DNA from: Cohaesibacter sp. ES.047
GTDB lineage: Bacteria; Pseudomonadota; Alphaproteobacteria; Rhizobiales; Cohaesibacteraceae
Assembly (NCBI RefSeq): GCF_900215505.1
Contig: NZ_LT907844.1
Span: 1,832,501 to 1,896,500, forward strand
Direction: 5' to 3'
DNA: 64,000 nt
In this document: positions 1-64,000 of the stretch, piece after piece
Layout of the letters: each line of letters opens with the position of its first letter
How positions within the stretch are numbered: the first letter of the stretch is position 1
Program-made: the position numbers and the translations under genes
The notes under the pieces: generated by a model
Told to the model about the DNA's origin: nothing
The model's input: only the letters and a program-made list of their open reading frames with translations
The model's database searches: none

Positions 1-2
1 AT

Positions 3-851
3 GCCTGGGAACGCATTCCGCTTCATCCGCGCGAAGAGCATGAAGCGTGGGATGGGCTGATCCTTCCGGCTGATGATCCATGGTGGCAGACCTATTACCC
101 GCCCAATGGCTGGAAATGCGGCTGTGGCGTGCGGCCAGTCAGTCGGGCAAAGCTCAAACGCGTTGGTAAGGAAGGCCCCGATACCGCCCCTTCCATCCAG
201 TACCAACAGAAACTGGATCCCGGCACAGGTGACCCAATCGACTATCCCGCTGGCGTCGATATGGGATGGGCCTATGCCCCAGGCCGGACATGGGCAGATG
301 GACTGGTGCCAAGGGAACTGCAAAGATCAGCAGGCAGGCAAATGGAATTGCCGGAAATGAACAATCTGCCCGCCCTATCAGGTGGTTCCAAGCCTGTGAT
401 GGCTCCACTTCTTCCTACTGGTCAAACACACGAATATTATGTGTCACAGTTCCTAGAGGCTTTTGATGCTGATCTTGATGAAGAAAAGAGCTTTCGGGAC
501 AAGGCGGGCAATATTGTTATTCTCAGCAGGAAACTATTCCAAAGGGCGGACGGTTCCAGCAAACTGAACAGCACCCGTGCTCCCGCCCTTAAGCAGCTCG
601 CCGAAGCCATCATGGATCCAGATGAAATCTGGGTTGACTGGGAATGGCATGATGTGAGGAAGGAATGGATACTGAAGCGCCGTTATCTGCGCTCAGCTCC
701 CAATCTTGCCGGGTTGCTTGTGTTCGAATGGTCCCAGCATGGCTGGTCAGCGACCACAGCCTACAATGCAGCACGTGGTCGCAAGCTCAAACCAAACCAC
801 AATCAAATCAACAGCTGGCGACGGGGCCATTTGTTATGGCAGCGCAAATAA
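3..851 (+). CDS. Phage MuF-type minor head protein with C-terminal PBECR2-like nuclease domain (5' partial)
   Basis: The reading frame is open from the window edge, so the N-terminus is missing; 282 codons remain. The first visible part is the end of a Mu gpF / SPP1 gp7-type head morphogenesis domain, seen as WWQTYYPPNGWKCGCGVRP. After a linker, the last 135 or so residues match the phage Barnase-EndoU-ColicinE5/RelE-like nuclease 2 (PBECR2) style: F.D..G..VILS, PDEIWVDWEW, LKRRYLR and a final W.ATTAYNAARG. In known phages the MuF protein joins the portal and is packaged in the head; the fused nuclease is thought to be delivered with the DNA. It is followed at 955 by gpG, as in Mu. The fold assignment is from motif recognition only; catalytic residues were not identified. 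Confidence 0.85.
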   Translation, partial: AWERIPLHPREEHEAWDGLILPADDPWWQTYYPPNGWKCGCGVRPVSRAKLKRVGKEGPDTAPSIQYQQKLDPGTGDPIDYPAGVDMGWAYAPGRTWADGLVPRELQRSAGRQMELPEMNNLPALSGGSKPVMAPLLPTGQTHEYYVSQFLEAFDADLDEEKSFRDKAGNIVILSRKLFQRADGSSKLNSTRAPALKQLAEAIMDPDEIWVDWEWHDVRKEWILKRRYLRSAPNLAGLLVFEWSQHGWSATTAYNAARGRKLKPNHNQINSWRRGHLLWQRK

Positions 852-954
852 AAATGGCAGCCGGTGCGAACTGCCATTTGCGCAATCGAGTGGAGACACG
901 CACCTGTCCCCGATTGCATCAATGTAAATATAGCACCCCTGGAGGGCTTTTTAA

Positions 955-1458
955 ATGCCATTCCTCAGTTTCAGATATGACTATGCCTCCGCAGATCAGG
1001 AGATCCGCCGTCTGATCGACAAGATCGAAGACAAGGCCGCTATTCATCGTGTCATCGGCATGGCGCTCTATGATCAGACCATGGACCGGTTCGAGCGTGA
1101 AGAGAGCCCGGATGGCAACAAATGGGCACCGCTCGCCCCACTTACCCTCTCTAACCGCCGCCAGCCCAGGGGCATCTTGCGCGACAGCGGTGAGTTGATG
1201 CGCTCCATCCATTTTGAAGCCTCATCCTCCCGCACGGAGGTCGGCACCAATCTCAACCATCCAAAGGTCTGGGTCATGCAGCGCGGCGCAACGATCAAGC
1301 CGCGCCGGTTCAACTCCCTGCGCATCCCTGTCTCACGCGGGGCTGAAGGCTATGTCTTCAGCAAGGGCGTGAAGATCCCCGCACGGCCTTATATCGGTAT
1401 CGGACGGCAGGATGAAGAGGTGATCCGGGAGGAGCTGGAGGGGTATTTTGGGGACTGA
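955..1458 (+). CDS. Phage virion morphogenesis protein, Mu gpG-like
   Basis: This 167-residue protein has the hallmarks of the phage virion morphogenesis family (Mu gpG): a helical N-terminus with RFEREESPDGNKWAPLAPLT, then LRDSGELMRSI and a C-terminal IPARPYIGI. gpG of Mu acts in tail or head completion and inhibits premature tail termination. The start at 955 follows GGAGGGC with short spacing and lies about 100 bp after the MuF stop. It is the last gene before the head operon is interrupted by cargo on the other strand; in Mu the protease gene comes next. Confidence 0.9.
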   Translation: MPFLSFRYDYASADQEIRRLIDKIEDKAAIHRVIGMALYDQTMDRFEREESPDGNKWAPLAPLTLSNRRQPRGILRDSGELMRSIHFEASSSRTEVGTNLNHPKVWVMQRGATIKPRRFNSLRIPVSRGAEGYVFSKGVKIPARPYIGIGRQDEEVIREELEGYFGD

Positions 1459-1602
1459 TGATATGGTCGGAACGGCCCAGAGCCGCCGTTCGCCAAGACC
1501 CTCTCACCAAAAGCCAGCGTCCCCAAAGCAGGCATACGTGGCTGTGCTCCGGTTCAGGCTTCTTCGAAAAGCCAGCAAGCAAGTCGAGGCGTTTCAATGT
1601 TC

Positions 1603-2121
1603 TTAATAAGGCAGTTTTAAAACGAAATGAAAGAGATTCCAAAACTTGCTTTCACCCGAATAGACCCGTCCTTCGAACCATTCAGCCGCTTTATAAACGG
1701 CATTGAAGCCCGCTCGTTCGTAGATGATATTGGCTTCATCAAAGCTGATGCATTTTGCTATTGGACTCGCTGCCCAATCATCATCTAGGCCCAATAGGGT
1801 CACGTAAATGGTGCCGTTATCATTCAATAGGGATTTTAAGCGACCGAGGAACTCCTCGAGGGAATAGGTGATATGGTGAGAAACGAGAGATGCAACGATA
1901 AGATCGTAGCGCTGAGTTGTGGTAAAATCTTCAAATCTGCTTTGAATGAAATTGATCTCTTTGTCTGAAGCCAATTCTTCAAAAACCACAGGATCAATTG
2001 CATCAACGTTATGGCCCTTATTTGCGAAATACCTCGCCATCCCTCCCTCTCTTGCACCAACATCTAGCACTCTACCTGGTTTAGGTAATTCAATTCTCTC
2101 TATAATATCGGCGCGTATCAT
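1603..2121 (-). CDS. Class I SAM-dependent methyltransferase (prophage cargo)
   Basis: This 172-residue protein carries a Rossmann SAM-binding motif I, VLDVGAREGGMARYFANKG, at residues 18-36. An acidic motif II follows (VDAIDP), then a motif-IV-like region YDLIVASLVSHHI and a post-motif NDNGTIYVTLLG. The arrangement resembles small TehB/UbiE-like methyltransferases, and the substrate cannot be read from the sequence. The gene runs against the phage late operon, is visibly more AT-rich than the flanking structural genes, and sits between gpG and the reverse-transcriptase operon. This marks it as a moron or defence-island gene. Whether it works with the RT pair is unknown. Confidence 0.75.
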   Translation of the reverse strand: MIRADIIERIELPKPGRVLDVGAREGGMARYFANKGHNVDAIDPVVFEELASDKEINFIQSRFEDFTTTQRYDLIVASLVSHHITYSLEEFLGRLKSLLNDNGTIYVTLLGLDDDWAASPIAKCISFDEANIIYERAGFNAVYKAAEWFEGRVYSGESKFWNLFHFVLKLPY

Positions 2122-2320
2122 ACAGGCATCTTTCTCGACTGTTTGTTATTTGCAAGGCTGTCTCTTGCGGTGTCTTGAAGAAACCATAGCCTGTACGAGG
2201 AAAACGTCTCGAGCCAGCGTTTAGTTTTGCTAACTCACAGCTGCAAACGGTCCTGCCACTTTTAGTGTCCAATTTGGGCTCGAACCGGACTGGTGCAGTG
2301 CATCATCATGCGACAACGCT

Positions 2321-2352
2321 CATCCAGGTTGGTGATTTGCAATCGCGGCCCC
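2321..2352 (+). repeat. Intergenic repeat fragment, copy 1 (CATCnAGG…TCGCGGCCC)
   Basis: The stretch CATCCAGGTTGGTGATTTGC followed by AATCGCGGCCCC resembles 3310-3340 downstream, which reads CATCTAGGCTTGCGTTTTGC then ATTCGCGGCCC. Together the two copies bracket the unrecognised gene at 2439-3221. Their function is unknown. Confidence 0.4.
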
Positions 2353-2438
2353 TTAAGAGACACTCAGCGATAAGCTGTCATACTGCGGCGCTCCCCTCCC
2401 ATCCGGTCATTTGCCGCAGATGTGCAATCTCAGGGGAG

Positions 2439-3221
2439 ATGCATATTCACGATGCGGACTTTATGGAACTACAGCGCGGTCTGTGGCAAGATCTTGCAAT
2501 GATAGAATTCCGCTCCCTTTCCGATGACCATCCCGACCTCGCGCATTCCCCGCTGCTGCACGGTGCGCTCCTTACACTGCAATATGCGCAGAAGCACGGA
2601 TCAATCGCTCTGACCAAATCTAAGGCCTTCAAGCGCATTTTCGTCCATTGGGCCGTCGAGAATTTCAATTGGCCAGGCAAAAGCGCAGAAGAGATGTTCC
2701 GCTATAACAAGGTAATCAATGAATATGAGTTTCCTCCGCTCGAGATTATCCATTTCCTGCTCATCTCCCTGCGCCTGGGACGTCACTTCAAGGGTGAGTT
2801 TCGACTGACCAAGCGGGGCATAAAACTGGCGCAATCTCCTGGCCATCTGTTTGCCGAGTTGATCCCATACTTTGTGCTTCAGATGGATCACTCTTCTTAT
2901 GCACGCTTTGAAAACCGTCCCTTCGGGAAGTGGGAGGTCTGGATGAATGTGATTAACGTCGAAGCCGATCAAGGCACGACCGAGGCTGCCTTGTTCGAAA
3001 TCTTCTACGGTGAGCCGCAAGATTGGCACACTGCAGGGTGGAGAGAGATGGCTGTGTTTTCAGCCTGTGTACTTCGTCCGCTCGAATGGGCTGGGTTGCT
3101 GGTGGAGACACGTGAAGAAGGAGGCAGCAAGCCTGTATGTCATGTGTTCAAAACCCCACTCTGGCGCAGCGCGATCAACCTTGATACCGACAACATGCTG
3201 CGGCCAATATCCGTTCAATGA
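2439..3221 (+). CDS. Uncharacterised cargo protein
   Basis: I do not recognise this protein. The frame is open from 2265, but the upstream stretch overlaps repeat sequence. I therefore prefer the ATG at 2439, which gives 260 residues. A further in-frame ATG at 2463 is possible. The protein looks soluble, with a central FPPLEIIHFLLISLRLGRHF helix followed by FRLTKRGIKLA, which resembles a winged-helix wing ('LT.RG..LA'), and a C-terminal AVFSACVLRPLEWAGLLVET that looks like a second winged-helix segment. No catalytic motif, signal peptide or membrane span is seen. It is the only cargo gene on the late-operon strand and is bracketed by related short repeats. Confidence 0.55.
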   Translation: MHIHDADFMELQRGLWQDLAMIEFRSLSDDHPDLAHSPLLHGALLTLQYAQKHGSIALTKSKAFKRIFVHWAVENFNWPGKSAEEMFRYNKVINEYEFPPLEIIHFLLISLRLGRHFKGEFRLTKRGIKLAQSPGHLFAELIPYFVLQMDHSSYARFENRPFGKWEVWMNVINVEADQGTTEAALFEIFYGEPQDWHTAGWREMAVFSACVLRPLEWAGLLVETREEGGSKPVCHVFKTPLWRSAINLDTDNMLRPISVQ

Positions 3222-3239
3222 GAGATGCTTTTTCGGCTA

Positions 3240-3343
3240 CCAAGATGTGGCGCTTTTAGCGTTTGCGGCCCCAAGCGGTCGAGTGCGATGCGTAATGATG
3301 AAAGCCGCTCATCTAGGCTTGCGTTTTGCATTCGCGGCCCAAA
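3240..3343 (+). repeat. Intergenic repeat fragments, copies 2 and 3 (TTTGCGGCCCC / ATTCGCGGCCC)
   Basis: Two near-repeats occur in tandem: GCGTTTGCGGCCCCAAGCGG around 3260-3279 and TTGCATTCGCGGCCCAAAGC around 3325-3344. The second matches the copy at 2321-2352 upstream of the neighbouring gene. A shorter relative (ATCGCGGCCCTTTG) lies at 25953-25967 near the other end of the prophage. These look like dispersed non-coding repeats rather than part of a gene. Confidence 0.4.
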
Positions 3344-3399
3344 GCTGCCTTTCGTGCACCTCGCAATGAACGTCCGGTTTGTCAGCCGAAGCGGAAATG

Positions 3400-3592
3400 C
3401 TAACTTAGATGGGTGGCAAGCGTTCGCTCTATTGCCACCACTTTGTGACACTTTCGGATCGAAAAATGGATAGTTGGGCGTGCCTGTATGTGTGTGGTCC
3501 GCAAAAGCGTAAACTTAGAAGGAACGCAGAGGCCTAGTAATGGGTCCCGTCGCGTCCAGCTCAGATATCTCAGGCAACCGCCCACAATTATC
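3400..3592 (-). ncRNA. Candidate non-coding RNA of the DRT3 system with ACACAC-type template
   Basis: This stretch lies directly downstream of the second RT gene on the same strand and holds no convincing reading frame. On the minus strand it reads GCGGACCACACACATACAGG at 3505-3486, so a CACACACA run sits at 3496-3489. About 50 nt further on is a perfect 8-bp stem, GGTGGCAA (3439-3432) with TTGCCACC (3419-3412); part of the loop can pair further. A short motif, CTAAGTT, occurs on both sides (near 3517 and 3408). As I recall the published DRT3 work, one RT copies an ACACAC segment of a cognate ncRNA into poly(GT). The match here is to that idea; the RNA boundaries are not determined. Confidence 0.5.
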
Positions 3593-5527
3593 TTAGACCG
3601 CCGAGTATACAGGCTGCAACTGCTTTCTTCTCAAAAAATGAGACGTTCTTCCGGCGTTCCAATCGACGAATGCAACGTGTTTTGCGAGCTTTTCGATATC
3701 ATCGTCCGATAGGTCATCGACGCCACAAACTTCCTTTATTAAGGCCTTTCTTTTGCTAACCTTAATATAGGGACATCCTATAATATCGCTAAACATCAGG
3801 TATACCTCTGAACTAGTCCTGAGTTCTGTTTTGTTTCTACGAACCTGTTTGAGAGCCAACTTGGAGATGGTTTCGAGCGCCCTATCAACATCAACAGACG
3901 GCGATGCTTGCGCCAACAGAAAAATCATCGCAATAAATGAAAAGTACCCAATGCTTTTCCTTTTAAGCAACATGGTGCACAGCTCAATAACAGGGGGCTG
4001 GGATAAAAACAGGTCACTATTAACCGAAGCACCAAGCACAAGCAGATTACAAATTTCTAAGGAAATGTCTTTCTCAATCTTTTCCGGTTTATAGGTAGCA
4101 ACTAGCTCCGTTATCTCATAAACGAGATAGCTATCTAGCGCTTCAGCTTCTGACAATCCGATTGCAGTCTTGAAATTCTTTAAGCTCTCGAGAATTTGGA
4201 AAGATTTATAGATCGGAGCAACGCGAAAATCTGACGCCAAAGAATAGAATAGAATTCGCAGAATGGATCTAACTCTATTAATGGCGTCAATTTTTGTTTT
4301 AGTCGTAAAACTTTCTGCCGACTTTAATACAGCTTTAACGGCCTTCCCTATCTGAAAATAGATCGAGCCGGTTACTTCGTTGAAAGTTGCATCTGTATCA
4401 CGAACAACTAGCCTTAACTCTTCAAGTAGGCTTCGCATGTTGCGGCGTATCTCTGTTTGTTCGTCCTCGTCATCAACTAACGGCCTTTTTGCTTCGGCTA
4501 GCAACCTAGTGGTAATATCTCCGATGCCTTGTTTTGCTCGGGTGATGTTGGTCACAAAAGGGCGGCGCAAATTTTCAAGTTTTCCCTCGTTCGGATACAG
4601 CTTATACTCTTCTAAACAAGTTTCTACAGCTCGATTCAGTTCGTCGAGTACAGCTTCATTCCGTGTAAAGAGGAAAAAGTCATCGACATATCTACGGAAA
4701 GTGTAATCACGCCCCTCGCGAAGGTGTTTATCCATTTTTAAGATTATATTTCTATCAATCTTCTGAAAGATTATCTCCGCAAAGACTCGTGATATCTCGG
4801 GTCCAACAACAATTCCATTTGTTTCATTGTAATTGGACCGTTGCATCAGTGCATCGAACCGGCCCTCGAAGGTATACTTGTTTGCTTGGGCTTTAGAATA
4901 AGGTTTATCCTTCACAGCCCATGTCACTGAATGGGTATAGATGTTAAAAAAGCACTTAGTTACATCAAGCTTTCTGAGATACTGAAATCGGCTCTCTAGC
5001 CTTAGAAGTTCGTTAGAGCCATAAAACTTGTCGAGCAAATTGTATTTTTTGACTGAAAAAAAGGATGGAGCAAAATTAATATCTAAGCGTCCATCTTCCG
5101 GCGCTACATGTGCTAGTCCAAGCTTCTTCGCATTCCCTGCTTTCTTCAATTCTTCCTTCGAAACTTCCGGCAAAACTCTGTACGGAGCTCGAAGCGAGTA
5201 TCTACTTTCACTGCATTCCGAAATGATTGTATTCGAATATCCTACTAAAAAAGTTGCCATTCTGATCTGGTGAAGTGGATGAACAATACTGAGTGTATTG
5301 AAGCCTCTGGCTCCTTTGCGAATCTGGTAGCTGAAAGGAATTGTGTAAGTCTCTGGCCTCAAAGGCCTCCTGTAGTCCCCATTTAAAAACTCTTGTGCTT
5401 TAACAGAAAGCCGAGACTTTCTTAGCTCGGATACGAAGAGAAATTCGTTGGAAAAGGTGACAGGAACCTCGTATGGCAGTGTTTCAGTCAAGAGAGGTCG
5501 CAATTTCCGTGCGTGTGGTTCAAGCAT
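3593..5527 (-). CDS. drt3b: Reverse transcriptase Drt3b-like (UG8 class) of a DRT type 3 defence system
   Basis: This 644-residue protein contains RT motif A at about 182-200 (FQYLRKLDVTKCFFNIYTHS, catalytic D188). Motif B is at about 237-251 (NGIVVGPEISRVFAE) and motif C at 278-287 (RRYVDDFFLF, catalytic YVDD). The GIVVGPEISR form of motif B is typical of the Abi/UG group rather than retrons or group II introns. A long all-helical C-terminal half (about 340-640) follows the palm, as in AbiK/Abi-P2 and UG8 proteins. The start overlaps the upstream RT stop by eight bases, so translation is coupled. Published DRT3 work (recalled, not checked) gives this subunit template-independent synthesis of the strand complementary to the Drt3a product. 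Confidence 0.8.
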   Translation of the reverse strand: MLEPHARKLRPLLTETLPYEVPVTFSNEFLFVSELRKSRLSVKAQEFLNGDYRRPLRPETYTIPFSYQIRKGARGFNTLSIVHPLHQIRMATFLVGYSNTIISECSESRYSLRAPYRVLPEVSKEELKKAGNAKKLGLAHVAPEDGRLDINFAPSFFSVKKYNLLDKFYGSNELLRLESRFQYLRKLDVTKCFFNIYTHSVTWAVKDKPYSKAQANKYTFEGRFDALMQRSNYNETNGIVVGPEISRVFAEIIFQKIDRNIILKMDKHLREGRDYTFRRYVDDFFLFTRNEAVLDELNRAVETCLEEYKLYPNEGKLENLRRPFVTNITRAKQGIGDITTRLLAEAKRPLVDDEDEQTEIRRNMRSLLEELRLVVRDTDATFNEVTGSIYFQIGKAVKAVLKSAESFTTKTKIDAINRVRSILRILFYSLASDFRVAPIYKSFQILESLKNFKTAIGLSEAEALDSYLVYEITELVATYKPEKIEKDISLEICNLLVLGASVNSDLFLSQPPVIELCTMLLKRKSIGYFSFIAMIFLLAQASPSVDVDRALETISKLALKQVRRNKTELRTSSEVYLMFSDIIGCPYIKVSKRKALIKEVCGVDDLSDDDIEKLAKHVAFVDWNAGRTSHFLRRKQLQPVYSAV

Positions 5528-6809
5528 TCAACCAAGCCTTTCTTATTTCGGAAACAGTGGCACGCTTGAAGCGCACGGTCATCTTGTTTGTGAACCCCTT
5601 GTAAAAAGAGAGGTTCTTTAACTCTGCCAACTGCTCTGGCGTGAACGAAGCTTGAATTTCCGTTTTGAACTGGCTGTTACCTCCCCATAAAAGGGATGAT
5701 AAAAACCCATCTAACTCTTTCAGTTCGATTGGAGCAACTGAGACATTCTCAGGACCTTGCCGTCTGTATTGATACAAGCCGCATTTCCGATAATTGAAGT
5801 ATATTCCGGTCCTGATTCTGGCTTTTTTCGATCCGTGAGTATGACCCGTCTTTCTAATTTCAAAATTGCTGGTGAGAAACTTCACTCGGTTTAGCAGCAA
5901 AGCAGCGTTCTTGTCTTTTTGGAATGCTTTCAAGCTAAGTATGATACGTGTCTTTCTGACTTTGATTTTGTCTTTAGATATCTTGACCAAGACTTGTCGG
6001 CTCATTCGAGCTCGAATTCCATTTGAGCATTCGAACGAATAACCGAGATAGGTGAACGAGCTGGCTGGCTTTTTGCAAGGATTTTTGTCTGAATCTGGTA
6101 TCGACTCTAGAAAAGCATCTTCCGTCTTTGAGTTCAGTTCGAAATTTGGGCTTAGGATCTCCTTGATTTTGGCAAGTGCTGGATCGACCTTTTGCGTTGA
6201 AAACAACAAAATGTCATCTGCGAAGCGAAAATATCGGTAAACCCCTTCGATCTCCATGACTTCTCGATCAAATTTACGCAGCGCAAGTTCGGCGAAGGTG
6301 GTGCTGAGGCCAAGTCCACGAGGGATGCCAGATTGTGTTCCCCCAAGTAGGCCCGACGTTTCTAGAACTCTCAGGACTGTCTTTACGTGTGAGTGTGTCT
6401 TTGTTGAACTAAGAATCTCTGCCAGTATTGCCTTTGCATCTACATTTTCGAAGAAAGATTTTATATCACACCGCAATACATAAAATGGTGAAGCGTCGAA
6501 CAGAGTTTCTAAGACGCCGTTAACCACAGTGTCGCGGCTAGCCGAGCTAACACCATATTGTTTGTTCAAAGACCTCGCGGTCGCTCGTAGAGCGAGCGCA
6601 CCGTGAAAGTTGTTAATCAAAAGCAGCTTTCGCCCTTTGGAAATCGGGACCGAGCGGTGATGAAAAGTGATTGTGCCATCATCCACCTGTTCGCGTATCT
6701 GAGAAAGAAGAGCCTCGCAATCCAATGCCAAATCGACACCAAACTTCCTGGAGTCGCCGACCCGAATACAGCTTCTAAGATATTTTTCAGAAAATGGACT
6801 AATCTGCAT
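5520..6809 (-). CDS. drt3a: Reverse transcriptase Drt3a-like (UG3 class) of a DRT type 3 defence system
   Basis: This 429-residue RT shows motif A at 110-124 (YVLRCDIKSFFENVD, D115), motif B at 160-174 (SGIPRGLGLSTTFAE), motif C at 192-204 (RYFRFADDILLFS, FADD) and an YLGYSF grip motif at about 254-259. A basic C-terminal part follows (residues 265-429, rich in K/R), suited to RNA binding. There is no group II intron maturase or retron msr/msd context. The gene is first in a two-gene operon with the 644-residue RT; this pairing of a ~430 and a ~640 residue RT is the hallmark of DRT type 3. The start at 6809 has a weak AAGAAG upstream. The AT-rich codon use differs from the flanking phage genes. 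Confidence 0.82.
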   Translation of the reverse strand: MQISPFSEKYLRSCIRVGDSRKFGVDLALDCEALLSQIREQVDDGTITFHHRSVPISKGRKLLLINNFHGALALRATARSLNKQYGVSSASRDTVVNGVLETLFDASPFYVLRCDIKSFFENVDAKAILAEILSSTKTHSHVKTVLRVLETSGLLGGTQSGIPRGLGLSTTFAELALRKFDREVMEIEGVYRYFRFADDILLFSTQKVDPALAKIKEILSPNFELNSKTEDAFLESIPDSDKNPCKKPASSFTYLGYSFECSNGIRARMSRQVLVKISKDKIKVRKTRIILSLKAFQKDKNAALLLNRVKFLTSNFEIRKTGHTHGSKKARIRTGIYFNYRKCGLYQYRRQGPENVSVAPIELKELDGFLSSLLWGGNSQFKTEIQASFTPEQLAELKNLSFYKGFTNKMTVRFKRATVSEIRKAWLNA

Positions 6810-7366
6810 TATTGTTTACTTCTTATCAAAAGGTTGTAAATATTTCCGATACAATTTGATCCGCATGCAAGTTAGTTGAGCGATGTAAGCATAACAATAC
6901 CAGAAATTGCACAAAAACAGCAATGTGACTAAAACTGTCTTCGGTGCAGATAGCAGCAAAAGACTGCCTCCCGCCCGACCATGACGCAGCTATCAAAGCG
7001 AGCTTAAAGTTCCCGAGAATGTCCGCTTCTGCTGGCTACCATCAGGATTTTGCATCTGCGGGAAATGTCCGCAATCCGCCCACAGGCGTCGATCATCAAG
7101 CTTTCCGACAATTTGTCTCTGTCGCGTTTTGTACCCCCTCCCAGCCCCCACCATACCCAAAATTTCCGCGAGCCGCGTTAAAGGCGCGTTAGAAAGCCAT
7201 TGAGGGCCTATTGTTGCGGTTGGGTTGCCTCTCATCTGCCGTTGGTGATAGAAGGGCGATAGCTTCCCCCCAAAAATTGACTTCATATGCCGCCCGGAAC
7301 AGTTCCGGCGAGCGCCATCATTTTACCTGCCATGTTGCCATCAACTTGATCCCAAGGAGATGCGGC
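6810..7366. other. Intergenic region between the RT operon and the phage protease gene
   Basis: I find no convincing gene here. It must hold divergent control signals: the promoter of the RT operon (minus strand) and a promoter or read-through path for the capsid and tail genes, which are cut off from the upstream head genes by the cargo. On the minus strand a TTGTAT element and a TTTGAT element lie about 17-18 bp apart just upstream of the RT start, a possible but unproven promoter. A doubled phrase, AATGTCCGC, occurs at 7018-7026 and 7064-7072. The region nearest 7366 ends in a good AAGGAG site for the protease start. Confidence 0.5.
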
Positions 7367-8533
7367 GTGGCCAAGGTTGATGACAAAGACAAAACGAAGC
7401 GCATTGAGGTGTTCCGTCCGGGCACGTTTACGGCGATGGGCGGCATGGCGTTCAGTGCGTCTGCTGAAGACCTGGCTGGTCTGGCTCAGCGTTATGATCC
7501 TGACGCATATCCTGTGCCTGTTGTTGTTGGCCATCCCAAGACTGACGATCCCGCCTATGGCTGGGTGAAGGCCTTTTCCTATGATGATGAGGCGGATCGC
7601 CTCTTTGCCGAGATCGGTGATCTGGAGCCACAGTTCGCCGATGCGGTTGCGCAGCATCGCTACAAGCGCGTCTCCATGGCTTTTTATAAACCAGGTGCAA
7701 GCTCCAATCCTGCGGGCGATGCTCTCTATCCCAAACATGTCGGGTTTCTTGGGGCTGTGGCTCCTGCTGTGCCCGGTTTGAAGCCGGTGGAATTTGCCGG
7801 TGAGGCGGATGATGTCATCGCCGTCGAGTTTGCCGATGCCGCCTTCAAGGATGTTGCCAGCATCTTTCGCCGTTTCCGTGACTGGCTGATCGCCAACGAA
7901 GGTCTGGAGACCGCAGACAATGTGCTGCCCGACTATCAGATCCGCTGGATCGACGATGCTGGCGACCTGCCTCCCGACATTCCTTCCCCCGAATTTTCTG
8001 AAGACGAGGAACCCACCATGGCCCTGAAGCCCGCCAAATCCAAACCCGCCCAGACCGCCACTACACAACCAAGCGAAGCTGAGCTTACCTTTGCTGAGCG
8101 AGAGGCCGAGCTGAACGCCCGTCAGGCAGAGCTGGACGAGCGGGAAGCCGAACAGCGCCATGAGACCCATGTCGCCTTTGCCGAAGGCCTTGTCGATGAT
8201 GGCCGCCTGCCATCGGGCAACCGGGCCAAGGTGGTGGCCCTGCTCGATGGCGCTTCTGAGCTTGATGCGGACGAGATCGAATTTGCCGATGGCAACGAGA
8301 CCAAGAAAGCCGATCTGGTCGATCTCTTGAAAGACGTGCTCAAGACCCAGCCTCCCATCATCCAGTTTGGCGAGATGGATCTGGGTGATGCACCGGACGG
8401 CAAGGAGCCTGATCCCGAGGTCATCGCCAATGAGGCGGTTGCCTTCCAGGTCTCCCAGCGTGAAGCGGGGATTGAGGTCTCCACGTCCGACGCCATTTCC
8501 CACATCCGCCAGAAGCGTGGCCTGACAGACTAA
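7367..8533 (+). CDS. Mu-like phage protease/scaffold protein (gpI-like)
   Basis: This 388-residue protein is the prohead protease of the Mu gpI type, with the scaffold fused at its C-terminus. The N-terminal half (to about 215) carries the protease part, with VVVGHPKTDDPAYGWV near residues 45-60 and YKRVSMAFY near 95-103. The C-terminal half is a charged coiled coil (AEREAELNARQAELDEREAE) ending in the scaffold tail. I choose the GTG at 7367 because AAGGAG lies seven bases upstream; the open frame runs back to 7211 without a good site. The protease trims the scaffold during head maturation. The downstream order (decoration, capsid) matches Mu-like phages. Confidence 0.85.
   Translation: MAKVDDKDKTKRIEVFRPGTFTAMGGMAFSASAEDLAGLAQRYDPDAYPVPVVVGHPKTDDPAYGWVKAFSYDDEADRLFAEIGDLEPQFADAVAQHRYKRVSMAFYKPGASSNPAGDALYPKHVGFLGAVAPAVPGLKPVEFAGEADDVIAVEFADAAFKDVASIFRRFRDWLIANEGLETADNVLPDYQIRWIDDAGDLPPDIPSPEFSEDEEPTMALKPAKSKPAQTATTQPSEAELTFAEREAELNARQAELDEREAEQRHETHVAFAEGLVDDGRLPSGNRAKVVALLDGASELDADEIEFADGNETKKADLVDLLKDVLKTQPPIIQFGEMDLGDAPDGKEPDPEVIANEAVAFQVSQREAGIEVSTSDAISHIRQKRGLTD
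8018..8533 (+). CDS. Internal in-frame start: scaffold protein (gpZ-like)
   Basis: Inside the protease gene an ATG at 8018 is preceded by GAGGAACCCACC, a good ribosome site at the right spacing. Starting there gives a 171-residue product with only the coiled-coil scaffold region (MALKPAKSKPAQ onward). In Mu the scaffold Z is made from the same frame as the 3' part of gene I, and this arrangement copies it. Internal initiation is inferred from the site, not proven. Confidence 0.6.
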   Translation: MALKPAKSKPAQTATTQPSEAELTFAEREAELNARQAELDEREAEQRHETHVAFAEGLVDDGRLPSGNRAKVVALLDGASELDADEIEFADGNETKKADLVDLLKDVLKTQPPIIQFGEMDLGDAPDGKEPDPEVIANEAVAFQVSQREAGIEVSTSDAISHIRQKRGLTD

Positions 8534-8569
8534 GCCGCACCCATTCCCCCTAATCTGGAGACGAGAACA

Positions 8570-8947
8570 ATGCAGCAGCATGTAGGGCTGATCAAGAATT
8601 TCATGGCAGAGGGGCTTATTGAGAAGCGCCGTCTGGTCACCTTCGGGTCTGAAGAAGGCAATGTTGCCAGGGCTGGCATCGGCGATGTGCTGCTTGGCAC
8701 GACCGCGATCCGTGGTGCCCCTGCCGCCAATAGCCGAGTGGATGTCTGTCTCGACAATATCCGCGAAGTCGAATTTGGCGGTGTTGTCGCCTATGGCGAT
8801 CCGATCACCTCTGATGCCAATGGCCGCGCCATCAAGGCGGAACCGGCAGAAGGCAGTTCGGTTCCGATCATCGGACGCGCCATGGAAGGTGCCAAGGTTG
8901 GCACCATCGGGCATGTCTTCATTCAGCCTGCCATCCTTCACGGCTAA
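8570..8947 (+). CDS. Capsid decoration (cement) protein, DUF2190-like
   Basis: This small 125-residue protein has the usual features of the DUF2190 capsid-cement family. It begins MQQHVGLIKNFMAEG, has VAYGDPITSDANGRA in the middle, and ends VGTIGHVFIQPAIL, a compact beta-rich fold. It lies between the scaffold and the major capsid gene, the standard position for a head decoration protein. A GGAGACGAGAACA leader precedes the ATG. Its role, coating and stabilising the expanded capsid, is from family knowledge. Confidence 0.8.
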   Translation: MQQHVGLIKNFMAEGLIEKRRLVTFGSEEGNVARAGIGDVLLGTTAIRGAPAANSRVDVCLDNIREVEFGGVVAYGDPITSDANGRAIKAEPAEGSSVPIIGRAMEGAKVGTIGHVFIQPAILHG

Positions 8948-8986
8948 GGCCGTTCATCCTTAACCCCTACTTGGAGAGGTCTCGCT

Positions 8987-9925
8987 ATGTCGACCGCTAC
9001 CGACCAATTTACCGAAAGCCCGACACTTACTGCGGTCGCTATTGCCTACCGCAATCCCGATTACGCACTGATTGCCGATGATGTTCTGCCGCGCGTTGAC
9101 GTGCCTGGCATCAATTTCAAATGGCAGAGCTACAACGAAGCGGAAGCCTTCACCATTCCCGACACCAAGGTCGGTCGCCGTTCTGCACCGAACCAGGTTG
9201 AACTGGAAGGCGAAGAGAAGGATGGTTCGGTCGAGGACTTCGGGATCGACATCCCTCTCGACAATGCCACCATCACGGAAGCCAAGCGTAACAAGTATAA
9301 TCCGGAAAGCCGGGCAACCGAGCGGGCAACCAACATTATCATGCTGGATCGTGAAGTGCGTGTTGCGAGACTGATCACCGATCCTGCCAATTATCATTCC
9401 GATCATGTTGAGGCTCTGTCCGGCACGGACCTGCTGACGGATGAAGCGTCCGATCCGATCTCTCTGGTCGAGGATCTGATGTCCACCTGTTGGCACAAGC
9501 CCAACCAGATCACCTTTGGCTTTCGTGCCTGGCGTGCCTTCCGCAAGCATCCAAAGGTTATGAAAGCCGTTCATGGCAATAGCGGTGATGAAGGCCGCGC
9601 CACCCGTGCCCAGATTACTGAGCTGCTCGAAGTCAAGCGGATCCTCGTTGGCGAAAGCCGGGTCAACATCAACAAACCGGGTGAGAATGCTGAACTGCAT
9701 CGCGTCTGGGACAACACCATTTCCGGTCAGTTCATTGATCGCACCGCCGACACGTCCGGTGGTTTGACCTTCGGCTTCACGGCCCAGCTCGGCAAGAAGA
9801 TTGCCGGAACCCTTCCTGCCAATATGGGTTTGCGCGGTGGCAAACTGGTTCGCTCCGGTGAAAGCGTCAAAGAGTTCATCGTTGCCAATCGTGCAGGCTT
9901 CCTGATCCAAAACGCAGTCGTCTGA
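8987..9925 (+). CDS. Major capsid protein, Mu gpT-like position
   Basis: This 312-residue protein lies at the site of the Mu major head subunit, right after the decoration gene. It shows the usual capsid pattern of an N-terminal arm, an ALIADDVLPRVDVPG strand, a helix with NIIMLDREVRVARLI, and a P-domain/A-domain end with FIVANRAGFLIQNAVV. Length and order fit phage capsid proteins of the HK97 fold. A GGAGAGG site lies eight bases before the ATG. Assignment rests on position and general pattern rather than a clear signature motif. Confidence 0.8.
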   Translation: MSTATDQFTESPTLTAVAIAYRNPDYALIADDVLPRVDVPGINFKWQSYNEAEAFTIPDTKVGRRSAPNQVELEGEEKDGSVEDFGIDIPLDNATITEAKRNKYNPESRATERATNIIMLDREVRVARLITDPANYHSDHVEALSGTDLLTDEASDPISLVEDLMSTCWHKPNQITFGFRAWRAFRKHPKVMKAVHGNSGDEGRATRAQITELLEVKRILVGESRVNINKPGENAELHRVWDNTISGQFIDRTADTSGGLTFGFTAQLGKKIAGTLPANMGLRGGKLVRSGESVKEFIVANRAGFLIQNAVV

Positions 9926-9998
9926 TCGCCAGGACGCGGTGAGCGGCCTGGATAACTGACCCACCGCTCATTTCCCTCTCATTTGAAAGCCTCAAACC

Positions 9999-10394
9999 AT
10001 GACTGACAAGAAGACTTACCCCGTTCTTTCTGCCGTCCGCCACAATGGCACGCTCTACAAACCCGACGATCCGGAGCATGACAGCATCACGCTCACCGAG
10101 AAGGAAGCCAACCAGCTCCTGAAGCTCAAGGTGATCGGTGAACCGGCCCATGAGGATACTGATGAAGCGACTGGCTCCGAGCCATCCCTCTCTGATGAGG
10201 AGCGCAAACGGGTCATCATCAATGTTCTCCCGCAGCTCAAATCTGACACGGATCTCACCAAGGCCGGGGAGCCGAAGGTGAGCGTGATCGAAAAACTGGT
10301 CGGCTTTGATGTCTCTGCCGATGAGGTCAAGGCGATCTGGGCGGACGTCCAGGCGCAGTCTGCTGCCCTCAAAGTTGATCCTCAGAGCGAATAG
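9999..10394 (+). CDS. FluMu N-terminal-domain head protein
   Basis: This is a 131-residue protein whose first 50 residues (YPVLSAVRHNGTLYKPDDPE, then LTEKEANQLLKLKVIGEP) match the Mu-like FluMu N-terminal domain, a small beta-rich module often found in a gene just after the capsid. The rest is acidic and helical. It follows the capsid by about 70 bp and precedes the gp36-like gene. Its exact role in the head-tail connector is not known. Confidence 0.75.
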   Translation: MTDKKTYPVLSAVRHNGTLYKPDDPEHDSITLTEKEANQLLKLKVIGEPAHEDTDEATGSEPSLSDEERKRVIINVLPQLKSDTDLTKAGEPKVSVIEKLVGFDVSADEVKAIWADVQAQSAALKVDPQSE

Positions 10395-10406
10395 GCGCGT
10401 TAGGTC

Positions 10407-10889
10407 ATGGCTGAGACGGGATCCTATCTAACGCTCGATGAGCTGATTGCCCGGCAGGACGAGAAGGACTTGCTTGCTCTTTGCGGGACAGGTGGCTGGA
10501 ACGGTGCTGCCGGTCGGCAGATTGATGAGGCCCGTCTTGGCTGGCAGCTCAAACGTGCCCAGAGCATGATCGCGGGATATGTCAAATCCCGCTATCCGGC
10601 CCTTGAGGCCATGGTACCCGAGGACATGCCCGAAGCCCTCAAGGGCGCAGCCGAGACCCTTGTCATCTATTGGCTGCGGGATCGGGTCCATGACACGTCC
10701 GGTGTCTCCGATGAATGGAGGGACCGATATCGGGATGTGGTGAGCTGGCTCAAGGATATCCATGCGGGCCGCGCCGATCTCGATCTGCCCGGACTTGATG
10801 ACGCATCCGCTGAGGATGGGTCCGGGATCCTCAGTGCCTTCCCGGTGGGACGGGCTGACCATGTTTTGAAAGGATATGGCTTTGACTGA
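10407..10889 (+). CDS. Mu gp36-like head-tail connector protein (DUF1320)
   Basis: The 160-residue product matches the DUF1320 / Mu gp36 family, with YLTLDELIARQDEKDLLALC at the N-terminus, RAQSMIAGYVKSRYP in the middle, and LRDRVHDTSGVSDEWRDRYR toward the end. Family members are connector or completion proteins of the neck. The next gene starts before this one stops (14-base overlap), which indicates translational coupling. Confidence 0.82.
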   Translation: MAETGSYLTLDELIARQDEKDLLALCGTGGWNGAAGRQIDEARLGWQLKRAQSMIAGYVKSRYPALEAMVPEDMPEALKGAAETLVIYWLRDRVHDTSGVSDEWRDRYRDVVSWLKDIHAGRADLDLPGLDDASAEDGSGILSAFPVGRADHVLKGYGFD

Positions 10890-11379
10890 TCTCATCATCA
10901 AAACAGACCAGCTGAGCAATCTGGAAGCTGGCCTTGTTGAGCGGCTGAAGACCTTTCTGCCGTCGCCCTATTACATCGCACCATTCCCCGATAAGCCTGA
11001 AGACTTCGATATGGCGCGGATGGAGGCGGTTTGCCTCGTCCACTATTCCGGTTCCCGCTACAGCAAGCCGTCTGACCAGATCCGGCAGGTGCGCGAGATG
11101 CAGTTCACGCTGGCGCTTTATATCTATGCGTTGCGTGGTGGAGCCGAAGACGAGCGGCTTCATGCCTATGGCGCTATCGAGACGATCCGCAAGGCGGCGC
11201 AGAATGTGCGGCTTGATGGCTGCAAGCCCTTTTACCTGGTCTCCGATCAATTGGTCGGTCAGCAGGCCGGGCGCTGGGACTGGCAAATCGACATCGCCTG
11301 CGAGACCACCGCTGTTGCCGCCGAGCACAATATCCCAAGTCCTCGTTATCCCCTCAATCGCGCAAGACAGGAGGTCTGA
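10876..11379 (+). CDS. Mu gp37-like tail terminator/completion protein (DUF1834)
   Basis: This 167-residue protein follows gp36 with overlap, the position of Mu gp37 (DUF1834). It shows VCLVHYSGSRYSKP and a strand LYIYALRGGAEDERLHAYG typical of tail-terminator-like folds. The C-terminal part reads WQIDIACETTAVA. It is most likely the tail terminator or neck protein that closes the tail tube. Confidence comes mainly from order and length. Confidence 0.75.
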   Translation: MALTDLIIKTDQLSNLEAGLVERLKTFLPSPYYIAPFPDKPEDFDMARMEAVCLVHYSGSRYSKPSDQIRQVREMQFTLALYIYALRGGAEDERLHAYGAIETIRKAAQNVRLDGCKPFYLVSDQLVGQQAGRWDWQIDIACETTAVAAEHNIPSPRYPLNRARQEV

Positions 11380-11381
11380 CC

Positions 11382-11606
11382 ATGGCCGATATCGCGCCAG
11401 TCTTTAACGACTATGTCTATTCCGGGCCGGTCCAGTCGATCTGCCTTAAAACCAAGAATGCCGATGGCGAGCTTGTCACTTTCCTTGATGACATCCTCAA
11501 TCCGGGGTGCACCTACAGCCTTCTGGAAGGGCATCGGGTTGTCGAGGGCTGGAAGGCCATGAAGCTTGTCACGCGTGCAGCACAGGAAGGAGCTGACCAT
11601 GAGTGA
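11382..11606 (+). CDS. Small tail protein, DUF2635-like
   Basis: This 74-residue protein lies between gp37 and the tail sheath, where Mu-like phages carry a DUF2635 gene. It has a beta-rich core (VTFLDDILNPGCTYSLLEGH) and a short helical end. Its stop overlaps the sheath start by eight bases (ATGAGTGA), so the sheath is likely translated by coupling. The assignment is by position; no catalytic motif is expected. Confidence 0.65.
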   Translation: MADIAPVFNDYVYSGPVQSICLKTKNADGELVTFLDDILNPGCTYSLLEGHRVVEGWKAMKLVTRAAQEGADHE

Positions 11607-12915
11607 GCGTAAGTATGGCGCAGAGATCGTCACTGTCGATGATGGCGGAACCACCGTCACCGAACTGAAGGCCGCAACGGCGTTGCTTGTCGGGACGGCA
11701 CCTATTCAAGAAGTTCATGTCACACCCGAGGCTCGGGCAGCCTATATCAACAAAAAGATCCTCATTCGGCGTCGTTCAGATATCGAAAGCTATTTCGGTC
11801 CGGTTCGCGATTGCTATACGATCCCCACGGCGCTGCATCAGATGTTCGATCAGGAAGGCACACAAGGGATCGGCACCATTTGCGTGGTCAATGTCTTTGA
11901 CCCTGATACTCATGTGGACGGAGAGAGCAATCCCGATCCGAGCCAGGTCACCAACCTTGATATCATCGGCGCGTTCGATGCCTCAGGTGCCCCGTCCGGG
12001 CTGCAACATGCCTATGCCTGTTATCAGTCTTTCGGCTGGTTCCCCAAATTGCTACTTACGCCAGGCTTCTCCACCCAGACCGGGGTGCGAGCCGCGATGG
12101 AAAGCATCGCCAACAAGGTGCGTGCCCGCTTCTTCCTTGACGCACCGCTCGGTGTCACCTCTCAGCAGGTGATTGAAGCCCGTGGCGATACAGGGGAGTT
12201 TGACTGGCAGATCAGCTCGCGGCGTGCCGTTGGCTGCTGGCCCTATATGAAGTTCGTCAATCTTGACAGCACGTCCCTGACGGCAGGCGAAGCGGTGCCA
12301 CTCTGGTATAGCCCGGTGCTGGCGGCCATCTGGCTGCGCTATATCGTTGAGGTCGGCTATCACCATAGCCCTTCCAACCGGTCCATCATCTGCGAAGAGC
12401 CGGCACAGGAAGTGCTCTATATTCCTGGCGACTTCACATCCGATGTGCAGGAGCTGCGGGCCAATGGGGTGGTGACGTGCGAAGAGCGCCACGGCAAGGG
12501 GCCGCACACAGCGGGCAACCGGTCGCTCGCCTGGCCGACCGATACCAATATGCGCAACTTCCTGCATGTGCAGTTGATCGAGGATGTCATGCACGAGGCC
12601 GTGCTGCATTTCCTGGACCAATGGAAAGACCGCAATGGCAGCCCAGCCAATCTTGAGCTGATCGAAGACCGCATCAATGCCTACGGGATTGGCAAGACCA
12701 CGGGCAAGGATCCGGCTCTGTCCGGCTTCCGCTTTGCCTTTGATCGCCAGAAGACCACCACAGCCACCGTAGCCGAGGGCCACTATTACTGGACGCTCGA
12801 ATGGGCACCCGTCGGCGTCATGGAATGGCTGACGGTCAATGACTGGATCAACACCGACATGCTCGGGGATCCGCTCGGTCTTTCTACCTCTGACACATCG
12901 TCCGCTGTAGCCTGA
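11599..12915 (+). CDS. Tail sheath protein (gpL-like)
   Basis: This is a 438-residue contractile tail sheath subunit. The N-terminal part carries ATALLVGTAPI and NKKILIRRRSDIESYFGP, then LTPGFSTQTGVRAAMESIAN. The C-terminal domain has ANGVVTCEERHGKGPHTAGN, followed by NFLHVQLIEDVMHEAVLHFL and FAFDRQKTTTATVAEGHYYW. These are typical of the P2 FI / Mu L sheath family. I choose the ATG at 11599 with AAGGAGCTGACC before it; the frame is open back to 11566 but lacks a good site there. The tube gene follows after 15 bp. Confidence 0.9.
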   Translation: MSERKYGAEIVTVDDGGTTVTELKAATALLVGTAPIQEVHVTPEARAAYINKKILIRRRSDIESYFGPVRDCYTIPTALHQMFDQEGTQGIGTICVVNVFDPDTHVDGESNPDPSQVTNLDIIGAFDASGAPSGLQHAYACYQSFGWFPKLLLTPGFSTQTGVRAAMESIANKVRARFFLDAPLGVTSQQVIEARGDTGEFDWQISSRRAVGCWPYMKFVNLDSTSLTAGEAVPLWYSPVLAAIWLRYIVEVGYHHSPSNRSIICEEPAQEVLYIPGDFTSDVQELRANGVVTCEERHGKGPHTAGNRSLAWPTDTNMRNFLHVQLIEDVMHEAVLHFLDQWKDRNGSPANLELIEDRINAYGIGKTTGKDPALSGFRFAFDRQKTTTATVAEGHYYWTLEWAPVGVMEWLTVNDWINTDMLGDPLGLSTSDTSSAVA

Positions 12916-12930
12916 TAAGGGAGAACAACA

Positions 12931-13446
12931 ATGGCAGATTATCGTCGTTACGGCCAATCGGTTCAGTCCGAGGTCTATCTGGAAGACAACAGCCTTGTTG
13001 GCATCGCCAAGGGTTTCCAGCTTCCGGCCATCAAATGGAAAACCGTGACCATCGAAACCCTCGGCCAGGTGGCGGTCTATGAACCGCCGTCCCGTGTTCT
13101 GGAAGCCCTCAATGGTTCGCTGACCATGAGCTTCTTTGAGCCGGAGCTGATGGGGGATTTCTTCAACCCGACCAAGTCGCAGAAACTGCAATTCCATCAA
13201 TATGTCGATGTCAGCAATGAAGACGGCTATGACGCGGAACGCTCCTTCACCCGGATTTCCATCCTGACCATGCGCTTCACGGGCTATGAGCATCAGGAAG
13301 TCAGCCTTGGCGAGAATGAAGAGGTCCCGCTCGACTTTTCCTGCTCGCGTCTCGTCCAGCGCATTCATGACAGCGACAAGACCTTGCTTGAGATTGATGT
13401 CTTCGGCAACAAGGCAGGGAACAGTTCCGGCGCTTTCTGGAGCTGA
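12931..13446 (+). CDS. Major tail tube protein, P2 FII-like
   Basis: This 171-residue protein matches the phage major tail tube FII family, with LPAIKWKTVTIETLGQVAVY, MSFFEPELMGDFF and FTRISILTMRFTGYEHQEVS. It forms the hexameric inner tube around which the sheath contracts. It follows the sheath with the ribosome site AAGGGAGAACAACA. The gene ends just before a terminator-like hairpin that could set the ratio of tube to later tail proteins. Confidence 0.9.
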   Translation: MADYRRYGQSVQSEVYLEDNSLVGIAKGFQLPAIKWKTVTIETLGQVAVYEPPSRVLEALNGSLTMSFFEPELMGDFFNPTKSQKLQFHQYVDVSNEDGYDAERSFTRISILTMRFTGYEHQEVSLGENEEVPLDFSCSRLVQRIHDSDKTLLEIDVFGNKAGNSSGAFWS

Positions 13447-13471
13447 TTGGCCCACATTGATGGTAAGCGAA

Positions 13472-13501
13472 AGCCTCGTGCGGCATGCGCGGGGCTTTTT
13501 T
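13472..13501 (+). terminator. Terminator or attenuator hairpin between tail tube and chaperone genes
   Basis: AGCCTCGTGC (13472-13481) pairs with GCGCGGGGCT (13487-13496), allowing G-U pairs, around the loop GGCAT and is followed by a run of T to 13501. It sits in the 80-bp gap after the tube gene, so it would lower expression of the downstream, less abundant tail proteins. Confidence 0.75.
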
Positions 13502-13527
13502 CATGCACCCATTCCGAGGAGCTTACC

Positions 13528-13887
13528 ATGTCCGGCACCGAAACTGCCTCCACCAAGCGATCCAGCGTCATCGACAAGCTGAAGAACTACCGCGCTTCCA
13601 ATGAGGGCGATGCCACCTTCACACTGCCCGAAACCGGCGTCACGGTCAGCTATCCCAAATTCCGCAAGCATGGCGTCTGGGCCAGCGCCTTGCGCATCGC
13701 CAAAAACAAGCTTGGCAAGGCCCAGATCCTCTATGTCTGCCGCATCTGCCTGTTTGATGGCGAGAAGCTGACGGAAGCCGACTTCCGGGAATATATCCCC
13801 ATGTCCGATGCCAACGAGCTGCTCGCCGAGATCTTCGGATCTGATGACGAAGACGAGGATGATGAGGGAAACGGGGTGGAGGGCTAA
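13528..13887 (+). CDS. Tail assembly chaperone (short, zero-frame product)
   Basis: The zero-frame product has 119 residues: a beta-rich first half (FTLPETGVTVSYPKFRKHGV), a helical part (AQILYVCRICLFDGEKLTEA), and a very acidic tail (GSDDEDEDDEGNGVEG). Position between tube and tape measure, acidic end and length fit the tail assembly chaperones of P2/Mu-like phages (gpE, gp41). A GAGGAGCTTACC site precedes ATG 13528. The tail of the gene holds a slippery heptamer that leads into an overlapping frame (see the -1 product). Confidence 0.82.
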   Translation: MSGTETASTKRSSVIDKLKNYRASNEGDATFTLPETGVTVSYPKFRKHGVWASALRIAKNKLGKAQILYVCRICLFDGEKLTEADFREYIPMSDANELLAEIFGSDDEDEDDEGNGVEG

Positions 13888-14063
13888 GGCTCTCCTCCCT
13901 TGACTGCCACATCTATCTTGTCAATCGCGGCTGGTCCTCATCTGATCTCGACGCCATGCGCGAGGACGAGTTTCTGACCGTCTTTGACGAGCAATTGGCG
14001 ATGGATGAGGCAAAGGCAGAAGCTGAGCGCAAGGCGGTCGAGAAAACTGCCGGGCACAGATAG
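13528..14063 (+). CDS. Tail assembly chaperone, -1 frameshifted long product
   Basis: After slippage at 13866-13872 the ribosome would read KRGGGLRLSSLDCHIYLVNR and go on through GWSSSDLDAMREDEFLTVFD to the stop at 14061-14063, giving about 178 residues. The extension has no start of its own near its beginning (first ATG only at codon SSSDLDA-M), yet is clearly protein-like. It has the CH.YL.NRG and DLDAMREDEF pattern seen in C-terminal parts of tail chaperones. The tape measure starts nine bases later. Making two products at a fixed ratio from such overlapping genes is a conserved feature of long-tailed phages. Confidence 0.78.
13866..13872 (+). promoter_or_regulatory. -1 ribosomal frameshift site GGGAAAC
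   Basis: The heptamer G GGA AAC is in the exact phase X XXY YYZ relative to the chaperone frame (codons GAG GGA AAC at 13864-13872). GGG AAA C is a classic -1 slippery sequence, close to the GGGAAAG of lambda G/GT. It lies five codons before the zero-frame stop. Confidence 0.8.
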
Positions 14064-14072
14064 GACTTTTCC

Positions 14073-16484
14073 ATGACCATGCGCCTTGGCATTGTTGCAG
14101 ACTTTACCGACCGTGCGTCCAAACGCATGGCAAAGCTGCTGCGTGCCAACAAGAAGCTGGAAAAGGCCAACAAGGCACAGGGCAAACTGGCCAAGCAACA
14201 GGCTGCTCAAACGAAAGCGCAGACTGCTGCCCAGGGAAAGTTTGCTTCTCAGGTAGAGCGATCCAGCCGGTTGATGTCGGTGCTCAAGGCGACGGCGTCA
14301 GGAGTGGCGTCTGGCATCGGCGCGGCCAGTGCTGCCATGTTGCGCTTCACCGGCACTATCTCGCGCGCCATTCGCAGGATCTTCAGTCTCAAGGCAGCAC
14401 TCTCCCGCGTCAGCAAGGGCGTGGACATGATGAAGACAGGGGCTGGCAAGATTGCACGCGGGGTCATGGTGGCCGGTGGGCTTGCCCTTGGCGCAACCGC
14501 GCTTGCTGGTGGGGCTGCCAATGCGGTCATTGGTCCGGCTGCCCAGATGGAGAAATACCAGACCATTCTGGAAACCACCACCGGCTCCGCCGCCAAGGCT
14601 AAGGAAGCCATGGCATGGGTGACGGACTTTGCCGTTAGAACTCCCTATGAGCTGCAGGATGTCATGGGCAGCTTTGTGCAGCTGCGCAATTACGGTCTTG
14701 AGCCAACCAATGGCCTTCTCAAGACCCTTGGCGATACTTCCGCTGCCATGGGCAAGCCCATCATGCAGGCGGTCGAGGCTATGGCCGATGCGGTCACCGG
14801 GGAGAATGAGCGGCTGAAGGAATTCGGCATCAAGGCCCGTAAGGCGGGCAAATACTTCTATTACGAATACACCCAAAATGGCGTGACCAAGGTCGCAAAG
14901 GCTCTGGCCTCTGACCGGGCTGCCATTCAAAAGACCCTCTCCGGTATCTTCGATGCCAAATATTCCGGTGCGATGGAGAAGCTCTCCCAGACATGGGAAG
15001 GCATGTTGTCCAACCTTTCGGACATGTGGTTCAAATTCCGTCTGATGATTGCCGAGAGCGGCCTCTTCGACTTTGCCAAGGAAAAGCTGCGCGGTCTGCT
15101 TGATCTCATCAACAAGATGGAAGCGGATGGCTCCTTGAAGGTCTGGGCCAAGGAGATCGGCGACAACATCATTGCGACCCTGCAGGCAGCATGGACCTTC
15201 GGCCTTCAGCTTTTCGACATCATCAAGCAGGTTGGTTCATGGCTCAAATTCGCCGCCGATGCCCTTGGTGGTTGGAACCGGCTCGTTGGGGTGTTTATCG
15301 CTCTGCCTCTGCTCGGAACCATTGCCGGTATCATAACCGGCTTTGCCCAACTCGCTGCTGGCTTGATGCTGGTCGGGTCCGGCATTGCGGCCTTGTCCTT
15401 GCCTGTTATGGCGATCATTGCCGGTGTGGCGGCCGTCGCGTCAGCCGCCTATCTCATCTATGACAATTGGGACGGCATCGTGGACTGGTTCAGCAGCCTC
15501 TGGACCGGGATTGTCGATTATGCCAGCGCGGCATGGGACTGGTTCAAAACCAATATGTCCTGGCATCCGCTTGCCCTGATTGCAAACAATTGGGGCGAGA
15601 TCTCCGCATGGTTTTCAGCATTCTGGGACCGGCTCAAAAACACCGCCGATATGGGCTGGCAGGCTGTCAAAACGCTATTCGACTGGTCTCCCCTTGGTCT
15701 CATCATCAACAACTGGTCTGAGATTACTCAATGGGTTGGCTCTTTCTGGGACGACCTAAAGGTCCGAGTGTCAGCAGGCTGGGAAACCATAAAATCAACC
15801 TTCACTGTTGACTGGGCAAGCCTCCTTTCAACCGGCCTTCCTGAAGCCGTCCAGCGCATCATAGACACCTTCTCGAACATCAACCTGTTCCACGTGGGCG
15901 TAAAGATCCTCAAGAGCCTTTGGGATGGCATGTTGTCTCTGGTTGACCAGATGGTTTCCAGTATCAGCAGCAAGCTCTCCTCCATGATGCCGACACTTCC
16001 CTCTTGGCTGGGTGGCGGCAAGACCGAGGCCGTTCAGCAGCGAGCCTCCGGTGGAGCCTTTAACCGTGGCCCACTGCTGGTGGGCGAGAAGGGGCCAGAG
16101 CTCAGCTATGCCAACCGCAGTGGCTTCATCGCCCATCATGACCAACTCCAGCAAATGGCGGCCCTGTCAGACCGGATCCGACAGGGCACAGCAACGGCTG
16201 CTCTTGCCGCATCCGTTGCCACGGCCTCACCAGCCATTGCGGCATCCGCTCCGGTTGCCGCGTCACCCAGCGTTTCGGCCCTGCATGCGAGCGGGAACAC
16301 TTCCGGCGCGTCTACGGCGCAAAGCGGGCATACCTTCCATATCCAGTTTTCTCCGACCGTAACGGTGGGTGAAGGCGCATCCATCAGCCGAGAAGAAATC
16401 ATGGATCTACTCAATGAGCAGGCAGACGAGCTGGTGGATTTGGTCAAGCGCAAAATGGACGAGGATGGAAGGCTCGATTTCTGA
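14073..16484 (+). CDS. Tail tape measure protein
   Basis: This is an 803-residue protein. The first 75 residues are a K/A-rich coiled coil, then comes a hydrophobic segment (VMVAGGLALGATALAGGAAN). A conserved block follows, YQTILETTTGSAAKAKEAMA with LQDVMGSFVQLRNYGLEPTN, typical of tape measure proteins of this class. Residues 405-465 form a long membrane-like stretch (LVGVFIALPLLGTIAGIITG). Just after it are two copies of a ~45-residue Trp-rich unit with the core W-x-PL-x-LI-x-NNW-x-EI. Such proteins set tail length and are ejected into the host membrane on infection. The start is close behind the chaperone extension. Confidence 0.92.
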   Translation: MTMRLGIVADFTDRASKRMAKLLRANKKLEKANKAQGKLAKQQAAQTKAQTAAQGKFASQVERSSRLMSVLKATASGVASGIGAASAAMLRFTGTISRAIRRIFSLKAALSRVSKGVDMMKTGAGKIARGVMVAGGLALGATALAGGAANAVIGPAAQMEKYQTILETTTGSAAKAKEAMAWVTDFAVRTPYELQDVMGSFVQLRNYGLEPTNGLLKTLGDTSAAMGKPIMQAVEAMADAVTGENERLKEFGIKARKAGKYFYYEYTQNGVTKVAKALASDRAAIQKTLSGIFDAKYSGAMEKLSQTWEGMLSNLSDMWFKFRLMIAESGLFDFAKEKLRGLLDLINKMEADGSLKVWAKEIGDNIIATLQAAWTFGLQLFDIIKQVGSWLKFAADALGGWNRLVGVFIALPLLGTIAGIITGFAQLAAGLMLVGSGIAALSLPVMAIIAGVAAVASAAYLIYDNWDGIVDWFSSLWTGIVDYASAAWDWFKTNMSWHPLALIANNWGEISAWFSAFWDRLKNTADMGWQAVKTLFDWSPLGLIINNWSEITQWVGSFWDDLKVRVSAGWETIKSTFTVDWASLLSTGLPEAVQRIIDTFSNINLFHVGVKILKSLWDGMLSLVDQMVSSISSKLSSMMPTLPSWLGGGKTEAVQQRASGGAFNRGPLLVGEKGPELSYANRSGFIAHHDQLQQMAALSDRIRQGTATAALAASVATASPAIAASAPVAASPSVSALHASGNTSGASTAQSGHTFHIQFSPTVTVGEGASISREEIMDLLNEQADELVDLVKRKMDEDGRLDF

Positions 16485-16957
16485 TGACGGTGTATGCCTA
16501 TCTCGGTGACTTCACGCTTGGACAGAGCAATGCCATGTCTGGCCCCAAATCCGATAGTCAGACTTGGGGCAACACCATCCATGAGCACAAGGTGGTGCGA
16601 GGCAAGCCGGTGCCGCAATATGCCGGTGAGGAGCTGGACAAGCGAACGCTCGAATTCTTCTTTGATGAAAGCTTCTGCGATCCGCAAACAGAATATGCCC
16701 GCCTCAAGGCTGCCCGCTCTTCCGGCTCGGTGATGCCGTTTACCTCCGGACATGGGGACTACGACGGCACCCATTACCAGATCACCTCCATCTCTCCGGT
16801 CATCGAGAAAACCACTTCGGGCGGGCGCATTGTTCGTCTGTCCGCCAGCATCGAGCTGCTGGAGGTTCCCTCCTTTGCTTTGTCTCTGCGTTCTGCGGTT
16901 TCTGCGGTTGCAACAGCGGCCTCAGCCATCATCAACCCGTTGACCAGGAAAAGCTAA
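16484..16957 (+). CDS. Tail protein gpU-like
   Basis: The 157-residue product matches the P2 gpU family: YAYLGDFTLG near the start, WGNTIHEHKVVRGKPVPQY, and then LEFFFDESFCDPQTEYARLK. It caps or completes the distal tail. The ATG overlaps the tape measure stop (TGATG), which indicates coupled translation. It is followed after three bases by gpX. Confidence 0.85.
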   Translation: MTVYAYLGDFTLGQSNAMSGPKSDSQTWGNTIHEHKVVRGKPVPQYAGEELDKRTLEFFFDESFCDPQTEYARLKAARSSGSVMPFTSGHGDYDGTHYQITSISPVIEKTTSGGRIVRLSASIELLEVPSFALSLRSAVSAVATAASAIINPLTRKS

Positions 16958-16960
16958 GCG

Positions 16961-17224
16961 ATGACTGAGGTCGTTAAAACCGGAGACTATCTCGAACATT
17001 TAACGGTCGCTGGAGATCGCTGGGATTTACTCGCCTGGGATTATTACAGCGATGCCAGCAAGGACAATCTGATCATCGACGAGAACCGGAATCTCTATCT
17101 TTCCACTCTTGATCCCATTCCTGCCCTTCTCCCACCAGGTCTCTCACTTCGCATCCCTGTCATCGAACAATCAACGCTCGATGACAGCCAGCTACCGCCG
17201 TGGAAGCGACGCCAAAAGGACTGA
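16961..17224 (+). CDS. Tail protein gpX-like with LysM-type fold
   Basis: This is an 87-residue protein of the P2 gpX family. It has the usual opening YLEHLTVAGDRWDLLAWDYY and the end LPPGLSLRIPVIE, the LysM-like module that binds peptidoglycan or joins the hub. It lies between gpU and a lipoprotein gene, whereas in most relatives gpD follows directly. Confidence 0.82.
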   Translation: MTEVVKTGDYLEHLTVAGDRWDLLAWDYYSDASKDNLIIDENRNLYLSTLDPIPALLPPGLSLRIPVIEQSTLDDSQLPPWKRRQKD

Positions 17225-17228
17225 TGTC

Positions 17229-17702
17229 ATGCCTAGAATCGCCCCTCTCTTTCTTCTTCTATCTGCGCTCCTGTTCGTCGGTGGTTGTGATTTTTCCCCT
17301 GCACCAAAACCAAAAACGTGCTTTCTCGTCGGTGATAGCATCGGCGTTGGTCTGTCCTGGTATCTCAAAACCTGTCCAGCCTCCGCCAAGGTTGGGCTAT
17401 CCTCCAACGCGGTTCTCAAGCGCACTGAACCAGCCGATGTGCTCATTGTCTCGGCGGGCTCCAACGACCCAGACAACAAACGGCTTGAGGCCAACCTCAA
17501 AGCCATTCGGGACAAAAGCGGCGCGGCGACTGTCATCTGGATCGAACCGCGTCACAAAAGAGCATCTGCCATCGTGCGCAAGATTGCCCAACGGAACGGG
17601 GATTTGGTGATCTTTTTCAAGGCAGGCAAGGACAAGGTCCACCCCAGATCCTACAAACGCTTGGCGCGTGATGTGGCTCAGTCGCTCAAGGGATTGCTGT
17701 AA
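17229..17702 (+). CDS. SGNH-hydrolase-like lipoprotein inside the tail operon
   Basis: This 157-residue protein starts with a lipoprotein signal (MPRIAPLFLLLSALLFVGGC; lipobox VGGC, Cys20). The mature part begins near FLVGDSIGVGLSW, a GDS block of SGNH hydrolases with a possible catalytic Ser. It continues with IVSAGSNDP (block III-like GxND) and ends with VHPRSY (block V-like xxH). Length is near the minimum for the fold. I choose ATG 17229, which gives the signal peptide; longer frames upstream overlap gpX. It may act on peptidoglycan or acyl groups in the cell envelope, or change the host surface. The role is inferred only. Confidence 0.75.
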   Translation: MPRIAPLFLLLSALLFVGGCDFSPAPKPKTCFLVGDSIGVGLSWYLKTCPASAKVGLSSNAVLKRTEPADVLIVSAGSNDPDNKRLEANLKAIRDKSGAATVIWIEPRHKRASAIVRKIAQRNGDLVIFFKAGKDKVHPRSYKRLARDVAQSLKGLL

Positions 17703-17707
17703 AGCTC

Positions 17708-18703
17708 ATGAGCCAGCTTGCCGAACCGACTGTCTCGCTCACCATCAACGGCATTGAGGTTGGGTCTTATTTCGCGCCCTACCTTCTTGACTTCACCTGG
17801 GCCGACAATCTCCACGGCAAGGCCGATGAGATTGCCGTGCGCTTGCGGGATGACAGCGGCCTGTGGCGCGGTGCCTGGCGACCCGATGAGGGCGATCTGT
17901 GTGACGCGAGCATCGGCTACAAGGGCGGTCTTCTGATGCCCTGCGGGGCCTACCAGATCGATATTCCCGACGCTAGCGGCTCCCGTGGCAATGACATCGT
18001 CTGCTTCCGGGCGACATCAGCCTTTCCGGAAAAAGATCAGCGCACACAGAAGAGCAAGGGCTCAGAAAAGACCGATCTCAAGAAGATCATCACCGAGACC
18101 GCCAACAATCTTGGCTACACGGTCTCCGGCGACATCGAGGAGCTGAAGTTCGATTACAAGCGCCAACGGCGCGAGAGGGATCTCTCCTATATCAGACGGC
18201 TCGCCGAGGACTTCGGGTATTTCGTGGCGATCAAGCATCGCCAGTTGGTCTTTTTCAAGCGAAAGGATCTGGAAAGCCAAGGCCCCGTCAAAACGTTCGA
18301 GCTGAGTGACCCGACACCAATCACCCGTTGGCGGGCCAAGGACCAGTCTTCAAAGACTTACAAGAAAGCAAAGGTCTCCTATCTTGACCCTACCTCGAAA
18401 AAGATCATCAAGGCAGAAGCGGAGGATGCCAGCTCCAAATCCGGCGATGTCCTGAAGATCGATGAGCGGGTGGAAAATGAGGAACAGGCTGAAAAACTTT
18501 GTAAAGGACGGCTCGCCAAGGCAAACGAGGACAAGCGCACCGCCAGCCTTTCACTTGTTGGAGACCCCACACTGGTCGCAGGCCTCGTCGTGGCCCTCGG
18601 TCCGACCTTTGGCCGCTATGCAGGCAACTATCTCATTCACAAGGCCGTCCATTCCATCAAGCGCGGCAACTATATCACCAGACTAGACCTGAAAGGCATT
18701 TGA
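17708..18703 (+). CDS. Baseplate hub protein gpD (late control D family)
   Basis: This 331-residue protein matches the phage late control gene D family. It begins TVSLTINGIEVGSYFAPYLL, has DEIAVRLRDDSGLWRG, a RERDLSYIRRLAEDFGYFVA core motif, and a C-terminal NYLIHKAVHSIKRGNYITRL. It forms the hub under the tube, together with the spike V. It starts six bases after the lipoprotein stop and is followed by gpV with a one-base gap. Confidence 0.9.
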   Translation: MSQLAEPTVSLTINGIEVGSYFAPYLLDFTWADNLHGKADEIAVRLRDDSGLWRGAWRPDEGDLCDASIGYKGGLLMPCGAYQIDIPDASGSRGNDIVCFRATSAFPEKDQRTQKSKGSEKTDLKKIITETANNLGYTVSGDIEELKFDYKRQRRERDLSYIRRLAEDFGYFVAIKHRQLVFFKRKDLESQGPVKTFELSDPTPITRWRAKDQSSKTYKKAKVSYLDPTSKKIIKAEAEDASSKSGDVLKIDERVENEEQAEKLCKGRLAKANEDKRTASLSLVGDPTLVAGLVVALGPTFGRYAGNYLIHKAVHSIKRGNYITRLDLKGI

Positions 18704-18704
18704 G

Positions 18705-19238
18705 ATGACCGAACGTTTCCGCAACAACGAGAAGAATTCGCCATACCGGCGCGGCACCGTCAAGGAAATCAATGAGGGCCGGATCCGCGTCACCTTCTCC
18801 GATGAAGACGAAACCGACAGCTTCTGGCTCAATGCCAATCAGTCTGGCACTGGAGCCAACAAGAGCTGGTCCATGCCCAATGTCGGCGAACAGGTCAATT
18901 GCCTCATCGACTGGGATGGCGAAGATGGCTGCGTCCTTGGCTCTTGCTGGAACAAGGAAGACAGCGCTCCGAGCGATGATCCCGGTGTTGAGCATATTGT
19001 CGATGAAAGCGGCCTTGAAATCATCCGAGATCGAAAGAGCGGGAATATCACGATCCGGAATGCCGCATCCGTTCGCGTTGAAGGCAATGATCTCGTTGTT
19101 TCTGCCGAGACCCATCTTGGTGGAGATGGCGGTAAGGCGGTCGCCCGTATCGGGGATCATGTCCTGGTCAGCAGCGGTTCCAGTGCAGGGCTATGGCCTA
19201 TTGTCGAAGGATCCTCAAAGGTGTTTGCGGTGGATTGA
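18705..19238 (+). CDS. Baseplate assembly/spike protein gpV-like
   Basis: The 177-residue product belongs to the phage baseplate assembly protein V group: RRGTVKEINEGRIRVTFSDE, then the OB-fold strands SWSMPNVGEQVNCLIDWDGE and DGCVLGSCWNKEDSAPS. A beta-helical end (SGNITIRNAASVRVEGNDLV) is typical of the membrane-piercing spike. The gene lies right after gpD and overlaps a small membrane protein gene (TGATG). Confidence 0.88.
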   Translation: MTERFRNNEKNSPYRRGTVKEINEGRIRVTFSDEDETDSFWLNANQSGTGANKSWSMPNVGEQVNCLIDWDGEDGCVLGSCWNKEDSAPSDDPGVEHIVDESGLEIIRDRKSGNITIRNAASVRVEGNDLVVSAETHLGGDGGKAVARIGDHVLVSSGSSAGLWPIVEGSSKVFAVD

Positions 19239-19435
19239 TGGGATATTTTTTTATTGTCATAGCAACTGTAATAGGGGTGACTGTTGTCGCTAATAGCTAT
19301 GTCAGATACCTGGCAGTCATTGTCAAAGCAGAAGAACGACTGGCGATATCCAAAGAGGAAACAGAGCGAATGAAACTCGCGCTTCATACAGTTCAATGCG
19401 ATTTTAGAAATACAGACCCCGGAACACTTCCGTAA
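19238..19435 (+). CDS. Small single-span membrane protein between gpV and gpW
   Basis: This 65-residue protein has an N-terminal membrane span (YFFIVIATVIGVTVVANSYV) followed by a short charged helix (KAEERLAISKEETERMKLAL). The ATG overlaps the gpV stop (TGATG), so it is probably translated by coupling. The gene is more AT-rich than its neighbours. The layout (one span plus a periplasmic or cytoplasmic helix) could suit a spanin-like or superinfection-exclusion role, but I do not recognise a family. Confidence 0.55.
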   Translation: MGYFFIVIATVIGVTVVANSYVRYLAVIVKAEERLAISKEETERMKLALHTVQCDFRNTDPGTLP

Positions 19436-19495
19436 CCTCTAAGTCCACCATTTCCTATCCTGCTGACAGATATCCCTCATTTTGGATCTGTCGGC

Positions 19496-19882
19496 ATGGT
19501 GCAAATCGATTATCTTCATTGGCAACATAAGGTCACTCTGGGCGCGAACGCCGCCTGGGGCGAGATTGCTGTCGGGCTGGATGATCTGCACCAGGCTGTG
19601 CGCATCATTGTGTTGACGCCAAAGCGCTCGGTGCCGACCGAGCCGGAGAAGTTCTGCGACGCCCTCGACTATATAGACCGTCCACCAGCCGTTGCCATTC
19701 CCGCCATCAAACGTGCTGTCTGGGATGCTATCACGCTCTGGGAGCCGCGTATTGTTCTCGACGGAATCGAAGCGGAGATGGTGGATTTAGCGCATTATGC
19801 GATCACCATCAGTTGGCATCCGGTTGAAGGCGTCCTGAAGGAAATCCAGCGGACCAAGGTTCTGTTGCAGGAGGCCGCGTGA
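19496..19882 (+). CDS. Baseplate protein gpW/gp25-like
   Basis: This is a 128-residue protein of the GPW/gp25 family, a T4 gp25-like wedge component. The region DDLHQAVRIIVLTPKRSVP and the DYIDRPPAVAIPAIKRAVWD segment correspond to the conserved core in which an arginine (RS in KRSVPTEPEKF) sits before the helix. It is followed by gpJ, overlapping at the stop codon, as in P2. Confidence 0.88.
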   Translation: MVQIDYLHWQHKVTLGANAAWGEIAVGLDDLHQAVRIIVLTPKRSVPTEPEKFCDALDYIDRPPAVAIPAIKRAVWDAITLWEPRIVLDGIEAEMVDLAHYAITISWHPVEGVLKEIQRTKVLLQEAA

Positions 19883-21027
19883 TGTCCTCCGGCCTCATCA
19901 AAGCCTATAGCGCTGAAGAGCTGATCGCCCGTGGTGCGCCGCAATGTTTCACGGTCACGTCCTCCCAATGGAAAGAAAAGCTTGTCAACTGGTTCGAGAC
20001 GGACGCTGACGGCCCTCAGCGCAAGCTCTATCCGGCTCAATATGAGCAGATCCTCATTGACCTTCTGTCCTATGGCTTCGCGCTGCTCGGGCAGGAAGGG
20101 CAAAATGCCTCAAAGCAGCGCTGGCTGCTGTTCGCCGAGGGCAAGCATCTTGATGTCGTCGCGGCCAACAATTCCACCTACCGCCTGAAGGCAGCCGCCG
20201 CTACCTGCGAGCTGGAAATCACCCTCGACGCGGCGCTGGTTGAAGATTTCTATTTGGCTGCGGGCACGCTGGTGACCGGTGGCAAATTCAGCTTCGTGAC
20301 CGATGAGCAGGCTCTGATCGAAGCCGGGGCATTGTCCGCCAGGGTCGGTGCAACTGCGACCGAGACGGGCGAAGCCGCCAATGGCCTGATGACTGGGCAG
20401 ATCAACGCCTTCCAGTCGTTTCAGGAAGGGGTGTCGGTGGTGAATGTCACCGACACCGAGGGCGGGGCCGATGAAGAGGGGGATGCCAGCATTCGCATGC
20501 GAGCCGCCTATGCCCATGATCGCATCTCCAAGGCGGGGCCGAAGGAAAGCTATCGCCAGCAGGTTCTGGCCTATAGCTCGGCCATCATCGCGGTGGCCGT
20601 CGTGCGCCCGGAACCGGGGCATATCTGGATTTATGTGTTGCTGGAAGATGGAGTGCCGTCCGAGGATTATTGCGCCCGTGTTGCCGACTGGCTCGATCCG
20701 GAAGGCAAACGCCCGCAAGGGGACGATGTTTCTGTCTTTCCGGCAGAGGCGGTGAGCTTCACCATCAGCGGCACGGCTCTCATCACCGGCAATGCCACCA
20801 CGGCAAAGAGCGAGCTGGAAAGCGACCTTGGGGATGCATCCGGCATCTGGCAGCGGGCGCTGGGGCCGTATCTGGCCTTGTCGGCCCTCACAGTGGTTGC
20901 CCGCAACAACGCCAATCTCGTGGACATCGACCTCGTGGTCTCCGGCCTTCAAGACCGACAACTGGAGCCGCATCAGTTTGGCGTGGTCACCGATATCGAT
21001 CTGACGATGGAGGTGGTCGATGGGTGA
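19882..21027 (+). CDS. Baseplate wedge protein gpJ-like
   Basis: This protein of about 381 residues matches the baseplate J family. It has YGFALLGQEGQNASKQRWLL, the beta region VEDFYLAAGTLVTGGKFSFV, and the helix EGDASIRMRAAYAHDRISKA, then YRQQVLAYSSAIIAVAVVRP. It forms the wedges that link the hub to the sheath and fibres. The ATG at 19882 overlaps the gpW stop; a GTG one codon upstream is also possible. Confidence 0.9.
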   Translation: MSSGLIKAYSAEELIARGAPQCFTVTSSQWKEKLVNWFETDADGPQRKLYPAQYEQILIDLLSYGFALLGQEGQNASKQRWLLFAEGKHLDVVAANNSTYRLKAAAATCELEITLDAALVEDFYLAAGTLVTGGKFSFVTDEQALIEAGALSARVGATATETGEAANGLMTGQINAFQSFQEGVSVVNVTDTEGGADEEGDASIRMRAAYAHDRISKAGPKESYRQQVLAYSSAIIAVAVVRPEPGHIWIYVLLEDGVPSEDYCARVADWLDPEGKRPQGDDVSVFPAEAVSFTISGTALITGNATTAKSELESDLGDASGIWQRALGPYLALSALTVVARNNANLVDIDLVVSGLQDRQLEPHQFGVVTDIDLTMEVVDG

Positions 21028-21871
21028 TCGGTCTGTGACACGCGGCATTCCTCTCAAGGCCATCCCTCCGGGCATCAATGATGCCCGCACCCGTGCGTTG
21101 GTCGGGGCCTTTAACGCCATGGCCTCGGAGTTGGACTTCACCGGCCTCTTGATGCGCACTGGGGATGAGATCCCGGACAAGGCGTTAAGCTGTGCGCTCC
21201 ATGACTTCTCCCTAACGGAGTTTGTCGGCCCGGACGGTTTGCCCGCCAATCTGGCCCGCAAGCTGATCGATGATGCGTGGGCTCTTCATGAACAGCAGGG
21301 CACGGATGCCGGGGTGAAGCTGGGGCAGAACCTTCTTGGCATCGGGGTCACCATCGAGCACTGGTGGCAGAAGGAGCCGATTGGATATCACGACACCCAC
21401 ACCATCACCCTCAATCTGGGGGACAGTGACGATCCTCCTACCGACCCTCTGGGACCGGAAGTGCAGCAATCTGCGCTGAAGACCATTGAAGCGACCAAAC
21501 GCTGGAGCCAGGACACCGATCTGGTCTGGCGGACCCGTGCCCGCATGGACCTGTTCGCTCATGCCATCACCCAGGATCTCAATCGACTTAGAATTCTGCC
21601 GCCAATCGCGACGGAACTAAACGGCACCATGAAGATGGTGATGGCGGGCTGCGCCTCGACCGGTGAATTGGTCCGGATCAAGCCAAGGCAAATCACCGCG
21701 ATCCATGACGCCATGTCGCTGGCCTTTGGTGGCTCGACATCGGTCGGTGAAGTGATCCGTCTTTATCCTCCCGTAGCTTCGGGCCTTGAAAGCCAAGCGC
21801 CCTATCATCTCGCTCTCGGGGTCCGTCCGGCCAATCCGATTGTCACCATCCTGCCCGAGGAGAATGCATGA
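21020..21871 (+). CDS. Tail protein gpI-like
   Basis: This 283-residue protein occupies the place of P2 gpI, overlapping gpJ and followed by the tail fibre gene. Residues 50-115 (IPDKALSCALHDFSLTEFVG, then LIDDAWALHEQQGTDAGVKL) match the phage tail protein I core, with VTIEHWWQKEP next. The C-terminal part (residues 130-283) is longer than in P2 and may form the fibre attachment site. Confidence 0.85.
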   Translation: MGDRSVTRGIPLKAIPPGINDARTRALVGAFNAMASELDFTGLLMRTGDEIPDKALSCALHDFSLTEFVGPDGLPANLARKLIDDAWALHEQQGTDAGVKLGQNLLGIGVTIEHWWQKEPIGYHDTHTITLNLGDSDDPPTDPLGPEVQQSALKTIEATKRWSQDTDLVWRTRARMDLFAHAITQDLNRLRILPPIATELNGTMKMVMAGCASTGELVRIKPRQITAIHDAMSLAFGGSTSVGEVIRLYPPVASGLESQAPYHLALGVRPANPIVTILPEENA

Positions 21872-23124
21872 CAACCTATTCAACGCGCCTGACCAATGCC
21901 GGGGCAATTGCCCTCAATGAGGCAATCACAGGCGACACCGCCGTCGCTTTGGAGGTGCTGGCGGTTGGCGATGCCAACGGCGCGGACTATGTGCCTGACG
22001 GCAGCGAAGCCGCCCTTATCAACGAACAGCACCGCCTACCACTGGCCTCGATTATTCCTCATCCTGCGAATGCGAACTGGCTGGTTCTGGAAGCGGTTTT
22101 GCCGCCCGATGTTGGTGGCTGGTGGATCCGCGAGGTTGGTGTCTTTGATGACAATGGCGACCTGTTTGCCATTGCCAATTTCCCGCCAACCTACAAGGCC
22201 CTGGCAGCCGATGGTTCAGCATCGAACTTGACCATCCAGATTGTTCTACAAGTCAGCGACACCAATGCCCTGACCTTATCGGTCGATGCGGGCGAAGGCT
22301 ATGCCACTCCGGCATTGATCGAAGCCGCCTATCCTTGGGCGACTGAGGCTGAAGCCGCAGATGAGGCAACCGAACACAAGGTTGTCGATCCAAAGCGACT
22401 GGCTCATGTTCTGGCCCTTCTTGATGCAGCCCCGCGAGACGAGCTGCAAGCCTTGTCAGATGCGGTCGATCTGGCTTTGCAAGGCAAGGCGGACAGCAAC
22501 CACAATCACGACGGCCAGTATTACTCCGAGGATGAGGTCGACAATCTTCTATCTGGAAAGTCAGACACATCACACAGCCACTCGGAGTATCTGACCACCT
22601 CAGGCAAAGCCGCTGACTCTGACAAGCTCAATGGGCTTCGCGCCAGCGAAATAGGTGGCGGTAAATACCTAGGGCTGAAGACTCTATCTTCCTCTGGGAC
22701 TCATACATTGGCAGCAGGCACTAAACACGTCTTCGTGATGGCCTTCGGAGGCGGTGGGGGCACCAACCGGCGAGGTGGCTTTGATATTAAAGGTGGGGAC
22801 GGTGGAAAGGTGGCTTTCTGGTTGGCAGTCGATGGAACACTTTCCGTGACCATTGGTGCGGCAGGGTCCAGTACAACAGGTCCTTGGGCTACGGCGGGGA
22901 CAGGCGGTACCACAAAGGTAGCTGGCGTCAACCTGACGGGTGGTACAGGTGCCTTCTCGGGTAACTCAAACGAAAGCGGAGGCAGCGGCACCAACGGTAA
23001 GGTGTCGAGCACGTCGCGGATCGTGAATACCAACTTCTACCTCGAAGGTACAAACTACGGCAAAGGTGCAAACAAAAGTCACTACGCTGGTAAGGGTGCA
23101 GTCATTCTGTATCAGTTTGGATAA
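21868..23124 (+). CDS. Tail fibre 1, DUF3751-type N-terminus with glycine-rich tip
   Basis: This 418-residue fibre has a conserved N-terminal attachment domain of about 140 residues (TRLTNAGAIALNEAI, VLAVGDANGADYVPDGSEAA, PPDVGGWWIREVGVFDDNGD). A shaft follows with fibre repeats (ADSNHNHDGQYYSEDEV). The tip is a glycine-rich domain from about 290 on (FGGGGGTNRRGGFDIKGGDG, TGGTGAFSGNSNESGGSGTN), which resembles polyglycine-II receptor-binding tips. The N-terminal domain is repeated in the second fibre gene at 23564, whereas the tips are unrelated. Confidence 0.85.
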   Translation: MTTYSTRLTNAGAIALNEAITGDTAVALEVLAVGDANGADYVPDGSEAALINEQHRLPLASIIPHPANANWLVLEAVLPPDVGGWWIREVGVFDDNGDLFAIANFPPTYKALAADGSASNLTIQIVLQVSDTNALTLSVDAGEGYATPALIEAAYPWATEAEAADEATEHKVVDPKRLAHVLALLDAAPRDELQALSDAVDLALQGKADSNHNHDGQYYSEDEVDNLLSGKSDTSHSHSEYLTTSGKAADSDKLNGLRASEIGGGKYLGLKTLSSSGTHTLAAGTKHVFVMAFGGGGGTNRRGGFDIKGGDGGKVAFWLAVDGTLSVTIGAAGSSTTGPWATAGTGGTTKVAGVNLTGGTGAFSGNSNESGGSGTNGKVSSTSRIVNTNFYLEGTNYGKGANKSHYAGKGAVILYQFG

Positions 23125-23128
23125 ACAC

Positions 23129-23554
23129 ATGACAATCAAAGCAATCGTAAACTCCGATGATGGAACTATTCTTAATATCATCGTTGCAGGTGATGACCCT
23201 CTGGAAGCGGAAGCAGCCACGGTCATCGTGGATGATCCCGATGGACAGGCGCAAATTGGAGGTACATGGTACGAGGCTGAAGGCTTCACGAAGCCGATCA
23301 CATCTCTTCCGCCTCTCGGTCCTCTGTCAGCTAGACAGATCCGCCTTGTCCTCAATCGGCATGGCTACCTCGCTCAAGTTGAACCGGCTATCGCAGCTAT
23401 CCCTGATGAAACCGAGCGCAACGAAGCACTAATCGAGTGGACCTATGCGTCCTCTTTCGAACCTGACCATCCCCTGATCGCATCCATGCGTCTCGCCCTA
23501 GGTATCAGCGAAGCTGACATGGAAACGATGTGGCGCGAAGCCATGGCACTTTAG
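23129..23554 (+). CDS. Putative tail fibre assembly protein
   Basis: This 141-residue protein sits between two fibre genes, four bases after the first. It has an N-terminal beta region (IKAIVNSDDGTILNIIVAGD), a middle PLSARQIRLVLNRHGYLAQV and a helical end (SMRLALGISEADMETMWREA). The 'LSARQIRLxL' core is common in small proteins downstream of phage fibre genes that help fibre folding. The function is inferred from position and this pattern. Confidence 0.6.
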   Translation: MTIKAIVNSDDGTILNIIVAGDDPLEAEAATVIVDDPDGQAQIGGTWYEAEGFTKPITSLPPLGPLSARQIRLVLNRHGYLAQVEPAIAAIPDETERNEALIEWTYASSFEPDHPLIASMRLALGISEADMETMWREAMAL

Positions 23555-23563
23555 CGGAGCTGA

Positions 23564-24814
23564 ATGATGACTGCTGCAACTTACTATACCCGCCTGACTG
23601 ACATCGGCTCCAGTGCCTTGAGCGCTGCCATCACCGGTGGGGCTTCGGTCTCTCTGACCCATCTGGCGGTCGGGGATGCCAATGGGGCCAGTTATGAGCC
23701 GGACGGCTCGGAAACCGCGCTGGTGAACGAAACCCACCGGCTCAATATCACCTCTATCACGCCTGATCCTCAGAACCCGGCTTGGCTGATTGTCGAAGCG
23801 ATTATTCCGCCCGATGTGGGCGGCTGGTGGATCCGGGAGGCGGGGCTGTTTGATGCGGACGGGGCGATGTTCGCCATCGCCAAATATCCGCCAACCTACA
23901 AGGCCATTCTGACGGACGGCACGGCCTCGACCCTGACCATCCAGATTGTGCTTCAGGTGACCAACACCGACAGCATTCAGTTGGTGGTCAATCCCCTTGA
24001 TGGCTATGCGACCCAGAACTGGGTTATCTCTCGGTATCAGTGGGCCGATGAAGAAGAGGCAGTCGATGCCAGCGTTGAGACCAAACTGATTGATCCCAAG
24101 CGGCTCGCTTATGCATTGTCTCAGCTTTCCTTTGCCTTGCCCGACGACCTAACGGCCTTGGACCAAGCCTTGAGGCTGTTGCTCGCCAACCACAATCATG
24201 ACGGGGTCTATGCCGCCGCCAATCACGCTCACGATGATCGCTATGCGCTGCTCGATCATCTTCATGACCAGATCTATGCGGCGAAGGTCCATGATCATCT
24301 GATCGACGACATCAAGGGCATTCACGGTGTGTTCGATTTGGCCAGAGGTCTAATCGATGGAAAGACGCCAGCGCAACTGGGCGGTCCTCCGGTGGCGACC
24401 ATTCGGCACGAAGCAGCCAGCGGGGCCAATGGCGGCACGCTCTATGCCGGATCGTGGCAGAAACGCCCCTTCAATGTGGAAGATGATCCGGTTGGTCTGA
24501 TTGCTTTGTTCGATAGTGAGTTCACTCCTTCGGAGGATGTTTACATCAACGGCTGGGCTGTCATTCATGATACCGGCAAAACGGCCTCACGCGTGTTCTG
24601 TGTCTCGGACAATTCTTTGGTGTCGGTTGGTTCCAGCGGCCACTCCAACCCGACTTATCACAGCACTTCGCACAGCTTCTTCTCGGCCAGACTGAAGGCG
24701 GGCAAGACCTATCGCATCGACATGAAGGGCGAAGTGACATCGGTCGGCTTTGGTGGAGCCATGGGGCATGGGCAGAATGAGCTATACGCCCAGATCGACT
24801 TCTGGCGACGGTGA
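23564..24814 (+). CDS. Tail fibre 2, DUF3751-type N-terminus with distinct tip
   Basis: This 416-residue fibre shares its first ~140 residues with fibre 1 (LAVGDANGASYEPDGSETAL, IPPDVGGWWIREAGLFDADG, PPTYKAILTDG). The shaft has H-rich repeats (NHNHDGVYAAANHAHDDRYA, LLDHLHDQIYAAKVHDH) usual in fibre shafts. The tip (residues 300-416) is unrelated to that of fibre 1, contains GHSNPTYHSTSHSFFSARLK and ends NELYAQIDFWRR. Two fibres with the same base but different tips suggest a broad or switchable host range. Confidence 0.85.
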   Translation: MMTAATYYTRLTDIGSSALSAAITGGASVSLTHLAVGDANGASYEPDGSETALVNETHRLNITSITPDPQNPAWLIVEAIIPPDVGGWWIREAGLFDADGAMFAIAKYPPTYKAILTDGTASTLTIQIVLQVTNTDSIQLVVNPLDGYATQNWVISRYQWADEEEAVDASVETKLIDPKRLAYALSQLSFALPDDLTALDQALRLLLANHNHDGVYAAANHAHDDRYALLDHLHDQIYAAKVHDHLIDDIKGIHGVFDLARGLIDGKTPAQLGGPPVATIRHEAASGANGGTLYAGSWQKRPFNVEDDPVGLIALFDSEFTPSEDVYINGWAVIHDTGKTASRVFCVSDNSLVSVGSSGHSNPTYHSTSHSFFSARLKAGKTYRIDMKGEVTSVGFGGAMGHGQNELYAQIDFWRR

Positions 24815-24942
24815 TGATGATTGAGGCGCTTTGTGTGGAACTGGGCGGAACAGTTCAGACGCGCCGCATCGCTCTCTTGCGCTATAGGAGCGGGAGACCT
24901 GGACATCAAGTCCAGATACCGGGCCTGAGATTGGCGTCCTGA
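24814..24942 (+). CDS. Possible small ORF after the second fibre gene
   Basis: A 42-codon frame starts at an ATG overlapping the fibre 2 stop (TGATGATG) and ends at 24942; it reads MMIEALCVELGGTVQTRRIA and then a basic tail. The overlap is in favour, but the protein has no recognised motif and the codon use is not decisive. It does not look like the zinc-finger Com regulator that precedes mom in Mu. Confidence 0.3.
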   Translation: MMIEALCVELGGTVQTRRIALLRYRSGRPGHQVQIPGLRLAS

Positions 24943-25043
24943 CCCGATCGATGACAGCAATCACAATCATCACTCCCGCCGCTTCTATCGATAGAGGCGC
25001 ACTATGGGTGATTCTCGATCAAAAGAACATAGTGAGAACAAAA

Positions 25044-25829
25044 ATGTTTGAGGCTGTCACACCCGTCAAACCTGTTGCCGCCTATATTGGCGGCAAAAGC
25101 CAATTGGCCAAGCATATTGCAGGCCGCATCAGCAGGATCGATCACGCCAATTATGTGGAGCCCTTTGTTGGTATGGGTGGCATCTTCTTCCGCCGCTCCC
25201 AGCGCCCCAAGTGCGAGGTGATCAATGACATCTCCAAGGATGTCATCACCCTGTTCCGGATCCTACAACGCCACTATCCGCAGTTTCTTGACACCCTGAA
25301 ATTCCAACTCACCAGCCGGTCGGAGTTCGAGCGGCTCAAGGCCACAGACCCGGACACGCTGACCGATCTGGAACGCGCCGCCCGGTTCCTTTATCTCCAG
25401 CGCACGAGCTTTGCGGGCAAGGTGAACGGTCAGACTTATGGTGTTGCACTGCGCGGAGCGCGGTTCGACCTGACCAAGATCGTGCCTCTGTTGGAAGATG
25501 TTCATGAGCGCCTCAGCGGCGTCACCATCGAATGCCTGCCCTATGCCGACTGCATCAGCCGCTACGACCGGCCAGAGACACTCTTCTATCTCGATCCGCC
25601 TTACTGGCAGTGTGAGGACTATTACGGCAAGGGCGTCTTCGGTCCGGATGATTTCCAGAAGCTGGCCGACCAGCTTGAAACCATCAAAGGGCGCTTCCTC
25701 TTCTCCATCAACGATGTGCCTGAAATCCGCGAAATCTTCAAAGGCTTCGATATCGAGGAAGTCTCGCTCAGCTACACAGCCAACGACAAAGGGCAGAAGA
25801 AGGCCAAGGAGTTGGTGATTGGGAATTGA
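25044..25829 (+). CDS. Phage DNA adenine methylase (Dam-type)
   Basis: This 261-residue protein is a D12-class N6-adenine methyltransferase. It has the SAM-binding motif VEPFVGMGGIFF near residue 34 and the catalytic DPPYW near residue 184. A target recognition segment lies between them (RTSFAGKVNGQTYG). I choose the ATG at 25044 (MFEAVTPVKPVAAYIGGKSQ), which aligns with the usual family start; the frame is open to 24951. It occupies the right end of the phage, where Mu has mom, and probably protects phage DNA from host restriction. Confidence 0.87.
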   Translation: MFEAVTPVKPVAAYIGGKSQLAKHIAGRISRIDHANYVEPFVGMGGIFFRRSQRPKCEVINDISKDVITLFRILQRHYPQFLDTLKFQLTSRSEFERLKATDPDTLTDLERAARFLYLQRTSFAGKVNGQTYGVALRGARFDLTKIVPLLEDVHERLSGVTIECLPYADCISRYDRPETLFYLDPPYWQCEDYYGKGVFGPDDFQKLADQLETIKGRFLFSINDVPEIREIFKGFDIEEVSLSYTANDKGQKKAKELVIGN

Positions 25830-26005
25830 GAAAAACCCATCTGCTCTGTGCTGACGTTCGTGCCAACCGCAAGGAACGTCGGTTCAGAGCCCTTTCGCGA
25901 CCTTCAAAATGAAGGAACGTTCGCATCCGCAACAAAGGGCGGCTGAAAATCGCGGCCCTTTGCTGTCTTTCGCAATTGGCGGTGAAATGTGACTATTGCA
26001 GATCG
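25830..26005. other. Non-coding stretch that should hold the prophage right end
   Basis: No gene is seen. Two inverted repeats are present: GACGTTC...GAACGTC at 25852-25879 and CAAAGGGC...GCCCTTTG near 25933-25967, the latter a possible end of the late transcript. The second includes the TCGCGGCCC phrase also found around 2340 and 3330. The exact phage-host junction (Mu-type ends with a 5-bp duplication) cannot be fixed because the left end is outside the window. Confidence 0.4.
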
Positions 26006-26047
26006 AAAAGGCAGTGCGATGGATCGCGCTGCCTTATATTTTTTTAA
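26006..26047 (-). terminator. Hairpin terminator, probably bidirectional, after the autotransporter gene
   Basis: AAGGCAG (26008-26014) pairs with CTGCCTT (26029-26035), and an inner GCGAT/ATCGC extends the stem. T runs follow on both strands (ATTTTTTT on plus; TTTTC on minus). It lies just past the stop of the minus-strand gene at 26060 and may also end phage transcripts. Confidence 0.7.
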
Positions 26048-26059
26048 AGCGATCTGCGA

Positions 26060-27406
26060 TTAGAAGTTGCGATTGTAACGCAGATAGCTGTAGAGCGTGG
26101 TCGTATCACCCAGACGCTCCACATCGACATTGGCACGGATCGCGGACCCACTTGACAGAGATATGGTGTCAAGGCTCAGGCTGCCGCCGCCACCACAATC
26201 CGAGCTATTCTCACCCGCCCATTTGCGCTGACAAAGGACCGTCGGCCCGAAGGAGATGGTCGCCGTTCGGCTATCCGATGACAAAGCGTCAAAAGGCATC
26301 TGAATTTGTGGCGTGAACTGAAGACGAGCAACGGTCAAATTGTCTGTATCCAGATCCAAATCGCTGGTGGAGCCAGAGACGGTGGAATCGAATTTGTCAC
26401 CGGAGAGCCATGCGTGGGACAGGCTGGCGGATAGTTCGGGGATGAGATTGAAGCCATCATAATTGATAACACCGGACAAAGTGCTGCCCATCAAAGCGGT
26501 TGTTGCCCAATAGGTGCCATCAACATCCGTGGTGCCATCGCTGAGTTCCAGATCGTTATGCTGATACCCAACTTGTACGAAGATATCGGCAAAGAAGGCC
26601 TGATTGATGCGTTTGACGGCATAAGCGCCAATATTGCCACCGATGCTTGTTTGATCGCCGGAGAAGGTGCCCTCAACGTCCGCTTTGCCCAGGTCAACAC
26701 CGAGGAAATAGCCAAGCAGCATTTCTTCACCCAAGCGGTGTTCCCGTGCTAGACGTCCCGATCCCATGACGCTGTTTGAGCCATTATCATCGTGAGAAAA
26801 GGTCAACCCACCGGAGACGACGAAACGTCCATGTGTGTCACTGTCTTCATCTTCATGGACTGCCAGAGCTTTGGCCGCAATCCCCGCAGGGGTGCCATTG
26901 ATAGAGCCTTGATAGGCGAGAGGCCCAACACTATTTGTTCCAGTCAGAACTCCACCGTTTATATCCTTGGTGAACCGATTGCGTGCCTGAGACATGAAGC
27001 GGTTATTGATAAGAGCTTGCTTGCTCAGGGTTTCTGACACCTGGTTTTCGATGATTGTTTCGGTTGAGCCCTTCTCGTCCTCTCCCGTATCGCCACCGCT
27101 AACCTGAACGGTGGGATATTCTTCGTTGCCAAAAATGTCCCAAAGTCTTGTTCCACTCGTAACTGTGGACCCTCCATATGCTACATCTAGATCGCTATCA
27201 GCGATGCCGCAAGTGGTGGAGATTTCGCTCAAGAGATTGCTGGCGTCTCCATATATCCAACCAGTGGTTTTTGAGCTGCCGGATGGGCAGTTGTAACTGA
27301 CTTGATAAGCCATCACAGCCCAAGCCGAACCGCTAGCACAGGAAAGGATGAGTCCTAGGACAAGTGCAGTCAAAGGAGCGTAAAGAAGTCTTTTTGGATG
27401 GTTCAT
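26060..27406 (-). CDS. Short autotransporter-type outer-membrane beta-barrel protein
   Basis: This 448-residue protein begins with a signal peptide (LTALVLGLILSCASGSAWA, cleavage likely after residue 30). A small exposed domain with two cysteines (YNCPSG, TTCGIAD) follows, then a helix (TIIENQVSETLSKQALINNR). From about residue 195 it forms an autotransporter-type barrel with alternating strands (HGRFVVSGGLTFSHDDNGSN), ending with the terminal-strand pattern YSYLRYNRNF and a final Phe. The passenger is short, so it may be a barrel with a small plug rather than a secreted adhesin. A further Cys pair (VLCQRKW, SSDCGGG) lies in a late loop. Confidence 0.8.
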   Translation of the reverse strand: MNHPKRLLYAPLTALVLGLILSCASGSAWAVMAYQVSYNCPSGSSKTTGWIYGDASNLLSEISTTCGIADSDLDVAYGGSTVTSGTRLWDIFGNEEYPTVQVSGGDTGEDEKGSTETIIENQVSETLSKQALINNRFMSQARNRFTKDINGGVLTGTNSVGPLAYQGSINGTPAGIAAKALAVHEDEDSDTHGRFVVSGGLTFSHDDNGSNSVMGSGRLAREHRLGEEMLLGYFLGVDLGKADVEGTFSGDQTSIGGNIGAYAVKRINQAFFADIFVQVGYQHNDLELSDGTTDVDGTYWATTALMGSTLSGVINYDGFNLIPELSASLSHAWLSGDKFDSTVSGSTSDLDLDTDNLTVARLQFTPQIQMPFDALSSDSRTATISFGPTVLCQRKWAGENSSDCGGGGSLSLDTISLSSGSAIRANVDVERLGDTTTLYSYLRYNRNF

Positions 27407-28189
27407 TGATTTTGGCTTTTTATTGCAAAACTAGACGTTCCAATCGACGTTAGAGCTTCGCTAACAAATAGCCAATCAATCGTGCATTCTTTTTCACAAG
27501 TAGTTGAAATTACAAGAGATTTATACGTCAAATTACTTACACAAAATGTCCGTTCTGAGCTTTATTGGTTTGTTGGCGATAGTGATTGATTTAGTAGGTT
27601 GAGGCATTCACAAGAAAATCGTGGCCTTCTTTTCTGAAACGGAACACGCTATTTTCACACTTCGTTAACTTTTTGAATCCGGTAGTGGGGAGCAATGAGA
27701 TCATTCTGTTCATGAACGGTCCACTGTCCTCGCGAAGTCGAAGCCCTTCTTTAGACACAACATAGCCTCAAAATCAGCAATAGTCCGCTGTGCTGTAAGG
27801 GCTGTATGGAATGACTGGAAACAGCCAGCTTTGCCAGAAATGCACTCAGTGACCATTAAATTTCGGCGATGCAGCGAATGTCCCCTTCGTCCGCAGTGCA
27901 GCCAATCGTTCGGACTATTTCGAATGGCTGCTTTTCACTCTTTAAATGCGTCTTTATAGGGGAGAAAAAATGCCCTTAAATGGCATGCGTTGAACTAGGC
28001 TAAAAAGACTGACTCATGCGGACTACCTTACGGTAGAGGTTGTGCAAAGAAAAACGTCGACCTGTGCAAAGCGAAAAGGCGCGCCACACAAAACCGCGCG
28101 AAACGCTACACGCGCGAAACGCTACAACCAAAGACGCACTCGATATACTGCGCACTTCACATCTCTAAACCTGAAATCTTGTGAAATTT
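27407..28189. other. Gene-free region between the autotransporter gene and tRNA-Met
   Basis: I see no supported gene in these 783 bases. The stretch must contain the promoter of the minus-strand autotransporter gene; it is AT-rich up to about 27700. A short tandem repeat, two copies of CGCGCGAAACGCTACA, lies at about 28096-28127. Phrases such as GCGAATGTCC...GTCCGCAGTGCAGCC around 27876 recall dispersed intergenic repeats of marine alphaproteobacteria. Confidence 0.5.
28096..28127 (+). repeat. Short tandem repeat, two 16-bp units
   Basis: CGCGCGAAACGCTACA occurs twice head to tail, about 65 bp from the tRNA 3' end. Its function is unknown. Confidence 0.6.
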
Positions 28190-28266
28190 TGGTAGCGGAG
28201 GAGGGACTTGAACCCCCGACACGCGGATTATGATTCCGCTGCTCTAACCGGCTGAGCTACTCCGCC
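28190..28266 (-). tRNA. tRNA-Met (CAT), elongator type
   Basis: The minus strand folds as a full cloverleaf of 77 nt: acceptor GGCGGAG with CTCCGCT, D arm GCTC..GAGC, anticodon stem GCGGA/TCCGC around the loop ATCATAA (anticodon CAT), T arm GGGGG TTCAAGT CCCTC, and an encoded CCA end. The GTAGCTCAG D-arm start and the lack of the three G-C pairs in the anticodon stem fit elongator rather than initiator Met. A CAT tRNA could in principle be the lysidine-modified Ile type, but the sequence matches alphaproteobacterial elongator Met. Confidence 0.93.
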
Positions 28267-28732
28267 ATACCAAGATGTGCCCCGAAGGGGCGAGGCGTGA
28301 GTGGCTTATAGGCATCGCGCCTTGGGCTGTCAAGCTGGCATCGACACAAGCTGACAGAAAATCAGCCATTGTGAATAACGGCTTGGCACCAATCGTCTCG
28401 GCTGCCCGGCGCAGTGCGCAAACGTGGCAGAGTTGCGCGGGCCCAGCCACTGTTTCCCCGTCTTCTATCGCGTATTGCGGTGCTTCAAGTCAGCTTTGGG
28501 AGTTTGCGTTTTTGCTCAAGGGTTGCAGCCTTGGTTGACGTGTTGCCGGGGAAAATGGAGAGCCTTATCTGTTTAGGCTGGCTTTCGGGGCTGACAATTT
28601 GCATAATTTCCTCTAGGTCGAGCGACAAATGAGACTGGGCCGAGCAATAAATGAGACTGGGGCCGCGGGATTAACCGGCCCGGAACGTACGCGGGGCGCT
28701 TTCGCGCCTCTTCAGGAGCCAGGTCAGAAGTC
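28267..28732. other. Gene-free region between tRNA-Met and the TetR gene
   Basis: I see no supported gene. Plus-strand frames of 60-90 codons here lack ribosome sites and family resemblance. The region holds the tRNA promoter (minus strand, near 28270-28320) and the promoter of the TetR gene. ATGAGACTGGGCCGAGCAATA at 28628 and AATGAGACTGGGGCCG at 28648 form a short imperfect direct repeat, a candidate operator or promoter region. Confidence 0.45.
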
Positions 28733-29332
28733 ATGTCACGCATTCCCGGTTCCAGTGGAGAGAAGACGCTCAAGGCCATCTATGAAGCGGCGACGGATCT
28801 CATCTATCTCAACGGATATGAGGCGGTGTCCCTAAGGCAGTTGGCGGGAGCCGTTGGGATACAGGCCGGCTCGCTCTACAATCACATCGCGTCCAAGCAG
28901 GATCTCCTCTACAAACTGACGCTTGATATCATGCTCGAGCACAATGCAGCGCTGGATGATGCCTTGCATGACAAGGCGGATCCTGAAGCGGCCTTGATGG
29001 CCTTTGTCCGCTCCCATATCACCTATTATGCGGTTCGCAAGAAGCAGGTCTTCATCGGCAATTTCGAGCTGCGCAGTCTGACCGGAGAGCACTACAGGCA
29101 GATCGTCCTGTTGCGCGATCAGTATGAGAAGCGGCTTGTAGCGATCCTTGATGAGGGAATCAAACGCGGGTCTTGGTCACAGGCTGACATGCGGGTAACG
29201 GCAAAGGCCCTGATCGCGATGATGACTGGCGTGTGCATGTGGTACGACCCCAAGGGGGACTACTCCATCGATGAACTGGTCAAGCACTATCAGGCCCTGA
29301 TCATGGGCGGTGTCAAACAGGGGACAGTCTGA
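28733..29332 (+). CDS. TetR/AcrR-family transcriptional regulator
   Basis: This 199-residue regulator has an N-terminal TetR helix-turn-helix (residues 30-50: VSLRQLAGAVGIQAGSLYNH, then IASKQDLLYKL) and a C-terminal helical ligand-binding domain of the TetR_C_33-like type (ALMAFVRSHITYYAVRKKQV). Close relatives control fatty-acid or acyl-CoA genes, but the ligand cannot be read here. The ATG follows CAGGAGCCAGG with long spacing. The hydrolase gene starts 10 bp downstream, so the two probably form an operon. Confidence 0.9.
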   Translation: MSRIPGSSGEKTLKAIYEAATDLIYLNGYEAVSLRQLAGAVGIQAGSLYNHIASKQDLLYKLTLDIMLEHNAALDDALHDKADPEAALMAFVRSHITYYAVRKKQVFIGNFELRSLTGEHYRQIVLLRDQYEKRLVAILDEGIKRGSWSQADMRVTAKALIAMMTGVCMWYDPKGDYSIDELVKHYQALIMGGVKQGTV

Positions 29333-29342
29333 GGCTCGGGTG

Positions 29343-30134
29343 ATGGAAACAAAGCTCAATTATAAGGCGATGGGACCAGAAGGTGGCGGTGCTGGCGGAG
29401 TAGCGAGCGGGACCGTGGTGTTCCTGCATGGCTTTGGAGGCGATCTCTCCGGGTGGACGAATTTTCAGGTTGGTTTGTCTGCGAGCCATCGCAGTCTGGC
29501 CTTTGATCTGCCCGGACATGGCGGGTCTGTCAACTACGGGGTGACCTGCAATGCCGCAGTGGCGGCAAAGGCTGTCGGGCAGGATCTTGATGCGCTCGGA
29601 GTGGCCAAGGTGCATCTGGTGGGGCACTCCATGGGAGGGGCTGCTGCCGCGGTGCTGGCGCTCAAGAGGCCGCAGATGGTTGCCTCGATGACGCTCCTCG
29701 CGCCGGGCGGGTTTGGCCCCGAGATTGATCAGGCATTGCTGCGGGCGTTTGCGGGGGCCTTTGATGTCGAAAGCCTTCATGGGGCTCTGTCGCGGTTTTT
29801 TGGGCCTGATTTTCGTCTGCCGCGCAAGATGGCAGAGTATGACCTTGCGCAGCGCCAGCGTCCGGGCGCCCAAAAGGCGCTGGCGGCGACGGCGGACGCG
29901 ATCCTGCATGGCGATGGGCAGAAGGTTCTGCCACTTGACCGGATCGGGGCGCTTCCCATTCCGATCCGGGTGATCTGGGGGGCGGAGGATGCCGTGGTGC
30001 CTGTCTCGCAGGCGTTCGGCTTACCGCCGATGGTGGCTGTGCATGTTTTCCCCGGTGTTGGGCATATGCCGCACCTCGAGGCCGGACGTTCTGTGCTTTC
30101 GCTCGTTCGGCAGACGATCCGGTCTGCGCGATGA
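29343..30134 (+). CDS. Alpha/beta-hydrolase
   Basis: This protein of 263 residues has the alpha/beta-hydrolase fold: oxyanion HGFGGDLSGW (about 28-37), nucleophile elbow GHSMGG (about 94-99, Ser96), acid in WGAEDAVVP (Asp about 215), and catalytic His in GVGHMPHLE near the end. Without an N-terminal lipoyl domain it resembles the hydrolase part of AcoC-like proteins. I choose ATG 29343 because the longer frame (29310) overlaps the regulator gene. The substrate is unknown. Confidence 0.87.
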   Translation: METKLNYKAMGPEGGGAGGVASGTVVFLHGFGGDLSGWTNFQVGLSASHRSLAFDLPGHGGSVNYGVTCNAAVAAKAVGQDLDALGVAKVHLVGHSMGGAAAAVLALKRPQMVASMTLLAPGGFGPEIDQALLRAFAGAFDVESLHGALSRFFGPDFRLPRKMAEYDLAQRQRPGAQKALAATADAILHGDGQKVLPLDRIGALPIPIRVIWGAEDAVVPVSQAFGLPPMVAVHVFPGVGHMPHLEAGRSVLSLVRQTIRSAR

Positions 30135-30381
30135 AGATGGTGATTGGAACTGTCCGAAAGTGTTGATCCCCTTACGGTTTTTCGAACTCGTTGGGAATAG
30201 ACTGGTTACCAATTGCTTAACGAAGGGGTGCAGATTATAATGGAAGAGTCTTTTCCCTTTGAGATTGGCAATGCCTAAGGGATGACCCTCTTGCATTTAA
30301 CGCGGGACTCAGGGCAGAAGCCCTCATTCAAGTCGCGTGAGCGGTCACAGACAAAGGGTGTCAGCAAAATGGTGGGCGAGA

Positions 30382-30963
30382 ATGGATGAGCAGATGAAAA
30401 CAGAACAGGGTCGCAGCCTTGGTCGCGCCATTCGGGATGTTCGCATTGCGGATGCCGAACAGAACAATGTCGTTGTGGAACTGGGCGACACCGAGCGGGC
30501 GCGTCTGGAACTGCTGCATGAGGCGCTCGAAGATGTGTCCAAGGAAATGCCCGAGGACATGGAGATGCTGACCTTCCAGATCGTTCCGGGTCGCAAACCA
30601 CGGTTCTGGGTTGATATCACCAGCTTTGTCGAAATGGCGCGGGACAAGCGCACCTACCGCTTTCTCAAAGACACGCGCCTTGGGCGTGTGGTGCTGATCG
30701 AAAGCCACGATGTTGATGATGTCGCTGATCGTGTTACCCACTATATCGCCGAGCGCATCGTTGAGCGTGAGAAGGCTCTGGAGTCGGACTATCTGCTCAA
30801 GAAAATGAGCGACAGTGCCATTGATCCATCCGTGGTTGAGACTACCAAGCGTCAGAAGAAGACACGCAGCGGAACCAGTTGGCTCTGGTGGTTCCTGTTC
30901 GGTATTCTCGCTGGTGCTGTCGGGCTCGTGCTCTATGCCTGGTTCTTGCCAACCAATTTCTGA
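30382..30963 (+). CDS. Conserved membrane-anchored protein of unknown function
   Basis: This 193-residue protein has a soluble N-terminal part (residues 1-160) and one C-terminal membrane span (WLWWFLFGILAGAVGLVLYA). The N-terminal half has FQIVPGRKPRFWVDITSFVE followed by MARDKRTYRFLKDTRLGRVV, a beta-rich core that I have the impression is shared by Hyphomicrobiales orthologues of unknown role. The layout suggests a tail-anchored protein facing the cytoplasm. The start at 30382 is preceded by GGGCGAGA. Confidence 0.72.
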   Translation: MDEQMKTEQGRSLGRAIRDVRIADAEQNNVVVELGDTERARLELLHEALEDVSKEMPEDMEMLTFQIVPGRKPRFWVDITSFVEMARDKRTYRFLKDTRLGRVVLIESHDVDDVADRVTHYIAERIVEREKALESDYLLKKMSDSAIDPSVVETTKRQKKTRSGTSWLWWFLFGILAGAVGLVLYAWFLPTNF

Positions 30964-30996
30964 TCAGGCACCTTCGCTGTCAGCGCGGTGCAATCG

Positions 30997-31905
30997 TCAG
31001 GTGTTGGGAATCGAGAGATACTGACGGTTGACTTCCTTTAGCGTGCCGGAATGGTCAAAGCCGCGTTCAATCAAATTGCAGCGCCAGGACCCGGGCTCTC
31101 CGTCTATATCGAAAAGATTATAGCGTGCGGGTGGCTTCTTGGTGCCGGTGCCCTGAGAGGCGCTGGGCACACATATCACCGGCACAGGTCCATCGGGTGA
31201 GGGCATCTGCATTTTGGTGTCCAGATGCGTGTGCCCGTGCAGGATCAACTCGGCACCCTCTTTGCTGATGACCTTGCGGAAGAGGGAGCCGCCAACAAGG
31301 CGCTTATACCATTGGGTGGCGTTCTTGCAGGGCGGATGATGGATCATCACGACGCGGAAATACTCGCGCCTTGCGCAATCTTCCAGCAAAGCGGAGAGCC
31401 GACGAGCCTGCGCCTTGCGGAAATAGCCGGTGGCCATCAGCGGCAAGGTTGCCGTTGCTGAATTGACGCCGATCAGGGCGACATTGCCGCGCACACGCAA
31501 ATAGGGATAGGCCGGGCTGTAGTCCGCTTCGACGTGATGGTCGCCACGCATGTAATTGGTCCATGATTTTTCGGCGCTCATACGGGCGCGTGGCACATAG
31601 GCATCATGGTTGCCGGGAATGGCGGAGACATAGTCTGGCGGGCCAAGGGTCTCGAGCCACTTGCGCGCATTGGTGATTTCGGCCGGCAGCGCCAGATTGA
31701 CCAGATCGCCTGTTACGGCCAGATGGTCGGGGGCCTGCCTGCGCATGTCGTCAATGAGCGCATCGAGGGTGCTGTTGGTCAGGACGCCCTTGCGGTTCCG
31801 GCGCCAGTTGATGTAGCCAAAGATCCGTTTGCTCGCCAGTTGGGCAAGCGTAGGAGAGGGCAGGGGGCCCAGATGTGGGTCCGAGATGTGTGCCAAGCGA
31901 AACAT
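30997..31905 (-). CDS. Metallophosphoesterase (calcineurin-like)
   Basis: This 302-residue enzyme has all five metallophosphoesterase motifs: ISDPHLG (residues 7-13), VTGDLVN (about 64-70), IPGNHDAY (about 95-102), MIHHPP (about 190) and LHGHTHLD (about 221-228). The spacing is that of cytosolic cyclic-nucleotide phosphodiesterase or UDP-sugar hydrolase-like members rather than SbcD. It has no signal peptide. The substrate is not known. Confidence 0.9.
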   Translation of the reverse strand: MFRLAHISDPHLGPLPSPTLAQLASKRIFGYINWRRNRKGVLTNSTLDALIDDMRRQAPDHLAVTGDLVNLALPAEITNARKWLETLGPPDYVSAIPGNHDAYVPRARMSAEKSWTNYMRGDHHVEADYSPAYPYLRVRGNVALIGVNSATATLPLMATGYFRKAQARRLSALLEDCARREYFRVVMIHHPPCKNATQWYKRLVGGSLFRKVISKEGAELILHGHTHLDTKMQMPSPDGPVPVICVPSASQGTGTKKPPARYNLFDIDGEPGSWRCNLIERGFDHSGTLKEVNRQYLSIPNT

Positions 31906-31985
31906 GGTTCAGCGGATAGTCGCTTTTTTCGCGTACGTCCAGAGCGGAATGCGTATTGTGAGCACAAACTTGAACTAAGGACGAT

Positions 31986-32024
31986 AAAAAGCGGCGGCAG
32001 TCCGGTCCGGTCTGCCACCGCTTT
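31986..32024 (-). terminator. Rho-independent terminator of the 35-residue gene
   Basis: On the minus strand AAAGCGGTGGCAG (32024-32012) pairs over 13 bp (one G-T) with CTGCCGCCGCTTT (32000-31988), and TTTTT overlaps the end. It lies between the small gene and the metallophosphoesterase start. Confidence 0.88.
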
Positions 32025-32070
32025 GATATTCATTCCATCCGGGCCGCGCATCGTGTCGGCGAACGGATTG

Positions 32071-32178
32071 TTAGCCGATCGGGTTGATCAAGGTGTTGAC
32101 AACGCGGCGATCTGACATGTCGACTGCAGGGCGCCATTGGTAGCGGGCAGCCTTTTTGCTTTTTTTGAGGAACTTCAT
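32071..32178 (-). CDS. Small basic protein, 35 residues
   Basis: The minus strand has ATG at 32178 with GAGG nine bases upstream (AAGAGGCCCATC). It encodes MKFLKKSKKAARYQWRPAVD and ends MSDRRVVNTLINPIG. A strong terminator 47 bp after the stop and a clear ribosome site make this a real gene in spite of its size. The N-terminus is highly basic, the rest mixed. I do not recognise a family; it may be a small nucleic-acid-binding or stress protein. An in-frame ATG five codons upstream is less likely, because the ribosome site would lie inside the gene. Confidence 0.65.
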   Translation of the reverse strand: MKFLKKSKKAARYQWRPAVDMSDRRVVNTLINPIG

Positions 32179-32328
32179 GATGGGCCTCTTCATGTGTTCA
32201 AATTTTAGCCAAAGGGTGCTGAATAAATCAGCAATTGCCGCCAATGTGCTCTTCTTGCGTTACGAAACCAATGACAAAACGCAAAAATACGAACATATTA
32301 GCTATGCGTTTTGTGCATGGATTAAATC

Positions 32329-32850
32329 ATGAACATATTCAACAAATTATCGTTTTTTAAAATATCCTTTCACATACCGCGGTGGTTGATAAGTTTCTCC
32401 ATGCTTTTTCAGTGCGGATTCCGGGGTGTTTCGGTCGGAACACGGGTTATTATCCTTGATGATGAAAATGCTGTTTTTTTAGTCAAGCACAGTTATTTGG
32501 CAGGGTGGTATCTGCCCGGCGGTGGCGTGGAGCGTGGCGAGCTTCCTGTTGTGGCGGCAAAGCGGGAAATGGAAGAGGAAACCGGGATTGTGTGCACCTC
32601 CAATCCGGAACTCTGGGGGCTGTTTCTCAATGACAAGCTCATGGTGCCGGACTATATCGCCTGCTATGTGGTGCGCGACTGGCGCTGGGGCAATGATGAG
32701 GGCGTGCCGAGCACCTTCCCGTCCGATGATGGAGAAATCATCGAGGGTCGGTTTTTTCGTCTCGAAGCCCTGCCCCCGGACATTACGCGGGCCACGCGGA
32801 CGCGTCTGGAGGAGTGGCGGCAGGGACGGGAGAGCGCACCCTTCTGGTGA
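32329..32850 (+). CDS. NUDIX hydrolase
   Basis: This is a 173-residue protein with a complete Nudix box at about residues 65-87, GGVERGELPVVAAKREMEEE then TGI, i.e. Gx5Ex7REUxEExGU. It is preceded by LAGWYLPGGG. The first 30 residues are hydrophobic and amphipathic (FHIPRWLISFSMLFQCGFRG), which may bring it to the membrane. It probably cleaves a nucleoside diphosphate derivative; the exact substrate is unclear. It is monocistronic, with AT-rich DNA upstream. Confidence 0.88.
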   Translation: MNIFNKLSFFKISFHIPRWLISFSMLFQCGFRGVSVGTRVIILDDENAVFLVKHSYLAGWYLPGGGVERGELPVVAAKREMEEETGIVCTSNPELWGLFLNDKLMVPDYIACYVVRDWRWGNDEGVPSTFPSDDGEIIEGRFFRLEALPPDITRATRTRLEEWRQGRESAPFW

Positions 32851-33129
32851 CTATTCTGCTGTTTATTCTTTTTAAATTGCCATTTACGGCATTAAATGCT
32901 GTTAAAATTATGATTATATCATTTAATCTCATATAGACAGGCAAAATGCGGTGTGTTAGTGGGTTGAAAATCTGTTTCAAAGACCACTTGGATGGACCAA
33001 GACCATGCGACGACTTTAGGGAATGAGGATGATGGAGCCGTATCATCAGCCTCCCCCGATCTGATGCGGCAATATCCCTCTCATAAGTCAGCCATTTTCA
33101 AACAATGGCCCCTGCTTGAAAGTTGCGAC

Positions 33130-33681
33130 ATGTATCTTGAAGGCGTCACCACTCAAAGTGGAAAAACTGGACAAGCTCCCATGTGCCGGCCCGATTTCAA
33201 TCTGGAGCGCGAATTGCCGCTCCACAATGATGCCATCGAACAATTGCACCGTGATGCCTTTGGCCCGGGGCGGTTTGCCCGGACAGCCTTCCGGGTCCGT
33301 GAATCTGTCGATCCTGAACGATCTCTTAGTTATGTGGCTGTGTGTGCCGGGCATCTGGCGGGATCGGTCCGCCTGTCTCCGATTACCATTGGCAAATGCC
33401 GTGCGCTGCTGCTTGGGCCGCTGGCGGTCCATCCGCAGTTCAAGAATCAGGGCGCTGGGCATTTGTTGATGGAAAAGGCCATCGAGGAAGCGCACAAGCT
33501 CGATTATTGTTCGATCCTGCTGGTTGGGGATTTCGACTATTACGCCCGTTTCGGGTTTGAACGTGTGCCGCATGGCTTGATTGAAATGCCGGGCCCGGTC
33601 GATCCGTTGCGGCTGTTGCTTCTGCCGCTGAAGGTCGATCAGGTCGACCAATGCAAAGGCTTCGTCAAGCCAGGTGTCTAG
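33130..33681 (+). CDS. GNAT-family N-acetyltransferase
   Basis: The protein has the GNAT core: a first strand with FNLERELPLHNDAIEQLHRD, the acetyl-CoA binding strand and loop LLLGPLAVHPQFKNQGAGHL (QGAG) and the final LVGDFDYYARFGFERVP, as in the YhbS group. The start is uncertain: the frame is open from 32992, with ATGs at 33064, 33130 and 33181. The fold is complete from 33181, and 33130 has a weak GAAAG site. The substrate is unknown. Confidence 0.8.
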   Translation: MYLEGVTTQSGKTGQAPMCRPDFNLERELPLHNDAIEQLHRDAFGPGRFARTAFRVRESVDPERSLSYVAVCAGHLAGSVRLSPITIGKCRALLLGPLAVHPQFKNQGAGHLLMEKAIEEAHKLDYCSILLVGDFDYYARFGFERVPHGLIEMPGPVDPLRLLLLPLKVDQVDQCKGFVKPGV

Positions 33682-33883
33682 GCCCGGCATGGTGAGCCAG
33701 TTCCCATTTGATCATTGTCCCCCTTTGCTTCGCTCCCTTGCGCTCTTATAGTCGCGGTGGATTCGAATTCTGCCGATATGGAACGGAAGCGGTTTGCTTG
33801 CGTTCCATTGTCGGTATCCGCGTTTGAATTCTGCAGTACCGAGCGGTGCTCCAAGAGAGCCGCTCTCAAGATGTAGAGTTGTG

Positions 33884-34537
33884 ATGACCAATCAGAATGA
33901 CACGCCGCAGGCCTATCCGCATTCCCGCGATGGGGCTGGGCTCGAAGGAATGCCGGCAAGTCTGTCCGCGCTGATCTCAAGGGCACAAGAGAACCAGAGC
34001 CGCCCCCCTGTCGAGCGTTGGAATCCGGACCATTGCGGTGCGCTGGACATGCGGATCGCTGCTGACGGTAGCTGGCACTATATGGGATCTCCTATAGGGC
34101 GCGAGGCACTCGTGCGCCTGTTCGCATCGGTGCTGCGCAAGGATGAGGACGGAGAAACCTATCTCGTCACACCGGTCGAGAAGATTGCCATCACTGTTGA
34201 TGACGCGCCGTTTCAGGCGGTCGAGATGGCGTTTGATGGTGATCCGGACGCGAGGGGCGGTCTCACCTTTCGAACCAATGTCGGCGACGTGGTGGCCGTC
34301 GATGCTGACCATCCGCTGCGGTTTGCCGTTGAGGCTTCGTCTGGCGGGCTGAAGGCCTATGTGCTGGTGCGCGGGCGTCTTGAGGCACTGCTGACCCGAG
34401 CGCTGATGTTTGATCTGGTTGCTCTGGCAGACGAGGGGCAGGGCGAGTACGCGGGTCATTTCGGCGTTGCGAGCGGATCTGACTTCTTTGCGATCTGCCC
34501 GATGGCAGATGTGGAGCGGTTTGGAGCCATGATATGA
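33884..34537 (+). CDS. DUF1285 family protein
   Basis: This 217-residue protein matches the DUF1285 family, with HCGALDMRIAADGSWHYMGS and PIGREALVRLFASVLRKDED, then YLVTPVEKIAITVDDAPFQA. The first 30 residues are variable. It is the first gene of a tight operon (DUF1285, NUDIX, DUF6111, cca), each overlapping the next by four bases. Its biochemical role is not known. Confidence 0.88.
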   Translation: MTNQNDTPQAYPHSRDGAGLEGMPASLSALISRAQENQSRPPVERWNPDHCGALDMRIAADGSWHYMGSPIGREALVRLFASVLRKDEDGETYLVTPVEKIAITVDDAPFQAVEMAFDGDPDARGGLTFRTNVGDVVAVDADHPLRFAVEASSGGLKAYVLVRGRLEALLTRALMFDLVALADEGQGEYAGHFGVASGSDFFAICPMADVERFGAMI

Positions 34538-35166
34538 ATGAATTTTCGGCTCAGGCTTTTCGGCAGCGCGTCGAAGCTGCTTTGCAGAGTGCGGGCGGGG
34601 TTGCCGGTGAAGCGCAGCAACTGCCGATCAAGGATCTGGCATGGCGAGAGGGTGAGGTGGTTGATCTCAGGGATGCCGCCGTCCTGATTCCGATTGTTGA
34701 CCGTGGCCCGGATGTCGAGGCCAGTGTGATCCTGACACAACGCACCCATCATCTTCCCTCCCACGCCGGACAGGTCGCCTTTCCTGGCGGCAAGCTGGAT
34801 GATGAGGATGTATCGAGCACGGCGGCAGCACTGCGTGAAGCATGGGAGGAGATTGGCCTCAGATCCGACTATGTCTGCGTGTTCGGTGAAATGCGGCCCT
34901 ATATATCCTCGACCGGATATCGTATCTTTCCCATACTCTCGACCCTTCAGCCGGGCTTCGAATTGCAGGCCAATCCGGAGGAAGTGGACGAGATTTTCGA
35001 AGTTCCACTCAGTTTTCTGATGAATGCGGCCAATCATCGGCGTGAAAGCGCGGAGTGGCGAGGAAAATTACGCCATTATATCGCAATGCCCTACAATGAT
35101 TATTATATCTGGGGTGTCACCGCTGGAATTCTGCACAATCTTTATGAAACGGTCTATCGTTTATGA
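34534..35166 (+). CDS. CoA pyrophosphatase (NudL-type NUDIX)
   Basis: This 210-residue protein has the CoA-pyrophosphatase signature LPSHAGQVAFPGGKLDDED just before the Nudix helix AAALREAWEEIGL. This matches NudL-type enzymes that split CoA or CoA esters into 4'-phosphopantetheine and 3',5'-ADP. The ATG overlaps the DUF1285 stop (ATGA) and the stop overlaps the next gene. This operon order recurs in Hyphomicrobiales from memory. Confidence 0.9.
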   Translation: MNEFSAQAFRQRVEAALQSAGGVAGEAQQLPIKDLAWREGEVVDLRDAAVLIPIVDRGPDVEASVILTQRTHHLPSHAGQVAFPGGKLDDEDVSSTAAALREAWEEIGLRSDYVCVFGEMRPYISSTGYRIFPILSTLQPGFELQANPEEVDEIFEVPLSFLMNAANHRRESAEWRGKLRHYIAMPYNDYYIWGVTAGILHNLYETVYRL

Positions 35167-35429
35167 TCAGAGTCTTCGTCACTCAACTCATCCTATTTCT
35201 GTTGCCGTTCCTGCTTTACGGGGGATACCTGTTTCTGACGCGCAAGATGAACAAACAGGCCTTCATTGATGCGCCGCGCTATTGGCTCATCATGGCGGGA
35301 ATTGCTCTGTCCCTTGGCGGGTTTGTCGTGCTGTCGCAAATCAACAACAATCCGGTGGGCGGGACCTATATCCCGACGCATTATGAAAACGGCGTGCTGG
35401 TTCCTGGGCAGGTCAAGGGCAGTGAATGA
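35163..35429 (+). CDS. DUF6111 family small membrane protein
   Basis: This 88-residue protein has two membrane spans (VFVTQLILFLLPFLLYGGYL and YWLIMAGIALSLGGFVVLSQ) and a soluble C-terminal tail with GGTYIPTHYENGVLVPGQ, the typical DUF6111 signature. It lies between nudL and cca with four-base overlaps on both sides. Function unknown. Confidence 0.87.
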   Translation: MIRVFVTQLILFLLPFLLYGGYLFLTRKMNKQAFIDAPRYWLIMAGIALSLGGFVVLSQINNNPVGGTYIPTHYENGVLVPGQVKGSE

Positions 35430-36673
35430 GTGCGCCTGAGCGATCTTGTCTCGTTGCTACAGATCCGGCGTTTGCTTGGCTGAGGCGGTCCGATGTTCAG
35501 GCACTGTTCGCGCTGCTCAATCGGGATGGTGAAGACGTCCGCATTGTGGGCGGGGCTGTGCGCAATTCCCTGATGGGGATCCCGGTCAAGGATTTTGATT
35601 GTGCCACGACGGCCGAACCGAGCCTCGTGATGAATTGGGCACGTGATGCCGGCGTGCGTGCGCTGCCCACGGGCCTTGATCATGGCACGGTGACGCTTCT
35701 CATTGACGAGACGCCATTCGAAGTCACCACTTTGCGATCCGATATCGAAACCGATGGTCGCCATGCTGAGGTGGCCTTTGGGCGGGATTGGGCTGTTGAT
35801 GCCCAGCGTCGCGATTTCACGATGAATGCTGTGTATGTGGATCAGGAGGGACAACTTTTTGATCCCACCGGTTGCGGTGTCGCAGATGCCAAGGCCCGCT
35901 TTGTTCGCTTCATTGGCGATGCGGATCGGCGCATTGCCGAGGACTATCTGCGTATTCTAAGGTTCTTTCGTTTCTACGCCCAGTATGGTGAGCAGTATCG
36001 CGCTGAGGACTATCACGCCTGTATCGCCGCACAGAGGACCCTTTCAACCCTCTCCGCCGAGCGGGTCGGCAGCGAGGTGGTTAAGCTTGTTGAGGGGCCT
36101 TTTGCCTTTGCTGCGTTAAAAGCCATGTATGTGGGCGGCATGTTGGGTGAAGTGCTCGGGGCCGTGCCGCGGCTCCAGCGTTTCTCGCGTCTGATGGATT
36201 ATGCCGTGCAGCTCTCTCACAAACCGGATATTGATCTTCTGTTGACCGTGCTGTCTGCGGAGACTGAAGAAGAATGCCACCGGGTGGCGCGGACTCTACG
36301 GCTGTCAAACCGGCTCCGCGACAATATGCTGCGTTTGGTGCGTGAGGTCGGCGCTGTTGCAGACCCGTCCGAAGACGTGATCCACACGCTTGCCTATCGG
36401 TACGGAAAGCAGACTGCGGTCAACCTGATCTTGCTGGCGCTGGTACAAAGACGCATTGATCCGGATCTGACCGAGCTGTCCACGCAATTGCATGATCTGG
36501 CGCTCTGGGCCATTCCGGACTTTCCTGTGAGCGGGCGTGATCTGATCGACCGGGGCATGAAGCCCGGGCCGGACCTTGGTGCCAGACTGCAAAAACTGGA
36601 AGCGATCTGGATTGAAAGCGGGTTCACGCTTTCCCGGTCTCACTTGCTCTCAGATGAGATCATCAACGCCTAA
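35426..36673 (+). CDS. cca: CCA tRNA nucleotidyltransferase
   Basis: This 415-residue nucleotidyltransferase of class II poly(A) polymerase/CCA type has the N-terminal active site VRIVGGAVRNSLMGIPVKDF with the DFDCATTAEP metal-binding aspartates and TLRSDIETDGRHA, followed by the helical body with RRDFTMNAVYVD and AEDYLRILRFFRFYAQYG. It adds or repairs the CCA end of tRNAs. It closes the four-gene operon; hemF faces it with a ten-base gap. Confidence 0.92.
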   Translation: MSAPERSCLVATDPAFAWLRRSDVQALFALLNRDGEDVRIVGGAVRNSLMGIPVKDFDCATTAEPSLVMNWARDAGVRALPTGLDHGTVTLLIDETPFEVTTLRSDIETDGRHAEVAFGRDWAVDAQRRDFTMNAVYVDQEGQLFDPTGCGVADAKARFVRFIGDADRRIAEDYLRILRFFRFYAQYGEQYRAEDYHACIAAQRTLSTLSAERVGSEVVKLVEGPFAFAALKAMYVGGMLGEVLGAVPRLQRFSRLMDYAVQLSHKPDIDLLLTVLSAETEEECHRVARTLRLSNRLRDNMLRLVREVGAVADPSEDVIHTLAYRYGKQTAVNLILLALVQRRIDPDLTELSTQLHDLALWAIPDFPVSGRDLIDRGMKPGPDLGARLQKLEAIWIESGFTLSRSHLLSDEIINA

Positions 36674-36682
36674 AGATCTTCC

Positions 36683-37600
36683 CTAAGGCCATTTTACTTC
36701 GGGGGGCATCGAGGACAGGATCGATGCGACATTGCCTCCTGTTTTGAGCCCAAAGATCGTGCCTCTGTCGTAGAGCAGGTTGAATTCCACGTAGCGACCT
36801 CGGCGAATAAGCTGTTCCTCCCGCTCCGCCTTGGTCCACGGGGTTTCCATGTTGCGCCGGACGATGTCCGGATAGACATTCAGGAAGCCAAGGCCCACGT
36901 CTTTCGTGAAGGCAAAGTCCGCGTCCCAGTTGCCGCTGTTGTGGCGGTCGTAGAAGATGCCGCCAATGCCGCGCGGCTCGTCGCGGTGGGGCAAATAAAA
37001 GTAGCGGTCACACCATGCTTTATAGGCCTCATAGTCTGCGTCTTGATGGGCGTCACAGGCTTTTTTCATGGCTCCGTGAAAGGCGATGCTGTCCGGGTCT
37101 GTCTGGGTGCGACGAGCATCAAGCACCGGTGTGAGGTCGGCCCCGCCGCCGAACCATTGCCGGGTGGTGACGATCATGCGGGTGTTCATATGCACCGCCG
37201 GAATGTGGGGATTGTGCAGATGGGCGATCAACGAAATCCCCGATGCCCAGAAGCGCGGATCATCGGAGGCTCCGGGGATCTGGTCGCGAAACTGGGGGGC
37301 GAATTCCCCATGCACGCTCGAGACATGAACCCCGACCTTCTCAAAGACCCGCCCCTTCATGATCGACATGACACCGCCGCCGCCCTTGTTGCCAGTGTGA
37401 TCCGTACGCTCCCACGGGGTGCGTTCGAAGCGTCCGGCTGGCTGATCGGCGTTGGGGCCTTGGATATCGTCCTCAATGGATTCAAAGGACGCGCAGATCT
37501 GGTCGCGCAGGGATTCAAACCATTGGGTCGCAGTGGTCTTCTTACCCTCGATATCGTCCGGCAGGCCTTCGGGAAGGGTCGTGTTGATGGTCTCGGTCAT
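36683..37600 (-). CDS. hemF: Oxygen-dependent coproporphyrinogen III oxidase
   Basis: This is a 305-residue HemF. It has the signature [20 protein letters not shown], a [20 protein letters not shown] motif, and the family end [20 protein letters not shown]. It decarboxylates coproporphyrinogen III to protoporphyrinogen IX with O2 in haem synthesis. Its ATG overlaps the trmL stop (four bases), so the two are cotranscribed. Full family length. Confidence 0.95.
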
Positions 37601-38064
37601 GTGGGAAAGGCCCTCAGTTGCCGCATGGCTTCGGTTGTGATCATGGCGGTGGAGATGGCGAGATTGAGCGAGCGTTCCCCCGCTTGCATGGGGATGGTGA
37701 TGCGCTCGTCTGCGGTGTCGTGAACGTCGTCTGGGACGCCGACTGATTCCCGCCCGAACAGCAGGATGTCGCCCTCTTGATACTGGATGTCATAGAAGGT
37801 CTGCTCTGCCTTGGTGGTCGCCAAAAGCAGACGATGACGATCTTCTCGGATTTGGTCTAGAAAATGCCGCCAGGACAGGTGCTTGGTAAAACTTGCCCGT
37901 TCGAGATAGTCCATCCCGGCACGGCGCAGGGTCCGGTCGTTGAGGGCAAAGCCGCAAGGCTCGATGATGTGGACATGCAGGCCCATACAGGCGGCCATGC
38001 GCAGGATGGTGCCGGTGTTCTGGGGGATGTCCGGTTGGTATAGAGCAAGACTGAAGTGCGACAT
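37597..38064 (-). CDS. trmL: tRNA (cytidine(34)-2'-O)-methyltransferase
   Basis: This 155-residue SPOUT methyltransferase has [20 protein letters not shown] at the N-terminus and the SAM-binding knot [16 protein letters not shown] plus [20 protein letters not shown] at the end. The closest family is TrmL, which methylates the wobble base of tRNA-Leu. It is upstream of and overlapping hemF. Confidence 0.92.
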
Positions 38065-38394
38065 GGGCGCAAGCTTTGTCGTAAACGCGCGAGCAAAGCA
38101 ATGGCCTTTTCGTCAAATCCTCATGAGAAGGCGGTTGTCTGGATATTTACCGCCAGTTGTATGGGGCAAGAGAACGACGATGGCACCCCGTTTCGTGTGA
38201 TTTTTGTCACAGGTGGCTCGATCCGGACAGTTCTGTGCAGTTTGTTCACCTTTTGCGCCCGCTTGTGATATGGTGCCGCCCTATCCATTCCGTCAAAGTG
38301 TGCGAAGCGTCTGTCTATCGTTCGCTGGCTTTGCGAAACCACCCACAAACCCTATGCCGTTTTTCCGTTCGACCATGCTTCAAGGAGCCAGGCG
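38065..38394. other. Intergenic region upstream of the ABC exporter gene
   Basis: No gene is supported. The stretch lies between divergent genes and must hold both promoters. A ribosome site AAGGAGCC precedes the exporter ATG at 38395. I see no clear operator or riboswitch. Confidence 0.4.
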
Positions 38395-40221
38395 ATGTTT
38401 TCCTTTTTCGAAAAGCTCGTTGATCCCTTCGCAAAATACGATCTAGACCAGCCGCCCAAGAGCTTCTGGGGCTTTTGCTGGTACTACACGCGTCCTGTTG
38501 CTCCCTACATGCTCATTGTTTCACTTCTGAGCGGAACGATTGCGGTCATCGAAGTGACCCTTTACGGCTTTGTGGGAGATTTGGTGAACTGGTTCTCGGC
38601 GACGGACAGGACCGTCTTCTTTGACGAGCATGGGGGCGAGCTCTTGTGGATGGGCATTCTTGTGCTCATCATCATGCCGTTGCTTGAGATCGTGTGGCAA
38701 TTTATCTTCCATCAGACCATCATGGGCAACTATCCCATGTCGATCCGGTGGCGGGTGCATCGCTATCTGCTCAGGCAGTCGATGACCTTCTATCAGGATG
38801 AGTTCGCCGGTCGCGTCGCGCAAAAGCTGATGCAAACCGCGCTTGCGGTGCGAGAGGTGATCACACGCCTCGCTGATGTGCTGGTATTTGTGCTGGTTTA
38901 CTTTGTTTCGGCGCTCTACATGATCGGTCAGACACGATGGCAGATGGCTGTGCCCCTGTTCATCTGGATCGTTCTTTATATCGGCGTGATGTTCGTGTTC
39001 GTGCCGCGCCTGAGGAAGATTTCGAAAATACAGGCCAATGCCCGCTCTGACATGATGGGCAAGGTGGTCGACGCCTATTCGAATATTTCCGTGGTCAAGC
39101 TATTCTCCCATGCTTCGCGCGAGGATGACTATGCCAAGGCGTCAATGGTTGGCTTCATGCAGGCGGTGTATCGGCAGATGCGACTTGTTACGGTTCTTGA
39201 GATTGCGCTCAAGGCGATCAACCAGGTGTTGCTGGTCGCGACAGTCGTTGTGGCGATTTCTTACTGGTACCACGGTCAGGTGACGCCCGGCGATGTGGCA
39301 ATTGCCACCGGTCTGGTGATGCGCCTGAGAGGCATGTCCGAGTGGATTCTGTGGGAAGTCGGTGGTGTGTTCGAGAATATCGGCACGGTTCAGGACGGGA
39401 TTGCCACGATTTCCCAACCGCGTGTGGTGCTGGACAAGCCCAATGCTGTGCCGCTTGAGGTCACCAAGGGGAGCATCGAGTTCGACAAGGTGCGCTTTGA
39501 CTATGGCAAGGAAGAACCCGTCATCGATGGTCTTGATCTGACGATCAGGCCTGGCGAGAAGATCGGCCTTGTCGGGCGGTCCGGTGCGGGTAAGTCGACG
39601 ATGATCAATCTTCTGTTGCGATTCTACGATCTCAATGCCGGTGAAATCCGCATTGATGGTCAGCGGGTGGCCGATATTCAGCAGGACAGCCTCAGGGCTC
39701 AAGTCGGCGTGGTCACGCAGGACACGTCGCTTCTGCATCGGACGGTTTTCGAGAATATCGTCTACGGCAAGGAAGGCGCGACCGAAGAGGAAGCAATCGA
39801 AGCGGCCCGCAAGGCGCAGGCTCTCGACTTCATCGAGGGGCTGGTCGACACCGAAGGCAACGTGGGTCTCGATGCGCATGTTGGCGAACGCGGCGTCAAG
39901 CTTTCCGGTGGTCAGCGTCAGCGGATCGCCATTGCGCGGGTGCTTTTGAAAAACGCTCCGATCCTCGTTCTCGACGAGGCGACGTCAGCGCTGGATTCCG
40001 AGGTCGAGGCGGCCATTCAAGGCAGTCTCAACCTGCTGATGGAAGGCAAGACCGTGCTGGCGATTGCGCATCGGCTGTCAACCATCGCATCGATGGATCG
40101 TTTGATCGTCATGGATGCGGGTCGGATTGTCGAGATGGGCAGTCACGAAGAACTGCTGGCTCAGGGTGGTCTCTATGCCTCTTTGTGGAGCCGACAGTCA
40201 GGCGGTTTCATCCCTGACTGA
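38395..40221 (+). CDS. ABC exporter, fused permease and ATPase
   Basis: This 608-residue half transporter has a membrane domain (residues 1-330; six spans, e.g. YMLIVSLLSGTIAVIEVTLY and VLVFVLVYFVSALYMIGQ). The nucleotide-binding domain has Walker A GRSGAGKST (about 395-403), the signature KLSGGQRQR (about 502-510) and Walker B ILVLDEATSALD (about 522-533), with H-loop IAHRLST. It resembles MsbA-like and multidrug-type ABC exporters; the cargo is unknown. Such half transporters act as homodimers. Confidence 0.92.
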   Translation: MFSFFEKLVDPFAKYDLDQPPKSFWGFCWYYTRPVAPYMLIVSLLSGTIAVIEVTLYGFVGDLVNWFSATDRTVFFDEHGGELLWMGILVLIIMPLLEIVWQFIFHQTIMGNYPMSIRWRVHRYLLRQSMTFYQDEFAGRVAQKLMQTALAVREVITRLADVLVFVLVYFVSALYMIGQTRWQMAVPLFIWIVLYIGVMFVFVPRLRKISKIQANARSDMMGKVVDAYSNISVVKLFSHASREDDYAKASMVGFMQAVYRQMRLVTVLEIALKAINQVLLVATVVVAISYWYHGQVTPGDVAIATGLVMRLRGMSEWILWEVGGVFENIGTVQDGIATISQPRVVLDKPNAVPLEVTKGSIEFDKVRFDYGKEEPVIDGLDLTIRPGEKIGLVGRSGAGKSTMINLLLRFYDLNAGEIRIDGQRVADIQQDSLRAQVGVVTQDTSLLHRTVFENIVYGKEGATEEEAIEAARKAQALDFIEGLVDTEGNVGLDAHVGERGVKLSGGQRQRIAIARVLLKNAPILVLDEATSALDSEVEAAIQGSLNLLMEGKTVLAIAHRLSTIASMDRLIVMDAGRIVEMGSHEELLAQGGLYASLWSRQSGGFIPD

Positions 40222-40595
40222 GAGCCGACCTTCGCGGCGGCGCGCTTGAACTAATTTATAATCGTTCAAATTGTCGCGGCATTCCTTAGTATATTTGACA
40301 GTGTTTTTCCCGCCTGACTCGGTCAGTGCGGGAAAAATCTGAGGCATTTTGTCCCAAATTCAAGTGGAATAAGACGAATTTGTCATGCATATTTAGCTTC
40401 AAAGCGCCGTTGACGTCTCTCTCACACTGGACAAGCCCCCCGATCAATGCAAAAAGAAGTGCGCTGCGGCTTTGCAACATATATGCCGCAGGTGAATTGG
40501 CTCGCCTGCTGTCAGGGGACTGGACTATCCGCTAAAAGATCAATTATCGGGGCAGACGAGCTTGAGTTGGACACTGGTTAGAAGAGGACCTAGCC
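40222..40595. other. Intergenic region upstream of the cytochrome bc1 operon
   Basis: No gene is supported; short frames here lack a start site and family resemblance. The region must hold the petABC promoter. It contains a striking inverted repeat (see the entry at 40304). Confidence 0.45.
40304..40337. repeat. Nested inverted repeat upstream of petA
   Basis: TTTTTCCCGC (40304-40313) is the exact complement of GCGGGAAAAA (40328-40337), and inside it CTGAC pairs with GTCAG around TCG, with one unpaired T. It ends in A on the plus strand, so it is not a standard terminator. It could be an operator or an RNA hairpin in the petA leader. Confidence 0.5.
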
Positions 40596-41120
40596 TTGGC
40601 TACCAGCGATAAGGCAGAACACACTCGCCGCGATTTTCTTTACATCGCGACTGGAGCGTTTGGGGCCGTGGGCGCAGCTGCGCTTACTTGGCCATTTATT
40701 GACCAGATGAATCCCGATGCCAGCGCACTGGCTCTGGCGTCTACCGAGGTAGACATTTCTTCCCTGGAAGAAGGGCAGAGCATGACCGTTAAATGGCGCG
40801 GTAAACCGATTTTCATCCGGTATCGTACTCAACAGGAAATCGATGAAGCGAAGGCCGTTGATATTTCCACGTTGAGGGATCCGCAAACCGATGAAGAGCG
40901 TACCAAGTCTGGTAAGGAACAGTGGTTGGTCATGATCGGTATCTGCACCCACTTGGGTTGTGTGCCGCTGGGCGAGTCGGGTGACTATGACGGTTGGTTC
41001 TGTCCGTGTCACGGGTCGCACTACGATAGCGCTGGTCGGATTCGCCAAGGTCCCGCGCCGCTCAATCTTGAGTTGCCGCCTTACGAATTCCTGTCCGATA
41101 CTCAGATCAAAATCGGATAA
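40596..41120 (+). CDS. petA: Ubiquinol-cytochrome c reductase, Rieske iron-sulfur subunit
   Basis: This 174-residue protein starts with a twin-arginine-type anchor ([20 protein letters not shown]) and carries both Rieske motifs, CTHLGC (about 126-131) and CPCHGS (about 146-151), which hold the 2Fe-2S cluster. It is the electron acceptor from quinol at the Qo site of complex III. The start is TTG 40596 with GAAGAGGACC upstream. Length fits the bacterial family. It leads the petABC operon. Confidence 0.95.
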
Positions 41121-41150
41121 CGTCCGGCCAATGTCTTAAGGAGACCAGTC

Positions 41151-42404
41151 ATGAGCGGACATTCGACTTTCGAGCCGCAGAACGGGTTTGTGAAATGGAT
41201 GGAACGTCGGCTGCCAATTATCAGCCTGTCGTATAATTCGTTCGGCACTTATCCTGTTCCGAAAAACCTCAATTATTTTTGGACCTTCGGTGGCATACTG
41301 GCGATCTGTCTTGTTATACAGATCATCACCGGTATCGTGCTGGTCATGCACTATACGCCGCATACCTCCATGGCCTTTGCGTCCGTCGAGCACATCATGC
41401 GCGACGTGAACTGGGGCTGGCTGATGCGCTATATGCATGCCAATGGCGCCTCGATGTTCTTTATCGCCGTCTACATCCATATCTTCCGCGGTCTTTACTA
41501 CGGGTCCTACAAGGAACCTCGCGAAGTGGTCTGGATCCTCGGCGTTGTTATCTTCCTTCTGATGATGGCAACAGGCTTCATGGGCTATGTTTTGCCCTGG
41601 GGTCAGATGTCATTCTGGGGTGCAACGGTAATCACCAACCTTTTCTCGGCCTTCCCGGTCGTGGGTGACCCGATTGTGCAGTTGCTGTGGGGTGGCTTCT
41701 CGGTAGACAACCCGACGCTCAACCGCTTCTTCTCGCTGCACTATCTGCTGCCGTTCATGCTCGCCGCCGTTGTTGGTCTGCACATCTGGGCCTTCCACGT
41801 CGTGGGCAACAACAACCCGACCGGCATCGAGCCGAAAGATAGCCAGGACATGGTTCCGTTCACGCCGTACTACACGGTCAAGGACTTGTTCGCGATCGTG
41901 ATGTTCCTGATCTTTTTTGCATGGATGATGTTCATGGTGCCGAACTTCATGGGGCATCCGGATAACTATATCCCTGCAGATTCGCTCGTAACCCCGGCGC
42001 ACATCGTGCCTGAATGGTACTTCCTGCCATTCTATGCGATCCTGCGTGCCATTCCCGACAAGCTCGGTGGTGTTCTGGCGATGTTCGGTGCGATTGCAGT
42101 GCTCTTCGTGCTGCCATGGCTCGACACCTCCAAAGTGCGCTCCATGAGCTATCGTCCGCTGGGCAAACAGTTCTTCTGGATCTTCGTGATCGTCTGCCTT
42201 GGCCTTGGCTATCTTGGTGCCAAGCCTGCAGAAGGCGGATATGTCCTCGCAAGCCGGATCCTGACGGTCTATTACTTCGCCTACTTCCTTGTCATCCTGC
42301 CACTTCTGGGCAAGATCGAGAAGCCGAAGCCGTTGCCCGCATCCATCAACGAAGCCGTATTGGCAAAGCATGGCAAGTCTGCTCCTGCAGACGCCAAAGC
42401 CTAA
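41151..42404 (+). CDS. petB: Ubiquinol-cytochrome c reductase, cytochrome b subunit
   Basis: This 417-residue integral membrane protein has the cytochrome b core: helix [21 protein letters not shown] (haem His), helix C/cd with [19 protein letters not shown] (Qo site), helix D with [20 protein letters not shown], and the [16 protein letters not shown] motif of the Qo pocket. It holds two b haems. A GGAG ribosome site precedes ATG 41151. Confidence 0.96.
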
Positions 42405-42425
42405 CGAGCGAGGAAAGGGAAACCG

Positions 42426-43304
42426 ATGATTACGTTGACCAAAAATTCGGTTCGCGCGCTCGTGGCAGCCTGTGCTCTGGCGGTTTCATCCGCCGGTGCC
42501 CTCGCTGCAGAGGGCGGTCACCATTACACTAAACAGGACTGGACCTTCTCGGGCCCGTTCGGCAAGTTCGACAAGGCACAGCTTCAGCGCGGCTTTCAGG
42601 TCTACAAGGAAGTCTGCTCCAGCTGCCATTCCCTCAAATATATCGCCTTCCGTAACCTTGGCGATGAGGGTGGACCGGGCTTCTCCGAAGACGAGATCAA
42701 GGCGCTTGCTGCGGAATATGAAGTTCAGGACGGTCCGGATTCCGACGGCGAGATGTTCATGCGTCCCGGCAAACCGTTTGACCGCATCCCGAGTCCGTTC
42801 CCCAACGATGAAGCAGCAAAAGCTTCGAATGGCGGGGCGCTGCCGCCGGATCTCAGCCTGATTGCCAAAGCACGCGCTGGCGATATAGGGCCTGATACGG
42901 GGATTACCCTGCTCAACGACATGATCCGCATGGTGTGGCACACGGTCACCACCTATCAGGAATATGGTCCCGATTACATCTATGCCTTGCTGACCGGGTA
43001 TGAAGAAACCCCGGCCGAGCTTGAAGAAGAAATCGGAGCGCTCAACTACAACCCGGCGTTCATCAGCGGCAACAAGCTGGCTATGGCCCCACCGCTTTTT
43101 GATGAGTTGGTTGAGTATAGCGATGGCACCAAGATGACCACCGAGCAATATGCCAAGGATGTCTCTGCCTTCCTGATGTGGGCTGCAGAGCCCAAGCTGG
43201 AAGAGCGCAAGCATGTCGGCATTAATGCGCTGATCTTCCTTGTGGTGTTCGCTGGCCTGATGTTCTTCACCAAGCGCAAGCTGTGGTCGAATGTCGATCA
43301 CTGA
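42426..43304 (+). CDS. petC: Ubiquinol-cytochrome c reductase, cytochrome c1 subunit
   Basis: This 292-residue precursor has a signal peptide (LVAACALAVSSAGALA, cleavage near residue 28) and one covalent haem site, VCSSCHSLKYIAFR (CxxCH). The axial Met lies in GNKLAMAPPLFDE. A C-terminal anchor is present (NALIFLVVFAGLMFFTKRKL). It passes electrons from the Rieske centre to cytochrome c. A strong terminator follows, so it closes the petABC operon. Confidence 0.95.
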   Translation: MITLTKNSVRALVAACALAVSSAGALAAEGGHHYTKQDWTFSGPFGKFDKAQLQRGFQVYKEVCSSCHSLKYIAFRNLGDEGGPGFSEDEIKALAAEYEVQDGPDSDGEMFMRPGKPFDRIPSPFPNDEAAKASNGGALPPDLSLIAKARAGDIGPDTGITLLNDMIRMVWHTVTTYQEYGPDYIYALLTGYEETPAELEEEIGALNYNPAFISGNKLAMAPPLFDELVEYSDGTKMTTEQYAKDVSAFLMWAAEPKLEERKHVGINALIFLVVFAGLMFFTKRKLWSNVDH

Positions 43305-43322
43305 TCGCTAGTCAAAATCAAC

Positions 43323-43352
43323 AAAAAGGGGCTCTTCGTGAGCCCCTTTTTT
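43323..43352 (+). terminator. Terminator of the petABC operon
   Basis: AAAAAGGGGCTC pairs with GAGCCCCTTTTT around TTCGT, with six T at the end. It lies about 20 bp after the petC stop. Confidence 0.93.
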
Positions 43353-43583
43353 ATTGCTCCACCGCTTTCCTCAAGTTGGTATCATTGCGCGATGAAGGAA
43401 AGAGCTGGATTGAACGGTGCCCTTTTTGTTTCAGCTGTGCGCAAAGGGCATTTTGCTTCCCGTCGGGCCTTGCCTTTGGCACACTGGCGCTGCGAAACAA
43501 GGGAATGGCCGGGGCAGGGCGTGACCACGCTGCAGATATCTGACTGCGGGCACGTGAGGTCTAGAGACTGTAAGGACGACGAC

Positions 43584-44453
43584 ATGACGAAGGCGGTTTT
43601 GGGAATCATCGGCGGATCCGGGCTTTACGATCTGCCGGGCTTTGAGGACAGCGACTGGGTTTCGATCAAGAGCCCGTGGGGCGAGCCGTCCGACGATCTG
43701 CGTATTGGTGAGCTCAATGGCCGCAAGGTGGTGTTTCTGCCCCGCCATGGACGCGGTCATGTCCATGCACCGTCCGATATCAACTATCGTGCCAACATTG
43801 ATGTCATGAAACGGGCCGGGGTTACGGATCTCGTTTCCATTTCAGCTTGCGGCTCTCTTAGGGAAGACTATGCGCCGGGCAGCTTTGTGTTGGTGGACCA
43901 GTTTATTGATCGCACCTTTGCCCGCCCCAAGAGCTTTTTCTCGCACGGCTGCGTGGCGCATGTTTCGCTTTCGCATCCGGTCAGCCCGGCCTTGATGGAT
44001 ATGGTGGCGGATGCAGCGACACGCGAGGATCTCACCTTCTACAAGGGGGGTACCTATCTCGCCATGGAAGGGCCGCAGTTTTCATCCCTTGCCGAGAGTG
44101 AGCTTTATCGCAGTTGGGGCTGCGATGTCATTGGCATGACCAACATGCCCGAGGCGAAACTGGCCCGTGAGGCCGAGATTTGCTATTCCACCGTTGCCAT
44201 GGTGACGGATTATGATTGCTGGCATCCGGACCATGGCAGTGTCGATATTCAGGATGTTATCCGGGTGCTCAAGGGGAATACGGACAAGGCTCAGCGTCTC
44301 GTCTCCACGCTTGCCCGGATCATGCCTTCTGAGCATGTGACCTGCCCGATCGGGTCGGACCGAGCGCTCGATTTTGCCATCATGACCGCACCGGACAAGC
44401 GGGATCCGGAGCTGGTCGCCCGTCTAGATGCCGTTGCTGGCCGCGTTCTGTAA
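43584..44453 (+). CDS. mtnP: S-methyl-5'-thioadenosine phosphorylase
   Basis: This 289-residue enzyme has the MTAP signature: LGIIGGSGLYDLPGFED at the N-terminus, FLPRHGRGHVHAPSDINYRA, and the substrate-site YLAMEGPQFSSLAESELYRS and IGMTNMPEAKLAREAEIC. It splits 5'-methylthioadenosine with phosphate into adenine and 5-methylthioribose-1-phosphate. I choose ATG 43584 (TAAGGACGACGAC upstream). The next gene, apt, salvages the adenine produced, so the pair forms one pathway step. Confidence 0.94.
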   Translation: MTKAVLGIIGGSGLYDLPGFEDSDWVSIKSPWGEPSDDLRIGELNGRKVVFLPRHGRGHVHAPSDINYRANIDVMKRAGVTDLVSISACGSLREDYAPGSFVLVDQFIDRTFARPKSFFSHGCVAHVSLSHPVSPALMDMVADAATREDLTFYKGGTYLAMEGPQFSSLAESELYRSWGCDVIGMTNMPEAKLAREAEICYSTVAMVTDYDCWHPDHGSVDIQDVIRVLKGNTDKAQRLVSTLARIMPSEHVTCPIGSDRALDFAIMTAPDKRDPELVARLDAVAGRVL

Positions 44454-44465
44454 AGGAGGTCTGTC

Positions 44466-45008
44466 ATGGACAGTCAAACTCTCGATCTTAAAAGCCTGAT
44501 CCGGTCCATTCCGGACTATCCCAAGGCCGGGATCATCTTTCGCGATATTACAAGTCTGATTGCTCATGGTGAGGGGTTTCGGCAGTCAGTGCGGGAGCTC
44601 GCTGCGCCGTTCCAAGAGATGGGGATCTCGAAAGTTGCCGGTATCGAGGCCCGCGGCTTCATTTTCGGGGGAGCCATCGCCGACTTGCTCGGGGTCGGGT
44701 TCGTGCCGATCCGCAAGCAGGGCAAGTTGCCCGGCGAGGTGGTTGGTCAGGATTATGCCCTCGAGTATGGAACGGACCGCATCGAGTTGCATGCGGACGC
44801 CATCGCGCCGGGGGAGAAGGTTCTGCTGATTGACGATCTCATCGCAACCGGCGGGACTGCTGTTGCCGCGATCGAGCTTTTGGAGCGGGTTGGCGGCGAC
44901 ATCGTGGCTTCGGCCTTTGTCATCGACCTTCCGGATCTGGGCGGAGCAAATCTGTTGCGCGACAAGGGCGTCAAAGTGCACTGCCTGATGGCGTTTGAGG
45001 GGCTCTAG
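44466..45008 (+). CDS. apt: Adenine phosphoribosyltransferase
   Basis: This 180-residue Apt has IPDYPKAGIIFRDITSLIAH at the N-terminus, the flexible-loop region FVPIRKQGKLPGEVV, and the PRPP-binding motif VLLIDDLIATGGTAVAA (about 119-135). It makes AMP from adenine and PRPP, just downstream of mtnP, which releases adenine. The ribosome site AAGGAGG ends the 12-bp spacer. A terminator follows the gene. Confidence 0.95.
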   Translation: MDSQTLDLKSLIRSIPDYPKAGIIFRDITSLIAHGEGFRQSVRELAAPFQEMGISKVAGIEARGFIFGGAIADLLGVGFVPIRKQGKLPGEVVGQDYALEYGTDRIELHADAIAPGEKVLLIDDLIATGGTAVAAIELLERVGGDIVASAFVIDLPDLGGANLLRDKGVKVHCLMAFEGL

Positions 45009-45067
45009 GGAGCCTTTTCAGTGCAAGCCCGGCTGATTCATGAGCTGTCCGTCCTGAGCAAAGAAAA

Positions 45068-45097
45068 ACCCGCCTCTGATCATGGGCGGGTTCTTTT
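45068..45097 (+). terminator. Terminator between the convergent apt and ychF genes
   Basis: AACCCGCC pairs with GGCGGGTT around a loop of ten bases. T runs follow on both strands (TTCTTTT on plus, TTTTTC on minus), so it serves both genes. Confidence 0.88.
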
Positions 45098-45121
45098 GTG
45101 CCTTACGGTGATGTTTCTGCT

Positions 45122-46222
45122 TTACGTGTTGAACTTGAAGAGCATCACGTCGCCGTCCTGAACGATATATTCCTTGCCTTCGTCGCGCGCCTTGCCTGCT
45201 TCCTTGGCAGCAGTTTCACCGCCAAGGGTCACATAGTCGTTGTAGGCGATGGTCTGGGCGCGGATGAAACCGCGTTCGAAATCGGTGTGGATGACGCCTG
45301 CGGCCTGCGGTGCGCGGGAGCCTTTGGTCACGGTCCAGGCGCGGGTTTCTTTGGGGCCAGCCGTGAAATAGGTAATCAGGTGCAGCAGCTCGTAACCGGC
45401 GCGGATCATGCGATCAAGGCCGGGTTCGTCAAGGCTCAGGGTCTCAAGGAAGTCTTTCTGCTCTTCAAGGTCGAGCTGGGAGATTTCCGCTTCGATGGCA
45501 GCTGAAATCACCACGGCTCCGGCGCCCTGCGCGATGGCCATTTTTTCGACCTCAGCGGAGAACTTGTTGCCTTCGCCCGCGCTGTCCTCATCGACGTTGC
45601 AGATATAGAGAACCGGCTTGGTTGTCAGAAGGTTGAGATCCTTGACGGCCTTGCGGTGTTCTTCGTCGGTAATCTCGAGCATACGGCCGGGTTTGCCATC
45701 GTGCAGCAGGGCCAGCAGACTGTCCATCAGTTCGGTCTGTGCCTTGGCGTCCTTGTCACCAGTCTGGCCTCTTTTGCGCAGAGCAGCCACCCGGCGCTCG
45801 AGGCTTTCCATGTCGGAGATCATCAGCTCGGTCTCGACCGTTGCGGCATCTGCTACCGGATCAATCGTGCCTTCGACATGGGTGATGTCGTCATCCTCGA
45901 AACAGCGCAGGACATGGACGATGGCGTCCACTTCGCGAATGTTGGCGAGGAACTGGTTGCCAAGACCTTCGCCCTTGGAGGCACCCCGGACGAGGCCGGC
46001 GATGTCGACAAAAGTCAGGCGCGTGGGGATGATTTCCTTCGAGCCTGCAATCTTGGCGATGGCCTCCATGCGCGGATCGGGCACGGCGACATCGCCCGTG
46101 TTGGGCTCAATGGTGCAGAAGGGATAGTTTGCAGCCTGTGCCGCCGCGGTTTTGGTCAGGGCGTTGAACAGGGTCGACTTGCCGACGTTGGGCAGTCCGA
46201 CGATTCCGCATTTGAAACCCAT
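45122..46222 (-). CDS. ychF: Redox-regulated ATPase/GTPase YchF
   Basis: This 366-residue Obg-like P-loop protein has Walker A GLPNVGKSTLFN (8-19), switch II FVDIAGLVRGASKGEGLGNQ, the NxxE-type NVDED (in place of NKxD, as in all YchF), and a C-terminal TGS domain (FERGFIRAQTIAYNDYV, ending EGKEYIVQDGDVMLFKFN). YchF prefers ATP and links to ribosome and stress functions. It lies downstream of pth with a two-base gap. Confidence 0.95.
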   Translation of the reverse strand: MGFKCGIVGLPNVGKSTLFNALTKTAAAQAANYPFCTIEPNTGDVAVPDPRMEAIAKIAGSKEIIPTRLTFVDIAGLVRGASKGEGLGNQFLANIREVDAIVHVLRCFEDDDITHVEGTIDPVADAATVETELMISDMESLERRVAALRKRGQTGDKDAKAQTELMDSLLALLHDGKPGRMLEITDEEHRKAVKDLNLLTTKPVLYICNVDEDSAGEGNKFSAEVEKMAIAQGAGAVVISAAIEAEISQLDLEEQKDFLETLSLDEPGLDRMIRAGYELLHLITYFTAGPKETRAWTVTKGSRAPQAAGVIHTDFERGFIRAQTIAYNDYVTLGGETAAKEAGKARDEGKEYIVQDGDVMLFKFNT

Positions 46223-46224
46223 TG

Positions 46225-46977
46225 CTATTTGTCCTTTTTCGATGTGACCAGTCGCAACAGCGCTTCGGCCATGGCGTTCTTTGGAGCGGGCTCCTGCGCC
46301 GCCGGCCCGGGTTGGGCCTTGGTCTGTTTCGTGGTGCCAGCTGCGTCGGATCCCGTCTCAGGGGGCCTGTCGCGCTTGTCGGCGGATTTTGTCTTCTTGT
46401 GGCCGTTTGCGGGCGGCGAGAGGATCTGGCTATAGTCGCTCATGAACCGTCCCAGGTCGCCTTCCAGAAGGCTTGGGGCGGCCTTTGCAATGGCATCCAT
46501 CTCAGGCTCTAGCCATTCGCGGTCAACCTTGGCAAAGTCCCCGAGTACCCACTGGGTCACACGCTCGCGCCCTGGATGGCCGATGCCCAGACGGACCCGG
46601 TAGAATTCGTTGCCAATATGGGCGCTCGTCGAGCGCAGGCCATTGTGCCCGGCAACGCCGCCACCCAGCTTGGCTTTGACTTTGCCCGGAGCTAGGTCCA
46701 GTTCGTCGTGATAGACGAAGACGTCCTTTGGCGCAATCTTGTAGAAGCGGCAGGCTTCGGCCACGGCGCGTCCGGATTCGTTCATATAGGTGGATGGCTT
46801 GAGCAGCAGGGCCTTGTGGCGGCCGATCTGGCCTTCACATACCTCGCCCTGAAATTTGCGCCGCCATGGGCTGAAATTGTGCTGACGGGCGATCTCATCA
46901 ATTGCCATGAAGCCGATATTGTGGCGATTGGCGGCATATTTGGGTCCGGGATTTCCAAGTCCGACGAGCAGATACAT
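46225..46977 (-). CDS. pth: Peptidyl-tRNA hydrolase
   Basis: The protein has 250 residues, about 50 more than usual. The core has [19 protein letters not shown] (catalytic His in RHNIGF), the [13 protein letters not shown] motif, [20 protein letters not shown] and GHNGLRS. It recycles tRNA from stalled peptidyl-tRNAs. The extra C-terminal tail ([20 protein letters not shown] and on) is K/P/A-rich and disordered, as in several Hyphomicrobiales. It is between rplY and ychF, the common order. Confidence 0.94.
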
Positions 46978-47045
46978 GGATTGTCCTCCCGAACCCCTGT
47001 CTTGTTACGATCCATCGTTAAGTGGATCCGTGGCCTCAGAGCTGA

Positions 47046-47669
47046 TTATTCAGCTTCGGTAGCTTCGACTTCTTCACCCTCTTCACCTTCTTCCGGCTCG
47101 TTGAAGCCAGCAGGTGCTGCGATGGTGGCGATGGTGAAGTCACGATCGGTAATGGTCGGAACCACGCCTTTGGGCAGGGTCACTGCAGAAACGTGGATCG
47201 AGTCACCGATGTCAGCGTCCTTGAGGTCAACGACGAAGGATTCTGGGATCTCGGTTGCCGGGCATTCCACTTCAACTTCGCGACGAACGATGTTGAGGGC
47301 GCCACCGCGTTTCAGACCCGGGCAGATTTCATCATTGATGAAATCAACCGTAATACCGACGGTGATCATGGTGCTGCGGGAAACGCGCAGGAAGTCGACG
47401 TGAATCGGGAAGTCGCGCACAACATTGAGCTGATAATCACGCGGGATCACGCGCATTTTCTCGCCTTCGACATCAACGGTGATGACGTGGGACAGAAAGC
47501 CGCCCTTCTGGATCTGGAGCTGTGTTTCCTTAAAAGGAATAGAGATCGAGACAGGTTCTTTTTTGTCGCCATAGATTACGGCAGGAACGCGGGCCTCGCG
47601 GCGCAATGCACGAGCGGCCCCCTTACCAACCCGATCACGGCGCTCTGCTTTGAATTCAAAGTCAGCCAT
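47046..47669 (-). CDS. rplY: 50S ribosomal protein L25/general stress protein Ctc
   Basis: This is a 207-residue L25 of the long (Ctc) type. The 5S rRNA-binding part has KAERRDRVGKGAARALRREA and RVPAVIYGDKKEP; the C-terminal TL5 domain starts near IPFKETQL and ends in an acidic tail (EPEEGEEGEEVEATEAE). I choose ATG 47669 with the site AGGAGAATTCCAA; the frame is open further upstream but without support. In relatives prs lies directly upstream; here an IS block of about 9 kb intervenes. Confidence 0.94.
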   Translation of the reverse strand: MADFEFKAERRDRVGKGAARALRREARVPAVIYGDKKEPVSISIPFKETQLQIQKGGFLSHVITVDVEGEKMRVIPRDYQLNVVRDFPIHVDFLRVSRSTMITVGITVDFINDEICPGLKRGGALNIVRREVEVECPATEIPESFVVDLKDADIGDSIHVSAVTLPKGVVPTITDRDFTIATIAAPAGFNEPEEGEEGEEVEATEAE

Positions 47670-48156
47670 TTGGAATTCTCCTAAATAATAGAAAAAGGCC
47701 GATTGTTCGGCCCATTTGCTGCAACTCCTCCAAGGGTGTAGAGGCAGCTTCGAGGGCTTATAGGCCATCAGGCAGGGGAAGGCAAGCAGGTTTGACGCAG
47801 AAATGAGCGCTTTTTCGCCGATGATTAAGGGGGCTGAGCTTTGGACGAGGGCGACGGAGTGCTGCTATTGCGTTGGCGTGATCTGGCGCGCGGCTAGGAG
47901 GGTGGGTTTGCGGATGGTGTGGATGGCTCCTGCACTATCGGCGTTTAAATGCGTCATACTGCAGTTGTCATAAACTGTGTGAGAGGAGCCCCCAATGGAA
48001 GTTGCAACAATTGGCCTTGATTTGGCGAAGAAAGTTTTTCAGGTTCACGGTATCACTGATAACGGAGAGATTGTCTTCAATCGAACTTTACGTCGATCCC
48101 AAACTCTCATTTTCTTTGCGGGTCTTGCACCATGTTTGGCAGGAATTGAAGCCTGC

Positions 48157-49461
48157 GGGACTATGGAGAATTTTGTGCCCTGGCGTGGTAACTCTAATAT
48201 GAGGAGACCCACGTATGAGCATCGACAAAGCCCTTTTGGATCATCTGATGGAAGGCCGCAAAGCGGGCGATCTGTTCGGAGAGGACGGGATTCTGCAAGA
48301 ACTGACCAAGGCGCTGGCCGAACGAGCCCTGAGCGCCGAACTGGACGAGCATCTGACCGAAGAACGCGCCGATGCGCCGCCTGAAGGCGCGAACCAGGCG
48401 CCAAATCGTCGCAATGGCCGCAGCCAGAAGACGGTGACCACCGACAGCGGGAAGGTCATTCTCGACATTCCCCGTGACCGCAACGGCAGCTTTGATCCTC
48501 TGCTGATCGCCAAGTATCAGCGCCGCTTTCCCGAGTTCGACACCAAGATCATCAGCATGTACGCGCGCGGGATGACGACCCGCGAGATCCAGGGGCATAT
48601 CGAGGATATCTATGGTATAGAGGCGTCCCCGAGCCTGATTTCGGCGATCACCGATGCCGTGATGGAGGAAGTGACCGCCTGGCAGAACCGCCCGCTGGAA
48701 CCGTGTTATCCGATTGTGTTCATGGACGCGATCCGGGTCAAGATCCGCACCGACGGCGTGGTTCTGAACAAGGCGGTTTTTGTGGCCCTGGCTGTTCTCC
48801 CGGACGGCACCCGCGACGTTCTGGGGCTTTGGTTCCAGGCCAATGAGGGTGCCAAGTTCTGGGCTAAAGTTCTCAGCGATCTGCGCAACCGTGGCGTTCA
48901 GGACATTCTCATCGCCGTCGTGGACGGTCTGAAGGGCTTCCCCCAGGCCATCGAGGCAGCCTTTCCTCAGACCCAGGTCCAGACCTGTATCGTGCATCTG
49001 CTGCGCCATTCCATGAGCTTTGCCAGCTACAAGGATCGCAAGGCCGTCGCAGCGGTTCTTAAGGCTGTCTACACCGCTGTGGACGCGACTGCGCTGGCGG
49101 AGTTCGAAAACAGCGACCTTGCCGCCAAATACCCGGCAATCGCGCCGAGTTGGCGCCGGGCCTGGAACGAGGTGATCCCGTTCCTCGACTATCCGCCCCA
49201 GGTGCGCAGGCTGATCTACACCACGAACGCCATTGAAGCACTGAACTCGAAAATCCGCCGGGCCGTTCGCTCCCGCGGGCATTTCCCCAGTGACGAGGCA
49301 GCTGCGAAATTGATTTATCTCGCCCTGAATGCTACTTCTGTGGAATGGAAACGCTCCGTGCGCGAATGGCACTCAATGAAAAGCCAGTTCGCAATAATGT
49401 TCGAAGATCGTTTCCAAATGGCGTAATCAAAGCGCCAGGGCACAAAATTCTGCATAGTCCC
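48157..49461 (+). mobile_element. IS256-family insertion sequence (1305 bp) inside the IS110 element
   Basis: The ends are 29-bp inverted repeats that begin GGGACTATGGAGAATTTTGT on the left; the right end, read inward, differs from it at one base. An exact 8-bp duplication, AAGCCTGC, flanks the element at 48149-48156 and 49462-49469, as expected for IS256. It carries one intact transposase gene, so it may still be active. Confidence 0.95.
48215..49426 (+). CDS. IS256-family transposase
   Basis: This is an intact 403-residue mutator-type DDE transposase. Residues 60-75 hold the start of the core (NRRNGRSQKTVTTDSGKVIL). The first catalytic Asp is in VFMDAIRVKI (about 171), the second in AVVDGLKGFPQAIEAAFPQT (about 236), with the CIVHLLRHSMSF motif next, and the Glu in TTNAIEALNSKIRRAVRSRG. 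GAGGAGACCCACGT precedes the ATG. Family length is normal. Confidence 0.95.
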   Translation: MSIDKALLDHLMEGRKAGDLFGEDGILQELTKALAERALSAELDEHLTEERADAPPEGANQAPNRRNGRSQKTVTTDSGKVILDIPRDRNGSFDPLLIAKYQRRFPEFDTKIISMYARGMTTREIQGHIEDIYGIEASPSLISAITDAVMEEVTAWQNRPLEPCYPIVFMDAIRVKIRTDGVVLNKAVFVALAVLPDGTRDVLGLWFQANEGAKFWAKVLSDLRNRGVQDILIAVVDGLKGFPQAIEAAFPQTQVQTCIVHLLRHSMSFASYKDRKAVAAVLKAVYTAVDATALAEFENSDLAAKYPAIAPSWRRAWNEVIPFLDYPPQVRRLIYTTNAIEALNSKIRRAVRSRGHFPSDEAAAKLIYLALNATSVEWKRSVREWHSMKSQFAIMFEDRFQMA

Positions 49462-50571
49462 AAGCCTGCGGAACCAGTCATCACTGGGCGCGCGAAATTC
49501 GTAAATTGGGCCACCACGTCAAACTGATCCCACCTGTTTACGTCAAGCCATACGTCAAGCGTGGTAAATCAGATGCTGTCGATGCCGCGGCCATTTGTGA
49601 GGCTGTCACACGGCCAACAATGCGATTTGTTGAAGTGAAGACGCCGGAACAACAAGCGATACTTGCTGTTCACCGAACACGCGACCTCATCGTTAGGCAA
49701 CGGACTCAGACCATCAATATGCTGCGGGCACAGCTTGCAGAATTTGGTATCGTCTTACCTCAAGGTATCTATCATGCGCTACAATTTGCCAGGGACTGCG
49801 GTAATGTTGGACCGTCCAACCTGCCAGAGGAGCTGCAGAGGTTGTTATCGATTTGTGCGATCAATTGCTATTCCTACATGCGAAGATCTTACGTCTTTCT
49901 CGGCATATGACGCAGATTGCCAAACGTGAGGAACGCGTTGCACTGCTACGGACAATACCAGGGGTCTGTCCTATCACTGCCTCAGCGATTGTCGCAACAA
50001 TCGGCAATGGCGAACAGTTCAATAATGGTAGAGAATTTGCCGCTTGGTTAGGGCTGACCCCGCTCAATAAATCAAGTGGCGGAAAAGAACGCCTGGGCCA
50101 TATCTCGAAAATGGGTGATCAATACATACGGCGTTTGTTGGTCTTGGGCACGACGTCTCGTATTCGGTCCATCAGGTCGGAGCCTGAAAGGTTTGATCCA
50201 TGGTTTGCGGAAATCCTGTCACGCAAGCCAAGCAGGTTGGCCGCAATTGCTATGGCCAACAAAACGGCCCGAATGATCTGGGCTGTCCTTACCCGAAATG
50301 AACCATACACAGTGAGGAATGCTTGACTTAAAAACCCAAGAATATGAGTTTGCAAGACCAATGAAGTGATGGAACTTTGTCAGCCCCAAAACCAAGACGC
50401 CCCGTGCTTTGTCCTGAACGCTTGCTGTTCGATGTGCGGAATGGGACTTGGTTAGTGGAAACCATCAGGGCCAGCGGCCATCTGTGTCGCGTCAACAGGC
50501 CGGACACAAGACTGCTTCTGACAATGGAAAACACCAAATAGGACTTGCAAATAGAGAGCCATCCACACAGG

Positions 50572-50616
50572 ACAAAGCTGATAGAGCATCGTATGCCTGT
50601 GCTCTATCAGCTTTGT
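50572..50616 (-). terminator. Perfect 17-bp hairpin after the GST pseudogene, abutting the IS110 right end
   Basis: ACAAAGCTGATAGAGCA (50572-50588) is the exact complement of TGCTCTATCAGCTTTGT (50600-50616), with an 11-base loop. It lies just past the 3' end of the GST remnant (minus strand) and two bases from the estimated IS110 end. It has no T run, so it may be a decayed terminator; it may also be the palindrome that IS1111 elements like to insert near. Confidence 0.55.
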
Positions 50617-50750
50617 GGGTAGTTAACTCATAAGACGAAATGCACTCAGAGAATTCAAAAAAGCCATTCCGCAAGAATGGGGTATGAGCCTATCCAGTTT
50701 TCATTGACAATGAAATCAAGATATACCAACGCACTTGCCAAGAAAATTTA

Positions 50751-51911
50751 TACCAAGGGCGTGAAGTTCTGACTCTTTAGGGATTCCATTTTTAGCACTG
50801 GCGTGATTCAACATGGCAAAGGAGATTTTGCCATGTCTGCCGCTTTGATTCTTAGCGATGCTTTTGACGCCGATAGTTTGCGCCGTCTTGCCAAAGGATG
50901 CCGCAATGCCAAACAGAGCCGCCGCCTACTGGCCATTGCGGCTGTCTATGACGGCATGAACCGTGCTGATGCCGCCAAAGTCGGCGGTATGGACCGCCAG
51001 ACTTTGCGAGATTGGGTTCTTCGCTTCAATGAGCAAGGCACCGATGGTCTTGTCGACATCAAAGCAACCGGCGCTCCCATGCGCTTGAGCCCAGAACAGC
51101 TCGAAGAGTTTGTTGCTATCGTTGAAACCGGTCCTGATCCTGAGAAGGACGGCGTCTCTGTCTGGCGTAGCCAGGATCTGGTGCGTGTGATCCAAGAGCG
51201 GTTTGGGGTCTCCTACAAGGAACGTGGAGTACGGGATCTTTTGCGCCGCATGGGGTATGTGCGCATATCTGGTCGACCTCAACATCCAGAACAAAAGCCT
51301 GAAGTCATTGATGCTTTCAAAAAAACTTCTCCGCAACGTTGGCAGCGCATGTAGGCCATTTGCCAAAGAACAAGCCCATCGAGATTTGGTGGCAAGATGA
51401 GGCTAGGCTTGGTCAGAAGAATGGACTGGCCCGACTATGGGCAAAAAAGGGAACCAGACCACGTCTGCCAGCCGATCAGCGATATAAAAATGCCTATCTG
51501 TTCGGTGCAATATGTCCAGCGCGTGGCGTTGGCGCGGGATTGATGATGCCTTTTGCAAATACACAGGCCATGCAAATGCACCTCGAAGAAGTCTCAAGGA
51601 CAGTGGCGCGCGGCGCTCATGCCGTGGTGCTGATGGATCGTGCCGGATGGCATACGACAAGCAGACTCAACGTGCCCAAGAATATCACCATCCTCCTGTT
51701 GCCTTCCAAATCACCGGAACTGAACCCAGTTGAGAATATTTGGCAGTATCTGCGCGGTACCTTCCTGTCCAATCGGGTCTTCGAAGACTATGCCGCCATT
51801 CTTGATGCTGGTTGCCAAGCATGGAAGAGCCTCTCCGCCAACCCAACCATCATCCATTCAATAGGTATGAGAAAATGGGCTCAAGAAGGTCAGAATTAAA
51901 TGCCGTTGGTA
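50751..51911 (+). mobile_element. IS630-family insertion sequence, copy 1 (1161 bp)
   Basis: The ends are imperfect inverted repeats (TACCAAGGGCGTGAAGTTCT on the left, TACCAACGGCATTTAATTCT reading inward from the right). The flanks repeat TTA (50748-50750 and 51912-51914). The sequence appears base-for-base identical to copy 2 at 53071. The element lies inside a GST pseudogene. Confidence 0.92.
50833..51899 (+). CDS. IS630-family transposase, made by -1 frameshift (copy 1)
   Basis: The first frame (50833-51354) encodes the helix-turn-helix part (MNRADAAKVGGMDRQTLRDW) and linker. The second frame, one base back, encodes the DDE domain: WWQDEARLGQKNG, VVLMDRAGWHT and SPELNPVENIWQYLRG. The two overlap at a run of seven A (51319-51325, codons TTC AAA AAA ACT), a likely slippage site, after which the product reads NFSATLAAHVGHLPKNKPIE. 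The fused protein has about 355 residues, normal for the family. Because copy 2 has the same arrangement, the frameshift is probably programmed rather than decay. I prefer ATG 50833 with AAAGGAG upstream. Confidence 0.88.
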
Positions 51912-52373
51912 TTAGTCAGCTGTGGAAAGTGGGGTGAATTCAGAAGAACTCAGTGCTTTGTCCAGATACTCCAATGTGCGCGCAATTTTCTCTTCCTGGC
52001 GATTGATCGATTTTTGGATTTTGGCTACTCAGCTCGTGATTCCGCTTTTCAACCGCAGCCGCAATTGTGCAATCCATAAGACCTGTAGCCAGTGCCAGTG
52101 TGATTTGACTTTGAAATTTTTTTGGACTCTTGAAGAAGGTAAACCGCCTTACCTTTGCGAGGGTAAAGATATTCAACGATGACCCGGCGATCGAAAAGAA
52201 CCTGTTCATTTTCCAAGATTAGCGTTGGCGCCTTTCCAAGCGAGCAGTTGTTCATCATGTCCACGATTATTCACGATTTGCATCTCATCTTGAGATTCCA
52301 GATTTAGCAAGGAAACAGCAATTCTAGCGGCTCTGGCATACGGAGAAGTCTGACTAATTTTTAGTTTCATCAT

Positions 52374-52846
52374 GGAAGGCTCGCAACTCAGCTAAGCAGT
52401 AAAAAAAGACAGATTGGTTTGGGCAGAGCTATAGGTGGATCTGGACGGTTCGGCAAAATGTCACAGGACCTTTTTACATAAGCGAATATATTGAAAAACA
52501 GAGCAGCATACACAGGCAGTCCGTCAGAAATGCACCGAGAAAGCAGAATTTCGGTAAACCACGATCGTTCGCGCAATAAATTTCAGAAATCTGCGCGCAC
52601 CAATGCATCACCCAAAAAAGACAGAAACCCCTCCTCCTCCTGATGACATAGAAATTATCACAGCGCGATGCACCACCGCAATGCGACATAATTTCATAAT
52701 CCGTAGATTAGGATTGTTCTAAGCAGTTGATTCAAGCTGTTCGTATTTCACATAGATGTTTGCAGCTGTCTTGCATCACGCTCAAGAACTCAACTTCAAA
52801 ATGTAAGTTTAAAGGGGCTAATCCTGAGCGCCTATCTGGAGGACCA
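52374..52846. other. Gene-free region between the GST pseudogene and the cytochrome c peroxidase gene
   Basis: I see no supported gene. Minus-strand frames of 60-70 codons here have no ribosome site or family likeness. The peroxidase promoter should lie in the last 150 bases; a CTGGAGGACCA ribosome site ends the region. Confidence 0.45.
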
Positions 52847-53070
52847 ATGACCCGACTTTCAATTACCCTGCTTGCAGGTACGGCTTTTCTTATTGCACCG
52901 CAAATTGCCGTCGCTAACGAGCTTCTCGAAGAGGCCCGTGATTATTTCAAAGCAATCCCGTCTGTTGTTCCAGCAGTCAAAGACAATGCTGTAACCGGCG
53001 AGAAAATAGAACTTGGTAAAATGCTGTTCTTCGAACCGCGCCTTTCTTCCTCTGCGCTGATTTCCTGTAA

Positions 53071-54231
53071 TACCAAGGGCGTGAAGTTCTGACTCTTTAG
53101 GGATTCCATTTTTAGCACTGGCGTGATTCAACATGGCAAAGGAGATTTTGCCATGTCTGCCGCTTTGATTCTTAGCGATGCTTTTGACGCCGATAGTTTG
53201 CGCCGTCTTGCCAAAGGATGCCGCAATGCCAAACAGAGCCGCCGCCTACTGGCCATTGCGGCTGTCTATGACGGCATGAACCGTGCTGATGCCGCCAAAG
53301 TCGGCGGTATGGACCGCCAGACTTTGCGAGATTGGGTTCTTCGCTTCAATGAGCAAGGCACCGATGGTCTTGTCGACATCAAAGCAACCGGCGCTCCCAT
53401 GCGCTTGAGCCCAGAACAGCTCGAAGAGTTTGTTGCTATCGTTGAAACCGGTCCTGATCCTGAGAAGGACGGCGTCTCTGTCTGGCGTAGCCAGGATCTG
53501 GTGCGTGTGATCCAAGAGCGGTTTGGGGTCTCCTACAAGGAACGTGGAGTACGGGATCTTTTGCGCCGCATGGGGTATGTGCGCATATCTGGTCGACCTC
53601 AACATCCAGAACAAAAGCCTGAAGTCATTGATGCTTTCAAAAAAACTTCTCCGCAACGTTGGCAGCGCATGTAGGCCATTTGCCAAAGAACAAGCCCATC
53701 GAGATTTGGTGGCAAGATGAGGCTAGGCTTGGTCAGAAGAATGGACTGGCCCGACTATGGGCAAAAAAGGGAACCAGACCACGTCTGCCAGCCGATCAGC
53801 GATATAAAAATGCCTATCTGTTCGGTGCAATATGTCCAGCGCGTGGCGTTGGCGCGGGATTGATGATGCCTTTTGCAAATACACAGGCCATGCAAATGCA
53901 CCTCGAAGAAGTCTCAAGGACAGTGGCGCGCGGCGCTCATGCCGTGGTGCTGATGGATCGTGCCGGATGGCATACGACAAGCAGACTCAACGTGCCCAAG
54001 AATATCACCATCCTCCTGTTGCCTTCCAAATCACCGGAACTGAACCCAGTTGAGAATATTTGGCAGTATCTGCGCGGTACCTTCCTGTCCAATCGGGTCT
54101 TCGAAGACTATGCCGCCATTCTTGATGCTGGTTGCCAAGCATGGAAGAGCCTCTCCGCCAACCCAACCATCATCCATTCAATAGGTATGAGAAAATGGGC
54201 TCAAGAAGGTCAGAATTAAATGCCGTTGGTA
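53071..54231 (+). mobile_element. IS630-family insertion sequence, copy 2 (1161 bp)
   Basis: This copy has the same ends and appears to have the same sequence as copy 1 at 50751. TAA is repeated at 53068-53070 and 54232-54234. It enters the haem-1 codons of the cytochrome c peroxidase gene. The lack of visible differences between copies about 2.3 kb apart points to very recent movement, or to gene conversion. Confidence 0.93.
53153..54219 (+). CDS. IS630-family transposase, made by -1 frameshift (copy 2)
   Basis: This duplicate of the copy 1 transposase runs from ATG 53153 through frame 1 to 53674, with the DDE part in the -1 frame to the stop at 54219. The A7 slip site is at 53639-53645. 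All three catalytic motifs (WWQDEARLG, VLMDRAGWH, NPVENIW) are present. Confidence 0.88.
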
Positions 54232-55296
54232 TAACACCTGCCACAATCTGGGCATGGGTGGAGATGACAATCTGGAAACCTCCATCGGCCACGGCTGGCA
54301 GAAGGGTCCACGCAACGCACCAACGGTCCTGAATGCGGTCTTCAACTTAGCTCAGTTTTGGGACGGCAGAGCTGAAGATCTCAAGGCCCAAGCCAAGGGA
54401 CCGGTTCAAGCCGGGGTTGAAATGGCCAGCACGCCAGCACGCGTTGAAGAAACTCTTAAAAGCCTGCCCGAATATGTGACACGCTTTACCGATGCGTTCC
54501 CGGGGGAAGAAAACCCGGTTAGCTTCGACAATATGGCAAAAGCCATCGAAGCCTTCGAAGCAACCCTCATCACTCCCCATTCCCGCTTTGACCAGTTCCT
54601 TGAAGGCAACACCAAAGTGATGAATGATCTGGAACAGGAAGGTCTGCGCCTCTTCATCGATACAGGATGTGCCTCATGCCATGCTGGGGTCAATCTTGGT
54701 GGTGAAGGCTACTATCCGTTTGGTGTGATAGAGAAGCCCGGAGCAGACATTCTACCAGAGAATGACAAGGGCCGTTTTGCCGTTACCAAAACTGCCGATG
54801 AGGAGTATGTCTTCCGCGCCGGTCCACTGCGCAATATCGCGCTTACAGCACCCTACTTCCATTCCGGCATGGTCTGGGATTTGGAACAGGCTGTTGCTAT
54901 CATGAGCACTAGCCAATTGGGTGAGGAACTCAATGATGAACAGATCAAGGCCATCACAGCTTTCCTCAAGACCCTGACAGGCGAGCAGCCCAAGATTACC
55001 TATCCGATCTTGCCGGTTGAAACCAAAACAACCCCGAAACCGGAACCCATGATCGCTCGATAGGCAGCATATCGTCAAGAATGAGAGATCCCCAACAAAG
55101 GGGAGCCAAACCACATTTCCCCTTCCAGGGACCTCTGGAAGGGGCTTTTGGGCATTCAGGCGAAACATACCATTCCTTTAAGATGAGGCTGCTTTGCGGC
55201 TAACTTGCCTGTGAATGACAACTTTGGCCCAAAAAATAGTCGCCCTAGGTCTGCTAATGTTCCTTAGTTTTCAATGTCTCAAATGGGCGAATCCCG

Positions 55297-56857
55297 TTGA
55301 AAAACTCACCTTTTCTAGTCGGGTTTCAGGTATTCCAAGAATAGACGAATGAGATTGCCTCACGCCGTTTGCGGCTTTGGTCCGCCTGGGAAGAGCTTTG
55401 CAAGTTTTCTGAGGTTCTGGGCGGTTGCTGCTAGGAGGAATTCGTCATTGGCTCCATTGGGACCTCGTAACCTGAGCCGCCTGAGGCCCAAGATGCGTTT
55501 GAGATGGGCGAACAGCATCTCGACCTTCTTTCACAGCTTGCATGAGATGGCATAATCTTCGGTTTTGGCTATGTCGCGGGCCATCTGGCGAGCGCCTTCA
55601 TATTTTGAACGCAGAAGCCTGCGCGGAGCTCCCTTTGGACAGCATTGTTGCCTGAGGCCACAGGCTTCGCAGTCTGCTTTTGCTGCTCCATATTTGACAA
55701 AATCAAGGTCACTTTGATCCGCACGAACGGTCTGGAACTTTCTGCGATTTCTGAGCAGTTGCTTGCCTGCCGGACAGATATAGGAATCCGTCTCACGCTC
55801 ATAAACAAAGTCTTCCCGCGAGAATGTTCCATCATCGCGTTTCGATTTGTCCCTTCTCGGCGGCGCTTCGCTTGCCTGCCAGGCAATGGAACACTGGAAT
55901 ATGCGGTTCAATTCCCCAATCATAGACCACCCATGCCAGCATCTCTGCCGCCCCATCGGCAGTATCAGCTATCAATCGCTCCGGCCAAAGACCAAACCTC
56001 TCATGTGTGCGTTCAATCATGGTCCGCGTGGCATAGGTCTCGCCAGTTCGCACTGAGCGGCTGGCCTGAACATCAACGATGATCGCGTGATCCGTATCGA
56101 TAAGATAATTGTTTGAATAGGCAAAGAAAGCTGGTCCATGACGGGCCGCTGTCCATTGACTTGATGGATCAGAGTGTGAAGTGAATTTGGGAACGACATC
56201 TGTCGCCGCGCCGAAAGCCTCATCATCCAGAGCAAAGAGATAGTCCTTGACCGCGCGAGAGGCAATCTCTGGATTGATCTTGTCAGGATCCCAATCTTCC
56301 TTGGCAGTAGAATTCTGTTTGTTGGCATCGGCCTCGATGAGACTGGCATCCCTCGCAAAGTGCTCACCACCAACGACACCCTCTTCAATGCAACGGGCAA
56401 CCACTGCCTCGAATACCACCCGTAGCAGATTGCTTTCACGGAAACGACCATGTCGGTTCTTCGAGAAAGTCGAATGGTCTGGAACGGGATCGGTCAGATC
56501 CAGCCGACAAAACCATCGATAAGCCAAATTGAGATGAACCTCTTCGCAAAGACGCCGCTCGGAGCGGATACCATTGATATAGCCGACCAGCAGCATCCGG
56601 ATCATCTGTTCTGGATCGACCGAGGGGCGGCCTGTGTGGCTATAGAATGGTTGGAGATGGTCACGGACAGATGTCAGATCAACGAAGCGATCAATAGTCC
56701 GCAGAAGATGATCCTGAGGCACGTGCCTCTCAAGTGAAAACTCATAAAATAGCTCGGCTTGCTGATTCTCTCGACGCCCCATCATCGCTTTCAATCCCCC
56801 ATCCCATGGGAAGATTGAATCAGCATTCTTGCCGCATCGCAACATTAGTTTTTCAAC
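55297..56857 (-). mobile_element. IS1182-type insertion sequence remnant
   Basis: GTTGAAAAACT (55297-55307) and its exact complement AGTTTTTCAAC (56847-56857) flank a decayed IS1182-type transposase gene. The outer limits may reach a few bases further; I could not find a target duplication. The repeats and gene order fit the family. Confidence 0.72.
55360..56785 (-). pseudogene. IS1182-family transposase, frameshifted and with an internal stop
   Basis: From ATG 56785 (MMGRRENQQAELFYEFSLER) the frame runs through the typical GRPSVDPEQMIRMLLVGYIN and RWFCRLDLTDPVPDHSTFSK to GIEPHIPVFHC. Here the frame breaks near 55865-55890. It goes on in another frame as DKSKRDDGTFSREDFVYERE and YICPAGKQLLRNRRKFQ to SCKL, where TGA interrupts it. 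The same frame then runs on as KKVEMLFAHLKRILGLRRLR, LRGPNGANDEFLLAATAQNL to a stop at 55360. Two lesions make it inactive. Confidence 0.87.
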
Positions 56858-56910
56858 AAAATTGGGCGGGAAACTGCCTTACGTTTTCGGAAAGGCTTCG
56901 AGACGGCAAT

Positions 56911-56941
56911 AAAAAAGCCCGGCCGGATGGTCGGGCTTTTG
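56911..56941 (-). terminator. Terminator downstream of prs
   Basis: AAAAGCCCG (56913-56921) pairs with CGGGCTTTT (56932-56940). Read on the minus strand the stem is followed by TTTTTTATTG. It lies about 110 bp after the prs stop, so prs is now a separate unit from rplY. Confidence 0.85.
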
Positions 56942-57052
56942 TGTTTCCAATGGTGTTCTTCGAGCTCTCGGCGCTTTGCGTTGCAAAGACGCCTGCCGCT
57001 GATGGTGCGGAGATTGCCGCGCTACCGTCGGCATTTGGCCAAGCCAAATGCC

Positions 57053-57985
57053 TTAGTCAAACAAAGACGAAACCGACTGTTCGTTGGCGGTGCGTGAGAT
57101 CGCTTCGCCGAGCAGGTTGGCGACGCTCAAAACGCGGATGTTGTGGGCGTTGAGGATGGCCTCGGTGGGCTGGATGGAATCGGTGATGACCAGTTCGCGC
57201 AGCTTGGAGGCGGTGATGCGGGCCACCGCGCCGCCAGACAGGACGCCATGGGTGATGTAGGCGGTAACCGACGAGGCACCCTTGTTCATCAGCGCTTCGG
57301 CGGCGTTGCAAAGGGTTCCGCCAGAATCGATGATATCGTCAACGAGGATGCAGTTTCGGCCCGACACGTCACCAATGATGTTCATGACTTCGGATTCGCC
57401 AGCGCGTTCGCGGCGTTTGTCGACAATGGCGAGCGGTGCGCCAATGCGCTTGGCAAGGGCACGGGCACGAACCACGCCGCCGACGTCAGGCGAGACCACC
57501 ATCACGTCTTCCACTTCGTTGCGCTCCAGAATGTCCCGCGAGAGGACCGGTGCTGCATAGAGGTTGTCGGTGGGAATATCAAAAAACCCTTGAATCTGCG
57601 CGGCATGCAGATCAAGGGTCAAAACACGGTCAGCGCCGGCATGGGAGATGAGATTGGCTACCAGTTTGGCGGAGATCGGGGTGCGGGGGCCGGGCTTGCG
57701 GTCCTGACGGGCGTAGCCGAAATAGGGGATGACGGCGGTGATGCGGCGCGCAGATGCACGGCGAAGGGCGTCGATCAGGATCAACAGCTCCATCAGATGG
57801 TCATTTGCCGGATAGGACGTTGACTGCACCACAAAGACATCTTGACCGCGGACATTTTCGTGGACTTCGATGAAAATTTCCTGATCAGCAAAGCGTCTTA
57901 CGGAAACATCACTGAGCTCGATACCGAGATATTCCGCAATGCGTTTGGTGAGGGTGGGATTGGAATTGGCGGCGAGAAGTTTCAT
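57053..57985 (-). CDS. prs: Ribose-phosphate pyrophosphokinase
   Basis: This 310-residue PRPP synthase of class I has the N-terminal [20 protein letters not shown] and [20 protein letters not shown], the ATP-site [20 protein letters not shown], and the PRPP-binding loop [20 protein letters not shown]. It makes PRPP from ribose-5-phosphate and ATP, the substrate of Apt at 44466. I choose ATG 57985 because MKLLAANSN aligns with family starts. The frame is open for 34 codons further upstream without a good site. Confidence 0.95.
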
Positions 57986-58229
57986 GAACCTTGTGCCCTG
58001 TCGCTTCGCATAGTTGGGGGAGCCATTGGTGGGGTCTGCTCCGATGCGACCCTGTGACAGCGCCTTGTAACCACGGATTCCGGGCAATGTAAAGTTTCAG
58101 TGACGGGGTTGCGTCAATATTTTGCCAATATTCAGCGCGTTCGGCTTTTCATGCACTATGGCGCATTGGTCGAGGCACTTTAGCGCCTCGACGGGTCATG
58201 GCTGGACCGGAGCTGTCAGGCTCGGGTTT

Positions 58230-58871
58230 CTAGATGCTAGCATGCCAGCTTTTCAGCTTGGCTGCGGTATCAACGGCGACCTCATCCAGCACGGGCCCCT
58301 TGACGCTCGCCCACGGGTCCGAGCCAACCATCGGGGTCTTCTTGGAGCCGGTGATGCGATTGATGCGCTTGCCTTGGGCGTTGAAGATGTCCCACACATA
58401 GGAGACGATGCAGTCATCGCCGGATTCACTGGCCGAGAAATAGCCCTTGATGCGATGGGTCACTTTGGAATCCGAGCGGGCAACAACGGGTAGGGACTGC
58501 TGGGCGACCCTGAGGCCAAGGGCCGCTGAGAGTTCACGCGCGACTGTTTTGGGCGCGCCAACCATCGGTTCGAAAGTCAGTACGGCTTCCGATGCAGGGG
58601 CCTTGTATGTCTGCGGCGCAAGCTGGGTCTGTGTTGCGGGGACGGAAGAGGCTGGCGGGAGCGTGTCTGTTCCCTCGGAGTCAGCGAGGGCCGTGGCCGG
58701 GGTGTCCGGAGCCTCGTCCGCAGGGGGCAGATTTTCCACGATGGAGGCTGGCCCCGTCCCGATCTTGCCCGGTGGTGTGGGGGAACCGGTGCCTATGCAG
58801 CCAGTCAGCGCAAGAATGAGAAGAGCGCTGGTTCCTGCCTTGCCGATTGGTCGCTTCCATAGTCTTAGCAT
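58230..58871 (-). CDS. Lipoprotein of unknown function
   Basis: This 213-residue protein has a lipoprotein signal (GTSALLILALTGC, lipobox LTGC near residue 24). A long Pro/Ala/Thr-rich spacer (about 30-95) follows, then a folded C-terminal domain (GLRVAQQSLPVVARSDSKVT, HRIKGYFSASESGDDCIVSY, VWDIFNAQGKRINRITG). The domain resembles periplasmic proteins in which VWDxxDxxGxRxxR follows a beta strand. ATG 58871 puts the signal at the N-terminus; the longer frame (58931) does not. Function unknown. Confidence 0.75.
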   Translation of the reverse strand: MLRLWKRPIGKAGTSALLILALTGCIGTGSPTPPGKIGTGPASIVENLPPADEAPDTPATALADSEGTDTLPPASSVPATQTQLAPQTYKAPASEAVLTFEPMVGAPKTVARELSAALGLRVAQQSLPVVARSDSKVTHRIKGYFSASESGDDCIVSYVWDIFNAQGKRINRITGSKKTPMVGSDPWASVKGPVLDEVAVDTAAKLKSWHASI

Positions 58872-59070
58872 GTTCGATTGTTGCTCCGCATCTGTGATTC
58901 GCAGTGTGTCCCCGCCGGATAAACCTATCACGGCGGCTGACCATGATGCAGTCCCTGGCCTCGATTTGGGACTGCGATCCTGTCATTTGTTATATTTTAC
59001 TAATTACTCGCCGGGGGCTTACGGGTTTTCACCTTTGATTGGTTCTGGTGCGATGTCTGCCCGCATGACC

Positions 59071-60228
59071 CTAGCGAGTGGCAAGGTCGAGCGGCAGCTC
59101 CGACAGAGGTTCGGGGGCGCCGTCCGTCGTCAGATAAGTCTGGCCGAGGCTCATGGCGACGTTTTCATTGCTGTCCATCAGATTGACCTGCGCGAACAGG
59201 GTCATGTTCGGACTGACGAGATTCTCATTGCCGCGATAGATCAGTGGCCAATCCATCCAGCTTGGAGCGAAGGACGCGCCGACGCTGTAGCCGCAGGCGT
59301 TGAGCCGAAGTTTGTTGGCACCCATGTCATCGACAACATGTGCGTGGGTGTCGAAGATCTCCCCGATCATGTGTCCAGGGGTCATGGCGCTTTCCATGGC
59401 CTGCAGGGCTCGCATGGCTATCTTGTAAAGCTCGCGATGGCGCGGCTGGGGGCGTCCGATGATGATGGTACGGGAGGCTGGCGCATGGAAATGGCGATAG
59501 ACCCCGGACCATTCGAGGGTGAGCTGATCCTGCGCGTCGAGCAGTCGTCGCCCGGTGTTGTAGCGGCAGAGCAGGGCTTCCTCGCCCGAACTGACCACAA
59601 AGTCATTTGCGGGATAATCGCCCCCGTTCTCAAGGATCACGCCCTGCAGGGTTGCGAGGATCTTGCTCTCGTCCGCACCGGCCGCAATGAGCGGCAAGGT
59701 TTCCTTGTAGGCCAAGTCGGTGAGTTCGCCAGCTTTGCGGACAAAGGCGATTTCGGCGCCCGACTTGATGGCACGCAAGGGCGGGATAATGCGGGATGCG
59801 TCCTCGGTATCGGCAAAGGAGCGCAGGGATTCATCCAGCGTTCTGCCATCCTTGGCCGTCAGCCCGTGGGCGTCATACTCGATGCCGATCTTGCTGCCCA
59901 ACATGTCCAGATCATCCAGCAGACCGCGCAGCTGCATGGCCGGGGAGGCCTTCTTCTTGATCCGGTCGGACCAGATATGGACGTTGTCGATGTTGGATGT
60001 CAGCTTGGCCTGAAGCACGTCTGCCGAACGGGTCAGCAAGTCTGTCTGGCCTCCCTTTCTCAGAACCAGACACTGGAAGAGATTGAAGCCGGTGGTGTCA
60101 TAGCCGGTCAACCAGTACATGGTCTCCTGAGAGAAGAGCAGCAGTGCATCCAGTTTACGGTCGGCCATCTTTGCCAGGACAGAGGCCTTCCGGCCCTCAT
60201 ATTCATCCGGCGAAAAGTGTAGCGCCAT
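59071..60228 (-). CDS. M24-family (creatinase/aminopeptidase P fold) hydrolase
   Basis: This 385-residue protein has the creatinase N-terminal domain (RKLDALLLFSQETMYWLTGY) and the pita-bread domain from about 155 (RAIKSGAEIAFVRKAGELTD). The usual metal ligands of M24 peptidases are not in place: the DxxG strand reads LEWSGVYRHFH and the later D-x-T-R site reads APASR. The GHGIG site is CGYSVGASF. This suggests a metal-free creatinase-type amidinohydrolase or a non-catalytic relative rather than a true aminopeptidase P. It lies at the end of the lgt-midA-pgeF series on the same strand. Confidence 0.8.
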   Translation of the reverse strand: MALHFSPDEYEGRKASVLAKMADRKLDALLLFSQETMYWLTGYDTTGFNLFQCLVLRKGGQTDLLTRSADVLQAKLTSNIDNVHIWSDRIKKKASPAMQLRGLLDDLDMLGSKIGIEYDAHGLTAKDGRTLDESLRSFADTEDASRIIPPLRAIKSGAEIAFVRKAGELTDLAYKETLPLIAAGADESKILATLQGVILENGGDYPANDFVVSSGEEALLCRYNTGRRLLDAQDQLTLEWSGVYRHFHAPASRTIIIGRPQPRHRELYKIAMRALQAMESAMTPGHMIGEIFDTHAHVVDDMGANKLRLNACGYSVGASFAPSWMDWPLIYRGNENLVSPNMTLFAQVNLMDSNENVAMSLGQTYLTTDGAPEPLSELPLDLATR

Positions 60229-60296
60229 TCATGTGCTCCTTGCTTGTCGAACCTTTAGAACTGACGATGTCTCTTCGGGTCGTGACGTCGAGTGTA

Positions 60297-61064
60297 TCAG
60301 ATCACGGTGATTGCCGATATCTGTCGTCCATAATCGGGCTCCCTTTGATGAGTCGAGCGCCGATAGCTGAAAAACTGATCCTCTAGCGCGTAGGTGCAGC
60401 GGTCAAGGCTGATCGCCGTGCCGACGCCGCTTGCCTGCAGCTTTGAGAGAATGAAGGCGGGCAGGTCGAACTGGACATGCCCCTCCCGTTTGCCGTCCGA
60501 GAAGAAGCGTTCATAGGCGGCTTCCCGAGCGGTGAACCGGTCCTTGAACCCCAGATCCACCTCATAGTTCGGGCGGGAGATGGTGGGCCCCAGAATTGCC
60601 GTGATGTCGCGTTTTGTCGCGCCCAGCTCTTCCATGCGACCAAGGGTCGATTCAATGACGCCGTCAAATGCGCCGCGCCAGCCCGCATGAGCGGCTGCGA
60701 CCACACCCGCATTGGGGTCCGCAAACAGAAGCGGGCCGCAATCGGCAGTGAGAATGGCGACGGCAAGGCCCCGTTTCGCGGTGACCAGTGCGTCGACCTT
60801 GGGAACGGTTGTTCCTGCAAAGGGAGCATCGATGATGAGAGCTTCGGGGGAGTGAACCTGATGAGCGGTGACCAGATTTCCTTCCGTCACGGTCATGGCC
60901 TCTGCCACCCGGGCCCGGTTCTTGCGGACCTGTTCATGATCATCATCCGATCCGTAACCACAATTCAGGCTTTGATAGCTTTCACTGGAGGTGCCACCGT
61001 TGCGCGTGAAGAAACCGTGCTGGATGCCGGTCAGTTCGGAAAGGGCTGGATGCTCGATGCGCAT
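60297..61064 (-). CDS. pgeF: PgeF/YfiH-family purine nucleoside phosphorylase-like (laccase-domain) protein
   Basis: This 255-residue protein of the DUF152/YfiH family has GIQHGFFTRNGGTS, the LVTAHQVHSPEALIID segment (first metal His), ILTADCGPLLFADP and VVAAAHAGWRGAFDGV (further His and Cys ligands). Members act as Zn-dependent purine nucleoside phosphorylases or multicopper-like oxidases and edit cell-wall precursors. The ADCG in place of ADCVP is a small change near the metal Cys. It follows midA on the same strand, the common order. Confidence 0.9.
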   Translation of the reverse strand: MRIEHPALSELTGIQHGFFTRNGGTSSESYQSLNCGYGSDDDHEQVRKNRARVAEAMTVTEGNLVTAHQVHSPEALIIDAPFAGTTVPKVDALVTAKRGLAVAILTADCGPLLFADPNAGVVAAAHAGWRGAFDGVIESTLGRMEELGATKRDITAILGPTISRPNYEVDLGFKDRFTAREAAYERFFSDGKREGHVQFDLPAFILSKLQASGVGTAISLDRCTYALEDQFFSYRRSTHQREPDYGRQISAITVI

Positions 61065-61225
61065 GGGGACTTTCTGAAATCCTGCTGTGTGTTGCGGTGT
61101 CGGGTGGTCCTGTGGGCGCGGAGCGCCGCAGCCGTAGCAAGAGAAGTGTTGAGTGTCCGTTTGATCAAGTCAACCGGAAATCATCCCCGGTCGATTGATC
61201 CGTATGGTAATGAAGATGGTCAATG

Positions 61226-62404
61226 CTATCCAACCGAGAAAGGCGGAATTGTGACCGCTTGAGGCAATATCGCCATGGTTTTGAACAGATTCCCCATTTG
61301 ATCAGGGCCAGCCAGCCGTTCAACCGCGCTTTGAATGGCCTCCTGCTCCCTATGGCTTTTGCTTGTGCCCAATTGTCCCGCCCGTTCCAGCAGGCCAAGG
61401 TTCAGAAGAAAGGTGCCTTGTGTGACGGGATCCGGGACGGTGAGTGGGTTTGCCGATCCTTCGGCTTTTGCGAGTTCGGCTCTGGCACAGTCGGCAAGGG
61501 CCGAAAAATTCACATGCGCCGTCAGGTCCTGCTTGCCTGGCAAGGCCAGCGGGTCGGCATGGCCATGGGCCTTGAGCGCCTGAAGCGTGTCGCCGAACCC
61601 GGCGTCGACATAGCCATAGTCGATGAAGAGACCCGCACCGCCACGAAGCGCGAGACGGCCTGCAATGTCGGCCATGATGGCTTCGCTTGCCGGGCTCTTT
61701 TCCAGAATGGCACCCTTTTCAGGGGCGGCCTGATCGGAGCGTGCATGGTAGGCGCGAATCGGACCAACGCCGAAGGCGAGGGCCCCCTCTTTGTCGAGGC
61801 CTACGACACGCTCATGAACCGCTTCACCGGTTACGATCCACTGATGGACGGGCAGGCAGTCGAAGAATTCGTTGGCCACAAAGAACAGTGGTGCATCGGG
61901 CAGGGTTTTCAGGCTTCCATGCCATTCAGCCGGGAGCGGCAGGTCGGCAAGGCAGGTCTGCTGCTCCTGTCTCAAATCCGGACTGATCTCGACAAGGTGA
62001 ATATGCAGGGCGCGTGCGGCTGCTTCATCGGTGGTGATGGCCCGCAGCATGTCGCGCATCAGGGTGCCGCGACCGGGGCCGAGCTCGACCAGATGGAACG
62101 GCGAGGGGCGGCCCGACTGCTGCCAGACTGACAACATGAAAATACCGATGATCTCGCCGAACATCTGGCTTATTTCGGGTGCGGTGATGAAGTCGCCCTC
62201 TTGGCCTATGGGCTGTGCGTTGGTGTAATAACCGTGTTCGGGGTCGGTCAGGCACAGGGTCATGTAGTCGGCAACGGAGATCGGCCCGCCGGTTGCAATC
62301 ATGCGTTTGAGACGGGTTTCCAGAGGTGTCTCCTGATCGGGTAAGAGGGCGCGGTTGGCCGTATCAGGCGCATTGGATCGATGAGGCTCGGTGGGATCGC
62401 TCAT
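61226..62404 (-). CDS. SAM-dependent methyltransferase, MidA/NDUFAF7 family
   Basis: This 392-residue protein of the DUF185 family has ISVADYMTLCLTDPEHGYYT near residue 39, PIGQEGDFITAPEISQMFGE, and the SAM motif HLVELGPGRGTLMRDMLRAI. Then come ANEFFDCLPVHQWIV and FIDYGY. The human relative NDUFAF7 dimethylates an Arg of complex I subunit NDUFS2; bacterial members may do the same for NuoD. It lies between lgt and pgeF. Confidence 0.92.
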   Translation of the reverse strand: MSDPTEPHRSNAPDTANRALLPDQETPLETRLKRMIATGGPISVADYMTLCLTDPEHGYYTNAQPIGQEGDFITAPEISQMFGEIIGIFMLSVWQQSGRPSPFHLVELGPGRGTLMRDMLRAITTDEAAARALHIHLVEISPDLRQEQQTCLADLPLPAEWHGSLKTLPDAPLFFVANEFFDCLPVHQWIVTGEAVHERVVGLDKEGALAFGVGPIRAYHARSDQAAPEKGAILEKSPASEAIMADIAGRLALRGGAGLFIDYGYVDAGFGDTLQALKAHGHADPLALPGKQDLTAHVNFSALADCARAELAKAEGSANPLTVPDPVTQGTFLLNLGLLERAGQLGTSKSHREQEAIQSAVERLAGPDQMGNLFKTMAILPQAVTIPPFSVG

Positions 62405-62422
62405 ATCTGCCTTTGGTCTGAG

Positions 62423-63244
62423 TTATGGTCTTGCCTTGAGGCGAGCATAAACCAAGAGCAGCATTCCTGCCAGAATCATCGGGGCAGATAACCACATTCC
62501 CATGGTGGTGCCAAAGCTGAGGTAGCCGATCTGGCTGTCCGGAAGCCGCACCAGTTCAACAAGGCTGCGAAAGATGCCGTAAAGGATGGCAAAACAACCG
62601 GCCACGGTGCCGGGGTGTTTGAGCGCGTTGGTGGAATGGCTCAGAATGCGCAGGATGAGGAAGAGAAGAATCCCTTCAAGGGCGGCTTCATAAAGCTGGC
62701 TGGGGTGGCGAGGCTCAGGACCGGCATTGGGAAAGATCACCCCCCACGGCAGGTCGGTGGTGCGCCCCCAGAGTTCGGAATTGATGAAGTTGGCAACACG
62801 GCCGAAAAACAGTCCGAACGGGGCGGCGAGCGCGATGAGGTCGAACATCGAGAAGATGTTGATCGACCGCGCCCGGGCAAACAGGATCATGGCGATCGTG
62901 ACGCCCAGAAAACCGCCGTGGAAGGCCATGCCGCCATTCCAGACCGCCAAGATCTGGGCCGGATTGGCCAGATAGGCGTCGAGATTGTAGAACAGCACAT
63001 ATCCCAGCCGACCGCCGATAATGATGCCCAATGTTGCCCAGATGACAAAATCATCGAGATCCGTTGCGGTCAGCGGGCTTTGCTCGCTTGGCCAGAGGTG
63101 AGCCTGTCGCGCCATGCGCCGGGTATAGGACCAGGCAAGCAGGATGCCGACGATGTAGGCAATCGCATACCAGTGTATCTGGATGGGCCCAAGGGACAGG
63201 AGAACCGGGTCTATGGTCGGGAATGGAATAGCCAGAAAGGTCAC
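62423..63244 (-). CDS. lgt: Prolipoprotein diacylglyceryl transferase
   Basis: This 273-residue membrane enzyme has the Lgt signature GLFFGRVANFINSELWGR (about 143-160), the PNAGPEPRHPSQLYEAALEG segment and the N-terminal IGPIQIHWYAIAYIVGILLA-like span. It moves diacylglycerol to the lipobox Cys of prolipoproteins, the first step for the lipoproteins at 58230 and 17229. It is followed by midA with an 18-base gap. Confidence 0.94.
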   Translation of the reverse strand: MTFLAIPFPTIDPVLLSLGPIQIHWYAIAYIVGILLAWSYTRRMARQAHLWPSEQSPLTATDLDDFVIWATLGIIIGGRLGYVLFYNLDAYLANPAQILAVWNGGMAFHGGFLGVTIAMILFARARSINIFSMFDLIALAAPFGLFFGRVANFINSELWGRTTDLPWGVIFPNAGPEPRHPSQLYEAALEGILLFLILRILSHSTNALKHPGTVAGCFAILYGIFRSLVELVRLPDSQIGYLSFGTTMGMWLSAPMILAGMLLLVYARLKARP

Positions 63245-63438
63245 GCTGCGCCCCTAATATGATGTCTTTGACTTGCTGAGGGTTAGTTGTGTGCGATGGG
63301 ACAAGTCAAGAGACAGCCTATTTTTTAATTGTGTAATGCCCAAGGCACATTATATCAGTGTGAGGAAAAGATCTTAGGCGGATATGCGGGAATGACCAGT
63401 CGGGCCAGTTGACGCATGTCGAGTGAGGAGCGAGTGCA

Positions 63439-63744
63439 ATGACACAGACCAACAACCGACTTTTCGATGAATTCGCAAAGCTGATGACGGATGCCGCTGG
63501 CGTTGCCCAAGGGGTTCGTGATGAGGCGGAGACCGCCATTCGCGCCCAGCTCGAGCGTTTGATGGGGGACATGGATCTGGTCACGCGCGATGAGTTCGAA
63601 GCCGTGAAGGCAATGGCCGTCGCAGCCCGTGACGAAAATGAGGCGCTGGCCGCCCGGTTGGCCGTGGTGGAAGAAAAACTCGGTATTACCAGTGCCAGCG
63701 AAGACGGACAGGGCGCAACAGACGAGCCGACTTCAGCGATCTAG
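63439..63744 (+). CDS. ubiK: Accessory factor UbiK family protein (BMFP)
   Basis: This 101-residue protein has the typical start FDEFAKLMTDAAGVAQGVRD and a C-terminal coiled coil (VTRDEFEAVKAMAVAARDEN, EALAARLAVVEEKL). It corresponds to UbiK/YqiC, a membrane-fusogenic helper of aerobic ubiquinone synthesis. AGTGAGGAGCGAGTGCA precedes the ATG. A terminator follows about 45 bp later. Confidence 0.9.
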   Translation: MTQTNNRLFDEFAKLMTDAAGVAQGVRDEAETAIRAQLERLMGDMDLVTRDEFEAVKAMAVAARDENEALAARLAVVEEKLGITSASEDGQGATDEPTSAI

Positions 63745-63786
63745 TCAGGCGCTGGAATTCTTTTGATTGCCAATCCTCAGAAATGA

Positions 63787-63819
63787 AAAGCCTGCCGCTT
63801 CAATGTGGCGGGCTTTTTT
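63787..63819 (+). terminator. Terminator after ubiK
   Basis: AAAGCCTGCCGC pairs over 12 bp (two G-U) with GTGGCGGGCTTT around TTCAAT and is followed by T to 63819. Confidence 0.88.
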
Positions 63820-63950
63820 GTTTCTTCGCCCCTTGTTTCTTTTTTCGTCAGTGGTTTGAATTCTCCTAAAGACTGTGGCACTCACTATACAAGATCGACA
63901 AACAAGGTTCGGGTCGTATCCCGGAGCGCATTTTTCAGGGAAACAGGAAC

Positions 63951-64000
63951 ATGGAATTGGGAAATCTCTCACTGGTGCTGGTCGGGGCAGGCAAGATGGG
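63951..64000 (+). CDS. proC: Pyrroline-5-carboxylate reductase, 3' truncated by the window edge
   Basis: Only the first 16 codons are seen. They read MELGNLSLVLVGAGKM, the beginning of an NAD(P)-binding Rossmann fold (VGAGKMG) as in ProC, which is a common neighbour of the UbiK gene in Hyphomicrobiales. The assignment rests on the short motif plus position. Confidence 0.6.
   Translation, partial: MELGNLSLVLVGAGKM

Follow-up and report, generated by a model that had tools for sequence, protein, structure and literature searches.

The minus strand at positions 3592-3469 of the window (the whole 64,000-nt stretch of Cohaesibacter sp. ES.047 DNA that was analysed) is very likely the gene of a DRT3 ncRNA, belonging to an antiphage system that a prophage carries as cargo; the RNA is predicted to form a closing helix (P1) round an AC template and would act through the poly(dTdG)/poly(dCdA) mechanism. 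Within the window, this reading is based on gene identity, position, conservation of the template, a predicted helix and compensatory changes; transcription, RNA binding, DNA products and defence are read across from the published E. coli systems. By the same analogy, repetitive DNA directed against phages is very probably made by copying the ACACAC run.

The DRT3 locus and its prophage setting

The two reverse transcriptase (RT) genes are encoded on a single strand, drt3a preceding drt3b with an overlap of 8 nt, and are surrounded by prophage genes:

5520-6809, minus strand: drt3a (UG3 reverse transcriptase), 429 aa, FADD motif
3593-5527, minus strand: drt3b (UG8 reverse transcriptase), 644 aa, YVDD motif
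2121-1603: methyltransferase, beside the drt3 genes and within prophage genes
about 2265-3221: ORF of unknown kind, beside the drt3 genes and within prophage genes
129-848: minor head protein, on one flank of the DRT3 block
955-1458: neck/tail-completion protein, on the same flank as the minor head protein
7367-8533: head maturation protease, on the opposite flank, with scaffold and major head protein on that side too

Both proteins score above the curated equivalog thresholds of NCBIfam (Drt3a, 355.9 bits against NF041747, cut-off 200; Drt3b, 572.5 bits against NF041748, cut-off 350) and are matched by the Drt3a and Drt3b entries of PADLOC (4.4e-97 and 2.5e-160, respectively). In addition, phmmer relates Drt3a to PDB 9z6y_A (2.5e-28), and Drt3b matches the solved DRT3 structures 26cz_A (1.8e-81) and 9z6y_H (6.6e-78). 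The DRT3 block looks like cargo inside a run of prophage head genes. For the ORF at 2265-3221, searches of Pfam, PHROGs, PADLOC and NCBIfam were all negative under the thresholds applied; its first 30 codons are overlapped by a dispersed repeat (about 2242-2354) that has five more partial copies in the genome (72-85% identical), and its true start lies probably further inside the frame.

Drt3b is uncommon round this genome, being present in 5 of 385 genomes of its class and in 3 of 297 genomes of its order (both counts include the genome itself). A second, different DRT3 (L127) occurs in a further genome of this genus; downstream of its drt3b stop, AC runs are located at +94 and +142.

Sample of DRT3 loci

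DRT3 loci were drawn from plasmid records, genomes (the best 80 of 462 relatives among the named ones) and viral contigs; because these 80 were chosen by their rank against the window, its kin are over-represented in the sample. The nearest intact relative among them is that of Pseudooceanicola pacificus (L014), whose Drt3b and Drt3a are 53% and 52% identical to those of the window. A copy of the window (L001), loci with RTs that are not clearly Drt3b (L118-L125) and loci in which the Drt3b C-terminus falls outside the frame or the contig (L015, L052, L070, L076) were left out of the counts, giving 113 loci. The Drt3b protein alignment omits L117 too (112 loci) and represents split Drt3b genes by their best-scoring fragment only. 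Also outside the counts are L127, L128, L134 and L135, later additions that have AC runs downstream of drt3b in all four cases, L136, which has no long Drt3b frame and one ACACAC that was not placed relative to Drt3b, and L129-L133, which repeat loci already in the set.

Viral contigs scanned for the 19-base core common to the window and L014 did not contain it, and 394 genomes of the L014 family yielded four matches, L014 itself and three at 28-38% identity. A megablast search of E. coli genomes with L095 gave no place covering 80% of the query. L015, on a plasmid of Yoonia maritima, is apparently a decayed relative of the window's system: its Drt3b match stops at residue 491, the last 68 residues of Drt3a alone match, and the RT strand there lacks ACACAC. 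In L009 (E. coli plasmid CP083496.1) Drt3b is found in two frames, annotated as two hypothetical proteins.

The AC run and its conserved position

The candidate template is a short run behind drt3b:

3489-3496, minus strand: template CACACACA (contains ACACAC), at a conserved position, with the same block in L014

The original prediction, made from the letters of the window, had placed CACACACA at 3496-3489 on the RT strand and regarded it as the template element of a DRT3 ncRNA. The run was confirmed there, on the minus strand, beginning at +97 after the drt3b stop, and its assignment as template holds up well, being on the right strand, downstream of drt3b and conserved family-wide. When the flanks of relatives were examined for such a run, 108 of 113 loci, counting the window, had ACACAC in the 400 nt behind drt3b; upstream of drt3a, 6 of the 103 loci with at least 300 nt there had it within 400 nt. 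With one representative locus per 85% Drt3b cluster the figures are 97/101 downstream (median place +128) and 3/93 upstream, and 50 dinucleotide shuffles of the representatives' downstream flanks contain ACACAC in a mean of 7.4 and a maximum of 14 of 101. CACACACA is not rare by itself (two occurrences in 64 kb against 1.72 expected); it is the position of the AC run behind drt3b, not its mere presence, that exceeds chance. The lack of an AC run upstream of the operon (6810-7366), also part of the original prediction, extends to both strands of 6810-7400, and the single other ACACAC on the RT strand of 1603-6809 is inside drt3a, at 6393.

L034, L046, L047, L053 and L087 lack ACACAC and have ACAC or CACAC at the apparent template place, which was set by eye in these five loci; such runs are possible minimal templates.

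Predicted fold of the ncRNA

Folding of the flank gives the following elements, together with a hairpin located further downstream:

3462-3592, minus strand: predicted DRT3 ncRNA, core 3592-3469 (from position, conserved template, closing helix and U-tract)
3579-3584, minus strand: P1 closing helix, outer 5' arm UGGGCG (predicted)
3571-3576, minus strand: P1 closing helix, inner 5' arm UGCCUG (predicted)
3481-3486, minus strand: P1 inner 3' arm CAGGCA, two bases 3' of the template
3475-3480, minus strand: P1 outer 3' arm CGCCCA, with two compensatory pairs relative to L014
3500-3509, minus strand: small hairpin CGC-UUUU-GCG, directly 5' of the template (single-sequence fold)
3462-3466, minus strand: UUUUU, shortly after the P1 3' arm, candidate 3' end
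3412-3439, minus strand: 8-bp hairpin of the original prediction, outside the conserved core, no U-run behind it

P1 is a 12-bp helix (3584-3579 and 3576-3571 paired with 3486-3475) whose 5' end is the ninth base behind the drt3b stop and which closes two bases past the template. By prediction, P1 closes round the template, which is left unpaired in the loop of a structured RNA. The core starts right behind the drt3b stop (3592) and closes at 3475-3469; from the position of P1 and the U-tract, its limits were set at 3592-3469 and the RNA may have its 3' end close to 3462. Of 87 loci, 49 have a U-rich hexamer behind P1 and 20 have one at a control place; the ncRNA may end at the U-tract 3466-3462. 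The transcript span originally expected (3400-3590) takes in most of this core, whereas the narrower interval proposed for the RNA, 3412-3505, is not supported, since the core is placed at 3592-3469 and the conserved helix bases 3584-3571 fall outside that span.

In the published DRT3 ncRNA, a 'stem-loop 4' adjoins the ACACAC loop (PMC13174585), and the modelled hairpin at 3509-3500 perhaps occupies its place. Hairpins at this place show compensatory pairs in four relatives. The window's hairpin does not stand out statistically among the 30-mers of the flank. For the 30 bases directly 5' of the template, folding energy gives a weak signal (mean -5.03 versus -3.72; median percentile 0.36, window 0.53). 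A scan of Rfam returned no match at the ncRNA place up to an E value of 10, and on its strand a pattern scan turned up neither promoter-like nor terminator-like sites at the ncRNA.

Conservation of the predicted closing helix

The helix was evaluated in 109 loci (from 114, after dropping L001, three near-identical flanks and one short flank) by means of the stacking score of the best helix that joins the beginning of the flank to the bases past the template. The mean score is -24.9 with native arms, -13.7 once arms are exchanged among loci and -13.1 in a control region. In 77 of the 109 loci the native helix ranks within the top 5% both ways; the 32 that miss this mark on at least one side include most of those with the second RNA architecture described below. 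The window narrowly misses it on one side: its own pairing is equalled by none of the 108 foreign 5' arms and by six of the 108 foreign 3' arms. An RNAduplex version of this test with long arms was less discriminating (native -26.2 and swapped -18.3; control native -19.0 and swapped -17.7; 59 and 11 of 108 rivals for the window), and the stricter helix score was used instead because long bulges let swapped arms pair too well.

Between the window and L014, 10 of the 12 P1 pairs are unchanged, two are changed on both sides and none is broken; when the P1 partners are shifted by 1-3 columns, no more than 46% of cells remain paired. Two compensatory pairs are few, and two-sequence column shuffles reach the same count in 116 of 500 cases. 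Alignment by MAFFT, with ten and with eleven sequences, left the helices out of register. A covariance model built from four relatives, narrow in scope, matches the window at 3460-3587, coinciding with the predicted RNA at a non-significant level (4.6 bits, E 1.2, rank 7 of 35). That four-sequence model matched 6 of 56 sources, four of which are its own seeds, and missed the characterised loci L094 and L098. The swap test across loci suggests that the shape of the RNA, a closing helix round an AC template, is kept and its sequence is not.

A second ncRNA architecture

In the first 220 nt past drt3b, 13 loci (L005, L008-L012, L064, L085, L092, L106, L111, L112 and L114) show a different arrangement, with the template 25-75 nt after the drt3b stop, a weak closing stem and a structured 3' domain. 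These loci, chosen on such RNA traits, form exactly one Drt3b clade (support 1.0). L043, L044, L078 and L089 are short-spaced too, but have a strong closing stem and are outside this clade. In the nine loci examined for it, the bases that follow the first arm are able to pair with a 3' hairpin loop, with changing sequence, as a possible pseudoknot; the pairing score is modestly above that of swapped partners (16.4 versus 13.3).

Alternative readings of the downstream flank

The strong 8-bp stem at 3439-3412 was correctly described in the original prediction: it is an inverted repeat, GGTGGCAA/TTGCCACC (3412-3419/3432-3439), 100% identical and with a 12-nt loop, in a window that contains 35 perfect 8-bp hairpins with loops of 3-20 nt (12-25 in eight Markov shuffles). 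What is not supported is its inclusion in the template RNA. The idea that the functional RNA is 3505-3412, an AC run followed by this hairpin, draws on the perfection of the stem, 49 nt downstream of the template, and on the somewhat higher frequency of perfect 8-bp hairpins 15-110 nt past the template (16 of 113 loci and, at a control place, 1 of 25). It is nevertheless very unlikely, as the hairpin lies beyond the core, L014 has none, the hairpins of the 16 loci vary in both sequence and location (several belong to the 3' domain of the second architecture), and the conserved helix uses bases outside that span. The hairpin could instead be a transcription end signal or a stabiliser of the operon 3' end, separate from the ncRNA core, a role that fits its start about 30 nt beyond the core and the G+C-rich hairpin with a T-run found directly behind the core in L094; this is a minor but real possibility, held back by the lack of a U-run behind 3439-3412, by a terminator scan that did not list this hairpin and by the UUUUU at 3466-3462, which already follows P1.

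Two further readings dispense with an ncRNA at this place. That the AC run is a chance occurrence in an intergenic stretch, and the true ncRNA elsewhere or lost, has in its favour an expected frequency of 1.7 per window; yet position, neighbours and helix are all conserved, 6810-7400 has no ACACAC, and the other run on the RT strand is within drt3a, making this account highly improbable. Least credible is a small protein. An open frame does exist, since an ORF of 61 aa (3400-3585, minus strand) covers the stretch, and the original statement that there is no reading frame is to that extent inexact; in substance it stands, as the same frame in L014 stops after 10 codons of the compared stretch and the paired bases are kept. 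The ncRNA reading, with P1 round the AC template, is the one retained here, and the original prediction is a correct pointer to the DRT3 template RNA with the wrong 3' half.

The Drt3b active site and a clade lacking R71

According to the alignment, Drt3b of the window keeps the primer tyrosine (Y641), the base-selecting residues E20 and R247 and the catalytic aspartates. It departs from the E. coli protein at the R71 place:

5297-5308, minus strand: Drt3b residues R74-G-F-N77, with N77 aligned to R71 of the published E. coli Drt3b

In the published structure, R71 stacks on the incoming dA as a contributing residue (PMC13174585), and its change to Ala leaves no detectable product in cells (PMC13174585, section 7). 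The available text of that paper reports conservation among homologues for E22, R241 and the C-terminal Tyr, and none for R71 (PMC13174585). Among the 112 aligned loci, this place is occupied by R in 91, by N, T or L in 19 (N77 in the window) and by a gap in two. The 19 loci without R71 are exactly one Drt3b clade (support 1.0), and an Arg is found 2-3 residues upstream of the R71 place in 15 of them, versus 1 of the 91 others. We take the named members of this clade to be alpha- and betaproteobacteria, together with one bin titled only Pseudomonadota. A change from Tyr to another residue was considered as coupled to the loss of R71 and rejected, because the characterised L094 has Phe there together with R71.

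ACACAC is present downstream of drt3b in all 19 loci of the clade, and its retention leads one to expect the AC alternation of the partner strand with a rearranged pocket. It may tentatively be proposed, at somewhat less than even odds, that these proteins make protein-templated poly(AC) with a rebuilt base pocket, in which an Arg usually occupies the same loop 2-3 residues further upstream. If so, the clade would constitute a natural test of which protein residues act as template, offering natural variants of the Drt3b residues that stand in for it.

Proposed mechanism and comparison with known DRT3 systems

DRT3 and its ncRNA were first reported in 2020, according to PMC13314766. In E. coli, the ncRNA is encoded downstream of drt3b and has ACACAC in a loop (PMC13174585). 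Drt3a produces poly(dTdG) by using the AC run as template and resetting on it (PMC13174585), and the ACACAC template for poly(GT) named in the original prediction agrees with this published template. Drt3b makes poly(dCdA) by adding dC and dA in turn from its own Tyr (primer Y666, base selectors E22 and R241), and the two strands pair; the repeat dsDNA builds up to harmful levels once a phage protein inhibits RecBCD (PMC13174585).

Transferred to the window, the ncRNA would fold through the 12-bp P1, its 5' end pairing with the bases just past the template, and CACACACA would remain unpaired within the closed loop, 3' of an internal stem domain. By analogy, Drt3a would bind this RNA and convert the AC run into poly(dTdG), Drt3b would synthesize the complementary poly(dCdA) with its own active-site residues as guide, and both products would anneal to toxic repeat dsDNA.

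The window resembles the E. coli system of Wang et al. (2026; PMC13174585) in the order Drt3a-Drt3b-ncRNA, the downstream ncRNA and the ACACAC loop. E22, R241 and Y666 of that Drt3b are all kept (E20, R247 and Y641 in the window), although the proteins are about 41% identical over 335 aa and R71 is replaced by N77. In the E. coli system of Deng et al. (2026; PDB 9z6y/9z6z), the ncRNA is downstream of the RT genes too, and Glu26 and Arg253 correspond to E20 and R247 (PMC13314766, PMC13213688); identity of Drt3b is about 40% over 326 aa, and the R71 equivalent is replaced. PDB 26cz is taken as the protein of Wang et al. because the residue numbers fit, and 9z6y is taken to be that of Deng et al., named Drt3b there. 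Both are represented in the sample: L094 Drt3b is 100% identical to 26cz over 327 aa, with its AC run beginning at +129 after the drt3b stop, and L098 Drt3b is 99.4% identical to 9z6y over 334 aa (AC run at +124). The present analysis is a base-level prediction of the template RNA for a DRT3 whose Drt3b is about 40% identical to these two studied proteins.

L014 shares with the window P1 and the block GGACCACACAC.TACAGGCACG.CC, the stretch GGACC-template-TACAGGCACG being kept, as well as N at the R71 place. Unlike the window, it has a longer internal domain (template at +113), D at the E22 place and no 8-bp hairpin downstream.

To our knowledge, DRT9 and DRT10 have no partner like Drt3b. Their ncRNAs, like that of DRT3, serve the RNA-templated synthesis of tandem-repeat DNA by a Class 2 UG RT, with RT families and templates other than those of DRT3, as far as described in PMC13174585. 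The DRT3 of the window is a divergent member of a known defence system, not a new kind.
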